Shown: piece after piece, positions 1-64,000 of the stretch | Numbering within the stretch: the first letter of the stretch is position 1 | Layout of the letters: every line of letters begins with the position of its first letter | NCBI GenBank assembly: GCA_030066685.1 | Contig: JASJBF010000051.1 | Coordinates: 1 to 64,000 of the forward strand | DNA length: 64,000 bases | Direction: 5' to 3' | From: Kiloniellales bacterium | Lineage (GTDB): Bacteria > Pseudomonadota > Alphaproteobacteria > Kiloniellales > JAKSBE01 | Position numbers and translations under genes: made by a program | Notes under the pieces: model-generated | What the model was told of the DNA's origin: nothing | Databases searched by the model: none | The model's input: only the letters and a program-made list of their open reading frames with translations

Positions 1-13
1 GGCGGCGGCGCCC

Positions 14-598
14 TCATCGCCGGGGCTTCCACTGATTGGCCCGCTCGTTCCGCGCGGCTCGGCGCGCAGTCTCTTCGACGCGTCTGGCCCGCGTCTCCGG
101 TCGCTTTGCCTGGGCGATCCACTCCAGGATGCCCCGCTTCACCGAGCGCGGAAAGGCCTCGAAGTTGGACGCGGCCGGCGGGCGGCCGGCAAGGGCCGCG
201 GCCAGGTCGGCGGGGACCGCCAAGGCTTCGACGGCGTCGAGCCTGGTCCAGCCGCCGTTCGCCTTGGCCGCCTTGATCGCGGCGAGCCCCACAGGGGTGA
301 TCTGGCCCGCAGCGATCATCTTGAGCGCCCGTTCCTAGTTGGCCTTCGACCAGGCGCTCTTCGGCTTTCGTGGCGAGAGCCGCAGCATGGTCCGGTCCCC
401 GTTGAGGGCGCGGGGCAGGCTGTCCACCCGGCCGAAGCAGAGCGCCTCCTCGACGATGTCATCGTAGGGAACGTGGTGGGGCGAGCCCTTCCTGAAGCTG
501 ACCAGCCAGATGCTGTCGGCTTGCCCGTGGTGCTCGACGAGCCAAGCCCGCCACGCCGCGCGGCTTCTGCTCTCGACCTTCGGAAAGTCGTCGGCCAT
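14..598 (-). pseudogene. YdeI/OmpD-associated family protein, interrupted by one in-frame amber codon
   Basis: Two reading frames in the same phase together make one YdeI/OmpD-associated family protein of about 194 residues. The first half (598 to 335, 87 aa) carries the family's N-terminal part ending in SAWSKAN. A TAG follows at 337-335, then five codons (ERALK), then the second half from 319 (101 aa), which ends in the typical RANQWKPRR tail. Relatives read through this point with a charged residue, so a single base change from AAG or GAG to TAG explains the break. Nothing else is disrupted, so the lesion looks recent. The family is poorly understood and is linked to bacteriocin protection or envelope stress only by annotation. 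Readthrough or a sequencing error remains possible. Confidence 0.8.
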
Positions 599-1040
599 GG
601 CAGAAAGTTTACCTTATTCTATGGGAACGTCCTTCTGCATTCCCATCGCGTCGGGCCGAAGCCCGCCATAAAGGATCGCTTTTCCAAGGGTTTCGAGGCC
701 GCTTGGCCGGCTTCGGCGCTGGGTGAAAAACCTGCAAAACGGGCGGCGTCCCTTTACTCTTTCTTAACCATGGAGGCTTAGTTTGATCCACGGAGCGCAA
801 CGCGCTCCCCTCCCTCCCTCCCTAAGACCAAGATGAAAGCCCCGCCCCCCTCCCCGGCGGGGCTTTCGCTTTTGGGACGCGGCGCCGAGCACGGCCGGAA
901 CCGCGGCGTCCGGCGGGCGCCCGGCTCGAGGCGCGGGTCCGCGCGCCGGCCCTGGGCCTCCACCCGTCAGCGTTAAGGGGCTGGTAGGGAGTCTCTGCAA
1001 TTCTATCCTTTGGAGTAATACCAAATGGGAGCCTCTGCGC
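599..1040. other. Intergenic region, no gene supported
   Basis: Several short frames cross this 442-base stretch, but none has a recognisable domain, a good ribosome binding site or neighbour-like composition. The only clear structure is the GC-rich hairpin at 836-866. A GGGAG ribosome binding site at about 1027-1031 belongs to the next gene. Confidence 0.5.
836..866. terminator. Rho-independent terminator-like hairpin
   Basis: Perfect 11-bp stem AAAGCCCCGCC (836-846) and GGCGGGGCTTT (856-866) with a 9-base loop, followed on the + strand by CGCTTTTG. The AAA/TTT flanks make it usable in both directions. No gene immediately upstream is convincing, so the served transcript is unknown. Confidence 0.5.
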
Positions 1041-1859
1041 GTGCAGAGTTCCAGGCAGATCCTCTTGGTCGCGAGCGAAGCGGACCTGGTCCGGCGGGTC
1101 ACCGAGAGCCTGTGCGCGGACCGGCCATCTCAGGCTCCCTTGCCGGCGCTCGAGATCCGCAGCCGCTCGAGCCTTGCCGAAGCCGCGGCCGCCTGCGAGG
1201 CCCAGGCCTGGGACCTGCTGCTGCTCGATCTCGAAGCCCTGGGCCGCGGCGCGGCGCCTGACGCGCTGCTGCTCGATCACCGGGCGCCCCTGGTTGCCTT
1301 CCGGGGCGTCGGGGACCTTTCTGGCCTGCGGCAGGCGGTCGGCGCCGCCCTGGCGCGCCGGCCGCTCGACGCCCAGAGCATCCGCCGGGCGCTCTACGAC
1401 GACTTCACGGGCCTGCCGACCCAGGCGCTGCTGATCGACCTGGTCAACCAGGCGGTGGCGCGGGCCCAGCGCAGCGGCCTCTTCGTGGCCCTGGTTCCCT
1501 TCTCCCTGCACGGGCTGGAGGACTGCGAGGACCGCTTCGATCTCGCCAAGGTCGAGAAGATTTACAAGGCCCTTCTCGGGCGGCTGACCGGCTCGCTCCG
1601 GAGCAGCGACGTCGTCGCCCACTTCGGCGGCACGGACTTCGCGATCCTGATGGAAGTCCGCAACGGCTATGACGACGCGGTGCTGGTCGCGGAGCGCGTC
1701 CGCGAGATCATGACCGACGGCTTCGTCTTCGGCGAGGCCCTGCTCGAGATCACCATGAGCCTCAGCGGCCCGGTGCTCTGCGAGGCCCCGATCGACGATC
1801 TGGCACCCCTCCTGCGACAGGCCGAGGCTGCCGATCGGCTCTCCGCCTCCGCGGCCTGA
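1041..1859 (+). CDS. Response regulator-like protein with degenerate GGDEF domain
   Basis: 272 aa, GTG start preceded by GGGAG about nine bases upstream. The first ~110 residues look like a divergent receiver-type domain (ILLVASEADLVRRV near the start, then WDLLLLDLEA). A GGDEF-type domain follows: DDFTGLPTQALLIDLVNQ matches the usual DPLTGLPNR entry of diguanylate cyclases, and HFGGTDFAILME sits where RLGGDEFAVLL is expected. The signature is GGTDF instead of GGDEF, so the metal/catalytic acidic pair is damaged and diguanylate cyclase activity is unlikely. It may instead bind nucleotide or act as a protein-protein module. It stands alone, with no kinase next to it. Confidence 0.65.
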   Translation: MQSSRQILLVASEADLVRRVTESLCADRPSQAPLPALEIRSRSSLAEAAAACEAQAWDLLLLDLEALGRGAAPDALLLDHRAPLVAFRGVGDLSGLRQAVGAALARRPLDAQSIRRALYDDFTGLPTQALLIDLVNQAVARAQRSGLFVALVPFSLHGLEDCEDRFDLAKVEKIYKALLGRLTGSLRSSDVVAHFGGTDFAILMEVRNGYDDAVLVAERVREIMTDGFVFGEALLEITMSLSGPVLCEAPIDDLAPLLRQAEAADRLSASAA

Positions 1860-1925
1860 GGCCTTCCGAGACCTCCGGCCCGGCGCAGAGGCGCCGGAAT
1901 GACGCCGGAGTCCTTCTCGCGCGAT

Positions 1926-1939
1926 TTGACTCAGCTCAA
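1926..1939. promoter_or_regulatory. FNR/Dnr-type box candidate
   Basis: TTGAC-TCAG-CTCAA differs at one position from TTGAC-N4-GTCAA and at two from the FNR consensus TTGAT-N4-ATCAA. It lies about 65 bases upstream of a NapF-like ferredoxin gene, a sensible target for an oxygen- or NO-sensing CRP/FNR-family regulator. The regulator itself is not in the window. Confidence 0.45.
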
Positions 1940-2004
1940 GGACGCCGCCATCCTACTCGGGTCTTATTGAGACTGGATTTCATTTGCAGCGGGTTCGATT
2001 TGAG

Positions 2005-2244
2005 ATGTCGGTAAAGGGCGTCAGCGAGGTCGCAGGGGCCTTCCTCGGGCTCAAGGACGATTGCCTGGGCATGCAGGGCCTGCGCTGCCGGGCCTGCGCC
2101 GAGGCCTGCAGCGCCGGGGCGATCCGTTTCCGCAGCTTCGCCGGCGGCTACGCCCACCCGGAGCATGACCCGACGATCTGCGACGGCTGCGGCGCCTGCC
2201 TGGCCGCCTGTCCCCTGCGTTCCAACTCCGAGGCCGCGGCCTAG
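2005..2244 (+). CDS. NapF-like di-[4Fe-4S] mini-ferredoxin
   Basis: 79 aa from ATG 2005; a TTG at 1984 in the same frame would add seven residues. Two iron-sulfur cysteine sets are visible. Cys20-x7-Cys28-x2-Cys31-x3-Cys35 is the unusual spacing of the middle cluster in NapF. Cys59-x2-Cys62-x2-Cys65-x3-Cys69-Pro is a standard [4Fe-4S] motif. The linking IRFRSFAGG...HP segment is also NapF-like. Full NapF is about twice as long with an additional N-terminal cluster, so this is a stand-alone C-terminal part. NapF helps maturation of periplasmic nitrate reductase NapA, but no nap genes are nearby, so the role here (electron carrier or maturation factor) is inference. An FNR-like box lies upstream. 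Confidence 0.7.
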   Translation: MSVKGVSEVAGAFLGLKDDCLGMQGLRCRACAEACSAGAIRFRSFAGGYAHPEHDPTICDGCGACLAACPLRSNSEAAA

Positions 2245-2330
2245 GCCACTCCGGGCTCTTCCGGACTCCAGGCAGGCTTTGCAGAGGTGCGCTTCAGCCC
2301 GACGCCGCCGACCGGAGCGCAGACCAAGCC

Positions 2331-3143
2331 ATGATCGCTTCAGATGACACCGCCGCCATCGGCGTCGACACCGAGGCCCGCGCCGAGATCGAGCGCCGAC
2401 TGGCCGCGATCGAGGCGGAGGAGGGGGTGGAAATCCTCTTCGCCGTCGAGTCGGGCTCCCGGGCCTGGGGCTTCGCCTCGCCCGACAGCGACTACGACGC
2501 CCGCTTCGTCTACCGCCATCCGCCGGCCTGGTACCTCTCGGTCCGCGAGGCGCGGGACGTGATAGACCGGCCGATCCTGGACGACTACGACGTCAACGGC
2601 TGGGACCTGAGGAAGGCGCTGCGCCTCTTGATGAAGTCCAACCCGCCGCTCTACGAATGGCTGCGCTCGCCCGTCGTCTATCGCGACCGCGACGGCTTCC
2701 GAGCGGCCCTGGCCGGCCTGGCCGAGGCGCACTACGCGCGGCGGGCCCTGGCCCATCACTACCGGAACATCGCCGGCGGCCACTGGCGCCGCGGCTTCCA
2801 GGGCCGCGACCGCGTGAAGCGGAAGAAGTACCTCTACATCCTCCGCGCCCTGCTGGCGATCGGCTGGCTGCGCCGGCACGAAAGCCTGCCGCCGATGAAC
2901 TTCCAGGAGCTGATGGCCGGGCAGTCGCTATCCGCCGACTTCGTCGCCGCGGCCGAGTCGCTGATCGCCGAAAAGGCCGCCACGCCGGAGCTGGGCGAGG
3001 CGCCGCCGATTCCGGCCCTCGACGCCTGGATCCTGGCGGCGCTCGAGGCCGCCGAGGGCTTCTGCCAGTCGCTGCCGCCCAGGCCGCCGGACCTCGAAGC
3101 GGTGGACGCCTTCTTCCGGCGCTGGGCCGGCGTCAGCGCCTAG
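2331..3143 (+). CDS. RlaP/YcgL-family predicted nucleotidyltransferase
   Basis: 270 aa. The N-terminal region has the DNA polymerase beta-type nucleotidyltransferase signature GSRAWGFASPDSDYD at about residues 44-58, where G-S and the two acidic residues of D-x-D bind metal and NTP. The next part, with YEWLRSPVVYR and an all-helical C-terminus, matches the PF10127 family (YcgL of Bacillus; RlaP beside RNA ligases). The biochemical role is not established; RNA-repair links come from gene neighbourhoods elsewhere. No RNA ligase is seen here. The stop codon TAG is supplied by the left edge of a dispersed repeat (3140-3246), so the last residues could differ from those of relatives. Confidence 0.8.
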   Translation: MIASDDTAAIGVDTEARAEIERRLAAIEAEEGVEILFAVESGSRAWGFASPDSDYDARFVYRHPPAWYLSVREARDVIDRPILDDYDVNGWDLRKALRLLMKSNPPLYEWLRSPVVYRDRDGFRAALAGLAEAHYARRALAHHYRNIAGGHWRRGFQGRDRVKRKKYLYILRALLAIGWLRRHESLPPMNFQELMAGQSLSADFVAAAESLIAEKAATPELGEAPPIPALDAWILAALEAAEGFCQSLPPRPPDLEAVDAFFRRWAGVSA

Positions 3144-3246
3144 ATCAAACTGCGCTCAATTGAAATCAATTGAGCGCAGCTGATTTGATCTATTCCATAT
3201 AAATAGAGCAGCTTATCTGCGTTCGAATCAACGCAGGCTGTTCTAG
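3140..3246. repeat. Two-hairpin dispersed repeat, copy 1
   Basis: About 107 bases, aligned without gaps to 8130-8236 with about 14 mismatches (87% identity); the first 23 bases are identical. The first hairpin is a perfect 13-bp stem CTGCGCTCAATTG (3150-3162) and CAATTGAGCGCAG (3167-3179) with loop AAAT, flanked by GATCAAA (3143-3149) and TTTGATC (3184-3190). The second hairpin is CTGCGTT (3217-3223) and AACGCAG (3230-3236). The element is much more AT-rich than its surroundings. It starts CTAG, which includes the stop codon of the nucleotidyltransferase gene, and ends near another CTAG. No ORF lies inside, so it would be a non-autonomous element or a folded RNA 3' end. Confidence 0.85.
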
Positions 3247-3424
3247 CATGCTGTGACACCGGGCTTCAGCGTCTTCCGATCGGTCACGCAAGACCGTATC
3301 GACAGCCGCCGGTTGGCCGAGTGGAAGGAAGGAACGACAGGCCTAGACTTGCTGCCCTCCACTCAGTCTGTAGGGGCTTGGTGATGGCGTCTTCTTTCGT
3401 CTTGCAGTCCAGGGAGCCGGGGAC

Positions 3425-4198
3425 TCAGGAACCAGCGTTGTCGCGGGTGAGGATCGAGCGCACGGCTTCGATCAGCTTTTCTTGGACGGCAGTGGGTTTG
3501 CCCCGTGTCACCAAGAACATCGGCTGCTCGATGATCCGGTCGGATCTCAGTGGGAAGACGCTGTTGTTGACGGCTGCGCTTGCCGCGATGCCGATGGCAT
3601 TGGGCAACTGCGAGACGGCGAATACGACTTGGTTGCCGGACTGCACGAACTTCGAAACGGCCAAGACGTCACCCCATTCGCCGATCGTCTTTTCGACCAT
3701 GGTCCGGATTCCACCGCCCTGCGGCTCGGCGATGATCTCGATCTCCATGTTCGGGCCGCCCAGTTGGCTCCAGAACTTGATTCGCCCGGCCAGAATGTCG
3801 GTGATCTGCTCGAAGGTCAGCTCCTTGACCGGGTTGGAGGGATGAACGATGAAGGCCACGCTGGTCTTGCCGATGTCGTGCGCCTGCAGCTTTCGCCCGT
3901 CCACCGCTCCCGGGTTCTTGGTGTTGAGCTTCCGGACAACCTCCGCCAAGGGTGCCGAGACAGCCGCGACATCCGCTTCTCCCCGGTGCAGGGATAGGAC
4001 GCTGTTGCCGCTTCCGATGGAGCGCACGTTCAGCGTGATGCCGGCAAGCGTCTCGATCCGCGATTTGTAGGGCAGCAGAACCGCGTTCGCGACCGTGGTT
4101 GAGCTGGCGATCGATGTCTCCGCGGCATCGCCGCGCTCGGTCGCGCCAAGGAGAACCAGAAATGCGGCCACCGCCGTGATCAGCCCTCGCCAGATCAT
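3425..4198 (-). CDS. PstS-like periplasmic substrate-binding protein (paralogue A)
   Basis: 257 aa. The start ATG at 4198 is chosen because GGAGG lies eight bases upstream and a signal peptide (MIWRG...LLGATERGDA) follows directly. The mature protein is a PBP-like fold of the phosphate-binding type (PF12849 class): SSTTVANAVLLPY near the N-terminus, then IGSGNSVLSLHRGEADVAAVS, the VHPSNPVKELTFEQITDILAGRI segment typical of PstS relatives, and GGGIRTMVEKTIGEWGD. It is strikingly similar to the next gene (4691-5464), also 257 aa, so the two are tandem duplicates. No permease or ATPase is present, so a role as an orphan binding protein or sensor is as likely as transport. A palindrome TGTTTC-G-GAAACA lies at 4329-4341 upstream. 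Confidence 0.85.
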   Translation of the reverse strand: MIWRGLITAVAAFLVLLGATERGDAAETSIASSTTVANAVLLPYKSRIETLAGITLNVRSIGSGNSVLSLHRGEADVAAVSAPLAEVVRKLNTKNPGAVDGRKLQAHDIGKTSVAFIVHPSNPVKELTFEQITDILAGRIKFWSQLGGPNMEIEIIAEPQGGGIRTMVEKTIGEWGDVLAVSKFVQSGNQVVFAVSQLPNAIGIAASAAVNNSVFPLRSDRIIEQPMFLVTRGKPTAVQEKLIEAVRSILTRDNAGS

Positions 4199-4690
4199 GA
4201 TCTTTACCTCCAGCTCTGAAGGACTTTGGTGCCGTCCCGTTTCGGAATGGGTTTGGTGTTGAAGCCGTTCGCCCTGGAACCGCCGGTGATCAGAGGATCG
4301 CCGATCAGCACTGAAGATGCCGTTAAAATGTTTCGGAAACACTACACGTTATGGTTTGGCGATAGTCAGCTTCTTCAAGCTTCGCCTCAAGATGTGGCCA
4401 GTTAATCCATTGAGGAACTTATGCAAGTTCGTTGATCCAGGGTTACGGCTGGAGTCGCCGTACCGCCCCAGATAGAGGTGATCCCACTTCGGCGCTGGCC
4501 GCCCGGAGGCTCTCTTCCCCATCTTTGAAGACACAGGGGTTGATGGAAAGTGCTTGCGCTACGATCACGGCAAGGACAAGGCCGCGACGGCAAGCTCTTC
4601 CGCCGCGGCCCCTCCTCCTTGGCTTCGTTCCTCCTTGGTCTTGCTTCTCCCTCGTCTTCGCTTTCTTGGGCTTTCGGTTTTGGTGCTCGG
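4199..4690. other. Intergenic region with upstream palindrome, no gene supported
   Basis: This region between the tandem binding-protein genes contains the perfect 13-base palindrome TGTTTC-G-GAAACA at 4329-4341, about 130 bases upstream of the first gene's start, in a locally AT-rich stretch that probably holds its promoter. Further right is a hairpin downstream of the second gene (listed separately). Short frames here show no domain. Confidence 0.5.
4580..4610 (-). terminator. Terminator-like hairpin after paralogue B
   Basis: Read on the minus strand, GGCCGCGGCG (4610-4601) pairs with CGTCGCGGCC (4589-4580) over 10 bp with one G-U pair and an 11-base loop. TTGTCCTTG follows. The wobble pair works only in the minus-strand RNA. 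It is about 80 bases after the stop codon of the 4691-5464 gene. Confidence 0.4.
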
Positions 4691-5464
4691 TCAGGCGCCG
4701 GCCTTCTTGCCGAGCGACATGGCGCGCACGACCTCGATGAGTTTCTTCATGCGGGCGTCGGGGTCGCCGCGGGTGACCAGGAACAGGGGCTGCTCGATTA
4801 CGCGGTCGGAGTTCAGGACGAAGACGTTGTTGTCGATCGTGGTGTGGCTCGCGATGCCGATGGCGTTGGGCATGCGCGAGACGGCGAAGGCGACCAGCGA
4901 GGCGCTCTGCATGGTGTGCGTCTTGGTCAGGACGTCGCCCCATTCGCCGATGGTCTTCTCGACCATGGTGCGGATGCCGCCGCCGCGCGGCTCCGAGATC
5001 ACCCGGATCGGCATGTTGATCCCGCCGAGCTCGCTCCACAGGGTGATCCGCCCGGCCAGGATGTCGGCGATCTGCTCGAAGCTCAGGTCCTTGACCGGGT
5101 TCGAGGGATGGACCACGAAGGCCACCTTGGTGCTGCCGATGTCGTGCTGCTGCAGGCTGCGGCCGTCGACCGAGCCGGGCCTCTTGGAGTTGAGCCGCTG
5201 GACCACGTCGGCCAGGGGCGCGGAGATCGCCGCGATCTGGGCGCGGCCCTGCATCAGCGCCAGCACGCCGTTGCCGCTGCCGACCGCGTCGACCGCGAGC
5301 CGGAGCCGGGTCCGCTTCTCGATCTGCGACTTGTAGGGCAGCAGGACGGCGTTGGCGACGGTGGTGGAGCTGGCGACCGAGAGCTCCTCCGCCTGGCCCG
5401 GCTGCACGCCGTTGCCGAGGACCATGACGGCGGCCGCAAGGGCCAGCAAGCTGCGTCGGATCAT
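4691..5464 (-). CDS. PstS-like periplasmic substrate-binding protein (paralogue B)
   Basis: 257 aa from ATG 5464, with GGAG ten bases upstream and a signal peptide (MIRRSLLALAAAVMVLG...GQA) directly after. It shares nearly the whole core with paralogue A: SSTTVANAVLLPYKS, GSGN, ISAPLADVV, VAFVVHPSNPVKDLSFEQI, DILAGRI, GGGIRTMVEKTIGEWGD, PNAIGIA and IEQPLFLVTRGDP. These regions line a phosphate-type anion pocket in PstS-like proteins, but no ligand can be assigned. Both copies keep the same length and order, indicating duplication followed by divergence rather than decay. Different upstream palindromes suggest separate regulation. No ABC permease or ATPase lies nearby. Confidence 0.85.
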   Translation of the reverse strand: MIRRSLLALAAAVMVLGNGVQPGQAEELSVASSTTVANAVLLPYKSQIEKRTRLRLAVDAVGSGNGVLALMQGRAQIAAISAPLADVVQRLNSKRPGSVDGRSLQQHDIGSTKVAFVVHPSNPVKDLSFEQIADILAGRITLWSELGGINMPIRVISEPRGGGIRTMVEKTIGEWGDVLTKTHTMQSASLVAFAVSRMPNAIGIASHTTIDNNVFVLNSDRVIEQPLFLVTRGDPDARMKKLIEVVRAMSLGKKAGA

Positions 5465-5589
5465 GCCTTTCCACTCCATCTTCTTGGCCAAAGGCGCGAT
5501 GCCCCGGGTCCGGTGACCCGCCAAGGCCCGCGCGGGCCCGGCGTCGATCGGTTCCTGCAACCGATGGATGGAAGTATAGAGATCCGAGC

Positions 5590-5625
5590 TAACCGCCGGT
5601 TAAATCGGCGATTATCCACTAATCG
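5590..5625. promoter_or_regulatory. Two adjacent palindromes upstream of paralogue B
   Basis: TAACCG-C-CGGTTA (5590-5602) and CGATTA-TCCAC-TAATCG (5609-5625) are perfect inverted repeats placed 126-161 bases upstream of the start codon. They resemble operators of dimeric repressors, but neither matches a motif I can name, and they are not a Pho box. They differ from the palindrome upstream of paralogue A. Confidence 0.4.
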
Positions 5626-5788
5626 ACATCGAGTGAATGTCAAACTTTACTTGAAACAGCGGTGGCGCAGAAAGTCATGCCGGACTCTGTGAAGTCGATC
5701 ACGTCGGGTCGTCTGGCCCTCGATGTGCCGGCGCGGGCGGTGCGGAAAGTCCCGCGGAATCTTCTTGGGACCGCCGGCGGCTCGGGTC

Positions 5789-7240
5789 TCAAGCCCCGGC
5801 AAGCGCCGCCGCCGTCTCCCGGATCACCTGCCACGCCGCCGTGACATGGTCCCGCGTCGTGGTGCGGGCGCCGACGGAGAAGCGGATCGCATAGCGGCCG
5901 CGGACCCGGTTTTGGGTCAGGTAGAGCTTGCCGGAGTCGTTGAGGCGGGTCAGCAGCGCCTCGTTGAGGGCGTCGAGCCGGCCCTCTTCGTCCAGGCCCC
6001 GCGGCCGGTAGCGGAAGGAGAAGAGGGCGAGGGCCGGTGGCGAGGTGATTTCGAAGTCCGGATGGGCCGCGACCTCCTCGGCCAGCTCTTCGGCCCAGGC
6101 GATGTGGTCGGCGATCATCGCCCGCAGGCCCTCGGCGCCGTAGGCGCGCAGCACGAACCAGAGCTTGAGCGCCCGGAAGCGCCGGCCCAGGGGCACGCCC
6201 CAGTCGCGGTAGTCGATCACCGCGCCGGTCTCGGCCGAGGTCAGGTAGGCCGGGTTGATGGCGAAGGTCCGCTTCAGGGCCTCGGCGTCGCGCACCCAGT
6301 GGGCGGTGCAGTCGAAGTTGGTCAGCAGCCACTTGTGCGGGTTCATGGTGACGGAGTCGGCGGCCTCGATGCCCTCGATCATCCAGCGCTGCTCCGGCAG
6401 GATCAAAGCCGAGCCTGCCCAGGCGGCGTCGACGTGGAGGTAGATCCCCTCGCGCCGGCAGAGCGCACCGATCGGCGCCAGCGGATCAACGCCGCCGGTG
6501 CCGGTGCTGCCCAGCGTCGCCACCACGCAGGCCGGGGTGACGCCGGCCGCCCGGTCGGCGGCGACGGCGGCGGCCAGGGCCTCGGGCCGCATCGCGAAGG
6601 CCTCGTCGCAGGCGATCTTGCGCACCGCGGCGCGGCCGTAGCCGGCGATCTTGGCGCCCTTCTCGATCGAGGAATGCGCCTCCTCGGAGACGTAGACCGC
6701 GAGCCGCAGGCCCTCGGCGCCGAGCTCGGCCAGGCCGGCCTCGTTAGTCCGCCAGCCGCTCGCCTTCTCCCGCGCGACCAGCAGGGCGGCCAGGGTCGCG
6801 TCCGAGGCGGTATGCTGGATCACCCCCTGCAGGCCCTCGGGCAGGCCCAGAAGCTGGCGCAGCCAGTCCAGGACCCGGGTCTCCATCTCGGTCGCCGCCG
6901 GCGAGGTCTGCCAGAGCATGCACTGGGCCGCCAGGGTCGCGGTCAGCATCTCGGCCAGGACCGAGGGCGGGCTGGAATTGGCCGGGAAGTAGGCGAAGAA
7001 GCCTGGGTGCTGCCAGTGGGTCATGCCGGGCAGGACCAGGTCCTGGAAGTCCTGGAAGATCGCCTCGATCGGCTCGCCCCGCTCGGGCGCGCCGACCGGC
7101 AGCCTGGCCGCGATCTCCCCCGGTGCGACCTGGGCCCGCACCGGATAGGCCTCGACCCCGGCCAGGTAGTCGGCCATCCAGTCGGCGAAGGCATGGGCCT
7201 GCCGCCGGAACGCCTCGATCTCCATGTCCTCGAACGCCAA
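5789..7240 (-). CDS. Group II PLP-dependent amino acid decarboxylase (aromatic-L-amino-acid type)
   Basis: 483 aa, the usual length of bacterial and animal aromatic amino acid decarboxylases. The PLP lysine sits in MNPHKWLLTNFDCTAHWVRD, the hallmark of this family. HVDAAWAGSA carries the aspartate that pairs with the pyridine nitrogen. The N-terminal MTHWQHPGFFAYFPAN and the LKLWFVLRAYG segment are also conserved. The likely reaction is decarboxylation of an aromatic amino acid (tyrosine, tryptophan or DOPA) to its amine in the cytoplasm; the exact substrate cannot be read. It is transcribed divergently from the HAD hydrolase at 7363. No amine transporter or oxidase is adjacent. Confidence 0.9.
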   Translation of the reverse strand: MAFEDMEIEAFRRQAHAFADWMADYLAGVEAYPVRAQVAPGEIAARLPVGAPERGEPIEAIFQDFQDLVLPGMTHWQHPGFFAYFPANSSPPSVLAEMLTATLAAQCMLWQTSPAATEMETRVLDWLRQLLGLPEGLQGVIQHTASDATLAALLVAREKASGWRTNEAGLAELGAEGLRLAVYVSEEAHSSIEKGAKIAGYGRAAVRKIACDEAFAMRPEALAAAVAADRAAGVTPACVVATLGSTGTGGVDPLAPIGALCRREGIYLHVDAAWAGSALILPEQRWMIEGIEAADSVTMNPHKWLLTNFDCTAHWVRDAEALKRTFAINPAYLTSAETGAVIDYRDWGVPLGRRFRALKLWFVLRAYGAEGLRAMIADHIAWAEELAEEVAAHPDFEITSPPALALFSFRYRPRGLDEEGRLDALNEALLTRLNDSGKLYLTQNRVRGRYAIRFSVGARTTTRDHVTAAWQVIRETAAALAGA

Positions 7241-7362
7241 GCCCCGTCTCCCTCGCTGCCGGACGTCAGATTACGGCGCGATACGGTCGAGGCAAGGACG
7301 ACCGACTCCGCGTCGATGCGCTAGAATCTTCGGCGATCGCTTTCTTGCCCGTGGAGAGGCGG

Positions 7363-8133
7363 ATGGTGCTTGAGGGACTGCTGCTCGATCTGGAGGGCGT
7401 GCTCTACCAGGAGGACGCGGCGATTCCGGGCGCGGCCGAGGCGGTGCGGGCCTTGCAGGGGCGCGGGCTGGCGCTGCGCGGGCTGACCAACACCACGACC
7501 CGGCCGCGGCGCGAGATCGCGGGGCGTCTGGCCGGTCTGGGCATCCCGCTCGGGGTCGAGACCATTTTCACGCCGCCGGTCGCCGCGGCCCGGGCGCTGG
7601 CGACCGAGGGGCTGCGGCGCCTGCACCTGGCGGCGACGCCGGCGCTGGCCGAGGACTTCGCCGGCTTCGAGCTGGTCGACGAAGCGCCCGAGGCCGTGGT
7701 CCTGGGCGACCTCTACCGGGACTTCACCTGGGAGCGGCTGAACCGCCTCTTCGGCTACCTGCGCGACGGCGCCCGGCTGATCGCCCTACACAAGAACCGT
7801 GTCTCGCGGCGCGGCGCCGAGATCGCGCTCGACCTCGGGCCCTTCGTGGCGGCGTTGGAATACGCCAGCGGCCGGGAGGCCCTGGTCGTCGGCAAGCCGG
7901 CGCGGGCCTTCTTCGAGCTGGCCCTGGCCGACCTGGGGCTCGAGGCCGCCGCGGTGGCCATGGTCGGCGACGACCTCGAAGCCGATATCGGCGGCGCCCA
8001 GGAAGCCGGTCTGGTCGCGATCCAGGTCGAGACCGGCAAGTTCACCGCGGCCGACCGCGACCACCCGCGGATCCGGCCCGACCGGCGGGTCGCCAGCTTC
8101 GCCGAGCTGCCGGCACTGCTCGAGGCGGGCTAG
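7363..8133 (+). CDS. HAD-superfamily IIA hydrolase, LHPP/HDHD2-like
   Basis: 256 aa. The start ATG 7363 follows GGAGAGG with six bases spacing. Motif I reads LLLDLEGVLYQED, so the usual DxD is D-x-E. LHPP and HDHD2 proteins also replace the second aspartate here, so this is a subfamily trait rather than decay. Motif II is LTNTTTRP, the motif III lysine is in VVGKPARAFFELAL, and motif IV is MVGDDLEADIGGAQEAG. A C2-type cap lies between motifs II and III. Such enzymes hydrolyse small phosphoesters or phospholysine/phosphohistidine/pyrophosphate, with substrate uncertain. The stop TAG is shared with repeat copy 2 (8130-8236), exactly as in the gene ending at 3143. Confidence 0.85.
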   Translation: MVLEGLLLDLEGVLYQEDAAIPGAAEAVRALQGRGLALRGLTNTTTRPRREIAGRLAGLGIPLGVETIFTPPVAAARALATEGLRRLHLAATPALAEDFAGFELVDEAPEAVVLGDLYRDFTWERLNRLFGYLRDGARLIALHKNRVSRRGAEIALDLGPFVAALEYASGREALVVGKPARAFFELALADLGLEAAAVAMVGDDLEADIGGAQEAGLVAIQVETGKFTAADRDHPRIRPDRRVASFAELPALLEAG

Positions 8134-8236
8134 ATCAAACTGCGCTCAATTGGACTCAGTTGAGTGCAGATAATTTGACCTATTTCATATAGATAGAGCA
8201 GCTTGTCTGCGTTCGAATGAACGCCGGCTGCTCCAG
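8130..8236. repeat. Two-hairpin dispersed repeat, copy 2
   Basis: Gapless partner of 3140-3246 in the same orientation relative to the upstream gene, again starting at CTAG of the stop codon. The first hairpin here is CTGCGCTCAATTG with CAGTTGAGTGCAG. The two differences from copy 1 turn Watson-Crick pairs into G-U pairs in the + strand RNA, so the fold is kept. The second hairpin is CTGCGTT with AACGCCG, weakened by one mismatch. Just right of the copy is a small hairpin AGACGC-GAAG-GCGTCT (8253-8268) followed by TGATCGGGAAG, and that segment recurs at 47227-47250. Confidence 0.85.
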
Positions 8237-8301
8237 GGCACGACATCCGGCCAGACGCGAAGGCGTCTGATCGGGAAGGGCGCTGGCGCTGGAAAGCAGA
8301 A

Positions 8302-8324
8302 GGACGGCCCTTTGCGGACCGCCC
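8302..8324 (-). terminator. Terminator-like hairpin for the small gene at 8353-8619
   Basis: On the minus strand GGGCGGTCC (8324-8316), loop GCAAA, then GGGCCGTCC (8310-8302): nine pairs including two G-U, followed by TTCTGCTTTCC. On the + strand the same positions are C-A mismatches, so the structure belongs to minus-strand RNA. It begins about 29 bases after the stop codon of the 88-residue frame. Confidence 0.5.
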
Positions 8325-8352
8325 TCCGTTTCGACGGGATCTTTGTCGCGGT

Positions 8353-8619
8353 CTAGAGGCCGGGAACCGGCGGCGGGCCGTGGCGGCGGGGGCTGCAGGG
8401 CTCGGCCCGGCAGACCGCCGTGGCGGTCACCCTGTCCTCGGCCGGTGCGGCCTCCAGCCCGTGATGGGTGGCCAAGAAGGCCCGGTCCTGTTGGCTGCTG
8501 CGCAGCTCGGCCAGGGCTGCCGCGAGGTTGCGGCGCACGCGCCAGGTCGCATCCCAGAGCACCGAGGCCCGTCCCGGCCCGCTCAACTCGCCTTGGTCTT
8601 CCTCTCTCCACTTGGTCAT
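8353..8619 (-). CDS. Hypothetical small protein, 88 aa
   Basis: A possible gene without recognised domain. The predicted protein is hydrophilic, with a short helical middle part (RRNLAAALAELRSSQQDRAFLATHHG) and a proline- and cysteine-containing tail (VCRAEPCSPRRHGPPPVPGL). It has no signal peptide or membrane span. Support comes from the minus-strand terminator hairpin placed just behind it and from an AT-rich stretch (8620-8740) ahead of it that could hold its promoter. The ribosome binding site is weak. It could be spurious. Confidence 0.4.
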   Translation of the reverse strand: MTKWREEDQGELSGPGRASVLWDATWRVRRNLAAALAELRSSQQDRAFLATHHGLEAAPAEDRVTATAVCRAEPCSPRRHGPPPVPGL

Positions 8620-8819
8620 GTCTTTGCGCGCCTCAATCTATTTTCTTGTCTTTTTCAATAAGCATCAGCTTATATGGGAAAGTATTTTGCTATTTCAAAT
8701 GGATATCTGTTAAGACAAAGTAAAACTCGGGCAATATTCGCGAAATTGTGGCGTTTGCGCGCCATTGCCGGGCCGCGATGCCCGGCGGAGGCCCCGCGCC
8801 GGAGGCGGCGGAAAAGCGA

Positions 8820-8846
8820 ACGGCCGCCCGGAAACCGGACGGCCGT
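8820..8846 (-). terminator. Rho-independent terminator of the TPR-SPOR gene
   Basis: Minus-strand RNA: ACGGCCGTCCGG (8846-8835), loop TTT, CCGGGCGGCCGT (8831-8820), a 12-bp stem with one U-G pair, followed by TCGCTTTTCC. It lies about 31 bases after the stop codon at 8877. Confidence 0.7.
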
Positions 8847-8876
8847 CTCCGTGATCTTGGCTTTGTCTCGCTTGGC

Positions 8877-10619
8877 TCAGCCGGAGGTGACGTCCGGCTT
8901 CGGTGCTTCCGACTTGACCACCAGGCAGTCGATGCCGCGCTTGGAGAGCTCGCCGCAAAGCTCCTTGGCGGAGGCCCGGGCGTTGGGCTGGGTCCGGAGG
9001 CGGTAGAAGATCCCCTTCTCGGCGCCCAGGTCAGCCTTGGTGAAAACCGGGTCCATGCTGCCCAGCAGGTCGCCGGCGTTGGACTGGAGCTGCATCCAGC
9101 CCTTGGCCGCCTGCTCGGGGCTGCGGTAGGAGCCGAGCTGCACGGCGTAGAAGCTGCTGCCCTTGGCCGGGGTGCTGGCCATCGGCTTGGTCTCGGCCAT
9201 CTGCATCTCGGGCTTCTTGGCTTCGTCGGACGCCGTGGCCGGAGCCGGCTGGGCCATCCCGGGGCTCGTCTCGGGGGCCGCCGCCATCTTTGGCTCCGCC
9301 GCCATCTTCGGCTCCGCCGCCATCATGGGCGCGGGCGAGGGGGCGGGCGGCTCCTGCATGCCCGGCATGGCCTCGGCTTCCATGGACTCCATCATGCCGC
9401 CCTCCATGCCGTCGTTCTCCGGCGGCAGCTCGGCGAGCAATTTCTCCAGGCTGGAGAGATAGGGGTCGTCGACGCCGGCTTCGGGCAGGGCGGCCGAATC
9501 GACCGGCGCGGCGGTGGCGTCGCTGACGCCAGAGTCGGCCATGGCCAACTGCTGCCCCTCGGCCGGGCTCTGTTCGGCCAGGGCCCAGGGCTGCTCGGGC
9601 TCGTCCTTTTGGTTGCCGTGCAGCGTCTGAAGCTGGGCGACCGTCGCGCCGTAGTCGGGCAACTGGCCCCATTCGGTCCAGGGCCGCTGGGCGGCCTCGG
9701 CGTCGGCCAGGGCAATGGCCGTCGCCACCTCCGGATCGAAGAGCGGCACCGACGTCGGGTCCTCCAGGTCGAGGTCGGGCATCGGCATCTCGTCGCTCGG
9801 CATCGCCTCGGCCAGAGTCGGCGGCGGCGGCGGCGGGTCCCCGACGCCGGCTTCCCGCAGGCCCTCGTAATAGGCCAGGTTGGCGCGGGCGACATCCTGC
9901 GGCAGGTCGATCAGCGCGGTCTCCTCGGCGGCCGCCATGTCCCCGGCGATGGCATAGGCGAAGGCCAGGGCTTGGCGGGTGTCGGGGCCGGCGGCCGGCA
10001 AGGCCGAGACCTCGCGCAGCATCTGCAGGCCGGAGGCGTGCTGGCCGCTGAGCACCATGGACAGTCCCAGGTTGGTGCGCAGCGGGATGTTGCTGGAGTC
10101 GCTGCCCAGCCCGCGGCGATAGACTTCCTGGGCCGCGACATGGTCGCCGAGCTGGTCGTGGACTACGCCGAGGGTGTTGTAGATCCGAGGGTCCTTCTGG
10201 ATCTGCAAGGCCAACTCGAGCTGCTCGCGCGCCAGGTTGTACTGTTCCAGGGCCACGTAGGTCTTGCCCAGGCCATAGCGGGCTTCCGCGTTCTCCGGCT
10301 CCAGCACGAGCATGGCGCGGTAGGCCTGGGCCGCCTCGCGCGGCGCCCGCCGCTGCTCGAGGATCCGGGCGAGGCTCAGAAGCGCGACCTTGTTGGTCGG
10401 ATCGTATTCCAAGGCCCGATCGCAGAAGCCGGCCGCGTTGGCCAGGTCACCTTCCTTTTGGAGCCGCTGGCAATAGCCCACGAGCTGCGCCGCCTTGTCC
10501 TCGGCCTTGACCGGGGCATTTGCCTGGCGAGAGTTTTCTCCGGTTGCGCAGCCGGCCAGCGTCAGCAGGCAGGTGAGCAACGCTATCTTGGAAATGCGCT
10601 GATGCGTCGGCTTTTTCAT
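8877..10619 (-). CDS. Lipoprotein with TPR repeats and C-terminal SPOR domain (TadD-like)
   Basis: 580 aa. The N-terminus has a lipoprotein signal with lipobox LAGC (Cys at about residue 24). Residues ~45-260 form several TPR units (GDLANAAGFCDRALEYDPTNKVALLSLARI; PENAEARYGLGKTYVALEQY; LGVVHDQLGDHVAAQEVYRRGL) resembling TadD, the Tad-pilus pilotin-like lipoprotein. A long acidic, Pro/Ala/Met-rich linker follows, with short repeats around EPKMAAEPKMAA. Residues ~490-575 are a SPOR domain (FYAVQLGSYRSPEQAAKGWMQLQ), which normally binds denuded peptidoglycan at division sites. TadD proteins usually lack SPOR, so this is a fusion or a distinct envelope protein. Other tad genes are absent except a TadG-like gene at 45.5-46.7 kb. 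Confidence 0.8.
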   Translation of the reverse strand: MKKPTHQRISKIALLTCLLTLAGCATGENSRQANAPVKAEDKAAQLVGYCQRLQKEGDLANAAGFCDRALEYDPTNKVALLSLARILEQRRAPREAAQAYRAMLVLEPENAEARYGLGKTYVALEQYNLAREQLELALQIQKDPRIYNTLGVVHDQLGDHVAAQEVYRRGLGSDSSNIPLRTNLGLSMVLSGQHASGLQMLREVSALPAAGPDTRQALAFAYAIAGDMAAAEETALIDLPQDVARANLAYYEGLREAGVGDPPPPPPTLAEAMPSDEMPMPDLDLEDPTSVPLFDPEVATAIALADAEAAQRPWTEWGQLPDYGATVAQLQTLHGNQKDEPEQPWALAEQSPAEGQQLAMADSGVSDATAAPVDSAALPEAGVDDPYLSSLEKLLAELPPENDGMEGGMMESMEAEAMPGMQEPPAPSPAPMMAAEPKMAAEPKMAAAPETSPGMAQPAPATASDEAKKPEMQMAETKPMASTPAKGSSFYAVQLGSYRSPEQAAKGWMQLQSNAGDLLGSMDPVFTKADLGAEKGIFYRLRTQPNARASAKELCGELSKRGIDCLVVKSEAPKPDVTSG

Positions 10620-10745
10620 CTGTCTTGGTCCTGGTTCTGGGCAAATCTGGCGTTCTGTCCGGCGGCTCGGCTGGCGTGCGGCCGAGTTGCCGGTCTGCGC
10701 GTCTCCCAGGGCGCTGAAGCGTGCATGGCGTCGTCCTCTACGCGT

Positions 10746-11483
10746 CTACTGGTCGTCGTTGGCCGGTACGAGGTGATAGAGGACGTGGTCGATCTCGCTC
10801 TGGTTCTCGCTCAAAGGAAGAGCGATCACGTTGTAGCGGACCTCGCCGACGGAGGTCGGAAAGACCTCGGTATCCTGTAGCGGCTTGCCTAGGGTCGCCA
10901 CCTCGCGACCCAAGGAAAGGATCCACTCGGTGACCATGGATGCACACTCCGCCCCTGAGCCCTTGCTCATGGCAGAGCCGTTGGATCCACCCTGAAGTCC
11001 CCCTGAGAACTGGGTTTCCAGCTGCCAGCCCTTGTTGTCCCGATTGCGGCGGACCAGCATCGAGTTTGGCCAGTGCCGGCCGATCTCGGCGGCGTCGAGA
11101 TCGCCCCGAGACGGAAAGCGGCGTCCCTGCCGAAGTTGATCCCAATAGCGGACGATGTCCTGCGGGCGCATCTGGGCGCCGGGCGTCGCTGCGGGGGCCT
11201 GAACCATCGGACCCTGGGTCTGCGGACGCGGGGCCGCCGGTGCCGGCTGAGTGGCCGGCTGCGGCTGGGCTCCGCGGGCCGCCGGAGCGCCGGCCTGCGG
11301 GGCGGCGGGCGCCCGCGGCGGGGCCGGGTTGGCGAAACCCTGCTGGCCGCCGCGCCGGGAGCGCCGACGGATTCGCATGCCGATCAGCGAAGCCGCGCCT
11401 TCTGCGGCGTCGTCCTCGAACTCGTCCTGATGTTCTTCCGACACCGGCTCCGTGCCGTGCTGGTGGAGGTGCTTCTCGTCCAT
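10746..11483 (-). CDS. PAS_5-like domain protein with Pro/Ala-rich linker
   Basis: 245 aa from ATG 11483 (an adjacent GTG could add one residue). The N-terminus is acidic, then basic (RIRRRSRRGGQQG), followed by a long Pro/Ala/Gln-rich low-complexity linker to about residue 105. The C-terminal part, RYWDQLRQGRRFPSRGDLDAAEIGRHWPNSMLVRR and onward, resembles the PAS_5 family found in many Alphaproteobacteria, where the domain likely senses a small ligand. No output domain is attached, so a scaffold or adaptor role is possible. It lies 75 bases downstream of the ParA/RHH pair in the same direction and may be part of that operon. Confidence 0.55.
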   Translation of the reverse strand: MDEKHLHQHGTEPVSEEHQDEFEDDAAEGAASLIGMRIRRRSRRGGQQGFANPAPPRAPAAPQAGAPAARGAQPQPATQPAPAAPRPQTQGPMVQAPAATPGAQMRPQDIVRYWDQLRQGRRFPSRGDLDAAEIGRHWPNSMLVRRNRDNKGWQLETQFSGGLQGGSNGSAMSKGSGAECASMVTEWILSLGREVATLGKPLQDTEVFPTSVGEVRYNVIALPLSENQSEIDHVLYHLVPANDDQ

Positions 11484-11560
11484 CACTGGATCTCTACGTG
11501 CCAGAGCTTTGGGTTTGCACCGCCCTGCGGGCGGCCTTTGGGCGCGATCCGGGCATGGCG

Positions 11561-11956
11561 TCAGGACTCCTCCCCGTGATCGCCGGACAGAAGGGCCGTC
11601 AGCTCGCTCAGCGTCTCGGGTCCGGCATCGCGGAGGTAGGTCTCCACAGCACTGGCCAGGATCTCCTGCAGGCTCTGCTGCCGGCAGGCGGCGATCAGCT
11701 TGAGGCGGCGATGCGCCGCGCCATCCACCCGCAGGGAGAGCCGGACGTCGCCGTCGGGCCGGGCGTCCGCCCGCGCTGCCGCGGCTTCTCGGTCCGGTGC
11801 CTTCCGGCGCGAGGTCTCGGCCTGCCGGAGAGCAGCCACCTTACGGGCCCAGAGCTCGCTGTCCTCCAGACGCACCACCTTGGGCGCCGCCGCTTGGCGG
11901 CGTGCCGAAGCGCCCTTTCGGACGACGTGGTCGCTGCTGAGACGGGCGGCTTTCAT
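11561..11956 (-). CDS. Ribbon-helix-helix-like protein, ParA partner
   Basis: 131 aa. The first ~65 residues are basic and Ala/Arg-rich, probably disordered or DNA-binding. Residues ~70-112 (DVRLSLRVDGAAHRRLKLIAACRQQSLQEILASAVETYLRD) look like a ribbon-helix-helix domain with a beta strand (VRLSLRV) and two helices, as in CopG/MetJ-type DNA binders. Only two bases separate it from the upstream parA gene, so the two are co-translated. In plasmid and some chromosomal partition systems a small RHH protein serves as the centromere-binding partner of ParA. That role here is inference. Confidence 0.6.
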   Translation of the reverse strand: MKAARLSSDHVVRKGASARRQAAAPKVVRLEDSELWARKVAALRQAETSRRKAPDREAAAARADARPDGDVRLSLRVDGAAHRRLKLIAACRQQSLQEILASAVETYLRDAGPETLSELTALLSGDHGEES

Positions 11957-11958
11957 GG

Positions 11959-12657
11959 CTACCTCACGGTCCCGGCGCGCATGCCGGGATGGAGGCCGCC
12001 CTGGCGCAGGCCATGCTCCTGGCCGGCGCTGGCCGAGAGCTTGTCCAGGCGGTCGGCCAGGTAGTCCCAGAGCTGCGCGATCTCGACGGCGGAGGGACAG
12101 TTCTCGTCGAGTTCCATCACCGTGCGGCCGTCGATCATGGAGGCCGCAAAATCCGTGCGCTGGTGCAGGGTCACCGGCGCCACCGTGCCGTGCTGGGACA
12201 GCGCGATCGCGGCTTCAGCCGTGATCCGCGCCCGCGGCGTGGCGCCGTTGATCACGAAGACCAGCGGCTTGTTGCAGTACTCGACCAGATCGACCGTCGC
12301 ACCGGCGGCGCGCAGGTCGTGCGGGCTGGGCCGGGTCGGGATGGCGACCAGGTCGGCGACCTGGATCACCTGCTCGATGGTGCTGGTGATCGCGGGCGGC
12401 GTGTCGATGACCAGAAGCTTGACGCCGGCGCTGCGCATCCGGTGGAGGTCCTGGACCAGCCGGGAAACGTAGGTGTGGGCGAAAGCCGGATAGTCGTCGA
12501 CGCGCTCGTTCCACCAGTCGGCGAGGCTGCCCTGCGGGTCGGTGTCGATCACCGCGACCGGACCCGCGCCCCTTCGCTCGGCTTGAACCGCGACGTGTGC
12601 GGCCAGCGTGGTCTTGCCACAACCGCCCTTCTGCGAAGCGAATGCCAGAACTAGCAT
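11959..12657 (-). CDS. ParA-family ATPase
   Basis: 232 aa. The deviant Walker A motif QKGGCGKTT at residues ~9-17 carries the signature lysine needed for ATP-dependent dimers. Walker A' is VIDTDPQGSLADWW and Walker B is LLVIDTPPAI. No N-terminal HTH is present, so this is a small (type Ib-like or cargo-positioning) ParA rather than a ParA/SopA type. With the immediately downstream RHH gene it forms a two-gene module that could segregate DNA or position a cellular cargo. A second ParA at 29326 shares the layout but lies alone. There is no replication gene or parS-like array nearby to suggest plasmid origin. Confidence 0.85.
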   Translation of the reverse strand: MLVLAFASQKGGCGKTTLAAHVAVQAERRGAGPVAVIDTDPQGSLADWWNERVDDYPAFAHTYVSRLVQDLHRMRSAGVKLLVIDTPPAITSTIEQVIQVADLVAIPTRPSPHDLRAAGATVDLVEYCNKPLVFVINGATPRARITAEAAIALSQHGTVAPVTLHQRTDFAASMIDGRTVMELDENCPSAVEIAQLWDYLADRLDKLSASAGQEHGLRQGGLHPGMRAGTVR

Positions 12658-13034
12658 TTACCTGTATCTCCTGGTCATCATCAGCAATCGCTGTGATCGA
12701 TCTTGCGCTCGTGCCGAGTCCCTTGCGGACCCGGCCCGGGCCCAAAAACAATCGCCGTTAAGTTAAGGAAAGGCGAAGTCTCTGAGCGGTCGGCAAATTT
12801 GAACACAAAGGTCGTGAAATATGGGTTAACGATAGATCGCAGTTGGTCTTCGGGGCGTTACATGTCGGCGTGCAGTATAAAAGAAGAATTTCTTTACAGG
12901 CGGAAAGGATTCATCAAGCCTAATAGTCGTGCGCACTTGATTCGGCGCAGGCTTCGCACCGGCGCGCCAAAACCTTACCGCCGGGTTGAGGCCTTTCGGA
13001 GGGCTGGTCCGCGCGCCGCGGCGTGGCGGGATCG
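12658..13034. other. Intergenic region upstream of parA, no gene supported
   Basis: This 377-base stretch is partly AT-rich (12760-12930) and contains the likely parA promoter region, with GTTAAGTTAAGG at about 12758-12769. I see no terminator for the sulfatase side, no domain-bearing frame and no clear operator. Confidence 0.4.
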
Positions 13035-14603
13035 TTACACCCGGCGCTGCCGCGGGCCGCGATGCTCGACGATGCCCTCGGCGGTCAGGAGGGTGTTGGT
13101 CAAGACCCGTTCGTCATGAACCATCCGCCAGCTCAGCATCCTTTGCGCCATCTCCAGCAGGATCGGCTGGTAGGCCGGGTCCTGCGCCAAGTTGCGGGTC
13201 TCGCCGGGATCCGCCTCGAGGTCGAAGAGCAGCGGCGGCAGGGCGGCGAAGTGGACGTACTTGTAGCGCCGGCCGCGGATGACGTTGAGGTTGCACTCGT
13301 CGCTGGTCAGGCCGAGCGCCGCCTCCGCCCGGCCGTCGAGAAGGTCGCGGAAATCGAACTCCCAATGGGCCTCTTCCCGCCAGGCCGCCGGCGCTTCGCC
13401 TTCCAGGAAGGGCAGCAGCGAGCGGCCGTCGTAGGCCGGCGGCACCTCGAGCCCGAGCCAGTCGAGGACCGTCGGCGCGATGTCGACCGCCTCGGTGAAG
13501 GCGTCGAGGATCCGGCCACGGCCCGCTGTGGCCTCGGGACGGGGGTCGCGCAGGATGAGAGGGATGCGGAAGGCGTCGTCGAAGTAGCCCTCCTTGCCCC
13601 AGAGCCAGTGGTTGCCCAGCATCTCGCCGTGATCGCTGGTGAAGATGATCAGGGTGTCGTCGGACTGGCCGCTGTCCTCGAGGAAGCGGAGGATCCGGCC
13701 GACCTGATGGTCGACCTCGGCGATCAGGCCGTAGTAGGTGGCCGCCAGCTCCCGGGCCCGGTCTTCGCCCAGCGTCTGGATCGAAGTCTCGTGGCCCGCG
13801 TAGTAGCCGATTGTCTTCTGTTGGGCGAGCAGATGGGCCAAATAGGGGTGCTGCTCGGCTTCCCGCTTCACACTCTCGGCCCGGCGCGGCGCCGCGACGT
13901 CCTTCGGGTTGCAGAGGGTGTTGTAGGGCTGCGGCGCGATCAAGGGCGGATGCGGGCGCAGGAACACCAGGTGGAGGAACCAGGGGTCCCGCGCCGGCAG
14001 GCTGAGATGGTGCAGCGCCTGGTCTGCGATGAAGGCGGTGTCGCTTTCCTCGGCCGAGAAGACGGTGTGCGGCGCCGTGAAGCTGCCGTCCGCCGCCGCC
14101 GAATGGCCCGCGGCCTTGAAGATGTCGAGCGGGCTTTCGGGGATGTCGAAGCCCCGCGCCTTGAGGTGGCGCCGCCAGGGCAGGAGATCCTCGCCCATGG
14201 CGCAGCCGGCCGACATGCCCGGCAGGATCCCGGAGTAGCTGAGCAGCGCCGGGTCGCCCGGCGGCCGCAGGCGCGGGTCCGGGCTGGTATCGGTATAGCC
14301 GAAGAGGATCGGATCGTAGCCGCCCTTGCGGGCCTCCAGCGCCAGGGTCGAATGGCGGGCGTCGAGCGGGGTTCCGTTCTGCACCGAGCGGTGGTTCATC
14401 TGATAGAGCCCCGTCAGCAGCGAGGTCCGCGCCGGCCCGCAGGGACTGGCCTGGGTGAAGTGGTTGCGGAACAGCAGGCCGTCGGCCGCCAGGGCGTCGA
14501 GGTGAGGGGTCGCGGCGCAGGGATGGCCCAGAGCCGAGAGGCTGTCGCCGCGCCATTGGTCGGCTGTGATGAAGAGCACGTTGCGTCGCGGCCGGTCCGT
14601 CAT
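13035..14603 (-). CDS. Sulfatase / phosphonate monoester hydrolase-like enzyme
   Basis: 522 aa from ATG 14603, with GAGG about eight bases upstream; a start at 14624 would add seven residues. The N-terminal ITADQWRGD supplies metal-binding acidic residues. Cys55-G-P-A-Arg59 in SPCGPARTSLLTG is the C-x-P-x-R motif whose cysteine is converted to formylglycine. FTSDHGEMLGNH carries the remaining metal ligands. Length and the TSDHGEMLG/YFDD region fit the phosphonate monoester hydrolase/arylsulfatase branch. Hydrolysis of sulfate, phosphate or phosphonate esters is expected, with the substrate unknown. No signal peptide is seen, so it is probably cytoplasmic. No formylglycine-generating enzyme is in the window. 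Confidence 0.85.
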   Translation of the reverse strand: MTDRPRRNVLFITADQWRGDSLSALGHPCAATPHLDALAADGLLFRNHFTQASPCGPARTSLLTGLYQMNHRSVQNGTPLDARHSTLALEARKGGYDPILFGYTDTSPDPRLRPPGDPALLSYSGILPGMSAGCAMGEDLLPWRRHLKARGFDIPESPLDIFKAAGHSAAADGSFTAPHTVFSAEESDTAFIADQALHHLSLPARDPWFLHLVFLRPHPPLIAPQPYNTLCNPKDVAAPRRAESVKREAEQHPYLAHLLAQQKTIGYYAGHETSIQTLGEDRARELAATYYGLIAEVDHQVGRILRFLEDSGQSDDTLIIFTSDHGEMLGNHWLWGKEGYFDDAFRIPLILRDPRPEATAGRGRILDAFTEAVDIAPTVLDWLGLEVPPAYDGRSLLPFLEGEAPAAWREEAHWEFDFRDLLDGRAEAALGLTSDECNLNVIRGRRYKYVHFAALPPLLFDLEADPGETRNLAQDPAYQPILLEMAQRMLSWRMVHDERVLTNTLLTAEGIVEHRGPRQRRV

Positions 14604-14696
14604 GCCTGGGTCCTCGGCTGCCAAGGTTGACGATCTGGAGAGAGTCTAGCAGATCAGCGTGACAGCAGCTTTGCGGAAGCCGGCGGCCACGGTGAC

Positions 14697-15047
14697 CTAC
14701 TCTGCCTCCCAGAGGGCCTCGTCGTACCAGACGTTCTCGTAGTCGGGAGTGACCAGGAAGCGCCAGCCCGGCGGCAGTCCCAGGAACTTGAGGGCGAGGG
14801 GCGTCCAGGTCTCGATGTGGCTGATGTGCAGGGGCTTGAAGAAGTCCTCGGCCTCGGAGTACTCGCCAGCCCAGATGTACCAGCCCGCGCTGTCCGCCTC
14901 CGGCGGCCGGCGCAGGCCGTGAAGCGGAAGCTCGCCGCTGCGCACGCTCTCGGCGATCCCGATCTTCAGGCTGGCGGGGCTGGGGAAATAGACCGCGCCG
15001 TAGCGCGCGCAGACCTGCCTTTGCATTGCCTTGACGGCTTCGTTCAC
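14697..15047 (-). CDS. Small conserved protein, Imm33/DUF2185-like
   Basis: 116 aa from GTG 15047, preceded by GGAG eight bases upstream; a longer frame exists but would run back into glpK. The C-terminal half, with FFKPLHISHIETWTPLALKFLGLPPGWRFLVTPDYENVWYDEAL, resembles the Imm33/DUF2185 group of small proteins, found both as predicted immunity proteins and as stand-alone genes. No toxin gene is adjacent, so an immunity role is not supported here. It starts 37 bases after the glycerol kinase stop codon and may be co-transcribed with it. The family match comes from motif memory and is moderate. Confidence 0.55.
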   Translation of the reverse strand: MNEAVKAMQRQVCARYGAVYFPSPASLKIGIAESVRSGELPLHGLRRPPEADSAGWYIWAGEYSEAEDFFKPLHISHIETWTPLALKFLGLPPGWRFLVTPDYENVWYDEALWEAE

Positions 15048-15084
15048 CTTGGGGCGCTCCCGGCCGCTGTCGGCGCTCCGGGCT

Positions 15085-16569
<1,485 letters not shown>

Positions 16570-16749
16570 GGTAAAGCGGGCCTCCCCGGAAGGGTCTTGT
16601 TTTTCTGGCTGCGAGGCATGTTGGAAGCGGTACCGGCAAAGATCAAGCGGGTGGCGGGCGCCACCCGCCGGCGCGGCCGCCGGGTCGTAATCGGAACGTT
16701 AAGCCTCTCGCTCTAGTCTGGACCCCGTCCAACGGGGGGATTCCGGCCC

Positions 16750-17142
16750 ATGGGCCGTCTGCGCTATGCCTTTGGAATCTTTGCAAGCCTTTGCCTGACC
16801 CTGGCCGGCTACGGCCTGGCCCTGGCCGGGGGCGGCATTCTGGCGGTCATGGGGCTGTACGGCGAGCTCTTCGGCGCCAAGATCTCCTTCGGCGGCAGCG
16901 TTCCCATCGTCGAGCACGACCCTATCGTCATCCTTCTTTCCTGGCTGCTCGGCTTCGCCTTGCTCGGGGCGGGGACCCTGGCGATGTCCCATGCCCTGCG
17001 GAGCCTGTTCATCCGCCTGGAAACCGGGCACGTCGGGCCCGGGCTGCTCTCCGAACTCGAGGACGCAGAGGCCGAAGTCATGATCCGGCAGCTCGCCAAG
17101 AAGCTCGCCTATCCCGGTCGGCGAAGCGGCACCTGCGGCTGA
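16750..17142 (+). CDS. Small membrane protein with two predicted TM helices
   Basis: 130 aa, no recognised family. Two hydrophobic stretches (residues ~8-34 and ~57-80) flank a loop with HDP, and the cytoplasmic tail is charged (LEDAEAEVMIRQLAKKLAYPGRR). The overall pattern (N-terminal TM, loop, TM, then RSLFIRL) resembles the first part of the neighbouring DUF3592 gene, where RGLYRRL follows the second helix. The two may therefore be distant paralogues. They are separated by 77 bases and probably form an operon. Confidence 0.6.
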   Translation: MGRLRYAFGIFASLCLTLAGYGLALAGGGILAVMGLYGELFGAKISFGGSVPIVEHDPIVILLSWLLGFALLGAGTLAMSHALRSLFIRLETGHVGPGLLSELEDAEAEVMIRQLAKKLAYPGRRSGTCG

Positions 17143-17219
17143 GGCGCTGCGGTCTCTTTTCGCTTTCCGGCGCCTTCACCCGCGCGTGCCCTCGGCGCAA
17201 CCAAATCTTCAGGAAGCGG

Positions 17220-18053
17220 ATGGCTAGCTTGCAACCCTCGATAGAGGAGCCTGCCGCCGTGCCCGTCCTTCGCTACCTGATCAGTATCGCCGTCGCTTTG
17301 ATCCTGACCGTCGTCGGCGGCTTTCTCGCCTTTTCCGGCGGGTTCTCGATCCTGACCATGCTTACCTTCCAGTTCGTGCTCGACCAAGAAATCGGCGCGT
17401 CGGGGACCAGCCTGAACGATGTCTTCGCCGAAACCCACAGCGGGAGGCTCGACTTCTTCGCAGATCCCTCCGCATGGCTCATGACGGTCGGCCTGTTTCT
17501 CGGCGGCCTGGTGCTGGTCTTCCTCGGACTCCGGGGCCTGTACCGCAGGCTCTTGGCCGGAATCCCGGAGGAGGGCGAGGGAGACGCCGAGACCCCGCTC
17601 GGGCAGCTCGGGTCGATCCTGGTTTTCGCACTGGGCGCCGCCTATGGCAGCTATGCGATGGTCATGCTGCTCATCTCGGCTGCCGACTATCTGGCGCTGC
17701 GGACCGGCGGCGTCCGGGCCATGGCCGTCATCGAGAAGGAGTGGACCGCGCGCGACACGGAGAGCAAGGACGACCGCGGCCAGTTCGTTTCCTACCGCTT
17801 CCAGACCGAGCGGGGCGAAATCGTCGTCGCCGAGAAGAGCGTGCCGCACTCCATCCTTCGCGACTACGAAGCGGGCAGCACCATCGAGATCGTCTACGCG
17901 CGCGAGGATCCCTCCCGGACCTTGATCCCGGTCGTGGAGTCCTGGACCGCCTTCCTCACCCGCGTCGCCGCCTACGGCTTCCTGATCGTCTTCGGCATTC
18001 GGGGGTTGCGCCGCAATCTGAGGCTCCAGGACCTGGACGAGGAGTACGCCTGA
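17220..18053 (+). CDS. DUF3592-containing membrane protein
   Basis: 277 aa from ATG 17220, preceded by AGGA five bases upstream. Hydrophobic helices occur at residues ~20-45, ~85-105, ~125-150 and ~240-260. Between the last two, residues ~160-225 (GVRAMAVIEKEWTARDTESKDDRGQFVSYRFQTERGEIV...YEAGSTIEIVYAREDPSRTLI) form a DUF3592 domain, a soluble beta-rich domain of unknown function often between membrane helices. The upstream 130-residue gene is its likely partner. No enzymatic function can be assigned. Confidence 0.75.
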   Translation: MASLQPSIEEPAAVPVLRYLISIAVALILTVVGGFLAFSGGFSILTMLTFQFVLDQEIGASGTSLNDVFAETHSGRLDFFADPSAWLMTVGLFLGGLVLVFLGLRGLYRRLLAGIPEEGEGDAETPLGQLGSILVFALGAAYGSYAMVMLLISAADYLALRTGGVRAMAVIEKEWTARDTESKDDRGQFVSYRFQTERGEIVVAEKSVPHSILRDYEAGSTIEIVYAREDPSRTLIPVVESWTAFLTRVAAYGFLIVFGIRGLRRNLRLQDLDEEYA

Positions 18054-18068
18054 TCCCGGCCTGCATTC

Positions 18069-19859
18069 TCAGAGCTGGTCCTCGTCGACCGCCAGGGTCG
18101 AGGCGCCGCCCTCGGTGACCATGGCGGCCAGGGCCTGGGCCTGGGGCAGGACGTTGTCGGCGTAGAAGCGCGCGGTCTTGATCTTGGTGGCCAGGAAGGC
18201 GCCGTCGCCGTTGGCCTGGCCGAGCTTGCCCGCCGCGGCCACCGCGGCCCGGCCCATCAGCCAGCCGCCCGCGACCGTGCCGAAGAGCCGCAGGTAGGGG
18301 CTGGCACCGGCCGCGGCCAAGCGGATGTCGCGGCCCCCCGCCTCGACGATCCATCCGGTCGCCGAGGACAGGGTGTCCAGCCCGCGCTCGAGCGCGACCC
18401 GGACCGCCCGAAGGTCCTCGCCGGGCGCGGCCGTGAGGGCGTTGAGGCTGTCGCGCATCTGCTCGATCAGGCCGCGCGCGGCCGCGCCCTTGTCGCGCAG
18501 CAGCTTGCGCCCCAGCAGGTCGAGGGCCTGGATACCGTTGGTGCCTTCGTAGATCGGCGCGATGCGGGCGTCGCGGTAGTGCTGGGCCGCGCCGGTCTCC
18601 TCGATGAAGCCCATGCCGCCGTGGACCTGCACGCCCAGCGAGGCGATCTCGACCCCGAGATCGGTGCACCAGGCCTTGGACACCGGCGTCAAGAGGTCGA
18701 CCACGGCCTGATTCCGCCGTCGCTGAGCTTCGTCGCCGTGCCGCTTGCCCCGGTCCAGCGCGCCGGCCGCCGCGTAGGCCAGCATCCGCATGGCCTCGTT
18801 CAGCGCCTTCATGGTCATCAGGCTGCGGCGCACGTCCGGGTGCTTGATGATCGGCACCGGGCCGTCGCTGCCGGCGATGTCCTTGCTCTGCACCCGATCG
18901 CGGGCATAGGCCCGGGCGTGCTGGTAGGCGCGGTCGGCGATCGCCAGGCCCTGAACGCCCACCGCCAGGCGGGCGTTGTTCATCATGGTGAACATGTACT
19001 CCATGCCGCGGTTTTCCTCGCCGACCAGGTAGCCGACGCAGGCCCCGCCGTCGCCGTAGGCCATGACGCAGGTCGGCGAGCCGTGGATGCCCAGCTTGTG
19101 CTCGATCGAGACGCAGCGCAGGTCGTTTCTCTGGCCCGGCGTGCCGTCCTCCTTGAGCAGGAACTTCGGGACGATGAAGAGCGAGATACCGCGGGTGCCG
19201 GCCGGCGCCTCGGGGGTGCGGGCCAGGACCATGTGGATGATGTTGTCGGTCAGATCGTGCTCGCCCCAGGTGATGTAGATCTTCTGGCCCGAGATCAGGT
19301 AGTGGTCGCCCTGGGCCACCGCCCGGGTCTTGAGCGCGCCGACGTCCGAGCCGGCCTGCGACTCGGTCAGGTTCATGGTCCCGGTCCACGCGCCCGAGAT
19401 CAGCTTCGGCAGATAGGCGGCCTTCTGCGCCTCCGAGCCGTGGGACTGCAGCAGCTCCACCGCGCCCTGGGTCAGCAGAGGGTTGAGCGCGAAGCTCATG
19501 TTCGAGGCGTTCCACATTTCCTGCAGGGCCGAGGTCAGGGCCCAGGGCAGGCCCTGGCCGCCGTAGTCCGGCTCGAAGGGCACGGCGTTCCAGCCGCCCT
19601 CGACGTAGTGGCGGTAGGCCGCCTTGAAGCCGCCGGGCGCGCGCACCACGCCGTTCTCGTAGACCGCGCCCTCGCGGTCGCCGCTGTGGTTCAGCGGCGC
19701 CAGTTGCTCGGCGGCCAGCTTGCCGGCCTCCTCCAGCACGGCGTCGACCAGGTCCGGCGTTGCCTCCTCGTAGCCGGGCAGTTCGGCGATCTCGCCGAGA
19801 CCGACGATCTCGTTGAGGACGAAACGCATATCGGCGATGGGGGCGGCGTAGTCGCTCAT
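18069..19859 (-). CDS. Acyl-CoA dehydrogenase, DmdC-like large type
   Basis: 596 aa, longer than classical acyl-CoA dehydrogenases (~380) because of N- and C-terminal extensions typical of the DmdC/AidB-like branch. Family signatures are MNLTESQAGSDVGALKTRA (FAD/substrate loop), YLISGQKIYITWGEHDLTDNIIHMVLART, and VQVHGGMGFIEETGAAQHYRDARIAPIYEGTNGIQALDL, which fits the catalytic and flavin-binding C-terminal part. DmdC oxidises 3-methylmercaptopropionyl-CoA in marine DMSP demethylation, but close relatives act on ordinary acyl-CoAs. No dmdB or dmdD is near, so the substrate is undecided. Confidence 0.9.
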   Translation of the reverse strand: MSDYAAPIADMRFVLNEIVGLGEIAELPGYEEATPDLVDAVLEEAGKLAAEQLAPLNHSGDREGAVYENGVVRAPGGFKAAYRHYVEGGWNAVPFEPDYGGQGLPWALTSALQEMWNASNMSFALNPLLTQGAVELLQSHGSEAQKAAYLPKLISGAWTGTMNLTESQAGSDVGALKTRAVAQGDHYLISGQKIYITWGEHDLTDNIIHMVLARTPEAPAGTRGISLFIVPKFLLKEDGTPGQRNDLRCVSIEHKLGIHGSPTCVMAYGDGGACVGYLVGEENRGMEYMFTMMNNARLAVGVQGLAIADRAYQHARAYARDRVQSKDIAGSDGPVPIIKHPDVRRSLMTMKALNEAMRMLAYAAAGALDRGKRHGDEAQRRRNQAVVDLLTPVSKAWCTDLGVEIASLGVQVHGGMGFIEETGAAQHYRDARIAPIYEGTNGIQALDLLGRKLLRDKGAAARGLIEQMRDSLNALTAAPGEDLRAVRVALERGLDTLSSATGWIVEAGGRDIRLAAAGASPYLRLFGTVAGGWLMGRAAVAAAGKLGQANGDGAFLATKIKTARFYADNVLPQAQALAAMVTEGGASTLAVDEDQL

Positions 19860-20029
19860 GGCCTTCCTTCGGAAAAACGGGAACTCAGGCGGAAGATAGA
19901 CCCCGGCCCGGGTCCCTGCAATCGAAGGCGCGGCCTAAAGGCGGGTCGATTCGAAGATCTGGCCCTTCGGGGCCGGCAGGGGCACTCGGCTTAGGTGCCC
20001 GTTCCCATTCCGGGAGGCTTGGCCCCGGA

Positions 20030-20752
20030 TCACCACTGGTATCGCAGGTTCAGGGTGCCGCCGCCTTCGGGCAGGGTCGAGACGAAGACGTCGATGCTGC
20101 TCCTATCGCCGCCGGTCAGCGCCTGGTAGTCCTCCCAGTCCGAGGCGGGGCCCCAGGGCTCGGTGAGAATGAAGGCCAGCCCGCCGATGAAGCCGCCGAC
20201 CCCGACCTCGAAGGCATGGCCGGTCTCGCCGCGGAGCGCGACGAAGGTCCCGGCCGCCACGTTGATCGCGACGTTGCCGGCATGGCGGGCGAGCGACCAG
20301 CGCCGGTCGGCGCGCTCCGCGTTGCGCTTCAGCTGGTCCTCGGCGGCGCGGAGCTTCGTGAGCTTCTCTTCGCGAGTCGCCTCGGGCAGGTCGCGGACCT
20401 TGTCCGCGCCGAAGCGGGCCTCCAGGGGATTGATCGCCATGCGCGTCAAGCCGATCGCGGCCTTGGCCGCGTTGGTCGCGTTCTTCACGGTGTCGTCGTT
20501 GTCGTCGGACAGGCCTGCCGTCAAGCCGCCCGCGACCATGGCGCCGCTGTTGATGCCCAGCCAGCCGTACCACCAGATCTGGCCGTGCAGCTTGCTGTCG
20601 TCGAGGCGCTGTTCCAGGAACCGCAGCCGCCGGTCGATGTCCGCGTCGGTCGCGCTGGTGCCGCCCGACTGGGCGAGATTCTCCGCCCAGGCCGGGGCCG
20701 CCAAGAGCGCCAAGACCGCGAGCAGCGCCAGCGTTCCCTGGATCGACCGCAT
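20030..20752 (-). CDS. Exported protein of unknown function
   Basis: 240 aa. A signal peptide ends at ...APAWA|ENLAQ, with GAGG six bases before the start. The mature part begins with a helical segment (DADIDRRLRFLEQRLDDSKLHGQIWWYGW), then small hydrophobic segments (GAMVAGGLTAGL, NVAINVAAGTFVALRG, FEVGVGGFIGGLAFILTEPWGPASDWEDY) that could be membrane-associated. The C-terminus LPEGGGTLNLRYQW ends in an aromatic residue after a beta-like strand, as outer-membrane-associated proteins often do. It is transcribed alone. No family recognised. Confidence 0.7.
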   Translation of the reverse strand: MRSIQGTLALLAVLALLAAPAWAENLAQSGGTSATDADIDRRLRFLEQRLDDSKLHGQIWWYGWLGINSGAMVAGGLTAGLSDDNDDTVKNATNAAKAAIGLTRMAINPLEARFGADKVRDLPEATREEKLTKLRAAEDQLKRNAERADRRWSLARHAGNVAINVAAGTFVALRGETGHAFEVGVGGFIGGLAFILTEPWGPASDWEDYQALTGGDRSSIDVFVSTLPEGGGTLNLRYQW

Positions 20753-20906
20753 ACCGGAACCTCCCCACTTCGGCTGACGGGCGGCACCGGCGGTGCGGCC
20801 GAACGCTGAACCTCGCAGCGACGGGCGCCAAGCTAGCCTGCGACCATCTCGGAGTTAAGCGGAGAATCGGTGTCAAGAAAGGAAGCGGCGCCCGGGCTGG
20901 CAGCGC

Positions 20907-22373
20907 TCAGATGTCCACCACCTTGCCCGGGTTCATCAGGTTGTGGGGATCGAGGGCGCGCTTGACCGCGCGCATCATGGCGACCTCCACCGCCGGCTTG
21001 CGTTCGGCGGCCTCGTCCCGCTTCATGCGGCCCAGGCCGTGCTCGGCGCTGATCGAGCCGCCCAGGGCCTGGACCAGGTCGTGGACCGCGTGGTTGACCT
21101 CGTCCCAGCGGGCCAGGAAGGCCTCGCGATCGCCGCCCTCGGGCTGGCTCAGGTTGAGGTGGATGTTGCCGTCGCCAACATGGCCGAAGGGGATCGGCCG
21201 GACCCCGGGCAGCATCCTCTCGACCAGGGGCAGGGCCCGGGCGAGCAGGGCCGGCACGGCCGAGACCGGCACCGAGACGTCGTGCTTGATCGAGCCGCCC
21301 TCGTGCTTCTGCGCCTCGACGATGGCCTCGCGGATGTGCCAGAAGTTCCGCGCCTGCGCCTCGTTATGGGCGACGGTCGCGTCCCGGGCCAGGCCGTCCT
21401 CGATCGCCGTCATCAGGACGTCTTCCATCGCCGCCTGCAGGTCGTCGTCGTCGCGGCCGCTGGCGGCCTCGATCAGGAGGTACCAGGGATGCCGTTCGGC
21501 CAGGGGGTCGACGGTGCGGGCGACGTGCCTCAGGGCGAAGTCCAGTCCCAGCCGCGGGATCAGCTCGAAGGCGGTCAGGGCGTCGCCGCTGGCCGCGCGG
21601 CAGCGCCCGAGCAGGGCCAGGGCGGCCTCGACCTCGGCCAGCCCGACGAAGGCGACGGCGGTCCGGCGCGGCCGCGGGAAGAGCTTGAGGACGGCGGCGG
21701 TGATGATCCCCAGGGTGCCCTCGCCGCCGACGAAGAGCTGCTTCAGGTCGTAGCCGGTGTTGTCCTTCCTGAGGCCTCTCAGGCCGTCCCAGACCTGGCC
21801 GTCGGGCAGCACGACCTCCAGGCCCAGGGTCAGGTCCCGGGTGTTGCCGTAGCGCAGCACGTGGACTCCGCCGGCGTTGGTCGAGAGGTTGCCGCCGATC
21901 TGGCAGGTCCCTTCGGCGCCGAGGCTGAGCGGGAAGAGCCGACCGGCGGCCTCGGCCGCGGCCTGGACCTGCTGCAGGATGCAGCCGGCCTCGACCGTGA
22001 TGGTGAAGTTGGCGGCGTCGAGATCGCGGACCCTGTTCATCCGGCCGAGGCTGATCACCACCTCCTCGCCGGCCTCGAAGGGGATGCCGCCGCCGACCAG
22101 GCCGGTGTTGCCGCCTTGCGGGACCATGGGCACCCGCGCCGCGGCGCAGAGCCGGACCACTTCGGCGACCTCTGCGGTGTCGGCCGGGCGCACCACGAAG
22201 GGCGTGCGGCTCCGGTAGCGGCCGCGCTGGTCCGCGACGAAGGGGGCCAAGGCCTCCTCGCCCTGGACCAAGCCCTTGTCACCGACCACGGCGGCGATGC
22301 CTTCGCGCAATTCCGCGTAGTCCCGAGGCTTCGGCGTGACGTCGTCCATGGACAGGAGTCTAGGGGCAAGCAA
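20907..22373 (-). CDS. FAD-binding D-lactate / D-2-hydroxyglutarate dehydrogenase-type oxidoreductase
   Basis: About 488 aa; a TTG at 22373 or ATG at 22349 are both possible starts and neither has a strong ribosome binding site. It has the vanillyl-alcohol-oxidase-type FAD domain (VPQGGNTGLVGGGIP; GTCQIGGNLSTNAGGVHVLRYGNTRDLTLGLE; VGGEGTLGIITAAVLKL) and the C-terminal FAD-oxidase cap (GHVGDGNIHLNL; SAEHGLGRMKRDE; ALDPHNLMNPGKVV). It oxidises D-2-hydroxy acids, passing electrons to quinone, cytochrome or ETF. The exact substrate (D-lactate, D-2-hydroxyglutarate or glycolate) cannot be chosen. It follows the tsaC-like gene by 22 bases and may be co-transcribed with it. Confidence 0.9.
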   Translation of the reverse strand: MLAPRLLSMDDVTPKPRDYAELREGIAAVVGDKGLVQGEEALAPFVADQRGRYRSRTPFVVRPADTAEVAEVVRLCAAARVPMVPQGGNTGLVGGGIPFEAGEEVVISLGRMNRVRDLDAANFTITVEAGCILQQVQAAAEAAGRLFPLSLGAEGTCQIGGNLSTNAGGVHVLRYGNTRDLTLGLEVVLPDGQVWDGLRGLRKDNTGYDLKQLFVGGEGTLGIITAAVLKLFPRPRRTAVAFVGLAEVEAALALLGRCRAASGDALTAFELIPRLGLDFALRHVARTVDPLAERHPWYLLIEAASGRDDDDLQAAMEDVLMTAIEDGLARDATVAHNEAQARNFWHIREAIVEAQKHEGGSIKHDVSVPVSAVPALLARALPLVERMLPGVRPIPFGHVGDGNIHLNLSQPEGGDREAFLARWDEVNHAVHDLVQALGGSISAEHGLGRMKRDEAAERKPAVEVAMMRAVKRALDPHNLMNPGKVVDI

Positions 22374-22395
22374 GGCGCGGTGCCAGCGCGCAAAG

Positions 22396-23364
22396 CTAGG
22401 GACGCGGCGCGGCGGCGCGGCGCAGGCGGTCGTTGATCGCCCGGCCCAGACCTTGCTCGGGAACCGGCATTACCGCGATGGCCTCCAGCTCCGGGCGGTC
22501 GAGCTCGTGCAGAGCGGCGAAGAGCCGAGCGGCGGCTTCGGTGAGATCGCCGCTCGGGCTGAGGTTGACCGTCACCGCCGCCCCCTCCGGGGCCTTCGGG
22601 CCGAAGGCGAGCAGGGCCTCGTGCGGTCCGGCGCTCGTGGCCTCCAGGCGCAGCGGGCGGCCCGGCGCGTAGTGGCTTTCCAGCTGCCCGGGCGAGCGGG
22701 GCGTCTCGGCTCCCCGCGCATTGGCCTGCCCCAGGGGGCCGACGACGGCCTCGATCACCGCCTCGGTGATCCCGCCGGGCCGCAGCAGCGCGGGCCGCGG
22801 ACCGGTCAGGTCCAGGACCGTGGACTCCAGGCCGAGCGCGCAGGGCCCGCCGTCGAGGATCAGGGGGACCCGCGCGCCCAGCGACTCCGCGACGTGGGCG
22901 GCTGTGGTCGGGCTGATCCGGCCAGCGCGGTTGGCGCTGGGCGCGGCCAGGGGCCGGCCGCAGGCGGCGAGCAGGCGCTGCGCCACGGGATGCGCCGGCG
23001 CCCGCACGCCCAGGCTGTCGAGCCCGGCGCTGCAGAGCAGGGAGATCTTGCAATCCGCGCGGCGCGGCAGGACCAGGGTCAGGGCGCCCGGCCAGAAGGC
23101 CGCGGCCAGGGCCTCTGCTTCGGGCGTGAAGACGACAAGGCCGGCGGCGGCGGTGGCATCGGCGACGTGGACGATCAGCGGGTTGAAGCTGGGCCGGTCC
23201 TTGGCGGCGAAGATGCCGGCGACCGCCGCGTCGTCGGTCGCGTCGGCGCCGAGGCCGTAGACCGTCTCGGTGGGAAAGGCGACCAGGCCGCCGGCGCGCA
23301 GGATCCCGGCCGCCTCCGCGATCGCGGCCTCGTCGGCGCGACGGATCCGCCTCTCGCCGGTCAT
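22396..23364 (-). CDS. L-threonylcarbamoyladenylate synthase (Sua5/TsaC)
   Basis: 322 aa, Sua5-type length, with the N-terminal YrdC domain plus a C-terminal Sua5 domain. Signatures: GGLVAFPTETVYGLGADA, KDRPSFNPLIVHV (the K-x-R-x4-PL nucleotide site), WPGALTLVLPR, APSANRAGRISPT and LESTVLDLTG. It makes threonylcarbamoyl-AMP from threonine, bicarbonate and ATP, the first step of t6A37 tRNA modification in the cytoplasm. The C-terminal part begins after ETPRSPGQLESHYAPGRPL, the usual linker. Confidence is high because the order of motifs is complete. Confidence 0.95.
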   Translation of the reverse strand: MTGERRIRRADEAAIAEAAGILRAGGLVAFPTETVYGLGADATDDAAVAGIFAAKDRPSFNPLIVHVADATAAAGLVVFTPEAEALAAAFWPGALTLVLPRRADCKISLLCSAGLDSLGVRAPAHPVAQRLLAACGRPLAAPSANRAGRISPTTAAHVAESLGARVPLILDGGPCALGLESTVLDLTGPRPALLRPGGITEAVIEAVVGPLGQANARGAETPRSPGQLESHYAPGRPLRLEATSAGPHEALLAFGPKAPEGAAVTVNLSPSGDLTEAAARLFAALHELDRPELEAIAVMPVPEQGLGRAINDRLRRAAAPRP

Positions 23365-23799
23365 TGGCTGGCCCCAGACATGGCGGCGAGTTTACCGAAG
23401 GCGCCGCTTCGGAAAAGCGCGGCTTTCGGAGAGAAGAGGTGCAAACGGAAAGCGGGAGCCGACCGACCCTGTCTGCGGCTCCCGCATTACTCTTTTCTCT
23501 ACCCGGATGTTCCCCACCCGCGGTTGTGAGGCGCTCCGGAGTCACCGCACGGGTATTGCGGCGGCTAAAGCGTCACCGGTTCGACCGGCCACGTCCTGCG
23601 ATTCTGCGCTTCCCGGTTGCAGAAATCAAGGGCACGCGATCTGGCAATGGTGGATAACTCCAGGGGGCCGGCCCCTGTAGGGCGCTATGTCCGCATGGAG
23701 TCCGTCTGTCCCTCCGGCGTTAGTCGTTCCACAGCTGGCACTGTGGTTCATTAGATGCTGGCAGTCCGTCCAGATCGAAAGCCCTTCGAGGAGCCGCAG
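23365..23799. other. Intergenic region, no gene supported
   Basis: 435 bases between tsaC and a hypothetical gene on the other strand, so both promoters should lie here. The inverted repeat CCACAG-CTGGCA-CTGTGG is at 23729-23746, close to the next gene, and GAGGAG at 23789-23794 is that gene's ribosome binding site. No RNA gene or domain-bearing frame is seen. Confidence 0.4.
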
Positions 23800-24711
23800 G
23801 TGAACCCATCATCCCCGAGCACCCGTCTCTACGCTATCGTCGCGCGCAAGGCGCCGGTGGCGGTGGTCTTCCGACGCGGTCCCTCGAAGCAGGTGCTGCT
23901 TGTCCGCTGGGATACGAAGACCCACAGGTTTCAGGCCGGGCAGTGGTTCAAGGGCCGAATCTATGAGCAGCGCTGCGACCTGACGCCCTCGGGCGAAAAG
24001 CTGGTCTACTTCGCGGCCAAGCATCGGAGTCCGCACCATTCCTGGACAGCGGTGAGCCGGCCGCCTTTCCTGACGGCGCTGGCCATGTGGCCAAAAGGCG
24101 ACTGCTGGGGCGGCGGTGGCCTGTTCCGCAACGAACGCACGCTCCTCCTGAACCATCGGGCCGATGAGATGAGGCTTGCAGAGGGCTTCCGGCTCCCAGG
24201 CAAGGTCAAGGTCGAGCCTTTCGGCGCATGCCCCGGCTGGGGCGAGGACGATCCCATAGTCTCGACTCGGCTTGCGCGTGACGGCTGGGTCCTTCGGCAG
24301 AAAGGGAGATGGCAGGAAAATAAGGGAACGGCGAGCCGATGGATCACCTATCCAGAGCCGATAATCTGGGCGAAGGCCCAGGGCCGCCTGACCCTGGAGA
24401 TGCGCCTCCTTGGCATAAGGGAACGCGACGGCCCGTGGTATTTGATCGAGCATGCCGTTGTCGGGCCGAGCGGCGAGGTCGTTCTGGACCTTGGCCGCAG
24501 CAACTGGGCCGACTGGTCGCAGACCGGTGAGTTGCTCTACGCCAAGACCGGCCGACTCTATCGCGCCGCGCTCGACTCGCGGCGCGGGCCAGTTGAGCCG
24601 GAAGAGCTGATCGACCTGCGGGGTCTTCGCTTCGAGACGGTCGAGGCGCCACCGGAAGCAAAGCTCTGGGGCGGCCGTCCCGTCGCCGGACGGACGCTTA
24701 CGCACTCCTAG
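23800..24711 (+). CDS. Conserved hypothetical protein
   Basis: 303 aa from GTG 23800, chosen because GAGGAG lies six bases upstream; an ATG at 23755 would add 15 residues. The sequence is rich in Trp and Arg (VFRRGPSKQVLLVRWDTKTHRFQAGQWFKGRIYEQRCDL; YFAAKHRSPHHSWTAVSRPPFLTALAMWPKGDCWGGGG). The repeated strand-turn pattern looks like a beta-propeller, with no signal peptide. I recall similar stand-alone proteins in scattered environmental bacteria but no function. Its base composition is somewhat lower in GC than the flanking genes, so transfer is possible. Its stop overlaps the stop of the convergent GNAT gene by four bases. Confidence 0.65.
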   Translation: MNPSSPSTRLYAIVARKAPVAVVFRRGPSKQVLLVRWDTKTHRFQAGQWFKGRIYEQRCDLTPSGEKLVYFAAKHRSPHHSWTAVSRPPFLTALAMWPKGDCWGGGGLFRNERTLLLNHRADEMRLAEGFRLPGKVKVEPFGACPGWGEDDPIVSTRLARDGWVLRQKGRWQENKGTASRWITYPEPIIWAKAQGRLTLEMRLLGIRERDGPWYLIEHAVVGPSGEVVLDLGRSNWADWSQTGELLYAKTGRLYRAALDSRRGPVEPEELIDLRGLRFETVEAPPEAKLWGGRPVAGRTLTHS

Positions 24712-25169
24712 AGCTTCTTTTGCAGGCGGACTCGCAGGATTGCGTCCTTCCCGTGATCCGGTGGTTCGCGCCCAACCTCCCGGAATCCGTGGCGGCGGTA
24801 GAGGCGCAGGAGGTCGTCCATGATCTCGGCGGTATGGAGGGAGAGGGCGGCCAGGCCCTCCGCGCGTGCGGCCTCCTCGACTCGCTCCAGGAGCCGGCTG
24901 CCGATGCCGTTCCCCTGACGTTCCGGGTCGACGGCAATCAAGCGTATGTAGAGCCCGTCGTCGCCGCGCTCGGTGACGACGGCGCCGACGATCCGGCCGT
25001 CCTCGACCCCGGCATGCACGCGCCCGTCCAGGATCGCCGCTTCGAGCCAGTCGTAGCTGTCCGACAGCTCCCGCCCGAGCCTGCGCACATAGGCGGTGAA
25101 GGCGCTGCGCAGGACTCGCTTGACCGCCTCGCGCTCAGATTGAGCAGCCGATCGGAAAAGTAGAACCAT
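24708..25169 (-). CDS. GNAT-family N-acetyltransferase
   Basis: 153 aa. The acetyl-CoA binding motif A is visible as LYIRLIAVDPERQGNGIGSRLLERVEEAARAEG (R/Q-x-x-G-x-G/A), followed by LSLHTAEIMDDLLRLYRRHGFREVGR, the usual motif B with the terminal RHGF. It acetylates an unknown small molecule or amine in the cytoplasm. It ends tail-to-tail with the hypothetical gene at 23800-24711. Confidence 0.85.
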   Translation of the reverse strand: MVLLFRSAAQSEREAVKRVLRSAFTAYVRRLGRELSDSYDWLEAAILDGRVHAGVEDGRIVGAVVTERGDDGLYIRLIAVDPERQGNGIGSRLLERVEEAARAEGLAALSLHTAEIMDDLLRLYRRHGFREVGREPPDHGKDAILRVRLQKKL

Positions 25170-25237
25170 GATTGCAGGTTAGCCGGAGCTGCCGCGCCGA
25201 GCTAGGGCTCTTCGAGGCTTGCGACCGTCTGCGCCTC

Positions 25238-26143
25238 TCACAGCGCTGCGCAGATCTCCCGGACGAGATTGCGCAGCCAGGCGTGGCCCCGGTCGCGGCG
25301 GCGGCGCGGGTGCCAGGCGATCTGCATCGGGAAGCGGCCCAGGTTGACCGGCGGCTCGAGGATCCGAAACCGTCTGTCTGCCTTGAAGAGCAGGCCGATG
25401 CGGCGCGGCAGGGTGGCGCAGTAGCCGGTCTGCGCCACGACCAGCGGCGCCGCCAGGAAGTGCGAGACCCGCAGGGCGACCTCCCGGCTCAGACCCTTGT
25501 CGTCGAGCAGCTTGAACAGGCCGGTGCGCCAGACACCCGGCGGCGAGACCACGACATGCCGCATCCGCGTGAAGCCGGCCTTCGACAGCCGCGTCGTGTC
25601 GGGGCTATCCCGGCGCCGGATCAGACAGACGAAGCCGTCGTCGATCACCTCGCTGACCACCAAATTCTCCGAGGGCTCGGTGAAGCGGCCCAGCGCGAGA
25701 TCCACGCGGCCGCTCGCGAGGTCCCCGGGGTCCAGATCGGCGGCGAGCGGCGTGACCGTCAGGCGAACCTGCGGCGCTTCGCGACACGCGCGCGCCATCA
25801 GCTGCGGCACCAGCAGGCATTCGAAGTAGGCGCTGGCCGCGATGGTGAAGCTCCGCCTGGCCCGGGCGGGATCGAAATCCCTGGTCTCGAGGACGGCCTG
25901 GTCGAGCAGCTGAAGGGCTTGCTCCACCGCCGGCGCCAGGGACAAGGCCTTTTCGGTCGGCACAACGCCATAGCGCGCCCGAACGAAGAGCTCGTCGCCG
26001 AAGAGATCGCGCAGACGCGAGAGCGCTCCGCTGACCGCCGACTGGGTCACGCCGATCCGTCTGGCGGCGCCGGTGACGTTGCGCTCCGCCATCAGTAGAT
26101 CGAAGATCCGCAGCAGGTTGAGGTCGTACTTCACAGATATCAT
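25238..26143 (-). CDS. LysR-family transcriptional regulator
   Basis: 301 aa. The N-terminal winged HTH (YDLNLLRIFDLLMAERNVTGAARRIGVTQSAVSGALSRLRDLFGDELFVRARYGVVPTEKA) is classic, followed by a LysR substrate-binding domain (LDPGDLASGRVDLALGRF and further). It is divergently transcribed from a Gfo/Idh/MocA dehydrogenase and likely controls that gene and itself. A perfect inverted repeat at 26135-26157 overlaps its own start codon and has LysR-box spacing (T-N11-A type). Confidence 0.93.
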   Translation of the reverse strand: MISVKYDLNLLRIFDLLMAERNVTGAARRIGVTQSAVSGALSRLRDLFGDELFVRARYGVVPTEKALSLAPAVEQALQLLDQAVLETRDFDPARARRSFTIAASAYFECLLVPQLMARACREAPQVRLTVTPLAADLDPGDLASGRVDLALGRFTEPSENLVVSEVIDDGFVCLIRRRDSPDTTRLSKAGFTRMRHVVVSPPGVWRTGLFKLLDDKGLSREVALRVSHFLAAPLVVAQTGYCATLPRRIGLLFKADRRFRILEPPVNLGRFPMQIAWHPRRRRDRGHAWLRNLVREICAAL

Positions 26144-26157
26144 TTTCAGTGATATCT
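26135..26157. promoter_or_regulatory. LysR-box-like palindrome over the lysR start codon
   Basis: AGATATCA (26135-26142) and TGATATCT (26150-26157) are exact inverted repeats around TTTTCAG. The core ATCA-N7-TGAT is a 15-base T-N11-A type site. It covers the start codon of the LysR gene (26141-26143) and lies in the shared region with the divergent dehydrogenase gene, fitting autorepression plus activation. Confidence 0.55.
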
Positions 26158-26279
26158 AAAACATCGGCAATCGATTTCCGAACTGATTTCCTTCCGCCCA
26201 TATGAAGTTCGGTCGACGCACCCGAGCGTCGTTCTCGTCCCGAAGTCCCCGATACCGCGCGGAAGGAGGCGCCGCTGAC

Positions 26280-27302
26280 ATGACCCATGTGAACTTCGGA
26301 ATCGTCGGACCCGGATTCATCGCCGGCGTGGTGGCCAAGTCCATCGAGAGGTCCGACAAGGCCAAGCTGGCCGCGGTGTCGAGCCGGCGGTTGGCCAAGG
26401 CCGAGGCCTTCGTTGCCGACTTCGAGGGCGTGCGACCGATCGAGGGCTGGGACAGGATGATCCGGATGCCCGAAGTCGACGCCGTCTACATCGCGGTGCC
26501 GACCGCGGCGAAGGAGGAGATCGCCTTGGCCGCGATCGCGGCCGGCAAGCACGTCCTGGTCGACAAGCCGCTGCCCGGCCTGGATTCGGTGAAAAGGATG
26601 ACCCAGGCGGCGGCGGAGAAGGGGGTGGTGTTCATGGACGCGACGCACTTCGTGCATCATCCGCGCACCGCCGCGATCCGCGAGGCGACGGCCGATCTCC
26701 TGGGGACGCCGAGGTCCCTTCACACGGCCTTCTACTTCCCCTTCTCGGACCGTCAGAACATCCGCTTCGACCCGGAACTGGAGCCGATGGGCGCCCTGGG
26801 GGACATGGCCTGGTACTCGATGCGGGCGGTCGTCGAATACCTGCGACCCAGCGGCGGGATCGCCCGGGTCTCGGCGCTCGCCGAGCGCGACTCCGAAACC
26901 GGCGCCATCGTCCGCGCGAACGGGTTGATCGGCTTCGAGGACGGTACGACCTCGACCTTCGATGTCGGCTACACCGCGGGGACCGCGATCATGGATCTGC
27001 AGCTGATCGGCACTAAGGGGATGATCACGATGGACGACTTCGTCCTCGACTGGACCAACAGCTTTGCCTTCGACAATCCCGGGATCAGGGCGGGCTTCAC
27101 CCACCGCAGCGGCATGGCAACGCGCGAAGCCTTCAGCTTTATCGAGACGCCGAGCGAGGTTCCCCAAGACGTGCTCATGATCGAGCGCTTTGCCGAGGCG
27201 GCCGCGGCCGGGCCCTCGTCCCTGCGCGAGTCCCATGCGCGGGCGAGCCTCGAGACGCAACGCAACCTCGATGCGATCTGGAAGGTCCTGCGGGAGGCCT
27301 AA
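26280..27302 (+). CDS. Gfo/Idh/MocA-family NAD(P)-dependent oxidoreductase
   Basis: 340 aa from ATG 26280, behind GGAGG; an upstream ATG at 26202 lacks a site. The Rossmann start FGIVGPGFIAGVVAKSIE (G-x-G-x-x-A) is followed by PEVDAVYIAVPTAAKEE and GKHVLVDKPLPG, the conserved EKP/DKP motif of this family whose lysine binds cofactor and substrate. DATHFVHHPR and GALGDMAWYSMRAVVEY complete the active-site region. It oxidises or reduces a sugar, inositol or similar polyol. The divergent LysR gene is the likely regulator. Confidence 0.9.
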   Translation: MTHVNFGIVGPGFIAGVVAKSIERSDKAKLAAVSSRRLAKAEAFVADFEGVRPIEGWDRMIRMPEVDAVYIAVPTAAKEEIALAAIAAGKHVLVDKPLPGLDSVKRMTQAAAEKGVVFMDATHFVHHPRTAAIREATADLLGTPRSLHTAFYFPFSDRQNIRFDPELEPMGALGDMAWYSMRAVVEYLRPSGGIARVSALAERDSETGAIVRANGLIGFEDGTTSTFDVGYTAGTAIMDLQLIGTKGMITMDDFVLDWTNSFAFDNPGIRAGFTHRSGMATREAFSFIETPSEVPQDVLMIERFAEAAAAGPSSLRESHARASLETQRNLDAIWKVLREA

Positions 27303-27314
27303 CCTGCCTCGGTC

Positions 27315-27506
27315 TCAGGCCTGCGGCGGCCCGCAGGTCCAGCGCTTGACCACCCAGCCCTCGTGGGTCTCGGCCCACTTGGCCGCCTGCAGGGGCCCGT
27401 GCATCAGGCACTGCACCATGCTGCCGACGGGCCCGCTGCGCAGGTAGATCTCCTCGCAGCGCTCCGGCTCCTTGAGCAGGCAGACGATAAGGATCAGCTC
27501 ATACAT
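27315..27506 (-). CDS. Small conserved protein, 63 aa
   Basis: Begins MYELILIVCLLKEPERCEEIYL and ends KWAETHEGWVVKRWTCG. I recognise this as a short family common in Alphaproteobacteria: a hydrophobic start, two or three cysteines, a central MVQCLMHG, and a WxxRW-type end. The function is unknown. The two outer cysteines and CLMHG could form disulfides or bind metal, which is inference. A TPR protein gene lies 30 bases upstream in the same direction. Confidence 0.65.
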   Translation of the reverse strand: MYELILIVCLLKEPERCEEIYLRSGPVGSMVQCLMHGPLQAAKWAETHEGWVVKRWTCGPPQA

Positions 27507-27536
27507 GGTCGGCAGTCCCCCGATGCCGTTTGCGCA

Positions 27537-28052
27537 TCACTTCTTCGGCAGTGGCACGCCGTGCTCGGCGAAGGCCTCCTTCAGGTCCCGCAGCTCCTCG
27601 CAGCCCGACTTCCAGCCCTGGTTGTCGAAGGCCATGACCACGTAGTCGCAGACCCTGGCTAGGCGCAACAGGATGGCCGTCGCCTCCTCGGTGCGTCCGA
27701 GCTCGAGATAGGCCTCGCCGAGATATTCCAACGCGCCGCGATGGCGCGGGTTCAGGGAAAGCGCCTTGTCGTAGTGGACGAAAGCGCGGTCATAGTCGCC
27801 GAGCTTGCGCCAGGAGAATCCCAGCATGTTGTGCGCGTTGTCGTGCCAGGGCCGCCGCGCCACGACTTTGTCGAGCGCCGCGATGGCCGCCGGCCAGTCC
27901 TCGGCCTCGAAGGCTTCCTTGCCGTCGGCGTAGTCGCTGTCGCCCGAGCGCGCGCGGGTGCTCTCGTCCCCGCTCATGATCGCCGCGGCCGGAGAGGCGG
28001 CCAGCCCGAGGCAGAGCAGACAGAGCCCTAACTTTGAAACAAACCCCCGCAT
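27537..28052 (-). CDS. Exported TPR protein
   Basis: 171 aa with a signal peptide (MRGFVSKLGLCLLCLGLAASPAAA). Three TPR-like units follow: DGKEAFEAEDWPAAIAALDKVVARRPWHDNAHNMLGFSWRKLGDYDRAFVHYDKALSLNPRHRGALEYLGEAYLELGRTEEATAILLRLARV. The remaining tail has two cysteines (RVCDYVVMAF and WKSGCEEL) that may form a disulfide. TPR proteins act as periplasmic scaffolds; a partner is not identified. Confidence 0.8.
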   Translation of the reverse strand: MRGFVSKLGLCLLCLGLAASPAAAIMSGDESTRARSGDSDYADGKEAFEAEDWPAAIAALDKVVARRPWHDNAHNMLGFSWRKLGDYDRAFVHYDKALSLNPRHRGALEYLGEAYLELGRTEEATAILLRLARVCDYVVMAFDNQGWKSGCEELRDLKEAFAEHGVPLPKK

Positions 28053-28114
28053 GCAAAAATGTACGGCGGTGCCGGCGCTTTGGATGAACCGGGGGTTCCG
28101 GGGCCTTGGCCGGG

Positions 28115-28702
28115 CTACGCGAGCAACGCGCGGGCAAGGCCGTGACGCAGAGCCTTGGAGGCCGCGGCTTCGCTCCAGCCGCGGTCCTTGACCAGAAGCG
28201 CCCAGGCCTGAACCGAGCAGCCGGCCCAGAGGTAGTCGGTGGCGCGCGGCACGGTCCAGAAGTCGGCCAGCGCCCCTTCCTGCCGCAGTCCGCGGACGAG
28301 ATGCCGGAGGACCCGGCGCAGGTCCTGCATGCGGTCGTTCCAGGCGCGGGCCGCGTCCTCGTCCCGGCTGCGCAGGCGGATCAAGTCCAGCGCTACCGGC
28401 TGGATCTTGGACACGAAGTCGAACCAGACGCAGAGGCAGCGATCGAGTCGCTCGGCAGGCTCCGGCGTCTTCATCGCTTCGTCGAACCGTTGGAAAATGC
28501 GCTCTCTCTCGTCGGTCCTGCGGACCAGCTCGAACAGCAGGCCGCCGCGCGATCCGAAGTGCAGGTAGATGGACTGCCGCGTGATGCCGGCGGCCTTGGC
28601 GATCTCGGCCAGGGAGACCTCGGCGCCGCGCTCGGCGACGAGATCCCAGGCCGCGTCGAGAATGTCCCGGCGGGTCCGCTCAGGCCGGTTCAAATTTGAC
28701 AT
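28115..28702 (-). CDS. TetR-family repressor
   Basis: 195 aa from ATG 28702 (MSNLNRPERTRRDILDAAW). The N-terminal HTH is standard (AERGAEVSLAEIAKAAGITRQSIYLHFGSRGGLLFEL). The C-terminal ligand domain contains long helices and several Trp residues, so the ligand is unknown. It is divergent from the DUF1330 gene at 28752, and a near-perfect palindrome sits between the two start codons. The gene probably represses itself and that neighbour. Confidence 0.92.
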   Translation of the reverse strand: MSNLNRPERTRRDILDAAWDLVAERGAEVSLAEIAKAAGITRQSIYLHFGSRGGLLFELVRRTDERERIFQRFDEAMKTPEPAERLDRCLCVWFDFVSKIQPVALDLIRLRSRDEDAARAWNDRMQDLRRVLRHLVRGLRQEGALADFWTVPRATDYLWAGCSVQAWALLVKDRGWSEAAASKALRHGLARALLA

Positions 28703-28717
28703 ATGTAAAAAAGTCCG

Positions 28718-28737
28718 TAGTTTACACATGTAAACTA
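28718..28737. promoter_or_regulatory. TetR operator palindrome
   Basis: TAGTTTACA (28718-28726) and TGTAAACTA (28729-28737) are exact inverted repeats with a two-base centre. TTTACA-CA-TGTAAA is a typical TetR-family operator, here in the 49-base gap between the divergent start codons. A partial half-site (ATATGTAAA) lies at about 28701-28709. Confidence 0.75.
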
Positions 28738-28751
28738 TGACCGGAGAAACG

Positions 28752-29216
28752 ATGAAGGCCAAGAAGGAAACCGAGGATCGAGTCCGTCAGCTTCTGGCGT
28801 GGTACGGCGATGGCGCAGACGGATCCGCCCCTACGGCGGCGCAGTGGCGCCATGTGGTCGAGCGGCCTGCGGAAAGGCCGATCACCCTGATCAACTTCTT
28901 CAAGATGCGCGGGCAGGCCGACTATCCGGCGGGCAGCGATGCCCCCGCTGCGCCGGGAAGCGGCAAGGAGGCTTTCGCGCGCTACGCCGAGGTCAGCGTG
29001 CCGACACTCGACAAGGTCGGCGGCAAGTTCCTGCTTCTGGCGCCCTTCGAGGCCAGCTTCCTGGGCGAGGAGGAAGACTGGGACCTGGTCGCGATCGGCG
29101 CCTATCCGACCACGGAGTCCATGCTGGCGCTCTACGAGGATCCGGATTACCGCGCCGTCTTCCACCATCGCGTCGCCGCCTGTGCGCGGCAGAAGGTGCT
29201 GATCTGCCCGACGTGA
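28752..29216 (+). CDS. DUF1330-like protein
   Basis: 154 aa from ATG 28752, with GGAG five bases upstream; the ATG at 28737 is inside the operator and less likely. The middle of the protein, RPITLINFFKMRGQADYP and then AFARYAEVSVPTLDKVGGKFLLLAPFEASFLGEEEDWDLVAIGAYPTTESMLALYEDPDYRAVFHHRVAA, resembles the DUF1330/dimeric alpha-beta barrel family. Members act in small-molecule metabolism, but the substrate is unknown. Its promoter overlaps the TetR operator, so expression is probably inducible. Confidence 0.75.
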   Translation: MKAKKETEDRVRQLLAWYGDGADGSAPTAAQWRHVVERPAERPITLINFFKMRGQADYPAGSDAPAAPGSGKEAFARYAEVSVPTLDKVGGKFLLLAPFEASFLGEEEDWDLVAIGAYPTTESMLALYEDPDYRAVFHHRVAACARQKVLICPT

Positions 29217-29325
29217 TGCGCCCGACGCCGTTCCCTCCGGCGCCGTCTTGCCGGCTCTCTCCCGCGCGTTCTATGGTTGAGCGGCGCAGGGCGACCGATT
29301 CGTGGAACCAGGGGGGCAGTTCGCC

Positions 29326-29964
29326 GTGGCAGGAACCATCATCACCGTGGCACAGCAGAAGGGCGGTGCCGGCAAGACGACCTTGACCGCGCACCTCGCG
29401 GTGGCCTTCAAGGACGCCGGCAAGAGCGTGGCCCTGGTCGACATCGACCCGCAGCAGTCGCTCTCCAATTGGTTCCGCCTGCGCCAGGAGCTCTACGAGG
29501 ACGCGGAAGACGGCATGGTCCTGAGCCGCACCGAGGGCTGGCGCAGCCGCAGCGAGGTCGACAAGCTGGCCCGGGGCTTCGACATCGTGATGGTCGACAC
29601 CCCGCCCCACGCCGAGACCGAGACCCGGGTGGCGGTGCGCGGTGCCAGCATCGCCGTGGTGCCCTGCCAGCCCTCGCCGATGGACGTCTGGGCGACCTAC
29701 CCCGTGCTGGAGCTGGCGCAGAAGGAGGGCACGCCGGCGCTGATGGTGCTCAACCGGGTGCCGGCGCGGGCCAACCTGACCGATCAGATGCTGGCCGAGG
29801 TCAAGCGCCTGGGCGCCAGCATCGCACGGGCGCGCCTGGGCAACCGGATCCTCTTCGCCTCGGCCCTCGCCGAGGGCCGAGGCGCGGCCGAGGCCAAGCC
29901 GCTCTCCATCGCCACCCAGGAGGTTAAGCGCCTCTCCAAGGAGATCCTGCGCAAGACGGGGTGA
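29326..29964 (+). CDS. ParA-family ATPase, orphan
   Basis: About 212 aa from GTG 29326; an in-frame GTG at 29302 would add eight residues. Signatures: QQKGGAGKTTLTAHLAVAF (deviant Walker A), VDIDPQQSLSNWFRLR (A'), DIVMVDTPPHAETETRVAVRGASIAVVPCQPSPMDVWAT (Walker B and following). No parB or centromere partner is adjacent. It resembles the 11959-12657 ParA in size and in the Walker A' continuation (QxSLxxW) but lacks an RHH neighbour. It may position a cellular cargo. Confidence 0.85.
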   Translation: MAGTIITVAQQKGGAGKTTLTAHLAVAFKDAGKSVALVDIDPQQSLSNWFRLRQELYEDAEDGMVLSRTEGWRSRSEVDKLARGFDIVMVDTPPHAETETRVAVRGASIAVVPCQPSPMDVWATYPVLELAQKEGTPALMVLNRVPARANLTDQMLAEVKRLGASIARARLGNRILFASALAEGRGAAEAKPLSIATQEVKRLSKEILRKTG

Positions 29965-29992
29965 GGGGGAGAAGAAGGCCCACAAACCTCTT

Positions 29993-30079
29993 TGTCATGC
30001 CCGGACTTGATCCGGGCATCCATCTCAAGGCCGGCGCCTGCGGCCGCCATGGATCACCGGGTCAAGCCCGGTGATGACA
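29993..30079. repeat. REP/RIME-like palindromic element
   Basis: Ends are inverted (TGTCAT at 29993-29998 and ATGACA at 30074-30079). Two hairpins lie inside: ATGCCCGGA/TCCGGGCAT (29997-30005 and 30011-30019) and ATCACCGGG/CCCGGTGAT (30053-30061 and 30067-30075), each 9 bp with a 5-base loop, either side of a CCATCTC-GGCC-rich middle. This is the form of a common alphaproteobacterial intergenic palindrome. It sits downstream of the orphan parA. Confidence 0.7.
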
Positions 30080-30132
30080 GGGGAGTGATGGGGACGGCAG
30101 TGCGTAGATTTGCCGCGGTCCGGCGCCGGCGG

Positions 30133-30519
30133 TCACGCCGTCGCCACCGAGTCGGCGTCCTCGCCGAAGCAGAGGACATTGCCGTCGGGGTCGGTGACCT
30201 CGAACTCGCGCATGCCGTAGACGGTGTCCTCGATCGGCCGGGTGATCGGGGCGCCGCGGGCCTCGAGCTCGGCGCAGATCGCCGCCAGGCCGGAGACGTG
30301 GATATAGGCGTCCCAGGCGCCGGCGACGGGTTGCGATGGGCCGTGCCAGGCGTCGACGAAGAGGACGCTCCCACCGCGCTCGAAGATTCCGAAGCGCGGC
30401 GGATCGCCGCCCTCCTCGACCACGCTGTAGCCCAGGACATCGACGTAGAAGGCGCGGGACGCGGGATAGTCGCCCGACTTCAGGACCGGCGTGGCGCGCT
30501 GGAATGCGGTTTCGGTCAT
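30133..30519 (-). CDS. VOC/glyoxalase-family protein
   Basis: 128 aa, a single VOC domain of beta-alpha-beta-beta-beta units: RATPVLKSGDYPASRAFYVDVLGYSVVEEGGDPPRFGIFERGG, DAWDAYIHVSGLAAICAELEARGAPITR, and MREFEVTDPDGNVLCFGE. The DPDGN motif near the end, with Glu, is shared by glyoxalase/bleomycin-resistance relatives. The family includes metal-dependent lyases, dioxygenases and binding proteins, so the substrate is open. Confidence 0.85.
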   Translation of the reverse strand: MTETAFQRATPVLKSGDYPASRAFYVDVLGYSVVEEGGDPPRFGIFERGGSVLFVDAWHGPSQPVAGAWDAYIHVSGLAAICAELEARGAPITRPIEDTVYGMREFEVTDPDGNVLCFGEDADSVATA

Positions 30520-30535
30520 CCCCGGCGCCGCGCCG

Positions 30536-31336
30536 CTAGGCCGCGCTCTTCCAGCCGCGGGCGACGAAGTGCGGGTTCTCGAAGCCCGCCTTGCCGTAGG
30601 TGAAGGGCCGGCCGTCGAGCTCGATCACCTCGCCGCCGGCGGCCATCAGCACCGCCTGGCCGGCCGCGGTGTCCCACTCCATGGTGCGGCCGAAGCGCGG
30701 GTAGAGGTCGGCCTCGCCGCTGGCGACCAGGCAGAACTTGATCGAGCTGCCGGCGGAAGCCTGGGACGCGACCTCGCGGCCGCCGAGGAAGGGGCCGAGA
30801 TCCTCGGCGCTGCCATGGCGCCGGCTGGCGACCACGGTCACGCCCTCGGCCGGGGTCGCGCGCACCGAGATGGCCTTGGGTGCTTCCTTGCCGTCGATCT
30901 CCAGCGCCTTGGCCTCGCCGTCCCGGGCCATCGCGCCGAGCCAGGTCCGGCTCAGGGCCGGGGCGTGGACCACCCCGGCGACCGGCATGCCGCCGGAGAC
31001 CAGGGCGATGTTGACCGTGAACTCGCCGTTGCGCGACAGGAATTCCTTGGTCCCGTCCAGGGGGTCGACCAGCCAGAAGGGCTGATCGCCGACCTCCGGG
31101 ATCTTGCCGGCCTCGAAGGCTTCTTCCGAGACGACCGGGATCTCCGGCGTCAGCGCCGCCAGGGCGTCCAGGATCACCGCCTCGGCCGCCTCGTCGGCGG
31201 CGGTGACCGGCGAGGAGTCCGCCTTCTCGCGGACCTCGAGCGCCTCGCTTCGGGCGTAGATCTCGAGAATTACCGCGCCGGCGCGTTCGGCGATGCTGCG
31301 CAGTTGGCTCAGCAGGGTGTCGTCGATGGCGATCAT
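30536..31336 (-). CDS. cysQ: 3'(2'),5'-bisphosphate nucleotidase
   Basis: 266 aa, the usual CysQ length. Signatures of the lithium-sensitive inositol-monophosphatase superfamily: ADSSPVTAADEAAEAVI (metal-site Asp), VSEEAF, LVDPLDGTKEFLSRNGEFTVNIAL (DPxDGT metal motif), and GEADLYPRFGRTMEWDTAAGQAVLMAAGG. The enzyme clears PAP/PAPS-type bisphosphates formed during sulfate assimilation. Its ATG overlaps the stop codon of the CoxL-like gene (ATGA, 31333-31336), so the two genes are translationally coupled. Confidence 0.93.
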   Translation of the reverse strand: MIAIDDTLLSQLRSIAERAGAVILEIYARSEALEVREKADSSPVTAADEAAEAVILDALAALTPEIPVVSEEAFEAGKIPEVGDQPFWLVDPLDGTKEFLSRNGEFTVNIALVSGGMPVAGVVHAPALSRTWLGAMARDGEAKALEIDGKEAPKAISVRATPAEGVTVVASRRHGSAEDLGPFLGGREVASQASAGSSIKFCLVASGEADLYPRFGRTMEWDTAAGQAVLMAAGGEVIELDGRPFTYGKAGFENPHFVARGWKSAA

Positions 31337-33675
31337 GCCGCAGCCCTTCCGTTCCCGCCGGCGTTGCGAATCGCCTGCCAAACCCGCTCGGGTGTGGCCG
31401 GCATGTCGATGTGGGTGACCCCGAGCGGGCGCAGCGCGTCGACCAGGGCGTTGATGATCGCCGGCGGCGCGCCGATGGCCCCCGCCTCGCCGGCGCCCTT
31501 GACCCCCAGGGGATTGGTCGTGCAGGGCACCTCGAAGAGGTGCAGCTCGATCTCCGGCAGGTCGTCGGCGCGCGGCAGGCAGTAGTCCATCAGGGAACCG
31601 CTCAAGAGCTGGCCGCTCGCCGCGTCGTAGACCGTGTGCTCCAGCAAGGCCTGTCCGAGACCCTGGGCGGTGCCGCCGTGGACCTGGCCGGCGACCAGCA
31701 GCGGGTTGACCAGCTTGCCGAAGTCGTCGGCGACGACGTAGCGCACGATCCGGACCGCCCCGGTGTCGGGATCGACCTCCAGTTCGCAGACGTGGCAGCC
31801 GTTGGGATAGGTCATGGGCGGTGTGTCGACGTGGTGGTGCTCGTCGACCGGGCCGGCGACCTCCGGCGGCAGCGCGCCGCTGTGGGTCGCGCCGGCGACG
31901 TCCTTGAGCGAGATCCGGCGGTCGGTGCCGACGATGCGGAACACGCCGGCATCGAACTCGATGTCCGCGGGCGCGGCCTCGAGCAGGTGGCCGGCCACCG
32001 CCTTCATCCGCTCCACCGCCTTCTCGGCGGCGCCCTGGATCGCCATGCCGCCCATCAGCAGGGAGCGCGAGCCGCCGGTGCCGCCGGCCTCTCGCAGGTC
32101 CTCGCTGTCGCCCTGGCTGGTGCGGATCATCTCCGGCTCGAGGCCGAAGCGCTCGGCCAGCAGCTGGGCATAGGCCGTGGCATGCCCCTGGCCGTTGGTC
32201 TGGGTGCCGACGATCAGGGTCAGGCCGCCGTCGGCGTCGAGGCGCACCCGGGCGTCCTCCATGCCGATCCCGCCGCAGCACTCGGCGTAGCTGGCGATGC
32301 CCAGGCCGCGCAGGCGGCCGCTGGCGTGGGCCTCGGCCTGGCGCGCCGCGAAGCCCGGCTGATCGGCCAGGCGCAGCGCCTCGTCCATCAGCCGCTCGAA
32401 CTCGCCGGAATCGTAGACGAAGCCGGTCACGGTCTCGTAAGGCAGGGACGAGGTCGGGATGAAGTTGCGCCGTCGCAGCTCGTCCGGCGCGATCTTGAGC
32501 TCCTGGGCCGCGGCGTCGACCAGGCGCTCGACGACGTAGGCCGCTTCAGGCCGCCCGGCCCCGCGGTAGGCGTCGACCGGCACGGTGTTGGTGAAGACGC
32601 AGGCGACCCGGTTGTAGACCTGCTTCAGGGTGTAGAGCCCGCAGAGCATGGAGGCGCCGGCGGCGGTCGGGATGAAGGTCGAGAAGTTGGACAGGTAGGC
32701 GCCCAGGTTGGCCGTGGTCAGGACCCGGACCGCCAGCATTTTGCCCTCGGCGTCGAGCGCAAGCTCGGCTTCGGTCACGTGGTCCCGGCCCTGGGTGTCG
32801 CTGAGGAAGGCCTCGCTGCGCTCCGAGGTCCACTTGACCGGCCGGCCGAGCTTGCGGGCGGCGTACATCACCATGACCTGCTCGGTGTAGAGGAAGATCT
32901 TCATGCCGAAGCCGCCGCCGACCTCGGGCGTGAGGATCCGGATATGCTCCGGCGCGACCTTGAATACCTGCTCGGCGAGCTGGCCGCGCAGGCGGGCCCA
33001 GCCCTGGCTGGGGGTGGTCAGGGTGAAGCGCTCGGCCTCGGCGTCGTACTCGGCCAGGGCGACCCGCGGCTCCATGGCGTTGACGACCACCCGGTTGTTG
33101 ACCAGGCGCAGGCGGGTGACGTGGGCGGCCTCGCGGAAGACCGCCTCGGTCGCCTCGGCGTCGCCCATCTCCCAGTCGAGGCAGAGGTTGCCCGGCGCCT
33201 CGTCCCAGACCTGGGGCGCGCCCGGGCTCCGCGCCTCGGCGGTATCGATCACGGCGGGTAGCTCGCGGTAGTCGACCAGGACCTGCTCGGCCGCGTCGCG
33301 GGCCTGGTGCGGGGTCTCGGCGACGACGAAGGCCACCGGGTCGCCGACGTGGCGCACCCGGCCGCGGGCTAGGGCGGGGTTCGGCGGCGTCGGCCCGACC
33401 TTGCCGTCGCGCCCGGGCAGCGGCGTCATCAGCGGGATGTCGCCGATCCCGTCGGCGCTGAGGTCGTCAGCCGTGTAGACGGCCAGCACGCCGGGCCCGG
33501 CCCCGGCTGCGGCAGTATCGATGGAGAGGATCTCGGCATGAGCGTGGGGGCTGCGCACCACCGCGCCATAGACCTGGCCGGGCGCGGAGACATCGTCGCT
33601 GTAGCTGCCCTGGCCGGTCAGCAGCCTTGCGTCCTCGAGCCGCCGTAGGCCCTGGCCGACCCCGAATTGTCCCAT
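31333..33675 (-). CDS. Form II CoxL-like molybdenum hydroxylase large subunit
   Basis: 780 aa from ATG 33675 behind GGAG. The start GVGQGLRRLEDARLLTGQGSYSDD is typical of CODH/xanthine-oxidase-type large subunits. VDAYRGAGRPEA is the form II active-site motif AYRGAGR; true CO dehydrogenase (form I) has AYxCSFR, so CO oxidation is not expected. PEVGGGFGMK and VGTQTNGQGHATAY are molybdopterin-cofactor segments. The partners (FeS small subunit and FAD medium subunit) are absent from this operon, which contains only cysQ downstream. It may use partners encoded elsewhere. The substrate, an aldehyde or heterocycle, is unknown. Confidence 0.88.
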   Translation of the reverse strand: MGQFGVGQGLRRLEDARLLTGQGSYSDDVSAPGQVYGAVVRSPHAHAEILSIDTAAAGAGPGVLAVYTADDLSADGIGDIPLMTPLPGRDGKVGPTPPNPALARGRVRHVGDPVAFVVAETPHQARDAAEQVLVDYRELPAVIDTAEARSPGAPQVWDEAPGNLCLDWEMGDAEATEAVFREAAHVTRLRLVNNRVVVNAMEPRVALAEYDAEAERFTLTTPSQGWARLRGQLAEQVFKVAPEHIRILTPEVGGGFGMKIFLYTEQVMVMYAARKLGRPVKWTSERSEAFLSDTQGRDHVTEAELALDAEGKMLAVRVLTTANLGAYLSNFSTFIPTAAGASMLCGLYTLKQVYNRVACVFTNTVPVDAYRGAGRPEAAYVVERLVDAAAQELKIAPDELRRRNFIPTSSLPYETVTGFVYDSGEFERLMDEALRLADQPGFAARQAEAHASGRLRGLGIASYAECCGGIGMEDARVRLDADGGLTLIVGTQTNGQGHATAYAQLLAERFGLEPEMIRTSQGDSEDLREAGGTGGSRSLLMGGMAIQGAAEKAVERMKAVAGHLLEAAPADIEFDAGVFRIVGTDRRISLKDVAGATHSGALPPEVAGPVDEHHHVDTPPMTYPNGCHVCELEVDPDTGAVRIVRYVVADDFGKLVNPLLVAGQVHGGTAQGLGQALLEHTVYDAASGQLLSGSLMDYCLPRADDLPEIELHLFEVPCTTNPLGVKGAGEAGAIGAPPAIINALVDALRPLGVTHIDMPATPERVWQAIRNAGGNGRAAA

Positions 33676-33921
33676 GACCGCTCCTTTGGATATCGTGGGT
33701 TCGCAGACCCGCAAACAACGAGACGGCGCGATCCTAGCGAAGCCGTCGTGGAAGGGCCAGAGCCGAAATCCCGCGGATTTCTGCGGCTGCGGGCGGGGAA
33801 TGCCACGCAAGAGAGGATTGATTTGGAATTCGGCGCCACAACTGCGCTAGAGTGCCGCCGGCACCGCGCGGTCGCGAGGCGGGCGCCGCTCGGGAAGGGC
33901 TCTTTCAGGAAGGAAGCGCGC

Positions 33922-35061
33922 ATGAACGATCAGGTGACGGCGGCTGTCGGCACCACCGGCGGGAGCCGGTCGATCGACCTCAGCTACGACGGCCAAGCCG
34001 GCGAGGTCGCCAAGATCGCCCTGGTCAACAGCGTCCTGGGGCTGGTGACCCTCGGCATCTACCGGTTCTGGGCCAAGACCCGGCTGCGCCGCTACCTCTG
34101 GAGCCATGTCTCGATGGCGGGCGACCGCCTCGAGTACACGGGCCGTGCGATCGAGCTCTTCATCGGCTTCCTGATCGCCGCCGTCTTTCTGGCCCTGCTC
34201 TTCGGGGCGCTCATGGCCAGCAGCCTGCTGCTCGACTACGGCCCGCAGGAAATCAATCCGCTGGAGATCGTCTACCTCCTGATCATCCTCTTCCTGATCC
34301 CCTTTGCGCTCTACCGCGCCCGGCGCTATCGCCTGTCCCGGACCCAGTGGCGCGGGATCAGGGCCGGCCAGACCGGCTCGGCGGTCAAGTACGCGCTCAT
34401 GACCCTGGGCCTGCAACTGCTGGTGCTGATCACCCTGAGCCTGGCCTATCCCTTCTATCGCACCGTGCTGCAGCGGTATCGCACGACCAACACCTGGTTC
34501 GGCGATCAGCGCCTGGAGTTCGGCGGCCGCGCCGGGCCGATGTTCGGCCGGTGGCTGCTCACCCTCCTGCTCTACATCCCCACCCTGGGCTTCGCGTACT
34601 TCTGGTACCGGACGGTCGAGTTCCGCTACTACGCGAGCGAGACCCGCTACTCCGGGCTGTCGCTCAGCTCGAACCTGGAGGCCGGCCGGGTGATCGGCAT
34701 CATCCTGCTCTCGGCCATCTCTTCGATGCTCTTCATCGGCGTCATGTCGGGGATCTACATCATCGTCATGAAAGCCGTCGGACCCGGATTTTTGGAGCCC
34801 GGAGGCGTGACGAACCCCGCCGAGGCCGCGGCGATCCTGACTCCGGCGTTTATTGCCGCCTACGTCGTTTGGCTGATCTTCATCATCATCGGCCTGGGCT
34901 TCATCCAGACGGTCCTGCTGCTGCATCCGCTGACGGAGGCAATCGCCGAGAGCCTGAAGCTGGACGGCGAGGTCGATTTCGCGGCCCTGAGCCAGCGCGC
35001 CGGGCAGGGGCCGAGGCACGGCGAGGGTCTGGCCGATGCCTTCGATCTTAGTCCGATCTGA
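33922..35061 (+). CDS. YjgN-type DUF898 membrane protein
   Basis: 379 aa from ATG 33922, behind AGGAAGGA. It contains two tandem DUF898-like halves: GEVAKIALVNSVLGLVTLGIYRFWAKTRLRRYLWSHVSMAGDRLEYTGRA, with several TM helices, and GPMFGRWLLTLLLYIPTLGFAYFWYRTVEFRYYASETRYSGL. TGRA and the F-W-x-T-x-x-R-Y motifs are family markers. The function is unknown; the family is often paired with an M48 protease gene, as here (next gene 18 bases downstream), suggesting a membrane protease complex. Confidence 0.88.
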   Translation: MNDQVTAAVGTTGGSRSIDLSYDGQAGEVAKIALVNSVLGLVTLGIYRFWAKTRLRRYLWSHVSMAGDRLEYTGRAIELFIGFLIAAVFLALLFGALMASSLLLDYGPQEINPLEIVYLLIILFLIPFALYRARRYRLSRTQWRGIRAGQTGSAVKYALMTLGLQLLVLITLSLAYPFYRTVLQRYRTTNTWFGDQRLEFGGRAGPMFGRWLLTLLLYIPTLGFAYFWYRTVEFRYYASETRYSGLSLSSNLEAGRVIGIILLSAISSMLFIGVMSGIYIIVMKAVGPGFLEPGGVTNPAEAAAILTPAFIAAYVVWLIFIIIGLGFIQTVLLLHPLTEAIAESLKLDGEVDFAALSQRAGQGPRHGEGLADAFDLSPI

Positions 35062-35079
35062 GGCCGAGGGCGGCGCCAA

Positions 35080-36201
35080 ATGACCGAGTACCGCGGCAGC
35101 TTCAACGACGGTAAGCGGGCCGCCAGCCACCCGGTGGTGGTCCGACTGCGGATGCGCGAGCTTTGGATCGAGGACGCGGGCGGCAAGCTGCTGGCCACCT
35201 GGCCATATGAGAAGCTGCGCGCCGTCGACGAGCTGACGACCGCCAAGACCGCGCGCCTGACCTGCGCCGAGTCGCCCCGGGCCAGGCTGGTCGTCGAAGG
35301 CGAGGGCTTCCTGGAAGAGCTGGCAGAGGAGGCCCCGCAGTTCAACCGTCGCAGGCGGGCCGTCAGACGGCTGGCGCGGCGCGGCCTTTGGGCCGTGACC
35401 GGCCTCGCCGCCGTTGTCGCCGTATTCTGGGTCGTGCTGCCCCGGGGCGTTCCCTATCTCGCGGAGACGATTCCGGTGTCCTGGGAGGAGGCGCTTGGCC
35501 GCGCGGTGCTGGACGACCTTCTGGCGTTTTTTGCGGCGATGGCGGACGAGGAGGAAGCCCGGACCTGCGAGGTGGCGGCAGGGCGGGCGGCACTCGACCG
35601 CCTGGTGGCGCGCCTCGGCAGCGCCGTGGACTCGCCCTACGACTACAAGGTCGTCGTCGTCGACCTCGATATCACCAACGCCTTCGCGCTGCCCGGCGGC
35701 TACATCGTGCTCTTCGACGGCCTGCTCGACTTCGCGAAGGCGCCCGAGGAGGTCGCCGGCGTCCTGGCGCACGAGATGGGACACGTGATCCATCGCCACG
35801 GCACCCAGGCGATGCTGCGCCAGATGGGTCTCTCGGTGATCTTCGAGTTCCTGATGGGCGGCGGTGGCTCGATCGGCGCCGAGCTGGGCGGCATGGTGCT
35901 CGCACTGTCCTACAGCCGGGAGGCCGAGCTTCAGGCGGACGGCACCGGGATCGAGATCCTGCAGAGCGCCGGGCTGCGGCCGGTCGGGCTCGCGGCCTTC
36001 TTCAAGCGCCTGCAGGCCGAGTCGGGCGACGTCACCGGACCCTTCCAGATCCTCTCGACCCACCCCAGCTTCGCCGCCCGCCTCGATCGCCTCAAGGACG
36101 TCGAGGACGAAGGCGCGGCGAGCATGAGCCCGGCCGACTGGACCGCCCTACGGGCGATCTGCGGGCCCGACGCGGCCGACGAGGACCAGGCCGACACCTG
36201 A
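35080..36201 (+). CDS. M48-family zinc metallopeptidase, membrane-anchored
   Basis: 373 aa. It starts in the cytoplasm (YRGSFNDGKRAASHPVVVRL) with a DUF7092-like beta region, then one TM helix at ~103-125, then the peptidase domain. HEMGHVIHRHG is the zinc site (HExxH, His231-Glu232 and His235), and SREAELQADGTG supplies the downstream Glu ligand. PGGYIVLFDGLLDF matches the typical pre-active-site segment of Oma1/HtpX-like peptidases. The TM places the protease domain in the periplasm (orientation inferred). The gene follows yjgN-like DUF898 by 18 bases and is a likely partner. Confidence 0.9.
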   Translation: MTEYRGSFNDGKRAASHPVVVRLRMRELWIEDAGGKLLATWPYEKLRAVDELTTAKTARLTCAESPRARLVVEGEGFLEELAEEAPQFNRRRRAVRRLARRGLWAVTGLAAVVAVFWVVLPRGVPYLAETIPVSWEEALGRAVLDDLLAFFAAMADEEEARTCEVAAGRAALDRLVARLGSAVDSPYDYKVVVVDLDITNAFALPGGYIVLFDGLLDFAKAPEEVAGVLAHEMGHVIHRHGTQAMLRQMGLSVIFEFLMGGGGSIGAELGGMVLALSYSREAELQADGTGIEILQSAGLRPVGLAAFFKRLQAESGDVTGPFQILSTHPSFAARLDRLKDVEDEGAASMSPADWTALRAICGPDAADEDQADT

Positions 36202-36220
36202 TACCGAGGAGCGGGCGGAC

Positions 36221-36259
36221 AAAAAAGGGCCGCCGTTCCGGGGGAGAGGTCGGGCGGCC
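36221..36259 (-). terminator. Rho-independent terminator of nrdAB
   Basis: Minus strand: GGCCGCC (36259-36253), an 18-base loop, GGCGGCC (36234-36228), then CTTTTTTG with six T's. It lies about 30 bases after the nrdB stop codon. In the + direction it would lack a T-tract. Confidence 0.75.
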
Positions 36260-36288
36260 TGGGAAGGATCCCACAGGGAGGAATAGGG

Positions 36289-37248
36289 TCAGTCGAAGGC
36301 CTCTTCCCAGGAGCCCCGGGTCGCGGCCCGGGAATACTCGGTCGCGCGGTTCTCGAAGAAGTTGGTGTGCTCGACCCCGTTCAGCATGGCGTCGAGCCAG
36401 GGCAGGGGGTTGGCCTCGACCCGGTAGATCGGCTGCAGGTCGAGCTGCGCCAGGCGCCGGTCGGCGATGTAGCGGATGTAGCGCTTGACCTCGGCCGCCT
36501 CCAGGCCCTCGACCCCGCCCAGCTCGAAGGCCAGGTCGATGAAGGCGTCCTCGTGGGTGACCACGGTCTCGCAGGCCTTGTAGATCTCATGCTGCAGGGC
36601 CTCGGTCCAGATCTCCTTGTTCTCCGAGATGAAGCTGCGGAACAGGCGGATGATCGAATGCGTGTGCAGGGTCTCGTCGCGCACCGACCAGGAGACGATC
36701 TGGCCCATGCCCTTCATCTTGTTGATGCGCGGGAAGTTGAGCAGGATCGCGAAGGAGGCGAAGAGCTGCAGGCCCTCGGTGAAGGCGCCGAAGACCGCGA
36801 GGGTGAGCGCGATCTCCTCCTTGGTCTCGGTGCCGAACTGCTGCATGTAGTCGTACTTGTCCTTCATCTCCTTGTAGCGGAGGAAGGCCGAGTACTCGGA
36901 CTCCGGCATGCCGATGGTGTCCAGCAGATGTGAGTAGGCGGCGATGTGCACCGTCTCCATGTTGGCGAAGGCGGCCAGCATCATCTGGATCTCGGTCGGC
37001 CCGAAGACCCGGGCGTAGTGCTTCATGTAGCAGTTGTTGACCTCGACGTCCGACTGCGTGAAGAAGCGGAAGATCTGGGTCAGCAGGTTGCGCTCGGCCT
37101 CGCTCAGATTGCGCTGCCAGTCCTTGACGTCGTCGGCCAGCGGCACCTCTTCCGGCAGCCAGTGGATGCGCTGCTGGGTCAGCCAGGCCTCGTAGGCCCA
37201 GGGGTACTTGAACGGCTTGTAGACGGGGTTGGCTTCCAGCAGGGACAT
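36289..37248 (-). CDS. nrdB: Ribonucleotide reductase class Ia beta subunit
   Basis: 319 aa from ATG 37248 behind AAGG. Diiron ligands appear as FFTQSDVEVNN (first acidic ligand), MET-VHIAAYSHLLDT (E-x-x-H, plus the following Tyr as radical site), GAFTEGLQLFASFA (Glu), and RDETLHTHSI (E-x-x-H). NrdB generates the tyrosyl radical for dNTP synthesis. There is no N-terminal ATP cone on this protein. It lies 53 bases after nrdA. Confidence 0.95.
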   Translation of the reverse strand: MSLLEANPVYKPFKYPWAYEAWLTQQRIHWLPEEVPLADDVKDWQRNLSEAERNLLTQIFRFFTQSDVEVNNCYMKHYARVFGPTEIQMMLAAFANMETVHIAAYSHLLDTIGMPESEYSAFLRYKEMKDKYDYMQQFGTETKEEIALTLAVFGAFTEGLQLFASFAILLNFPRINKMKGMGQIVSWSVRDETLHTHSIIRLFRSFISENKEIWTEALQHEIYKACETVVTHEDAFIDLAFELGGVEGLEAAEVKRYIRYIADRRLAQLDLQPIYRVEANPLPWLDAMLNGVEHTNFFENRATEYSRAATRGSWEEAFD

Positions 37249-37301
37249 CTGACCTTCTCTTATGGCTTTGCGTCGCGATTTGGCTCCGGTGTCGGCCGGC
37301 C

Positions 37302-39302
37302 CTACTGGCAGGCCAGGCACTCCTCGTAGTCGGTGCCGTTGACCTGGGGCTGCTCGCGGCCGTTGACCTTGCCCAGGTGCGGCACGGCCTTGCCGGCCGC
37401 CGTGTCGCCGAGCACCGATTCGGCGCGCTGGATCGACTTGGAGCGGCAGTAGTAGAGGCTCTTCACGCCCTTCTTCCAGGCCTGGAAGTGGATCTGGTGC
37501 AGGTCGCGCTTGTGGACGTCGGCCGGCAGGAAGACGTTCAGGGACTGGGCCTGGCAGACGTGGGGCGCGCGGTCGGCGGCGTGCTCGATCAGCCAGCGCT
37601 GGTCGAGCTCGAAGGCGGTCTTGAAGACGTCCTTCTCCTCGTCGCTCAGGAAGTCCAGGTGCTGGACAGAGCCCTCGTGGACCGTGATCGAGCTCCAGAC
37701 CTCCTCGCTGTTCCGCCCTTTCTCCTCGAGCAGGCGGGTCAGATACTTGTTGCGCACGTTGAAGGAGCCGGACAGCGTCTTGTGGGTGAAGCTGTTGGCC
37801 GCGGCGGGCTCGATCCCGGGCGAGGCGCCGCCGCAGATGATCGAAATCGAGGCCGTGGGCGCGATCGCCATCTTGTTGGAGAAGCGCTCGGCGATGCCGA
37901 ACTCCTCGGCGTCGAGGCAGGCACCGCGCTCTTCGGCCAGCACCGCCGAGGCGGCGTCGGCGGCCTCCCGGATCTGCTGGAAGATGCGCCGGTTCCAGAC
38001 CTTGGCCATGACCCCTTCTAGGGGAATCCCGTTCTGCTGCAGGAAGGAATGGAAGCCCATGACCCCCAGGCCGACCGAGCGCTCGCGCAGCGCCGAATAG
38101 CGCGCCCGGGACATGGAATCCGGGGCGTTCTCGATGAAGTCGGTCAGCACGTTGTCGAGGAAGCGCAGGACGTCCTCGATGAAGCCGGCCTCGTCCTGCC
38201 ACTCGAAGTAGGTCTCGAGGTTGAGCGAAGAGAGACAGCAGACCGCGGTGCGGTCCTCGCCCAGGTGGTCGATCCCGGTCGGCAGGGTGATCTCGCTGCA
38301 GAGGTTCGACATCTTGACGTTGAGGCCGGCCAGCTTGTGGTGCTCGGGCACCGCGCGGTTCACGTGGTCGACGTAGATCAGGTAGGGCTCGCCGGTCTCG
38401 ATCCGCGCGGTCAGGATCCGGATCCACAGGCTGCGCGCCTTGATCTTCTTGATCACCGCGTGGTCCTTGGGGCTGGTCAGGGCCCAGTCCTCGTCGTTCT
38501 CGACCGCGCGCATGAAGGCGTCGGGGATGACCACGCCGTGGTGCAGGTTCAGCGCCTTGCGGTTGGGGTCGCCGCCGGTCGGCCGGCGCAGCTCGATGAA
38601 CTCCTCGATCTCGGGATGGCTGACCGGCAGGTAGACGGCGGCCGAGCCGCGGCGCAGCGAGCCCTGGCTGATCGCCAGGGTCAGGGAATCCATGACCCGG
38701 ATGAAGGGCACCACGCCGGAGGTCTTGCCGTTGTGGCCGACCCTCTCGCCGATCGAGCGCAGGTTGCCCCAGTAGCTGCCGATGCCGCCGCCGCGCGCCG
38801 CCAGCCAGACGTTCTCGTTCCACAGGCCGACGATGCCGTCCAGGCTGTCCTGGGACTCGTTCAGGAAACAGGAGATCGGCAGGCCGCGGCCGGTGCCGCC
38901 GTTGGACAGGACCGGGGTTGCCGGCATGAACCAGAGCCGCGAGATGTAGTCGTAGATCCGCTGGGCGTGGGCCGAGTCGTCGGCGAAGTGGGCGGCGACC
39001 CGGGCGAAGAGGTCCTGGTAGCTCTCGCCGGGCATGAGGTAGCGGTCGGTCAGGGTCGCCTTGCCGAACTCGGTCAGCAGGGCGTCGCGCTCGCGCGCGA
39101 TTCGCACCGTGATCCCGCGGCCGTTCTGGAAGACGTCGCGGATCTGGCCGTTGCCCAGGATCTCCTCGCCGAGAAGGGCATCGTCGGCGGCCGAGTCGCC
39201 CGGGGAGGCTTCGAGGGACTCGTCCACAGCGCTATTTGTGTTTTCCACAAGCACCGTGGCTCCGTTGTCCCTTCGCTCCTCCAGGCTGGCCGCTCGGTCC
39301 AT
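37302..39302 (-). CDS. nrdA: Ribonucleotide reductase class Ia alpha subunit
   Basis: 666 aa, ATG 39302 behind GGAG. Conserved points: ATPVLSNGGTGRGLPISCFLNES (first catalytic Cys), ARGGGIGSYWGNLRS, the NLCSEI segment, CCLSSLNLETY, and the radical-transfer FQAWKKGVKSLYYCRSKS. The C-terminal CLACQ has the swinging disulfide pair. The N-terminus does not contain an ATP-cone-like domain (it is Glu/Asp-rich instead). Compared with E. coli NrdA (761 aa) this alpha is about 100 residues shorter, which agrees with the missing cone. Upstream regulatory sites are listed separately. Confidence 0.95.
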   Translation of the reverse strand: MDRAASLEERRDNGATVLVENTNSAVDESLEASPGDSAADDALLGEEILGNGQIRDVFQNGRGITVRIARERDALLTEFGKATLTDRYLMPGESYQDLFARVAAHFADDSAHAQRIYDYISRLWFMPATPVLSNGGTGRGLPISCFLNESQDSLDGIVGLWNENVWLAARGGGIGSYWGNLRSIGERVGHNGKTSGVVPFIRVMDSLTLAISQGSLRRGSAAVYLPVSHPEIEEFIELRRPTGGDPNRKALNLHHGVVIPDAFMRAVENDEDWALTSPKDHAVIKKIKARSLWIRILTARIETGEPYLIYVDHVNRAVPEHHKLAGLNVKMSNLCSEITLPTGIDHLGEDRTAVCCLSSLNLETYFEWQDEAGFIEDVLRFLDNVLTDFIENAPDSMSRARYSALRERSVGLGVMGFHSFLQQNGIPLEGVMAKVWNRRIFQQIREAADAASAVLAEERGACLDAEEFGIAERFSNKMAIAPTASISIICGGASPGIEPAAANSFTHKTLSGSFNVRNKYLTRLLEEKGRNSEEVWSSITVHEGSVQHLDFLSDEEKDVFKTAFELDQRWLIEHAADRAPHVCQAQSLNVFLPADVHKRDLHQIHFQAWKKGVKSLYYCRSKSIQRAESVLGDTAAGKAVPHLGKVNGREQPQVNGTDYEECLACQ

Positions 39303-39341
39303 GGTGTCTCCCCCTCGTTCGATCCACCGCGCTGGGCGTCG

Positions 39342-39359
39342 TTTTCCACAGCTGTGGAT
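39342..39359. promoter_or_regulatory. DnaA-box-like pair upstream of nrdA
   Basis: TTTTCCACA (39342-39350) meets TGTGGATGG on the other strand. Their cores form the palindrome TCCACAGCTGTGGA at 39345-39358. The first is one base from the DnaA box TTATCCACA; the second is a weaker match. A further TTTTCCACA is at 39241-39249 inside the start of nrdA. DnaA control of nrdAB is known in E. coli; here it is inference. Confidence 0.45.
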
Positions 39360-39379
39360 GGGATGAATTGTGCAAATCT

Positions 39380-39395
39380 ACAAGATATAGGGTGT
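39380..39395. promoter_or_regulatory. NrdR-box candidate
   Basis: On the minus (nrdA) strand ACACCCTATATCTTGT matches the NrdR consensus ACACWATATATWGTGT at 12 of 16 positions, including the central TATAT. It lies 78 bases upstream of the nrdA start. NrdR usually binds paired boxes about 31 bases apart; only a weak second match lies at that distance. Confidence 0.5.
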
Positions 39396-39446
39396 CGCTA
39401 GCCCCAGACCCCCAAATCTAGAAGACCGTCACCGTCCTGTCATCGG

Positions 39447-39461
39447 GAACAAAACAGGAAC
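39447..39461. promoter_or_regulatory. LexA (SOS) box of the alphaproteobacterial type
   Basis: GAAC-AAAACAG-GAAC, exact GAAC-N7-GAAC (equivalently GTTC-CTGTTTT-GTTC on the nrdA strand), the established alphaproteobacterial LexA site. It is about 145 bases upstream of the nrdA start codon. The nearest other gene (39531) ends here rather than starting, so nrdA is the probable target. Confidence 0.75.
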
Positions 39462-39530
39462 ATTCAGGTTAACGAAGAGCGCCGCCGATCGCAAGCGACC
39501 GCTGGTCGAGAATCCGTCGAGCGGTTTCGC

Positions 39531-40442
39531 CTAGCGCAGGGCGCGCCAGAAGGCGTTATCCGGCGGGACGTCCAGGGTCTCGAAGACCCGGAAGGCGTCG
39601 TTGAACCAGGCGACGAAGCGGTCGGCGTGGTGGCCGGTTCCGATCGGGAACTGGCGCATTTTCCAGCGGTTCCCGGGGCTGTCGTTGCGGATCACGCTGC
39701 CGGCGTTGTAGGCGCAGGCGACCTTGGGCGGGTCGAGGTCGGTCTTGCGCCTCTGCCGGCCGATGTAGGCGGTCCCGGCCTGGATCGAGTTGTCGGCGAT
39801 GAGGAGCCAGTCCCGGTCGATGCTCGGGTCGTCCAGGGCCTCGCGCGCGGTCGAGATCAAAGTCTGCATGAGTCCCGCCGAGATCCGGTGCGGCGTCGCC
39901 TCGTCGCTGACGTAGCCCGGCTCGATGCGCAAGGCCTCGGGATTGCCCCGGGATTCCGTGCAGATGGTCGCCAGGACCAGCTCGACCGGAACGTCGAAGA
40001 CGTCGCACCACTGCGAGATCGATCGGCCGAGGGCGTCCCAGACCCGCCGCACGGTCAGCGGCCGCCCTGGGGTGACCTCGGGTGCGGCGTCCTCGATTCG
40101 CAGGCCGTCGGCCGCCAGCCGCCATTCGACGCTGCCGAAGATGCCGTGGTTCACGGTCAGCGGCGGCAGCAGGTCGATCCAGGGGCCCGGCGTGCCGCTC
40201 GGCGTTTCGGGAGGCCGGGCGTCGAAGAGTGCCGCCCGGGTGATCTCGCCGAAGATCCCGTCGACCCCGAGCCCGCGCGCGCGCTGGAACAGGCGCAGGG
40301 CGCTGTCGGTATCAGGGCCGAAAACCCCGTCGGCGCGGCCGACCTCCTCGAAGCCCAGTTCCAGGAGCCGTTCCTGGACCCGCTCGACGTCCTCGCCGCG
40401 CAGGAAGGGACGCGTCAGCTTCAGGGTTCGGGTCAAAGCCAT
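39531..40442 (-). CDS. Peptidoglycan-binding and lytic-transglycosylase-like protein
   Basis: 303 aa. Residues ~10-72 are a PG_binding_1 domain (RPFLRGEDVERVQERLLELGFEEVGRADGVFGPDTDSALRLFQRARGLGVDGIFGEITRAAL). From ~135 a lysozyme/SLT-like fold follows: VPVELVLATICTESRGNPEALR supplies the catalytic Glu, then ISAGLMQTLISTAREAL, NSIQAGTAYIGRQ and CAYNAGSVIRN, matching E-S-x-G, GLMQ and AYNAG motifs. There is no signal peptide, so it may leave the cell by holin- or GTA-like means, or act on phage-like peptidoglycan. It is the gene directly upstream of nrdAB but separated from it by the regulatory region. Confidence 0.82.
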   Translation of the reverse strand: MALTRTLKLTRPFLRGEDVERVQERLLELGFEEVGRADGVFGPDTDSALRLFQRARGLGVDGIFGEITRAALFDARPPETPSGTPGPWIDLLPPLTVNHGIFGSVEWRLAADGLRIEDAAPEVTPGRPLTVRRVWDALGRSISQWCDVFDVPVELVLATICTESRGNPEALRIEPGYVSDEATPHRISAGLMQTLISTAREALDDPSIDRDWLLIADNSIQAGTAYIGRQRRKTDLDPPKVACAYNAGSVIRNDSPGNRWKMRQFPIGTGHHADRFVAWFNDAFRVFETLDVPPDNAFWRALR

Positions 40443-40633
40443 GCGTCCTCCCCCGGTCGTCGCGTGATCGCAAGGCGCCCTCTCGCCTTAGCAGAAAGAG
40501 ACCCTCAGAGTCTTCCCGATGACGGCGAGAGTCGTGGCACGCCGAGGCGCCGTCAGTGGGGATTCGCACGAAAGGCTCCTTGCCATCAGGTTCTGCTTTG
40601 CCTTGCCGCCGGCTTCGGGCCAGCATGGGATGC

Positions 40634-41362
40634 ATGTGCGGGCGCTACACCCTGACCACGCCGCTCGAGGGCCTGCGGGCGGTCTTCCTCTTCGAGGAAT
40701 CCCTTAATCTCGCGGCGCGCTACAACATCGCGCCGACCCAGGAGGTGCCCGCCGTCCGGCTCGGGCCGGAGGACGGCAAGCGGCATCTGGCCCTGCTGCG
40801 CTGGGGCCTGATCCCGTCCTGGGCCAAGGAGGCCTCGATCGGCAGCCGCATGATCAACGCCCGAGCCGAGAGCGTCGCCGAGAAGCCGGCATACCGGACC
40901 GCCTTCCGCCGGCGCCGCTGCCTGATCCCCGCCGACGGCTTCTACGAATGGCAGGCCCGGCCCCCCGGGCCCAAGCAGCCCTACCACATCGCCCCTGTGA
41001 CGGGCGGGCCCTTCGCCTTCGCCGGCCTCTGGGAGCGTTGGGAGGACAAGGCCGGCGGCCAGGTCGTCGAAAGCTTCACCATCGTCACCACCGAGGCCAA
41101 CCGGCGGCTTGCGGCCATCCACCCGCGCATGCCGGTGATCCTGGCGCCGGCCGGCTACGCGGTCTGGCTCGATCCCGATTCGGGGATCGATGCGCTGCAG
41201 TCGCTGCTGAGCCCGGCGCCGGAAGAGGCCTTCGCCGCCACGCCGGTCTCGACCCGGGTCAACGCGGTCCGCAACGACGATCCCTCGCTGATCGTGCCGG
41301 CCGCGTCCCAGGAGGAGCCTGCCGCGGACCCCAAACCGGCCGCCCAGCTTAGGCTGCTGTAG
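40634..41362 (+). CDS. SOS-response-associated peptidase, HMCES/YedK
   Basis: 242 aa with the start chosen so that Cys2 is exposed (MCGRYTL), since that cysteine crosslinks to abasic sites. AARYNIAPTQEVPAV, WGLIPSWAKE, MINARAESVAEKPAYRTAFRRRRCLIPADGFYEWQ and FTIVTTEANRRLAAIHPRMPVIL are all conserved YedK motifs, including the Glu of FYEW and the His of HPRMP. HMCES shields abasic sites in single-stranded DNA. No LexA box is seen directly before this gene, unlike nrdA. Confidence 0.95.
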   Translation: MCGRYTLTTPLEGLRAVFLFEESLNLAARYNIAPTQEVPAVRLGPEDGKRHLALLRWGLIPSWAKEASIGSRMINARAESVAEKPAYRTAFRRRRCLIPADGFYEWQARPPGPKQPYHIAPVTGGPFAFAGLWERWEDKAGGQVVESFTIVTTEANRRLAAIHPRMPVILAPAGYAVWLDPDSGIDALQSLLSPAPEEAFAATPVSTRVNAVRNDDPSLIVPAASQEEPAADPKPAAQLRLL

Positions 41363-41400
41363 CAATCACCTGCGCAGCTCGGAGAGTCACCCCCACCCAT

Positions 41401-41474
41401 CCCTCCCCCATCAAGGGGGAGGGCTTAGCCGAACGGCGACCGCAGCCTTCTCCCTCCCCCTCGATGGGGGAGGG
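41401..41474. repeat. Paired inverted-repeat element with C/G-tract hairpins
   Basis: Two hairpins, CCCTCCCCC/GGGGGAGGG at 41401-41423 and again at 41452-41474, each with 9 bp arms and 5-base loops (ATCAA and TCGAT). The outer flanks are also complementary (CACCCCCACCC on the left, GGGGGTGG on the right). It is a small intergenic REP-like element between convergent or tandem genes, and may also terminate the HMCES transcript. Confidence 0.6.
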
Positions 41475-41588
41475 GGTGGCTCCTTAATTCGTGGCCGGTA
41501 CCGGGCGCTTCACATCTGCGTGGGCCGGCTCGACAGGCCGGCCGGAGGCTGTCCATAGTCAGTCCATGACAGCGATGCCGGAGCAGCG

Positions 41589-42815
41589 ATGACGGCCGCC
41601 GACGCCGCGCTGGGCGCGCCGGAGCGCAAGCCGCGCAGCCCCGATCCCTGGGTGACCGGCCTGGGGCTGGTCCTGTTGCTCGGCGGCGCCCTGGCACTGG
41701 GCCAGGGCTTCGACGGCCGGCAGCCCTGGCTCTACCTGCTCGGCGGCGCCTTCGGCCTGGTGCTCTACCACGCCAGCTTCGGCTTCACCGGCGCCTGGCG
41801 GGTCTTCATCGCCGACGGCCGCGGGGCCGGGCTGCGCGCCCAGATGGTCATGCTGGCCCTGACCACCGCCTTCTTCCTGCCGATCATCGCCGCCGGCAGC
41901 CTCTTCGGTCGGCCGGCCGGCGGCTTCATCGCCCCGGTCGGGGTTTCGGTGACGGTCGGCGCCTTCCTCTTCGGCCTGGGCATGCAGTTGGGCGGCGGCT
42001 GCGCCTCGGGCACGCTCTTCACCGTGGGCGGCGGGCGGAGCCGGATGCTGGTCACCCTGGTGTTCTTCTGCGTCGGCTCGGTCGTCGGCACGGCCCATCT
42101 GCCCTGGTGGCTGAATCAGTACAGTCTGGGCAGCATCTCGCTCGGCCGCGAGTTCGGCGCCTTCGGGGCCATCGCCCTGCAGTGGGCGGTCTTCGGCGCC
42201 ATCCTGCTCGCCACCGTCGTGGTCGAGCGGCGGCGCCACGGCCGCCTGGAGCCGATTCTCCGCACGACCAAGGGCCGGAGCCGCCTGCTGCAGGGGCCCT
42301 GGCCGCTGCTCGCCGGCGCGGTCCTGCTTGCCGCGCTCAACCTGGCGACTCTGGCCCTGGCCGGCCATCCCTGGGGGGTCAGCTTCGGCTACACGATCTG
42401 GGGCGCCAAGGCGGCCTCGGCCCTGGGCCTTGATCTCGGCAGCTGGACCTACTGGTCGACGCCCGGCCGGCAAAGGTTGCTGGAGGCCTCGGTCTTCGCC
42501 AACACGACCTCGGTGATGAACTTCGGGATCATCGTCGGCGCCTTCCTGGCGGCGGGCCTGGCCGGGCGCTTCGCGCCCGAGCGGCGGATCCCCTGGCGCT
42601 CGCTGCTGGCTGCGGCCGTCGGCGGCCTGCTGATGGGCTACGGCGCGCGCCTCGCCTTCGGCTGCAACGTCGGGGCCTACTTCAGCGGCATCGCCTCGGG
42701 CAGCCTGCACGGCTGGCTCTGGTTCCTGGCCGCCCTGGTCGGCAGCTATCTTGGGACCCGGCTGCGGCCGGCCTTCGGCCTGGCGGTCGAGCGCAGCGCG
42801 CCCTGCCGGGCGTGA
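41589..42815 (+). CDS. YeeE/YedE-family transporter (thiosulfate/sulfur type)
   Basis: 408 aa with about ten hydrophobic helices. Two conserved cysteine motifs are seen: QLGGGCASGTLFTVGGG at residue ~138 and LAFGCNVGAYFSGIASGSLHGW at residue ~358. These are typical of the DUF395/TsuA family, where membrane cysteines relay thiosulfate or sulfur. Neighbours do not reveal a sulfur pathway. It is not in an operon with a TusA-like protein in this window. Confidence 0.88.
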   Translation: MTAADAALGAPERKPRSPDPWVTGLGLVLLLGGALALGQGFDGRQPWLYLLGGAFGLVLYHASFGFTGAWRVFIADGRGAGLRAQMVMLALTTAFFLPIIAAGSLFGRPAGGFIAPVGVSVTVGAFLFGLGMQLGGGCASGTLFTVGGGRSRMLVTLVFFCVGSVVGTAHLPWWLNQYSLGSISLGREFGAFGAIALQWAVFGAILLATVVVERRRHGRLEPILRTTKGRSRLLQGPWPLLAGAVLLAALNLATLALAGHPWGVSFGYTIWGAKAASALGLDLGSWTYWSTPGRQRLLEASVFANTTSVMNFGIIVGAFLAAGLAGRFAPERRIPWRSLLAAAVGGLLMGYGARLAFGCNVGAYFSGIASGSLHGWLWFLAALVGSYLGTRLRPAFGLAVERSAPCRA

Positions 42816-42821
42816 TCCCCG

Positions 42822-43868
42822 CTACCAGATGACCTCGGTCTTGGCGAGGCCGTGGTTGGTCTCGCTGCGGCGCGGGTCGACCTCTGAGCCCTCGGGCGCC
42901 AACAGCTTGCTGCGCAGCGCCCATTCGTCGACCGGCATGAAGCGCGGTGCCAGGAAGCGGTAGGTCTCACGCAGCAAGCGGACGTTGGCCTCATTGTCCT
43001 CGACCCTGGTCCGGTTCCAGGCTTCGAGCATCTCGGTCCAGGCCAGCAGGCGCTGGTGCAGCTCGTTGCGCCGCTCGCGGATGTAGCGGACCTGGGGCTC
43101 GATGTTCCTGAGCAGCGCGATGATCTCGCCGGTCTGGGCATCGATCTCCTCGAAGTCCCCGGCGAGCTTCCTGACGGCGGCGGTCATGAGGCGGGCGACC
43201 GGGTCGATCAACTCCAGGGCGATCTGCTGGCTTTTCACCACCGCGCGCAGCGCCTGGAGCTTCTCCGCCATGGCCGTGATGCCGCCGAAACGGTCGCGCA
43301 GCGCCTCGATGGCGGCGAGGTCGTCGGCCAGGCGCTCGATCAGCTGCAGCACCTTGTCCTTGTCGCGCCGCTCGAGCCCGAGCCGCGCCGCCGCTTCGCC
43401 CAGGGCGTCGTTGATCCGGGATTTGGTTGCCGGGTCCTCGGCGATCTGCGCCAGCTGCGCGCGATCCGTGACCACGGATTCGTCCCCGGCGACCCAGGTC
43501 GCCAGCTGCATCGTCAGGCGCTGGAAGGCGATCTGGCGATGGTCCGGGGAGATCTCCGCCGAGGGCGCGCCGGTCAGGAGCTCGGCCGGTATCGGATCGC
43601 CGGGGCGCAGCAGCACGACGAAGTTGAGGCCCTCGGCGACCAGCTTCAGCATGTGGTCGTCGGCGGACCCCGCGTCGATGCCGAACTCCTTGCGAATGCC
43701 GTCGAAGGGCAAGGCGATCTCGTTCTCGCCGAAGCTAACCATCATCACCGGCTGGCCGGGGTTCTGCGCGGAAAGGCGGAAATGCGGGTTTTCCATAGAG
43801 GAGAAGAGCTTGTGCTCGAAGCCGACGGACTCCGCCCGGGCCCCGTCTCTGGCCTTGTCTGCTGTCAT
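42822..43868 (-). CDS. Coiled-coil protein of unknown function
   Basis: 348 aa, no signal peptide, no TM. The first ~100 residues are a small beta-rich domain (FRLSAQNPGQPVMMVSFGENEIALPFDGIRKEF; FVVLLRPGDPIPAELLTG). From ~110 to ~315 the sequence is helical and charged with heptad-like stretches (LRAVVKSQQIALELIDPVARLMTAAVRKLAGDFEEIDAQTGEIIALLRNIEPQVRYIRERRNELHQRLLAWTEMLEAW). It ends RSKLLAPEGSEVDPRR. It stands alone and convergent with the YeeE gene by a 6-base gap. Function not recognised. Confidence 0.7.
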   Translation of the reverse strand: MTADKARDGARAESVGFEHKLFSSMENPHFRLSAQNPGQPVMMVSFGENEIALPFDGIRKEFGIDAGSADDHMLKLVAEGLNFVVLLRPGDPIPAELLTGAPSAEISPDHRQIAFQRLTMQLATWVAGDESVVTDRAQLAQIAEDPATKSRINDALGEAAARLGLERRDKDKVLQLIERLADDLAAIEALRDRFGGITAMAEKLQALRAVVKSQQIALELIDPVARLMTAAVRKLAGDFEEIDAQTGEIIALLRNIEPQVRYIRERRNELHQRLLAWTEMLEAWNRTRVEDNEANVRLLRETYRFLAPRFMPVDEWALRSKLLAPEGSEVDPRRSETNHGLAKTEVIW

Positions 43869-43965
43869 TCGCTCGCCCGCGCCGATGAGGGTTTCTCGGA
43901 GACGCTCGGACGTTCCGGCGAAAGCCGCCGGGCGTCCGGCCGGAGGTCATAGTCCACAGGTAGCG

Positions 43966-44508
43966 TTAACTCTCGGTAATCGGCGCCGGCCGAAGGCCTA
44001 AGTCCGCGGCGCCCTCCTCATCCCCGGCTTCGGTCCGGACCCCAGGCTCTGCCTCGCCGCCGCTGAAGCCGGGCCCTGGCAGCGCCTTCAGGTCGCCGAG
44101 GTCGAGCGTCCGGCCGTGCAGGTTCTGCACCGTCATGCGGGCGATGCCCAGGCCGCTGACACGCTCGACCAGCCGCAGGGGCTCCCGGCCCGGCCCGCTG
44201 ATCCAGCGATCGCCCCATTGCATCAGCGCGACCAGGACCGGCAGCAGTTCCCGTCCCTTGCGTGTCAGGCGATAGACCTTGCGGCGGCCGCCCGCCTGGG
44301 CAGCCACCCGCTCCAGGATTCCGTGGTCGGTGAGCTTGCGAAGACGCGAAGTCAGGATGTTCCGGGCAATTCCCAGGCGCTGCTGGAAGTCCTCGAAGCG
44401 ACGTGTCCCCGCGAAGGCCTCGCGGACGATCAGGATCGTCCACCACTCACCCAGGAGATCGAGGGCGCGGGCAACCGAGCAGTTCATATGGTCGAAGCGC
44501 TTTCGCAT
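43966..44508 (-). CDS. HxlR-family transcriptional regulator
   Basis: 180 aa from ATG 44508 (MRKRFDHMNCSVARALDLLGEWWT). The HxlR winged HTH has the standard elements: Cys in NCSVARAL, WWTILIVREAFAGTRRFEDFQQRLGIARNILTSRLRKLTDHGILERV and the basic wing GGRRKVYRLTRKGRELLPVLVALMQWGDRW. Many HxlR proteins use that Cys to sense aldehydes or oxidants. The C-terminal half continues beyond the usual ~110-residue size without recognised domain. Two direct repeats lie upstream. Confidence 0.9.
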   Translation of the reverse strand: MRKRFDHMNCSVARALDLLGEWWTILIVREAFAGTRRFEDFQQRLGIARNILTSRLRKLTDHGILERVAAQAGGRRKVYRLTRKGRELLPVLVALMQWGDRWISGPGREPLRLVERVSGLGIARMTVQNLHGRTLDLGDLKALPGPGFSGGEAEPGVRTEAGDEEGAADLGLRPAPITES

Positions 44509-44536
44509 CGATCTAGAGTCTAGGAAAGAAAGTTTT

Positions 44537-44559
44537 GTCTTGCAACTTTCGTCTTGCAA
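44537..44559. promoter_or_regulatory. Direct repeats upstream of hxlR
   Basis: GTCTTGCAA occurs at 44537-44545 and 44551-44559 in the same orientation, 14 bases apart, 29-51 bases upstream of the hxlR start. HxlR-type regulators often bind direct repeats of this size. The second copy is separated by ACTTTC. A match to a known site is not available. Confidence 0.45.
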
Positions 44560-44768
44560 TCTCCAAACGGATAAGTTTCATTTAGAAACGAATTTTCCAC
44601 CGAGCCGACGTTCCGTTTGATGGTAAGGCCGCAGAGGGATTCTCGACAGATGCCCGCCGTCATCCATTTTGACCTTGCGTGCCTTTGCCGCGGCTTCGAG
44701 GCCTGGATCGGCAAGGCGATGAGCCTCGAGGTCGAGGGTTCCGGAGCGGCCGGCGCCGGGGCGGCCCC

Positions 44769-45362
44769 ATGATCACAGCCAGGGCCGCCTTTCACGCCAC
44801 GCTGGCCGACGGGGGAGAGGTCCGTCTGCATCCGCTTTCTTCGGAAGATGCCCCCGCATTGCAGGCCGGGCTGCAGCGCCTCTCCCCCCTTTCTCAATAC
44901 CGGCGCTTCGGACGGCCGGTTTCGCGGTTTTCCACCCAGGAACTGCGCTACCTCACCGATGTCGACCATTGCCGACACGTCGCCTGGGGCGCGACCGATC
45001 TGAGCGTGCCCCAGCGCCAGGGGATCGGGGTGGCCCGCTACGTCCACCTTGAGGACCGGCCGGGCACCGCGGAGATCGCCCTCGCCGTGGTCGACGCCCA
45101 TCAGCGGCGGGGCCTCGGGATCCTCTTCGTCGCCCTGCTGTGGCGTCTGGCGCGGGCCCAGGGCCTGCAGCGCTTTTCCGGCCAGGTTCACGCCGGTAAC
45201 GCGCCGGCGCTGGCGATCCTGGCGCAACTGGATGGCCGCATCGAAGCCTCGGAGGCGGACTCGGTCACGGTCTCGGCCCCGCTGCCGGAGACCCTGGAGG
45301 GTTTTCCCGAATCCGACTTCGGCCGACGGACCAGGGAGGCGGCCCGCTTCTTGCCGCTGTGA
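44769..45362 (+). CDS. GNAT-family N-acetyltransferase
   Basis: 197 aa from ATG 44769; an upstream frame start at 44679 would cover unrelated sequence. Motif A is AEIALAVVDAHQRRGLGILFVALLWRLARAQG, with RRGLG as the acetyl-CoA loop, followed by VHAGNAPALAILAQL. The start region LHPLSSEDAPALQAGLQRLSPLSQYRRFGRPVSRFSTQELRYLTDVDH is like a class of GNATs acting on protein N-termini or small amines. The substrate is unknown. Confidence 0.8.
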   Translation: MITARAAFHATLADGGEVRLHPLSSEDAPALQAGLQRLSPLSQYRRFGRPVSRFSTQELRYLTDVDHCRHVAWGATDLSVPQRQGIGVARYVHLEDRPGTAEIALAVVDAHQRRGLGILFVALLWRLARAQGLQRFSGQVHAGNAPALAILAQLDGRIEASEADSVTVSAPLPETLEGFPESDFGRRTREAARFLPL

Positions 45363-45406
45363 CGCCGGCGCAGGGCCCCGCCGAAGCTGGCCGCGGGCAA
45401 AGGAAC

Positions 45407-45433
45407 GACGGCGCGGCTACCTGCCGCGCCGTC
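45407..45433. terminator. Bidirectional terminator between convergent genes
   Basis: Perfect 10-bp inverted repeat GACGGCGCGG (45407-45416) and CCGCGCCGTC (45424-45433) with loop CTACCTG, placed 45 bases after the GNAT stop and 28 bases from the TadG stop. Reading minus, GTTCCTTTG follows; reading plus, GCCGGAGTCGCCCC. It more plausibly ends the minus-strand transcript. Confidence 0.55.
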
Positions 45434-45460
45434 GCCGGAGTCGCCCCTCTTTCCTTCCGC

Positions 45461-46723
45461 TTACTGGGTCAGTCTCAAGGTGCTCAGGTCGTTGGCGATC
45501 GTGGTGAAGGCAAGCTCCAGCTGCTCACCGCTTGGGGACTTGAAGTAGCGCTCGGCGCCGGAGGCGCAGCTCTCGAAGAGCGCGTTGGTGTCGGGATCGT
45601 TCAGCTGGAAGGTGATGGTGTAGATGATCACGCCCTGAGTCTTCATCGCCTGGCACTGCTGGGCGAACATGGCCTCGGTCGCCGCCACGCTCAGCGGGTC
45701 GTCGGCGCAGTTCGGCGTGTTGGCGCCGTCGGTCATGATGATGATCGCCTTGTCCATCAGCGCCTCGCCGTAGTCCAGCGGCAGGGTGTTGTTCTCCCAG
45801 AAGGTTCGCCAGTTGGGCGAGAGCGTGCGCCAGCCCCAGACCGAGCCGACGTCGTAGCGCGTGCAGCCCTTGGCGGCCATGGCGTCGATCGCCGACTTGA
45901 CCGCGGACTTGCTCTCGACCAGCGGCAGCACGGGCGCCTTCGGACAGATCTTGCTCCTGTACTCCGAGGCCGGCGGCGCATGGGCGCCGGAGTAGTGGCT
46001 GAAGGGCGCCTCGATCGGGGAGCTGTCGCCGGTGTTATGGGGCGCCGGGCGCGGGTTCAGGCAGACGTAGTCCGGGTCGAGCGGCGAGACCGGGTGCACG
46101 CTCGGGAAGCCGGTGACGTTGGAACGGGCCGTGAAGGGCACCAGCGCGACGTAGAGGTCTTCGACCGTATCGTTGTCGCCATAGAGGATGTCCAGCAGCA
46201 GCTTGGAGGACTCCTTCAGGTCGCCCAGCTTGCTGCCCTTCATGGAGCCGGAGTTGTCTAGCACCATCGCAACTTCCAGGCCCTTGATCGTGCGGTTGAC
46301 GGTGGCGCGGGCCGAAACCTCGACGTTCTGGATGCTCAGGACCCGCATCAGGGTCGTCGGAATGCTCGCCGAGGCCACCACCGTGATCTCGTCGCCTTCG
46401 GTGTTCACCGTGATGTTGGGCTCGGAGACATCGGCGCCCATGTAGCCTTGCGGGAAATTGGCGTCGAAGTACTTGGTAATCTGCGCCGCATAGTCGCCGC
46501 CGCCGCCGATCGTCAGCGAGCGGCCGCCGGCCAGCGCCGCCGCGTCGACGGCTTGGCTGAGGCGGGCGTTGACCATGTAGCCGCGGCCGGCATCGAAGGC
46601 GAGCCCGGCCGCGCCGACGAGGACCAACATGGCGGTCGCGAGGATCACGACCGCAGATCCACCTTCGTCGGCGGCATAGCTGCGAAGCTGCTTGAGTCGG
46701 CGAGAGACGGGCTTGGGCCTCAT
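45461..46723 (-). CDS. TadG-like protein with N-terminal TM and vWA domain
   Basis: 420 aa. A hydrophobic segment (GGSAVVILATAMLVLVGAAGLAFDAGRGYMV) at ~22-50 is the TadE/G-type start, including the FDAGRGY with Glu/Asp signature used in prepilin-like TadG. vWA domain: AMVLDNSGSMKGSKL (MIDAS D-x-S-x-S) at ~152, then TMADG-like ...IIIMTDGANTPNC near ~338, with four or more cysteines. TadG is a minor pseudopilin-like component of Tad pili. No other tad genes (cpaA-F, tadA-C) lie in this window, so this is an orphan TadG-like gene. Confidence 0.85.
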   Translation of the reverse strand: MRPKPVSRRLKQLRSYAADEGGSAVVILATAMLVLVGAAGLAFDAGRGYMVNARLSQAVDAAALAGGRSLTIGGGGDYAAQITKYFDANFPQGYMGADVSEPNITVNTEGDEITVVASASIPTTLMRVLSIQNVEVSARATVNRTIKGLEVAMVLDNSGSMKGSKLGDLKESSKLLLDILYGDNDTVEDLYVALVPFTARSNVTGFPSVHPVSPLDPDYVCLNPRPAPHNTGDSSPIEAPFSHYSGAHAPPASEYRSKICPKAPVLPLVESKSAVKSAIDAMAAKGCTRYDVGSVWGWRTLSPNWRTFWENNTLPLDYGEALMDKAIIIMTDGANTPNCADDPLSVAATEAMFAQQCQAMKTQGVIIYTITFQLNDPDTNALFESCASGAERYFKSPSGEQLELAFTTIANDLSTLRLTQ

Positions 46724-47266
46724 GGCGGCTACTCCTTGTCCTTTTCCACAGACTCACCGCTTCCCGCGGAGCTGCGTTCCGAAGCGGGGCTTGACGGCTG
46801 CGTTCTGCGGCCTCAAGGAGCGCCTATTGAACGAGATCAATCATAGAATTGACAGTGTCATTTAAATGGCCTGTGTCAGTATTTAGGCAGAAATGATTAT
46901 GGTTTACATAGTATTTATTGATTAATACTTGAATAATTGCTTGATCTTTCGGACCGGCGCTCCGGGCGCGGGACCAGGCCGAACCGCGCATCGCGGGCAG
47001 TGACGGGGCGGGCGCGGGGAACGCTCTCTGCCATCCGAGGCTGCGGCCCGGAGACTTGGCCGTTTAGGATCCGAGCGGCCGCGGACCCGACTGTCGTGAC
47101 ATTTCTGTGGCGCGGCCGCGAGGGCGGACGAAGCGGGCGCCTGGCGATGAGCCGGCGGGTTGTGGCCCGGAGCGTTATCGCAGGGCTCCCGGCCGGCCGC
47201 GTCCGATTGGGAGGTGGCTTAGCGCACTTCCCGATCAGACGCGTTCGCGTTCGATCGGACAACGCC
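46724..47266. other. AT-rich intergenic region upstream of tadG-like gene
   Basis: 543 bases without a supported gene. The segment 46830-46940 is strongly AT-rich and probably includes the tadG promoter. It contains TGACA-G-TGTCA (46850-46860) and AGTATT/AATACT (46910-46915 and 46924-46929) as inverted repeats. At 47227-47250 a 24-base segment matches one beside repeat copy 2 (23 of 24 bases, opposite strand). No tRNA or small RNA recognised. Confidence 0.5.
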
Positions 47267-47599
47267 TTAGCATTGCCCCTCGACGCCAGGCACCTTGCAG
47301 CTTCCCGTGGTGAACTCCGTCATCTGGCGGCAGCGCGCGCTCATGACGATCACCAGCTGCCCTTGGGAGCAGGATCCGAGCGCGACCCAGGCATCGAAGC
47401 CGACCAGGCGGCTGCCCTGGCCTCTGGATTGGAAGCGGCCGTCGACACGGATGTTCTTGACGTCGCCCGTGTCGATGCCAAGTTCGGCCAGGCGCTGCTT
47501 GGCGATGACCGAACAGGGATGGTCGTCGGTCTCCGCGGAGACCGGCAGGCTGAGGAAGCCTGCGCCGAGGACGGCGGCAGCCGTCAGGAGTCTCTTCAC
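47267..47599 (-). CDS. Small secreted cysteine-containing protein
   Basis: 110 aa from GTG 47599 with GGGAG six bases upstream. A signal peptide (VKRLLTAAAVLGAGFLSLPVSA) is followed by DDHPCSVIAKQRLAELG, then FDAWVALGSCSQGQLVIVMSARCRQMTEFTTGSCKVPGVEGQC with five cysteines in the mature protein. No known family. Secreted proteins of this shape are often disulfide-bonded periplasmic factors. It lies alone between tadG and dctM. Confidence 0.65.
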   Translation of the reverse strand: MKRLLTAAAVLGAGFLSLPVSAETDDHPCSVIAKQRLAELGIDTGDVKNIRVDGRFQSRGQGSRLVGFDAWVALGSCSQGQLVIVMSARCRQMTEFTTGSCKVPGVEGQC

Positions 47600-47740
47600 G
47601 TCACGCTCCCAGGCCCTTGCTGTGTCGGCCGCGGCCATGATCGACCGTGCCCACCCCAGGATTAGAACAGGCAGGGGCCACCATCAACGCCCTCGACGTC
47701 GTGCGACGCGCACGATCGGGTGAGCGCCGCCACCGCCAGC

Positions 47741-49111
47741 TCAGCGCGTGATGATCTCCGGCCCCATCAGGGCATTGGGGATCAGTGTCGAGAGCCCTGG
47801 TATGTAGGTCACCATGATCAGAAAGACGAAGAGGATTGCCAGCCAGGGCGAGGCCGCCTTGACCACGCTCATCATCGGCATCTGCGCCACGCCCGAGGTG
47901 ACGAAGAGGTTCAGGCCGACCGGCGGCGTGATCATGCCGATCTCCATGTTGACCACCATGATGATGCCCAGGTGGATCGGGTCGATGCCCAGCTCGATCG
48001 CGATCGGAAAGACCAGAGGCGCGACGATCACGATCAGCCCCGACGGCTCCATGAACTGGCCGCCGATCAGGAGGATCACGTTGACGATCACCAGGAACAT
48101 CACCGGCCCGAAGCCGGCGTCCAGCATGGCCGCGGCGATTGACTGCGGGATCTGCTCCTCGGTCAGGACATGCTTCAGGATCAGCGCATTGGCGATGATG
48201 AACATCAGCATGATGGTCAGCTTGCCGGCTTCCAGCAGGGTCTTCTTGGTGTCCGGATGCCAGAGGGTGGTCAGCGCCAGCCAGGGGATCATCGCCAGGC
48301 TTCTGCCGCCGCCCTCGCGGCTGAAGGGGCCCATGTCGCGGTAGATGAAGTTGGCGATGAAGAAGGCGTAGATCGCGGCCACCGCGGCCGCCTCGGTCGG
48401 CGTGAAGATGCCGCCGTAGATGCCGCCGAGGATGATCACGATCAGGAACAGGCCCCAGGCCGCGTCGCGGGCGGACTCGAAGATCTCCTTCAGCCCCGCC
48501 CAGGGCTGCGCCGGCAGGTCCTTGATCTTGGCCGCGACGTAGATGCCGATCATCAGCATCAGCCCGGCCAGCAGGCCGGGGATGACCCCGGCCAGGAACA
48601 TGCGGCCGACCGAGACGTCGACCGCGGCGGCGTAGACCACCATGACGATCGACGGCGGGATCAGGATGCCCAGGGTGCCGGCGTTGCAGATCACGCCGGC
48701 GGCGAACTCCTTGGTGTAGCCGACCTGGCGCATGCCGGCGATGACGATGGTGCCGATGGCGACCACCGTCGCCGGCGAGGAACCGCTGAGTGCGGCGAAG
48801 AGCATGCAGGCGAAGACGCCGGCGATGGCCAGGCCGCCCTGGAAGTGGCCGACGCAGGCGATGGCAAAGCGGATGATCCGCTGGGCGACGCCGCCGGTCG
48901 ACATGAAGGCCGAGGCCAGGATGAAGAAGGGGATGGCCAGCAGGGTGTAGTGGCCATCGAAGGCCGAAAACAGGGTCTGGGCGATCGAGGCCAGGGAAGC
49001 GTCGGAATAGGCGAGCAGGAAGATCACGCTGGACAGCCCCAGGGCCACCGCGATGGGCACGCCGATCAGCAGCAGGCCGATGACCAGCAGGAACAGCAGG
49101 AAGGCTTCCAT
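47741..49111 (-). CDS. dctM: TRAP transporter large permease
   Basis: 456 aa with about 12 TM segments. TRAP-type signatures include LFALSGSSPATVVAIGTIVIAGM, the GILIPPSIVMVVYAAAVDVSVGRMFLAG segment (first repeat) and ITPPVGLNLFVTSGVAQMPM (second repeat), plus GGIYGGIFTPTEAAAVAAIYA. It transports C4-dicarboxylates with DctQ using a sodium gradient and the periplasmic DctP. It ends the dctPQM operon; its start is five bases from the dctQ stop. Confidence 0.95.
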   Translation of the reverse strand: MEAFLLFLLVIGLLLIGVPIAVALGLSSVIFLLAYSDASLASIAQTLFSAFDGHYTLLAIPFFILASAFMSTGGVAQRIIRFAIACVGHFQGGLAIAGVFACMLFAALSGSSPATVVAIGTIVIAGMRQVGYTKEFAAGVICNAGTLGILIPPSIVMVVYAAAVDVSVGRMFLAGVIPGLLAGLMLMIGIYVAAKIKDLPAQPWAGLKEIFESARDAAWGLFLIVIILGGIYGGIFTPTEAAAVAAIYAFFIANFIYRDMGPFSREGGGRSLAMIPWLALTTLWHPDTKKTLLEAGKLTIMLMFIIANALILKHVLTEEQIPQSIAAAMLDAGFGPVMFLVIVNVILLIGGQFMEPSGLIVIVAPLVFPIAIELGIDPIHLGIIMVVNMEIGMITPPVGLNLFVTSGVAQMPMMSVVKAASPWLAILFVFLIMVTYIPGLSTLIPNALMGPEIITR

Positions 49112-49115
49112 GGGA

Positions 49116-49733
49116 TCAGCCCTTCCGTCCCACGGCGCGCTCGGCGCCCGCCTCGTCGATCAGCTCCTCGGCCTCGTGGCTGGCGATCAGCATCTCCTGG
49201 CGGCCGAGCAGCACCCGCCAGCCGGCCTGGAGGAAGCGGAAGGTCAGGAGCACCATGCTGAGCGGTAGGACGAAGTAGGGAATGAAGCGGGGGATCTTCT
49301 CGTAGGGCTCGCCCTCGTTCATCGAGTCCGCCAGGAACTGGAGGAAATCGGGCATGGGAATGTCATTGACCTCCAGGAAGGAGGCCGAGGTGGCGAACTT
49401 CCACCAATAGTTCCAGCCGCCGAGCAGCAGCAGCAGGCTGAAGGCCAGGCAGCAGACCACGGAGATCAGGGTCAGGACCTTGCGGGTCTTCGGGTTGACC
49501 GCGCTGACGACGACGTCGACGCCGAGGTGCGCCGTGATCTTGACGCAGTAGGACACCCCCAGCAGGACCAGCCAGGCGAAGAGGAAGACCGTTGCCTCGA
49601 GGGCCCAGAGGATGTTGTCCGCGAAGACCTGGCGCGCGACCACGTTCGCGAAGGTGATGACCGTCATCAGGCCGAGGATCGCGGCGATCAGCGTCTCCTC
49701 GATCTGGTTCACGGCCCTGCCGAGACCCTGCAT
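49116..49733 (-). CDS. dctQ: TRAP transporter small permease
   Basis: 205 aa. TM segments at ~10-35, ~45-65, ~90-110 and ~160-180. LWALEATVFLFAWLVLLGVSYCVKITAHLGVDVVVSAVNPKTRK is the classic DctQ central segment. The C-terminal tail (ASHEAEELIDEAGAERAVGRKG) is longer than usual. It partners DctM as membrane scaffold. Start ATG 49733. Confidence 0.92.
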   Translation of the reverse strand: MQGLGRAVNQIEETLIAAILGLMTVITFANVVARQVFADNILWALEATVFLFAWLVLLGVSYCVKITAHLGVDVVVSAVNPKTRKVLTLISVVCCLAFSLLLLLGGWNYWWKFATSASFLEVNDIPMPDFLQFLADSMNEGEPYEKIPRFIPYFVLPLSMVLLTFRFLQAGWRVLLGRQEMLIASHEAEELIDEAGAERAVGRKG

Positions 49734-49846
49734 CTTGTTCTCCCCCTGCTCGCGCGCCTTGTTCTAGCGCTTCGGCGCTGCCGCCGCTCAGGCCGAAGCC
49801 TTGCCGCCGCGGCCTGCCCCCGGAATCTTATACACAGTTTCCAGGC

Positions 49847-49874
49847 GCGGCGGCCCGCAATCGCGAGCCGCCGC
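49847..49874 (-). terminator. Strong hairpin in the dctP-dctQ gap
   Basis: Minus strand: GCGGCGGCTCGC (49874-49863), loop GATT, GCGGGCCGCCGC (49858-49847): 12 bp with one U-G pair. It follows the dctP stop codon by about 26 bases and has no T-tract, so it probably stabilises the 5' segment or attenuates dctQM rather than ending the transcript. Confidence 0.6.
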
Positions 49875-49900
49875 CTCGTTATGGTCTTGTCGTAAGGGTC

Positions 49901-52571
<2,671 letters not shown>

Positions 52572-52575
<4 letters not shown>

Positions 52576-54458
52576 CGGGCCGCCTCCCTGGGGAGCGCCA
52601 AGTCCGCAGGCTCGCTCAGGGCTGTCGCGGCCCGCTCGGGCTGGGCTCGCGGCAGCGTCAGCGTAAAGCAGGCGCCGCCTTCGGGCCGGTTGCGCGCGGT
52701 CAGCGAGCCGCCGAGGTCGCGCAGGATGTTGTAGGAGATCGACAGGCCAAGTCCCAGGCCCTGGCCGGGCTCCTTGGTCGTGTAGAAGGGATCGAAGACG
52801 TGGTCCAGGGCCTCCTCCGCGATCCCGGGGCCGCTGTCGATGACCTGCAGCGCCACCTGGGCGCCCCGCGGCTCGGCGACGAAGCGCAGACAGGGCGCTT
52901 CGGATCCGGCCATGGCGTCGAGCGCGTTGCCGATCAGGTTGACCAGGGTCTGCTGCAGGCGCACCGGGTCGGCCAGCACCCCCGTGTCCTCGGCCGGCAC
53001 CTCGATCTCGATGCGCTCGCCGTCGATCCGGGACTCCATCAGCGCCAGGGCGTCGTCCAGGGCGCCGCGCAGGCAGACCGCCTCGGCCTTGTGGCCGGGC
53101 TTGCGGGCGAAGGTCTTGAGGCGGCGCACGATCTCGGCCATGCGTCCGGTGATCCCGGAAATCTGGGTCAGGTTGGCCTCGACCTCGGGCAGGCGGTCGC
53201 GCTCGAGCAGGATCTTGGCGTTGTCGGCGTAGGAACGGATTGCGCCAAGGGGTTGATTCAACTCGTGGCCGATGCCGGCCGAGAGCTGCCCCAGGGCCGC
53301 CATCTTGGCCGCCTGCACCAGCTCGGCCTGGGTGTCGCGCAGCTCGCGCTCGGTTCTCTGGCGCTCCGCGACCTCGGCGCGCAACTCGGCGTTGACCGTC
53401 TCGAGCGCCCGGGTGCGCGTCGCGACCTTGCCCTCCAGCTCCGCCTTGTGCTTGCGGTCGGTCTCGAAGCGCTCGCGGATCGCCTGGCGGCGCTGCAGCC
53501 AGATCCAGGTGAGGCCGATGACGATCAGGACACCGAAGGCGGCCAGGACCATGGCTTGCGTGACCGCGCCGCGGACCTGGCCGACCGGGGACAGGGACCA
53601 CACCGTGAGGCCGATCCCCTGCAGCGGAAAGGACTGGAGCAGGAAGGCCTCGCCGCCGGCTTCGGCCTCCTCGCTCAGCTCGACCCGCTCCGCCGCGGCG
53701 CCGAAAGGCTCTCGGGCGGCGATCGGCAGCGGCGCGAGGGAGGCGCCGGTGTACTGCTGCTGGGCCTGGATCCGGCTCAGCTCGGCCGCGCTCAGCGGTG
53801 CCAGGGTCCGGTAGCGCCAGTCGTCCCGGCTGCTCATCAGGATCACCCCGACCGAATCGGTGACGATCACCCGGTCCAAGGTGCCGGGCCAGGCGGCCTC
53901 GAGGGGCTCGAGCAGGACCTTGACCGTGATCGCGCCCAGGATCCCGCCGCCGGCTTCGCGAACCGGATAGGCGAAGTAGTAGCCCCGCTTGCCGGAGGCC
54001 GTGCCCAGGGCGACGTAGCGGCCGAGGCGGCCCTCTATCGCCTGTTGGAAGTAGGGGCGATAGCTGTAGTTGCGGCCGACGAAGGGCGTCGGGCCGTTCC
54101 AGTTGCTGGCGGCCAGGGTCAGGCCGTCACGGTCCAGCAGGTAGGTGTCGGCCGTGCCGGCGATCGCGTTGACCTCCTCCAGGGCGCGGTTGAGCTGGTC
54201 GCGGAGGGCCGGGTTCTCGGGATCGCGCAGCAGGTTGGCAAGCTTCGGGTCGCGGGCCAGCAGGCGGGGCAGGGCCTCGTATTTGCCGACCGACTCCTGC
54301 AAGCCCGTGGCGTAGAGCGCGAGGGTCGAGGCGGCCTGGTCGGCCACCCGGCGCAGGCCCATGCGCTCGGTCCAGACTGCGGTCTGCCAGAGCAGCAGCG
54401 GCAAGAGAACCACGGCCGCGACCGCCAGCACCGCGGTGTGCTTCTTCAGCTTGAACAA
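52572..54458 (-). CDS. dctB: C4-dicarboxylate sensor kinase DctB
   Basis: 628 aa. TM helix at ~10-28, a periplasmic double Cache-type sensor (TLALYATGLQESVGKYEALPRLLARDPKLANLLRDPENPALR..., GRNYSYRPYFQQAIEGRLGRYVALGTASGKRGYYFAYPVR), TM at ~300-325, then a coiled linker and HisKA/HATPase: LSAGIGHELNQPLGAIRSYADNAKILLE with the phosphorylated His, NLIGNALDAM, FDPFYTTKEPGQGLGLGLSISYNIL. The YFQQA region is the dicarboxylate-binding part in DctB relatives. It pairs with the downstream dctD (4-base overlap). Confidence 0.95.
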
Positions 54459-54561
54459 GGGGCCTCCACCGTCCCTGTCTGGCAGGTTTCACCTGCGCTT
54501 CTCGGCCTATCGCGCGGAGACTAGCACAATCGGCCGGGCGGGCGCGATCTGCCTCGGCGTA

Positions 54562-55515
54562 TCAGGCCGGGACGCTCGGAATCCGCGACAGGCCGAGGAA
54601 GGCGGGCTCGGGATGCAGGACGATCCGGGTCGGGATTTCCTCCAGATAGGGCTGGAAGCGGCCCTTGGCCTCGAAGCGCTGGCGGAACGCGGAGGCCGCC
54701 AGGTCTTCGGCGATCCGCGGCGCGATGCCGCCGGCGACGTAGATGCCGCCCTGGGCGCCCCAGGTCAGCGCCAGGTTGCCGGCGAAGCCACCCAGCATGG
54801 CGCAGAACATCTCGAGAGCCGTCCGGCTTGCGGCGCAGTCGCCGGCGGCCGCGGCGGCGGTGATCTCCGGCGCGCTGCGCGGCGGCGCGCTCAGGCCGTC
54901 GATGCCGGCAAGAGTCTCGTAGAGCCGGACCAGGCCGCTGCCGGACAGCAGGCGCTCCGCCGAGACGTGGCCCAGCTTGGCGCGCAGGCGCCGCAGGACC
55001 TCGGCCTCGCGGTCGTCGGCGGCGGGCAGGGTGACGTGGCCGCCCTCGCCGGTGATCACCTGCGGGCCCAGCGGGGCCGGCAGGAAGGCGGCGACGCCGA
55101 GGCCGGTGCCGGGGCCGAGCACGACGCGCGGCCGCCCGGGCCTGTCCTCGCCGGGGCCGATCTGCAGAAGTTGCCCGGCTTCCAGATGTGGCAACGCCCA
55201 GGCGACGGCGGCGAAATCGTTGACCAGAAGGACCCGCTCGAAGGCGAAGCGGGCTTCGAGCTCGCGCTCCTCGAGGCGCCAGGCGCAGTTGGTCAGGGCG
55301 ATGGCACCGGCCTCGACCGGGCCGGCGCAGGCGAAGACTGCACGGCGCGGTTGGATGCCCGGCAGCCTCCGCAGCACCTCGGCCAGCGCCGCCCCCGCCG
55401 TCGGATGCTCCGCAACCCGCAGGCTCTCGAGCATCTCGATCGTGCCGTCATGGGCCAATGCGAAGCGGGCGTTGGTGCCGCCGATGTCGCCCAGGAGGAC
55501 GGGGTCTTGGTGCAT
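54562..55515 (-). CDS. glk: Glucokinase
   Basis: 317 aa. Signatures: LLGDIGGTNARFALAHDGT (phosphate loop 1), CAGPVEAGAIALTNCAWRLEERELE, FERVLLVNDFAAVAWALPHL, VLGPGTGLGVAAFL (phosphate 2), and VITGEGGHVTLPA with the EGGH substrate-binding residues. It phosphorylates glucose with ATP. The gene follows otsA by four bases and the GH15 gene before that, so the operon reads GH15-otsA-glk. Confidence 0.95.
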   Translation of the reverse strand: MHQDPVLLGDIGGTNARFALAHDGTIEMLESLRVAEHPTAGAALAEVLRRLPGIQPRRAVFACAGPVEAGAIALTNCAWRLEERELEARFAFERVLLVNDFAAVAWALPHLEAGQLLQIGPGEDRPGRPRVVLGPGTGLGVAAFLPAPLGPQVITGEGGHVTLPAADDREAEVLRRLRAKLGHVSAERLLSGSGLVRLYETLAGIDGLSAPPRSAPEITAAAAAGDCAASRTALEMFCAMLGGFAGNLALTWGAQGGIYVAGGIAPRIAEDLAASAFRQRFEAKGRFQPYLEEIPTRIVLHPEPAFLGLSRIPSVPA

Positions 55516-55519
55516 CGCG

Positions 55520-56914
55520 TCAGGCAGCGGCGGCGGCGCAGGGGGCTGCGTCCAGGCTCGTCATGAAGGCATCCCGCCAAGCCGCCAGGTCATGGCGGTT
55601 CAGCCGTTTGAACATCGCCTCCCAGCGCTCGTGCCGCTCGGTCAGGGTCATCGACAGGGCGCGGGCCAGGGAATCGCCGACCCCTTCGATGTCGTAGGGG
55701 TTCACGATGATCGCGCCGTCGAGCTCACGCGCCGCGCCGGCGAAGCGGGAAAGTACCAGGACGCCGGGGTCCTCTGGGGCCTGCGCCGCGACGAACTCCT
55801 TGGCGACGAGGTTCATGCCGTCGCGCAAGGGGGTTACGAGGCCGACGTCGCTGATCCTCAGGAAGCCCATCAGCGTCTGGCGCTTGAAGCCCCGATTGAG
55901 GTAGCGGACCGGCGACCAGTCGAATTCGGCGAAGCCGCCGTTGATGCGCCCGGCGATCGACTCCACCCGCTGGCGCATCTGCCGGTAATCGGCGAGGTCG
56001 CTGCGCGACGGCGGCGCGATCTGAAGCAGGGTGACCTGGCCGCGGTAGGCCGGATAGCTGGCCAGGAGATACTGGTAGGCCTCCAGCCGCTCGGGCAGGC
56101 CCTTGGTGTAGTCGAGCCGGTCGACCCCGGTGATCAGCTGTCGGCCGCCCAGGCTCTCCTTGAGCCGTCGGGTCTGCTGGCTGGGTTCGGCCTTGCGGGA
56201 CAGCTCCGCGACCTCGGCGGCGTCGATGCTGATCGGAAAGGCCTTCGCCACGGTGCTGCGCCCGAAGGCCCTGATCCGGCCGCCGGAGAGGACCTCCCCG
56301 CCAGCCTCTTCGCGGATGTACTGCTCGAAGGCGTAGAGGTCGGTCTGGGTCTGGAAGCCGATCAGGTCGTAGGCGCAGAGGTCGCGGACCAGGGCCTCGT
56401 GGTTCGGCAGAGTCAGCAGCAGCTCCATCGGCGGCCAGGGGATGTGCAGGAAGAATCCCAGCTTCTGCCGGCTGCCCGCCTGCCGCAGGTAGGCGCCGAG
56501 GGGAATGAAATGGTAGTCGTGCGCCCAGATCACGTCGCCGTCCTTCAGTAGCGGCAGCAGGCGGCTGGCGAACATCGCATTGACCCGGTGGTAGCCCGCC
56601 ATGTCGCGGCGGCTGAAGTCGGTCAGGTCGAGTCGGTAGTGGAACAGCGGCCAGAGCACCGAGTTGGCGAAGCCGGTGTAGTACTCGTCGTAGTCCCGCT
56701 GGGTCAGGTCGAGGGTGGCGTAGGAGATCCGGCCGGTCTCGATCACCTTTGCCTCATTGGCATCGTGCGGCACGGTGTTGCCGCTCCAGCCGAACCAGAC
56801 GCCGCCCCGGTCCTTCATCGCGCCCTGCATGGCCACCGCCAGGCCGCCCTCTGCGCCGGTGCCGCCGCGGCGGACCGGGGCCACTCTGTTGGAGACCACG
56901 ACCAGTCGGCTCAA
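55520..56914 (-). CDS. otsA: Trehalose-6-phosphate synthase
   Basis: 464 aa from TTG 56914 behind GGAGG (seven bases), and the TTG overlaps the TGA of the GH15 gene (TTGA). GT20 signatures: [136 protein letters not shown]. It makes trehalose 6-phosphate from UDP-glucose and glucose 6-phosphate. No otsB (phosphatase) is adjacent. Confidence 0.95.
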
Positions 56915-58836
56915 AAGGCTTCCTCCCAGGGCTTGGACAGTCTCATGGCACAGTGTATCAGACCGACCATCGAATAGGTCTGTGGGAAATTGCCCCAAAG
57001 TTCGCCGCTCGCCGGATCGAGGTCTTCCGACAGCAGGCCGACCGGATTGCGGGCCTCCAGCATCTTCTCGAAAAGCGCGCGCGCCTCCGCCTCGCGGCCC
57101 AGCGAGGCCAGCGCCTCGATGAACCAGAAGCTGCAGACGTTGAAGGCGGTCGCGGGGACCCCGAAGTCGTCGGCTTCGGCGTAGCGGAAGATATGGTCGC
57201 CGCGTCGCAGGTCCTTTTCGATCCTCTCGACCGTCCTGACGTAGCGCTCGTCGTCGACGGCCAGGAAGCCGAGCTGCGGCAGGAGCAGGAGCACGGCGTC
57301 CACGGCCTCGCCGTCGAAGGTCGATACGAAGGTCTTCAGCTTCGGGTTCCAGGCCCGCTTCAGGATCGCCGTGCGGATCGCCTTGGCCTTCGTCTCCCAA
57401 TAGGCGGCCCGGTCCTCGACGCCCAGGTGCTGGGCGATCTTGTTCAGGCGGTCGCAGGCGGCCCAGCACATCACGCTCGAATAGGTATGCACCGACTCCC
57501 GGCCCCGGTACTCCCAGATCCCGGCATCGGGCTGGTTCCATCGCTTCGCCGCTTGCTCCCCGAGCCGCTCCAGCCGGTGGAACAGCGTGATGTCGCCGGG
57601 GTGCTCGAGCCGGCGGTCGAAGAAGGCCTGCGCGGAGGACAGGACCACGGCGCCGTAGCCGTCGTTCTGGACCTGCTTGTAGGCGTCGTTGCCGATCCGA
57701 ACCGGCGCCATGCCGCGGTATCCGGTCAGGCTGTCGACCTCGGTCTCGTCCAGCTGCCGTTCCAGGATGATCCCGAAGACCGGCTGCAGATAACCGTCCT
57801 CCGAGGCGGCGACGATGTTGGTGATGTAGCTCAGGTACTCCTCCATGGTCCGGGTCGCGCCGAGGGCGTTCAGGGCGTGCACCACGAAGTAGGAGTCGCG
57901 CAGCCAGCAGAATCGGTAGTCCCAGTTGCGTCTACTGTCCGGCGCCTCGGGAATCGACGTCGTCGGTGCCGCCACGATGGCGCCGGTCTCTTCGAAGCTG
58001 CAGAGCTTGAGCGTGATCGCGGCACGGATCACCGCATCCTGCCATTCGAAAGGCAGGGACAGGCTGCGCGACCAGCTCCGCCAATAATCGTCGGTCTTCT
58101 CGAGGAACTCGCGGGAGGTCTCCGCGACCGGCTGGGTGAAGCTCTCGTCGGGTCCTAGCAGGAGCGAGATCGGCCGCTCGAGGACGAAGGGCACCTCGTC
58201 CCAGATGTAGGTCACCGAGGCATCGGTCGTCAGCCGCAGGATCAGGTCCGGCATGACGTAGCGGATGTGGTTCGATCCTCTGGTCCGCTCCGGCGTCCCC
58301 TGGCCATAGCCGAAGGCCGGCCGGACCCGGATCCGGATCCTCGGGGTGCCGGCCAGCGGCTTCACCTGCCGGATCAGCATGTTCGGCCGGAACATGCGCC
58401 CGAACTGATTGAAGCGCGGCGCGAAGTCGGTGATCTGGATCAGGCCGCCGTTGCGGTCCTTGAGGCGGGTTTCGACCACGGCCGAATTGCCGCGATAGGC
58501 CTGCTCGGCCTCGACGATGTCCAGCAACTCGACCTCGTAGAAGCCCTTGTCGCCGTTCTGATGATCGTTCAGGAGGGCACAGAAGCGCGGGTCGCTGTCG
58601 AAGCGCGGCAGACAGCTCCAGACTATCTTGCCTCGCGGGCCGATGAGGGCGCTGAAGTTGCCGTTGCCGATGATCGAGAGGTCCAAGGAGCTCAAGGCGT
58701 CGGTCCCTTGTTCGAGGCATTCCGGCGGCCCGGGCGCCGCGCCCAGCCGGATCGAGGTCAGAAGCTCATAGCCTGACATCGTCCGGACCGCCAGCCCGGC
58801 GTGGTGCGGCCGGTCCGAAGGTAAGGACGCTGTCAT
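56911..58836 (-). CDS. GH15-family glycosidase (glucoamylase/trehalase-like)
   Basis: About 641 aa. The start is not certain: ATG 58836 is chosen; TTG 58851 and ATG 58779 are alternatives. Domain order: N-terminal beta-sandwich (ALSSLDLSIIGNGNFSALIGPRGKIVWSCLPRFDSDPRFCALL), then the (alpha/alpha)6 GH15 barrel: NWDYRFCWLRDSYFVVHALNALG, QVQNDGYGAVVLSSAQAF, SVMCWAACDRLNKIAQHLG and LLSEDLDPASGELWGNFPQTYSMVGLIHCA. GH15 enzymes hydrolyse alpha-glucosides including trehalose or short maltosaccharides. Its TGA overlaps the otsA start. Confidence 0.92.
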   Translation of the reverse strand: MTASLPSDRPHHAGLAVRTMSGYELLTSIRLGAAPGPPECLEQGTDALSSLDLSIIGNGNFSALIGPRGKIVWSCLPRFDSDPRFCALLNDHQNGDKGFYEVELLDIVEAEQAYRGNSAVVETRLKDRNGGLIQITDFAPRFNQFGRMFRPNMLIRQVKPLAGTPRIRIRVRPAFGYGQGTPERTRGSNHIRYVMPDLILRLTTDASVTYIWDEVPFVLERPISLLLGPDESFTQPVAETSREFLEKTDDYWRSWSRSLSLPFEWQDAVIRAAITLKLCSFEETGAIVAAPTTSIPEAPDSRRNWDYRFCWLRDSYFVVHALNALGATRTMEEYLSYITNIVAASEDGYLQPVFGIILERQLDETEVDSLTGYRGMAPVRIGNDAYKQVQNDGYGAVVLSSAQAFFDRRLEHPGDITLFHRLERLGEQAAKRWNQPDAGIWEYRGRESVHTYSSVMCWAACDRLNKIAQHLGVEDRAAYWETKAKAIRTAILKRAWNPKLKTFVSTFDGEAVDAVLLLLPQLGFLAVDDERYVRTVERIEKDLRRGDHIFRYAEADDFGVPATAFNVCSFWFIEALASLGREAEARALFEKMLEARNPVGLLSEDLDPASGELWGNFPQTYSMVGLIHCAMRLSKPWEEAF

Positions 58837-58989
58837 CCAAGTCTCAAGCAACCGTTATCGCCAAGTCACATAGCGAGGCTAGAGCGCCCGGGTTAACGTT
58901 CAACCACGGGTCGATTCGCGGTGGCGCATCTTCCTTCCTGCCTTCGCTGTTTCCTCCGCCTGTCCCTCGAAATGAAAAGGAGTTCGAAA

Positions 58990-61533
58990 ATGAAACCTGC
59001 GCAGCCATGGCGCCGCGGCCTGCTGGCCGTCGCCGGTGCGCTGGCCCTCGCTTCGAGCGGTGCCCTTGGCGCCGCCGGGGAGACGGCGCCGCGCCTCAAC
59101 GAGTTCGTGCTCAACCACACCGGGACCGACTTCAACGAGTACGTCGAGATCCTGGGTCTGCCGAACAGCGACTACTTCGACGTCTGGGTGCTCTCCATCG
59201 AGGGCGACAGCAACGCGCCGCAGGGCCGCATCGATGCCGCCCAGCGCTTCGGAACCTCGGATGCCAGGGGCCTGGTCACCACCCGCTACCAGACCAACCG
59301 CTTCGAGAACGGGACCAACACTCTGCTGCTGGTCAGCAACTTCTCCGGCGCGGTCGGCGACAACGTCGATCCCGGCGGCAGCGGGAAGATCACCGCGACC
59401 TTCTGGGACGAGCTCCTCGATTCCATCGCGGTCAGCGACGGCGGCGCCGATGATGTGACCTACGCGGACCTGGTCCTGGCGCCGGACTTCGACGGCGGCC
59501 AGTTCACCGTCGGCGGCGCCTCCCTCCTGGCCGGCCTTTGGGTGCGCAACGACTTCTTCGCCGAGGGCATCCCCGGCTTCAACGGCGAGCTGGATCCGGC
59601 GGTCGAGGCGCTCAACACCCCGGCCGATCCCAACGCCCGCAACTACGCCAGCGGCGGCGGGGAGGCGCCGGCCGGCCTGCGCATCCACGACGTCCAGGGC
59701 ATCGCCCATCGCTCGGCCTTCGAAGGCCAGGCGGTCGCCGGCCTCGACGGCGTGGTCACGGCAATCGACACCAGCCCGAGCTTCGCCCGCGGCTTCTACC
59801 TGCAGGAGGCCGATCCTGACGACGACCCGCGCAGCTCCGAAGGCGTCTTCGTGCTGACCGGGAGCACCGATCCGGGCGCGCTCGGGGTCGCGGTCGACAG
59901 CCTGGTCGAGGTCGACGGCGTCGTCGAGGAAGAGCGTCCGGCGGCCAATGTCGAGAACCTCACGACGACACGGATCCGGGCCAACGCCGACCCCGCGACC
60001 CAGGTCAGGCTGCTCGGCGGCGCGGCCGTCATTCCGCCGACAATTCTTGGCCAGGCCGGCCTGCTGCCGCCGGACAGGACGATCTCCAGCTTCGAGGGCT
60101 TCATCGAGGACGCCGCCGCTCTGGAGCTTTCCGATGGGCTCGACTTCTACGAGAGCCTCGAAGGCATGCTGCTCGAGGTCTCCGCGCCCCAGGTGATCTC
60201 GCCGCCCAGCCGCTTCGGCGAAGTCTGGGTGGTCGCCGACGGCGGCGCGGGGGCCAGCGGCATCAACCCGCGCGGCGGCATCACCCTTCGCGAAAAGGAC
60301 TTCAATCCCGAGCGGATCCAGATCGACGACGGCATCGTCGGCGGCGCCGTGCCGGTGGACCTCGACGTCGGCGCCCGGCTCGAGCCGGTGGTCGGGGTGC
60401 TGCGCTACGACTTCGAGAACTTCGAGATCGACACCCTGGCGCCGCTGGCGGTGCTCTCCGACGACCTGACCCGGGAGATCACCGAACTGAAAGGGGCGCG
60501 GACCCGGCTCACCGTCGCCACCCTGAACGTCGAGAACCTGGATCCCGGCGACGGCGCGCGCTTCGACGAGCTGGCCGCGATCATCGTCGAGAACCTCAAG
60601 GCGCCGGACATCCTGGCGCTGCAGGAGGTCCAGGACGACAGCGGGCCGACCGATGACGGCACCGTCTCGGCGGACCAGACCTTCGGCCAGCTGATCGCGG
60701 CGATCGAGACCGCCGACCCCGCCCTGGCCGGCGTCTACGGCTTCGCCCAGATCGATCCCGAGGACGGCCGGGACGGCGGCCAGCCCGGCGGCAACATCCG
60801 GGTCGGCTTCCTGTTCCGCCAGGACCGCACCAGTCTGGCGCCTGGGGATCCCGGCGACGCGACCAGTAACACCGCGGTGCTGCCCGGACCGAGCCTGTCC
60901 TTCAACCCCGGACGGGTCCTGGACCCGGATCTCGGCGACGGCGACGCCTTCGCGTCCAGCCGCAAGCCGCTGGCCGCCGAGTTCCGCTTCGGCCGCAACC
61001 GACTCTTCATCGTCGCCAACCACTTCAACTCCAAGGGCGGCGACCAGCCTCTCTTCGGGCCCTCGCAGCGGCCGACACTGATCTCGGAGGCCCAACGCAA
61101 GCAGCAGGCGCAGGTGGTCAACGACTTCGTCGACGCGATCCTGGCCGAGGACCGCTGGGCCAAGGTGATCGTCCTGGGCGACGTCAACGACTTCCCCTTC
61201 TCGCCGCCGCTCGACGTGCTGCGGGGCACCGCGACGGTCGACGGCGACGACGAAAAGGGGCGCAAGTTCCCGCGCAAGCGGCCGGTGCTGAAGGACCTGG
61301 TCAGCCGCCTGCCGGCGACCGACCGCTATACCTTCATCTTCGACGGCAACTCGCAGGCCCTCGACAACATCCTGGTCAGCCGGCTGCTCGGCTTCCTGGG
61401 CCAGGTCGACGTGGTCCACGTGAACAGCGAGTTCTCGGACCAGGCGAGCGATCACGACCCCGTCGTCGCCAGCTTCCGGCTCTTCGGCGGCTTCCGGGAG
61501 TTCGCGGAGAGTGACGGCTTCGGCGAGGACTGA
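58990..61533 (+). CDS. Extracellular nuclease/endonuclease-phosphatase, ExeM/NucH-like
   Basis: 847 aa from ATG 58990, behind AAGGAG seven bases upstream. Signal peptide (RRGLLAVAGALALASSGALGAAG). Domain order: lamin-tail-like domain (APRLNEFVLNHTGTDFNEYVEILGLPNSDYFDVWVLSIEGDSN), an OB-fold/YhcR-like region (GIAHRSAFEGQAVAGLDGVVTAIDTSPSFARGFYLQEADPDD), and a C-terminal endonuclease/exonuclease/phosphatase domain (VATLNVENLDPGD, ILALQEVQDD, VANHFNSKGGDQPLFG, VIVLGDVNDFPFSPPLDVL, SDQASDHDPVVASFRLF). It degrades extracellular DNA or phosphoesters. No membrane anchor is obvious. Confidence 0.85.
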   Translation: MKPAQPWRRGLLAVAGALALASSGALGAAGETAPRLNEFVLNHTGTDFNEYVEILGLPNSDYFDVWVLSIEGDSNAPQGRIDAAQRFGTSDARGLVTTRYQTNRFENGTNTLLLVSNFSGAVGDNVDPGGSGKITATFWDELLDSIAVSDGGADDVTYADLVLAPDFDGGQFTVGGASLLAGLWVRNDFFAEGIPGFNGELDPAVEALNTPADPNARNYASGGGEAPAGLRIHDVQGIAHRSAFEGQAVAGLDGVVTAIDTSPSFARGFYLQEADPDDDPRSSEGVFVLTGSTDPGALGVAVDSLVEVDGVVEEERPAANVENLTTTRIRANADPATQVRLLGGAAVIPPTILGQAGLLPPDRTISSFEGFIEDAAALELSDGLDFYESLEGMLLEVSAPQVISPPSRFGEVWVVADGGAGASGINPRGGITLREKDFNPERIQIDDGIVGGAVPVDLDVGARLEPVVGVLRYDFENFEIDTLAPLAVLSDDLTREITELKGARTRLTVATLNVENLDPGDGARFDELAAIIVENLKAPDILALQEVQDDSGPTDDGTVSADQTFGQLIAAIETADPALAGVYGFAQIDPEDGRDGGQPGGNIRVGFLFRQDRTSLAPGDPGDATSNTAVLPGPSLSFNPGRVLDPDLGDGDAFASSRKPLAAEFRFGRNRLFIVANHFNSKGGDQPLFGPSQRPTLISEAQRKQQAQVVNDFVDAILAEDRWAKVIVLGDVNDFPFSPPLDVLRGTATVDGDDEKGRKFPRKRPVLKDLVSRLPATDRYTFIFDGNSQALDNILVSRLLGFLGQVDVVHVNSEFSDQASDHDPVVASFRLFGGFREFAESDGFGED

Positions 61534-61562
61534 ACACCGAGAAGCCGACTCCGACCCGTTGC

Positions 61563-61604
61563 GGCCGGCCTTCGCTGTCCAGGCGAGGGCCGGCCGGCCT
61601 TTTT
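61563..61604 (+). terminator. Rho-independent terminator of the nuclease gene
   Basis: GGCCGGCCTTCGC (61563-61575) and GCGAGGGCCGGCC (61583-61595) form a 13-bp stem with one U-G pair and a 7-base loop. A second GGCCGGCC (61592-61599) runs directly into TTTTT at 61600-61604. It starts 30 bases after the stop codon. Confidence 0.75.
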
Positions 61605-61699
61605 CGGCCGGCGGACTGCGCCGGCGTAGCGAGGCGCTTCGCCGGGACACCACCCACGGCATGCTATGCTCGATCGCGAGGCGGTTGGGAGGCGACAAG

Positions 61700-62512
61700 G
61701 TGGACAAGAGCTTCAAGCAGCTCGAGTACGAGGGCTGGACGGCGCGGGCGACGACCTTCGACGATCACTTCGCGGAGATCACCGGCGCGGCCATCGACCC
61801 GATTCTCGACGGCCTCGGCCCGCTCGACGGCCGGCGCTTGCTCGACGTCGGCTGCGGCACCGGCCACCTGGCTGCGGCGGCGGGTCGGCGCGGCGCCGAG
61901 GTGCTCGGCGTCGACTTCGCGGAGACCATGGTCGCGCGGGCGCGGTCCAACTATCCCGGCGTCGCCTTCCGCCAGGGCGACGCCGAGGCCCTGGATTTCG
62001 GCGATGCCGGCTTCGATGCGGTCGCCTGTTCCTTCGCCCTCCTGCATCTCAGCGATCCTGAGGCCGCGGTCGCGGAGGCCCTTCGGGTGCTGCGCCCGGG
62101 CGGCCGCTACGCCTTCACGGTCTGGCGCGGCCCTGAGGACGGCTGCGAGTTCTTCGCCCTGACCCGCGGCGCGATCGAGGCGCAGGGCTGCAGCGACGTC
62201 GGCCTGCCGTCGGGCCCTCCGGCCGACCGCCTGGCCGATCCGGCGGTGGCATCGGCGATCCTGACCGCGGCCGGCTTCGTCGAGCCGGATTTCCAGGACC
62301 TGCCCCTGGTCTGGCGCGACCGCTCGGCACGGGCGGTCCTCGAGGCGGTCTACAAGGGTGGCGTGCGCACGGCGATGGTCCTGCGGGCCCAGACCGCTGA
62401 CGCGCGGGCGCGGATCGAGGCAGCGATCCTCGAGGCTGCCGAAAGCCACCGCGAGGGCGACCTGATCGAGCTCGCCATGCCGGCGGTGCTGGCCACCGCG
62501 CGCAAGCCTTAG
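61700..62512 (+). CDS. SAM-dependent methyltransferase
   Basis: 270 aa from GTG 61700 behind GGAGG (seven bases). Class I methyltransferase motifs: RRLLDVGCGTGHLAAAAGRRGAEVLGVDFAETMV (motif I and post-I acidic), FRQGDAEALDFGDAGFDAVACSFALLHL (motif II), EALRVLRPGGRYAFTVW. A C-terminal helical region (VLEAVYKGGVRTAMVLRAQ) is unlike UbiE. The substrate is unknown, though the length is typical of small-molecule methyltransferases. Confidence 0.88.
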   Translation: MDKSFKQLEYEGWTARATTFDDHFAEITGAAIDPILDGLGPLDGRRLLDVGCGTGHLAAAAGRRGAEVLGVDFAETMVARARSNYPGVAFRQGDAEALDFGDAGFDAVACSFALLHLSDPEAAVAEALRVLRPGGRYAFTVWRGPEDGCEFFALTRGAIEAQGCSDVGLPSGPPADRLADPAVASAILTAAGFVEPDFQDLPLVWRDRSARAVLEAVYKGGVRTAMVLRAQTADARARIEAAILEAAESHREGDLIELAMPAVLATARKP

Positions 62513-62611
62513 TTCGGGGCAGGACCGCGCCCAGGGAAGACTCCGCGGGCGACGGTGTCCTTCAGGGGAGGGCGTCGCAGACCGGAGTCGCGCGCGCGGG
62601 AGAGAAGGGCC

Positions 62612-63598
62612 ATGGCCGCGAGGACAGCTTTCGTCACCGGTGCGACCGGATTCCTGGGGCTGAACCTGGTCGAGCAGCTCTCGGCGGCCGGATGGTCCGT
62701 GGTCGCGCTGCACCGGCCGACCTCGGAGCTGGCGCCGCTGCGCGCCTTCGCGGTCGAGACGGTCGAAGGCGACCTGCTCGACCCGGCCGCCCTGACGCGG
62801 GCGCTGCCGCAGGGCCTCGATGCGGTCTTTCACGTCGCCGCCGACACCTCGGTCTGGTCGCGCAACGACGCGCGCCAGACCCGGGTCAACGTCGAGGGCA
62901 CGCGGAACATGCTGGACGCTGCCCTCGCGGCCAAGGCGCGGCGCTTCATCCACACCTCGACCTGGAACACCTACGGACTGGAGCAGGGCGCGCTCCACGA
63001 GGATCTGCCGCAGCTCGGCGGCGCCTCCTGGATCAACTACAACCGGACCAAGTTTCAGGCCGAGGAGGCGGTGCGCGCCGCCGTGGCGCGCGGCCTGGAC
63101 GCGGTGATCCTCAACCCCTGCCATATCATGGGCCGCTACGACCGGCACAGTTGGGCGCGGATCATCATCGACCTCTGCAACCGCTGGATCCCGGCCGCGC
63201 CGCCCGGGGCCGGCTGCTTCTGCCACGGCGTGGCGGTCGCCCGGGCCCAGATCGCCGCTGCCGAGCGCGGCCGAACCGGCCGGAACTACCTGCTAGGCGG
63301 CGAGCACGCCACGCTGCTCGAGGTCTTCCGGATCATCGGCGAGGTCGCCAGCTGCCGGGTCCCGATCCGCAGCGTTCCCGCCTTCGCCTTCAAGGCGGTC
63401 GCCCGGATCAACGTGGCCCTGGCCGCGGTCCTGGGCTACGAGCCGGAGATCACCCCGGAGGGCGTCGAGATGGTGAGCCTGGACGCCCGGGTGGTCTCGA
63501 CCCGGGCGGAGGAGGAGCTGGGCTACGAGACCGTCCCGCTCCGCACCATGATCGAAGACAGCCACGCCTGGCTGCGGGCGCAGGGGCTGGTGCCCTGA
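62612..63598 (+). CDS. NAD-dependent epimerase/dehydratase (extended SDR)
   Basis: 328 aa. Cofactor motif TAFVTGATGFLGLNLVEQL (G-x-x-G-x-x-G) near the start; GDLLDPAALTRALPQGLDAVFHVAADTSVW; catalytic triad with Thr/Ser in FIHTSTWNTYG and YNRTKFQAEE (Y-x-x-x-K). ILNPCHIMGRYDRHSWARII is close to dihydroflavonol reductase/NDP-sugar or cholesterol dehydrogenase-like SDRs. The exact substrate is not readable. Confidence 0.9.
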   Translation: MAARTAFVTGATGFLGLNLVEQLSAAGWSVVALHRPTSELAPLRAFAVETVEGDLLDPAALTRALPQGLDAVFHVAADTSVWSRNDARQTRVNVEGTRNMLDAALAAKARRFIHTSTWNTYGLEQGALHEDLPQLGGASWINYNRTKFQAEEAVRAAVARGLDAVILNPCHIMGRYDRHSWARIIIDLCNRWIPAAPPGAGCFCHGVAVARAQIAAAERGRTGRNYLLGGEHATLLEVFRIIGEVASCRVPIRSVPAFAFKAVARINVALAAVLGYEPEITPEGVEMVSLDARVVSTRAEEELGYETVPLRTMIEDSHAWLRAQGLVP

Positions 63599-63716
63599 AA
63601 TCCGCGCCGCTGTCGGGGGACGGTTCGGATCACGGCCTGGGGCCCGGGACCCGGATGATGGAATAGGTGTCGCGCTCGCCCGTTTTAGGGCCGTGAGCGA
63701 CAGGACGTCTGCCCAC

Positions 63717-63769
63717 GGCCGCCGACGTGTTGTGCTCGCACAGCTACCACCGCTGACACGTCGGCGGCC
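63717..63769. repeat. 14-bp perfect inverted repeat with inner hairpin
   Basis: GGCCGCCGACGTGT (63717-63730) and ACACGTCGGCGGCC (63756-63769) form an exact 14-bp stem around a 25-base loop that itself contains TGTGC-TC-GCACA. It lies 83 bases downstream of the tRNA-Val 3' end in the tRNA's own direction and might act as its terminator, but no T-tract follows. Confidence 0.7.
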
Positions 63770-63851
63770 CCTTGCAGAGACCTGGCCTGGCTCGGTCGGC
63801 CTCGCCATTTTTGTTTTCAGAGGGTCAGAAATCGTCGCCGATCGGGAAGAA

Positions 63852-63926
63852 TGGTGGGCGCACCTGGGATTGAACCAGGGACCTCCTCGGTGTGAACGAG
63901 GCGCTCTCCCGCTGAGCTATGCGCCC
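63852..63926 (-). tRNA. tRNA-Val(CAC)
   Basis: Acceptor stem GGGCGCA/TGCGCCC, D-arm AGCTCAGCGGGAGAGC, anticodon stem CCTCG/CGAGG with loop TTCACAC (anticodon CAC, reading GTG), T-arm CCTGG-TTCAATC-CCAGG. The discriminator is A and CCA is encoded (63854-63852 on the minus strand). All parts of a cloverleaf are present, so this is an active gene rather than a pseudogene. Confidence 0.95.
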
Positions 63927-64000
63927 TTGCCGCCGCTCGGATGGACTTCCCGATGTAGGCGAGCGCTATGACCCTGTCAAGCAAGGGGCGGTCGCGCGCG

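What the first reader, a model, noticed from the sequence alone, without database searches (positions are those of the whole stretch)
3140..3246. Two-copy folded repeat of about 107 bp (also at 8130-8236)
The two loci 5 kb apart align without gaps at about 87% identity, and all 107 bases form two conserved hairpins. The 13-bp first stem is perfect in copy 1. In copy 2 the two differences inside the stem are both G-U-compatible, which suggests selection on the RNA shape. The AT content contrasts with the GC-rich surroundings. There is no ORF, so this is either a non-autonomous mobile element or a folded 3'-end RNA element.
Basis: seen in the sequence. Interest (0 to 1): 0.7.

Follow-up and report, generated by a model that had tools for sequence, protein, structure and literature searches.

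The report
CTAG-inserting double-hairpin mobile repeat
The two 107-base folded repeats belong to a family of small gene-less mobile elements, with at least 60 copies in this alphaproteobacterium, that insert into the rare sequence CTAG, often exactly at a gene's TAG stop codon; the family is of a known general type (CIR/RIME-like repeats), and the comparison shows the insertion footprint, which a 2007 review listed as unknown for that type.

Summary
In detail: 3140-3246 and 8130-8236 are two copies (87%) of one element running from CTAG to CTAG and folding into two hairpins. A covariance model finds 63 copies in this genome and at least 148 and 98 in two congeners (Kiloniellales MAGs), with weaker relatives in 20 further genomes of the order. 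Stems covary strongly. Orthologous empty sites carry ONE CTAG where the filled site has two, so these are insertions with a CTAG (or TA) duplication. About half of the copies have the boundary TAG as a gene's in-frame stop codon; insertion keeps the stop. Nearest relatives are almost always in the same genome (95/100), meaning amplification since the species split. The anatomy (about 110 bp, two arms plus linker, TA ends, GANTC in one apical loop) is that of CIR elements of Caulobacter/Brucella, whose target duplication and mobility were listed as unknown in 2007. I call it a new CIR-type family. The transposase is not identified; neither REP-associated tyrosine transposases nor IS630 co-occur significantly with the element. 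Sequence homology to published CIR1-4 could not be tested.

The parts
3140..3246 (+). element copy 1, CTAG to CTAG, 107 bp
   Evidence: de novo CTAG-hairpin scan
8130..8236 (+). element copy 2, 107 bp; right CTAG decayed to CCAG
3140..3143 (.). left CTAG; its TAG (3141-3143) is the stop codon of the RlaP-like gene 2331-3143
3243..3246 (.). right CTAG of copy 1 (duplicated target)
3141..3192 (+). hairpin 1: outer stem 3141-3149/3184-3192, inner stem 3150-3162/3167-3179, loop 3163-3166, 3' bulge 3180-3183
3193..3203 (+). 11-nt linker
3204..3245 (+). hairpin 2: outer stem 3204-3212/3237-3245, 5' bulge 3213-3216, inner stem 3217-3224/3229-3236, loop 3225-3228
8130..8133 (.). left CTAG of copy 2; its TAG (8131-8133) is the stop codon of the HAD-IIA hydrolase gene ending at 8133
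8153..8157 (+). GACTC (GANTC, CcrM-type site) at the apical loop of hairpin 1 of copy 2; copy 1 has lost it (AAATC)
8131..8182 (+). hairpin 1 of copy 2
8194..8235 (+). hairpin 2 of copy 2
8235..8284 (-). remnant hairpin of a second CTAG-bounded family (C) abutting copy 2
   Evidence: 88% over 50 bp

Best explanation
A non-autonomous transposable element of the CIR type. Shown: it is a discrete 107-bp unit of two diverged, inverted, bulged hairpins; it inserts into a pre-existing CTAG; after insertion CTAG stands at both ends, so a target of CTAG (or its TA) is duplicated; because CTAG is about 5-6 times rarer than base composition predicts and often supplies TAG stop codons, about half of the insertions fall exactly on a gene's stop codon and restore it, which makes them nearly harmless; it has amplified separately in each species. 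Inferred: both ends are bound in trans by a transposase that reads CTAG plus the bulged hairpin; the enzyme is unknown. Inferred: 4-nt bulge gains and losses, and part of the paired stem changes, arise by hairpin-templated (quasipalindrome) correction in DNA rather than by selection on RNA.
For: Exact limits: of 115 full copies 104 begin CTAG and 83 end CTAG, with no further consensus in the flanks. Empty sites: orthologues of L002, L013 and L007 have one CTAG (GTCTAGGA, CGCTAGAT, GGCTAGGC) where the own genome has CTAG-element-CTAG; in L019, L020, L021, L027 the orthologue has TTAG, TTAG, CTGA, CTAA at the same place. An insertion at one stop codon is shared between two species (L017/L119). 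Stop codons: 50/103 copies have the boundary TAG in frame with a coding flank, against 63/268 other CTAG sites, p = 5e-6. CTAG depletion: 35 against 185 expected, 421 against 2400. Structure: 14 of 39 pairs changed on both sides, 85 such cells against 26 in shuffles; other genera keep 107 bp, CTAG ends and the bulge positions with different stem sequences. De novo scan: 12 of 87 CTAG pairs bound a double hairpin, 0 of 233 GTAC and 0 of 55 TTAA pairs (the stretches from other genera had been chosen for hits). Nearest relative in the same genome for 95/100. Bulge states vary only by the 4-nt unit in 39/110.
Against: No transposase shares its ends: close matches to the terminal 15-mer in the own genome that were read are element copies or fragments, none beside a transposase. 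REP-associated tyrosine transposase (PF01797) and IS630 (PF13358) do not co-occur significantly with the element in 63 genomes (p = 0.31 and 0.30). A duplication of TA cannot be told from one of CTAG. The empty-site alignments are at roughly 75-85% identity, so some flanks are uncertain. Covariation can come from DNA-level hairpin correction, so it does not prove selection on structure. No movement was observed directly.
Confidence: 0.85

Rival explanations
1. A REPIN-like element moved by a REP-associated tyrosine transposase (RAYT, HUH/Y1 chemistry): two inverted REP-like hairpins, each with a tetranucleotide at its foot and a bulge, cut as single-stranded DNA; with both cleavage sites equal to CTAG the footprint would look like a duplication.
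For: Two inverted, homologous, bulged hairpins with a tetranucleotide directly at the foot of each; bulge position kept across families A, B, C and across genera; RAYT-like genes in all three congeners.
Against: RAYT genes are described as always flanked by two inverted REPs with a GT(A/G)G head (PMC2817692): here the head is CTAG and no element lies within the 2-5 kb read around the RAYT genes. 10 of 23 element-bearing genomes have no Y1_Tnp match, among them two with 13-14 copies.
Confidence: 0.2
2. A MITE of a DDE insertion sequence that targets CTAG (IS630/Tc1-mariner or IS5 family), cut as double-stranded DNA and inserted with TA (or CTAG) duplication.
For: IS630-type and IS5-type elements in these very genomes lie between CTAGs with terminal inverted repeats (L197, L199, L203, L204). 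IS630-family transposition duplicates TA (PMC2170065); RUP, a 107-bp repeat, is thought to be mobilised by an IS630 element (PMC2229807).
Against: None of those ISs shares the element's ends; DDE_3 is absent from 9 of 23 element-bearing genomes, including ones with 11-14 copies; maintenance of bulged palindromes is not expected of ordinary double-stranded terminal repeats. IS5 (PF01609) was not surveyed outside the genus.
Confidence: 0.35
3. A conserved RNA 3'-end element (mRNA stabiliser or terminator) kept by selection on RNA folding at gene 3' ends.
For: Position at stop codons, strong folding, modest excess of left-end-first orientation at stops (37 of 54, p = 0.009).
Against: G.U = A.C in stems, also in transcript orientation; no T-run and no terminator call on the element; absent from orthologous genes in congeners; position explained by the CTAG target.
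Confidence: 0.07

Closest known systems
CIR elements (Caulobacter CcrM-associated intergenic repeats; Chen and Shapiro 2003 as reviewed in PMC2229807)
   Same: about 110 bp, intergenic, two long inverted repeats forming two arms joined by a linker, TA at the termini, GANTC at the terminal loop of one arm, alphaproteobacteria
   Different: sequence relation to CIR1-4 untested (sequences not held); target duplication, CTAG preference and stop-codon placement are shown here and were listed as unknown or not mentioned for CIR in that review
RIME elements of Rhizobium (Osteras 1995; cited in PMC2573895)
   Same: short intergenic mosaic repeats of rhizobia; a Rhizobium plasmid repeat homologous to sister family B has two bulged arms, GATTC in the bulge and a right-hand CTAG
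   Different: no DNA similarity of family A to plasmid-borne repeats; whether the Rhizobium repeat found is RIME1 itself was not tested
REPINs / REPs with RAYTs (PMC3116915, PMC2817692)
   Same: doublet of inverted palindromes with tetranucleotide heads, non-autonomous, compensatory changes
   Different: CTAG instead of GT(A/G)G, two separate arms, CTAG at both ends after insertion, no RAYT linkage
RUP and Correia/NEMIS (IS630-type MITEs)
   Same: size near 107 bp, TA-type duplication, dispersed copies
   Different: those form one stem from 5' and 3' ends; here each end forms its own hairpin

Membership tests
CIR elements | about 110 bp, two long inverted repeats as two arms joined by a linker | tested here: met
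   107 bp, two hairpins, 11-nt linker in most of 110 parsed copies
CIR elements | GANTC at or in the terminal loop of one arm | tested here: met
   85 of 110 copies, only hairpin 1; the N is the variable base
CIR elements | TA at both termini | tested here: met
   CTAG at 104/115 left and 83/115 right ends
CIR elements | sequence homology to CIR1-4 of Caulobacter/Brucella | not testable with these tools
CIR elements | host has CcrM methyltransferase | not tested
   no genome searches left; GANTC is at 0.69 of the composition expectation in 796 kb, within the range of other such pentamers
REPIN/REP | GT(A/G)G head next to the palindrome | tested here: not met
   head is CTAG
REPIN/REP | RAYT gene flanked by the same repeats | tested here: not met
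   no element within 2-5 kb of the four RAYT-like genes, one of them cut by a contig end
IS630-type MITE | TA duplication on insertion | tested here: met
   one CTAG in empty, two in filled sites; TA and CTAG not distinguishable
IS630-type MITE | terminal inverted repeats shared with an IS630 element of the same genome | tested here: not met
   ends of L197 and L199 differ
RIME | sequence relation to RIME1/RIME2 | tested here: inconclusive
   no plasmid match for family A; sister family B matches an unnamed Rhizobium repeat at 76%

The most novel reading that the evidence does not exclude
CIR, RIME and the families A, B, C seen here are one superfamily across alphaproteobacteria: CTAG-targeting elements recognised not by sequence but by two mirror-image bulged DNA hairpins, moved by a transposase that is neither a RAYT nor IS630 and is not yet known.
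Probability: 0.25. Interest if true: 0.65.

Novelty: new member of a known kind. Interest (0 to 1): 0.42.

Why it matters
[quoted passage not shown] The orthologous empty sites here give a footprint (single CTAG to CTAG-element-CTAG) and a reason for their intergenic, 3'-end position: the target CTAG is rare and often is a stop codon that insertion preserves. Equal G.U and A.C counts are also a simple test that separates DNA-level palindromes from conserved RNA structures, which are easily confused when stems covary.

Tried and rejected
Rfam: only a tRNA in the window. Plasmid search with family A: nothing. Three copies ending abruptly (L053, L057, L060) were read as possible left ends of an autonomous element: no transposase follows. 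RAYT neighbourhoods: no element. IS630 and IS5 ends: CTAG-bounded but different ends. Co-occurrence of PF01797 and PF13358 with the element over 63 genomes: no significant association. Window CTAG pairs at 33734-33850 and 39398-39534: not double hairpins. Exact-pattern hits in a Rhodospirillales MAG (L137) and a contig labelled Bifidobacterium breve (L148) are chance matches without the fold.

Full report
What is there. Copy 1 (3140-3246) and copy 2 (8130-8236) are the same 107-bp element in the same orientation, 87% identical and without gaps. Each is two hairpins separated by an 11-nt linker. Hairpin 1 has a 9-bp outer stem, a 13-bp inner stem, a 4-nt loop and a 4-nt bulge on its 3' side; hairpin 2 has 9 + 8 bp, a 4-nt loop and a 4-nt bulge on its 5' side. 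The two hairpins resemble each other in inverse orientation (CTAGATCAAACTGCG at one end, CTAGAGCAGCCTGCG at the other), with the bulges ATAA and TTAT in mirror positions. The element starts and ends with CTAG.

Family size and spread. blastn finds about 40 copies in the genome; a covariance model built from 60 copies finds 63 at E <= 0.001, and 148 and 98 in the two congeners (150 candidates scored per genome, so the first figure is a lower bound). In the whole order 23 of 63 genomes have matches. The best of these in other genera (L213, L214, L215) again measure 107 bp, run CTAG to CTAG and keep both bulges, while the stems have different sequences; in three other families the model picks up 140-141-bp elements of the same plan. 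Within the genus, 95 of 100 copies have their nearest relative in their own genome, so each species has amplified its own version. Sampling of the congeners' copies was by similarity, which should not create this pattern.

Mobility and target. Of 115 full copies, 104 start with CTAG and 83 end with it; flanks beyond CTAG show no consensus. Searching the joined flanks of 15 own copies against the congeners gave orthologous loci without the element. In three (L002, L013, L007) the empty site has exactly one CTAG at the junction; in four more it has TTAG, CTGA or CTAA at the same place. One stop codon carries an insertion in both species (L017 and L119). Filled sites therefore hold one CTAG more than empty ones. 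Because CTAG is palindromic, duplication of TA and duplication of CTAG give the same result.

Why at stop codons. CTAG is strongly depleted (35 in the window against 185 expected; 421 against 2400 in 796 kb). Scored with a codon model trained on the window, 50 of 103 copies have the boundary TAG as the in-frame stop of a flanking coding sequence, compared with 63 of 268 other CTAG sites (Fisher p = 5e-6). In the window these genes are an RlaP-family protein (PF10127) and a HAD-IIA hydrolase (TIGR01458). The target supplies the stop codon and insertion restores it; insertions elsewhere in genes would be removed by selection, which probably accounts for the enrichment (inference). Left-end-first orientation at stops is somewhat favoured (37 of 54, p = 0.009); I have no explanation for this.

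RNA or DNA. Stems covary: 14 of 39 pairs have changes on both sides, 85 such cells against a shuffled mean of 26, and sliding the partner by 1-3 columns destroys it. This alone does not show RNA. If resident copies were kept as RNA, G.U would be tolerated over A.C; the counts are 118 and 116, and 47 and 44 when oriented by the transcript of the upstream gene. Also, 39 of 110 copies lack, or have on the other arm or on both arms, exactly one 4-nt bulge unit, as expected when a hairpin in DNA templates the correction of one arm by the other (inference from established knowledge of quasipalindrome correction). Resident copies look like neutral relics, and the folded form matters, if at all, to the mobile lineage.

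Sister families. The same genomes hold other CTAG-bounded double hairpins with the same mirrored bulges but unrelated sequence: B (117 bp, L206:1931-2047) and C (128 bp, L203:971-1098), and a further 117-bp one (L274:19444-19560). In an unselected 796 kb of this genome plus the window and in hit-containing stretches of seven other genomes, 12 of 87 CTAG pairs at 70-200 bp bound such a fold, against 0 of 233 GTAC pairs and 0 of 55 TTAA pairs. Families share CTAGs when adjacent. A Rhizobium plasmid repeat (57 records) is homologous to B and has two bulged arms with a CTAG at its right end. A Hyphomicrobiales MAG has a mosaic of hairpin 1 of A with another right arm (L140).

Enzyme. RAYT-like genes occur in all three congeners, without the element nearby. 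IS630- and IS5-type elements sit between CTAGs in these genomes but have other ends. Over 63 genomes neither PF01797 nor PF13358 is associated with the element (13/23 against 17/40, p = 0.31; 14/23 against 18/40, p = 0.30), and five element-bearing genomes, two of them with 13-14 copies, have neither. The mobilising enzyme stays open.

Comparison with the known. The review PMC2229807 describes CIR repeats of Caulobacter and Brucella: about 110 bp, two long inverted repeats as two arms with a linker, GANTC at the terminal loop of one arm, TA at the termini, target duplication unknown, mobility mechanism unclear. Element A matches every item that could be tested; GANTC is in the loop of hairpin 1 in 85 of 110 copies with only the N variable. 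I could not compare sequences with CIR1-4. By plan it also works like a REPIN, but it fails two defining features of that class (head sequence and RAYT linkage).

Verdict. A real mobile repeat family, of a known kind, with a newly visible insertion footprint. Not an RNA element by present evidence.

Noticed in passing
L206:1931-2047, L203:971-1098, L274:19444-19560: Three further CTAG-bounded double-hairpin families with the same mirrored bulges and unrelated sequence; a fourth CTAG-bounded repeat (D, L094, starts CTAGTGTCCC) is less regular.
   Followed up: partly
window 8235-8284 and 47220-47250: Fragments of family C; the first abuts copy 2 of the element.
   Followed up: partly
L199, L197, L203, L204: IS630-type and IS5-type insertion sequences of the same genus also lie between CTAGs: CTAG is a shared hot spot for several mobile elements here.
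   Followed up: partly
L327:1431-1590, L328:1431-1590: Rhizobium plasmid intergenic repeat, homologous to family B, with two bulged arms and GATTC in the bulge; possibly RIME1, in 57 plasmid records.
   Followed up: partly
L126:417-466: A single perfect CTAG-to-CTAG hairpin in the style of hairpin 1, in a contig binned as Thiohalocapsa from the same metagenome as PL23b_bin.6; possible mis-binning.
   Followed up: no
L140: Mosaic: hairpin 1 of family A joined to another right arm ending CTAG in a Hyphomicrobiales MAG.
   Followed up: no
window 3425-4342 and 4691-5560 (minus): Two neighbouring paralogous PstS-like substrate-binding proteins, about 78% identical DNA over 300 bp.
   Followed up: partly
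L062 (contig C10 end): RAYT-like gene (Y1_Tnp) cut by the contig end; CTAGCGCTAG lies just upstream of its start.
   Followed up: partly
L052, L064, L065: Three identical copies lie within 25 bp of contig ends, so the assembly seems to break at a longer repeat next to the element.
   Followed up: no
54 copy ends at stop codons: The left end lies at the stop codon more often than the right end (37 to 17); unexplained.
   Followed up: no
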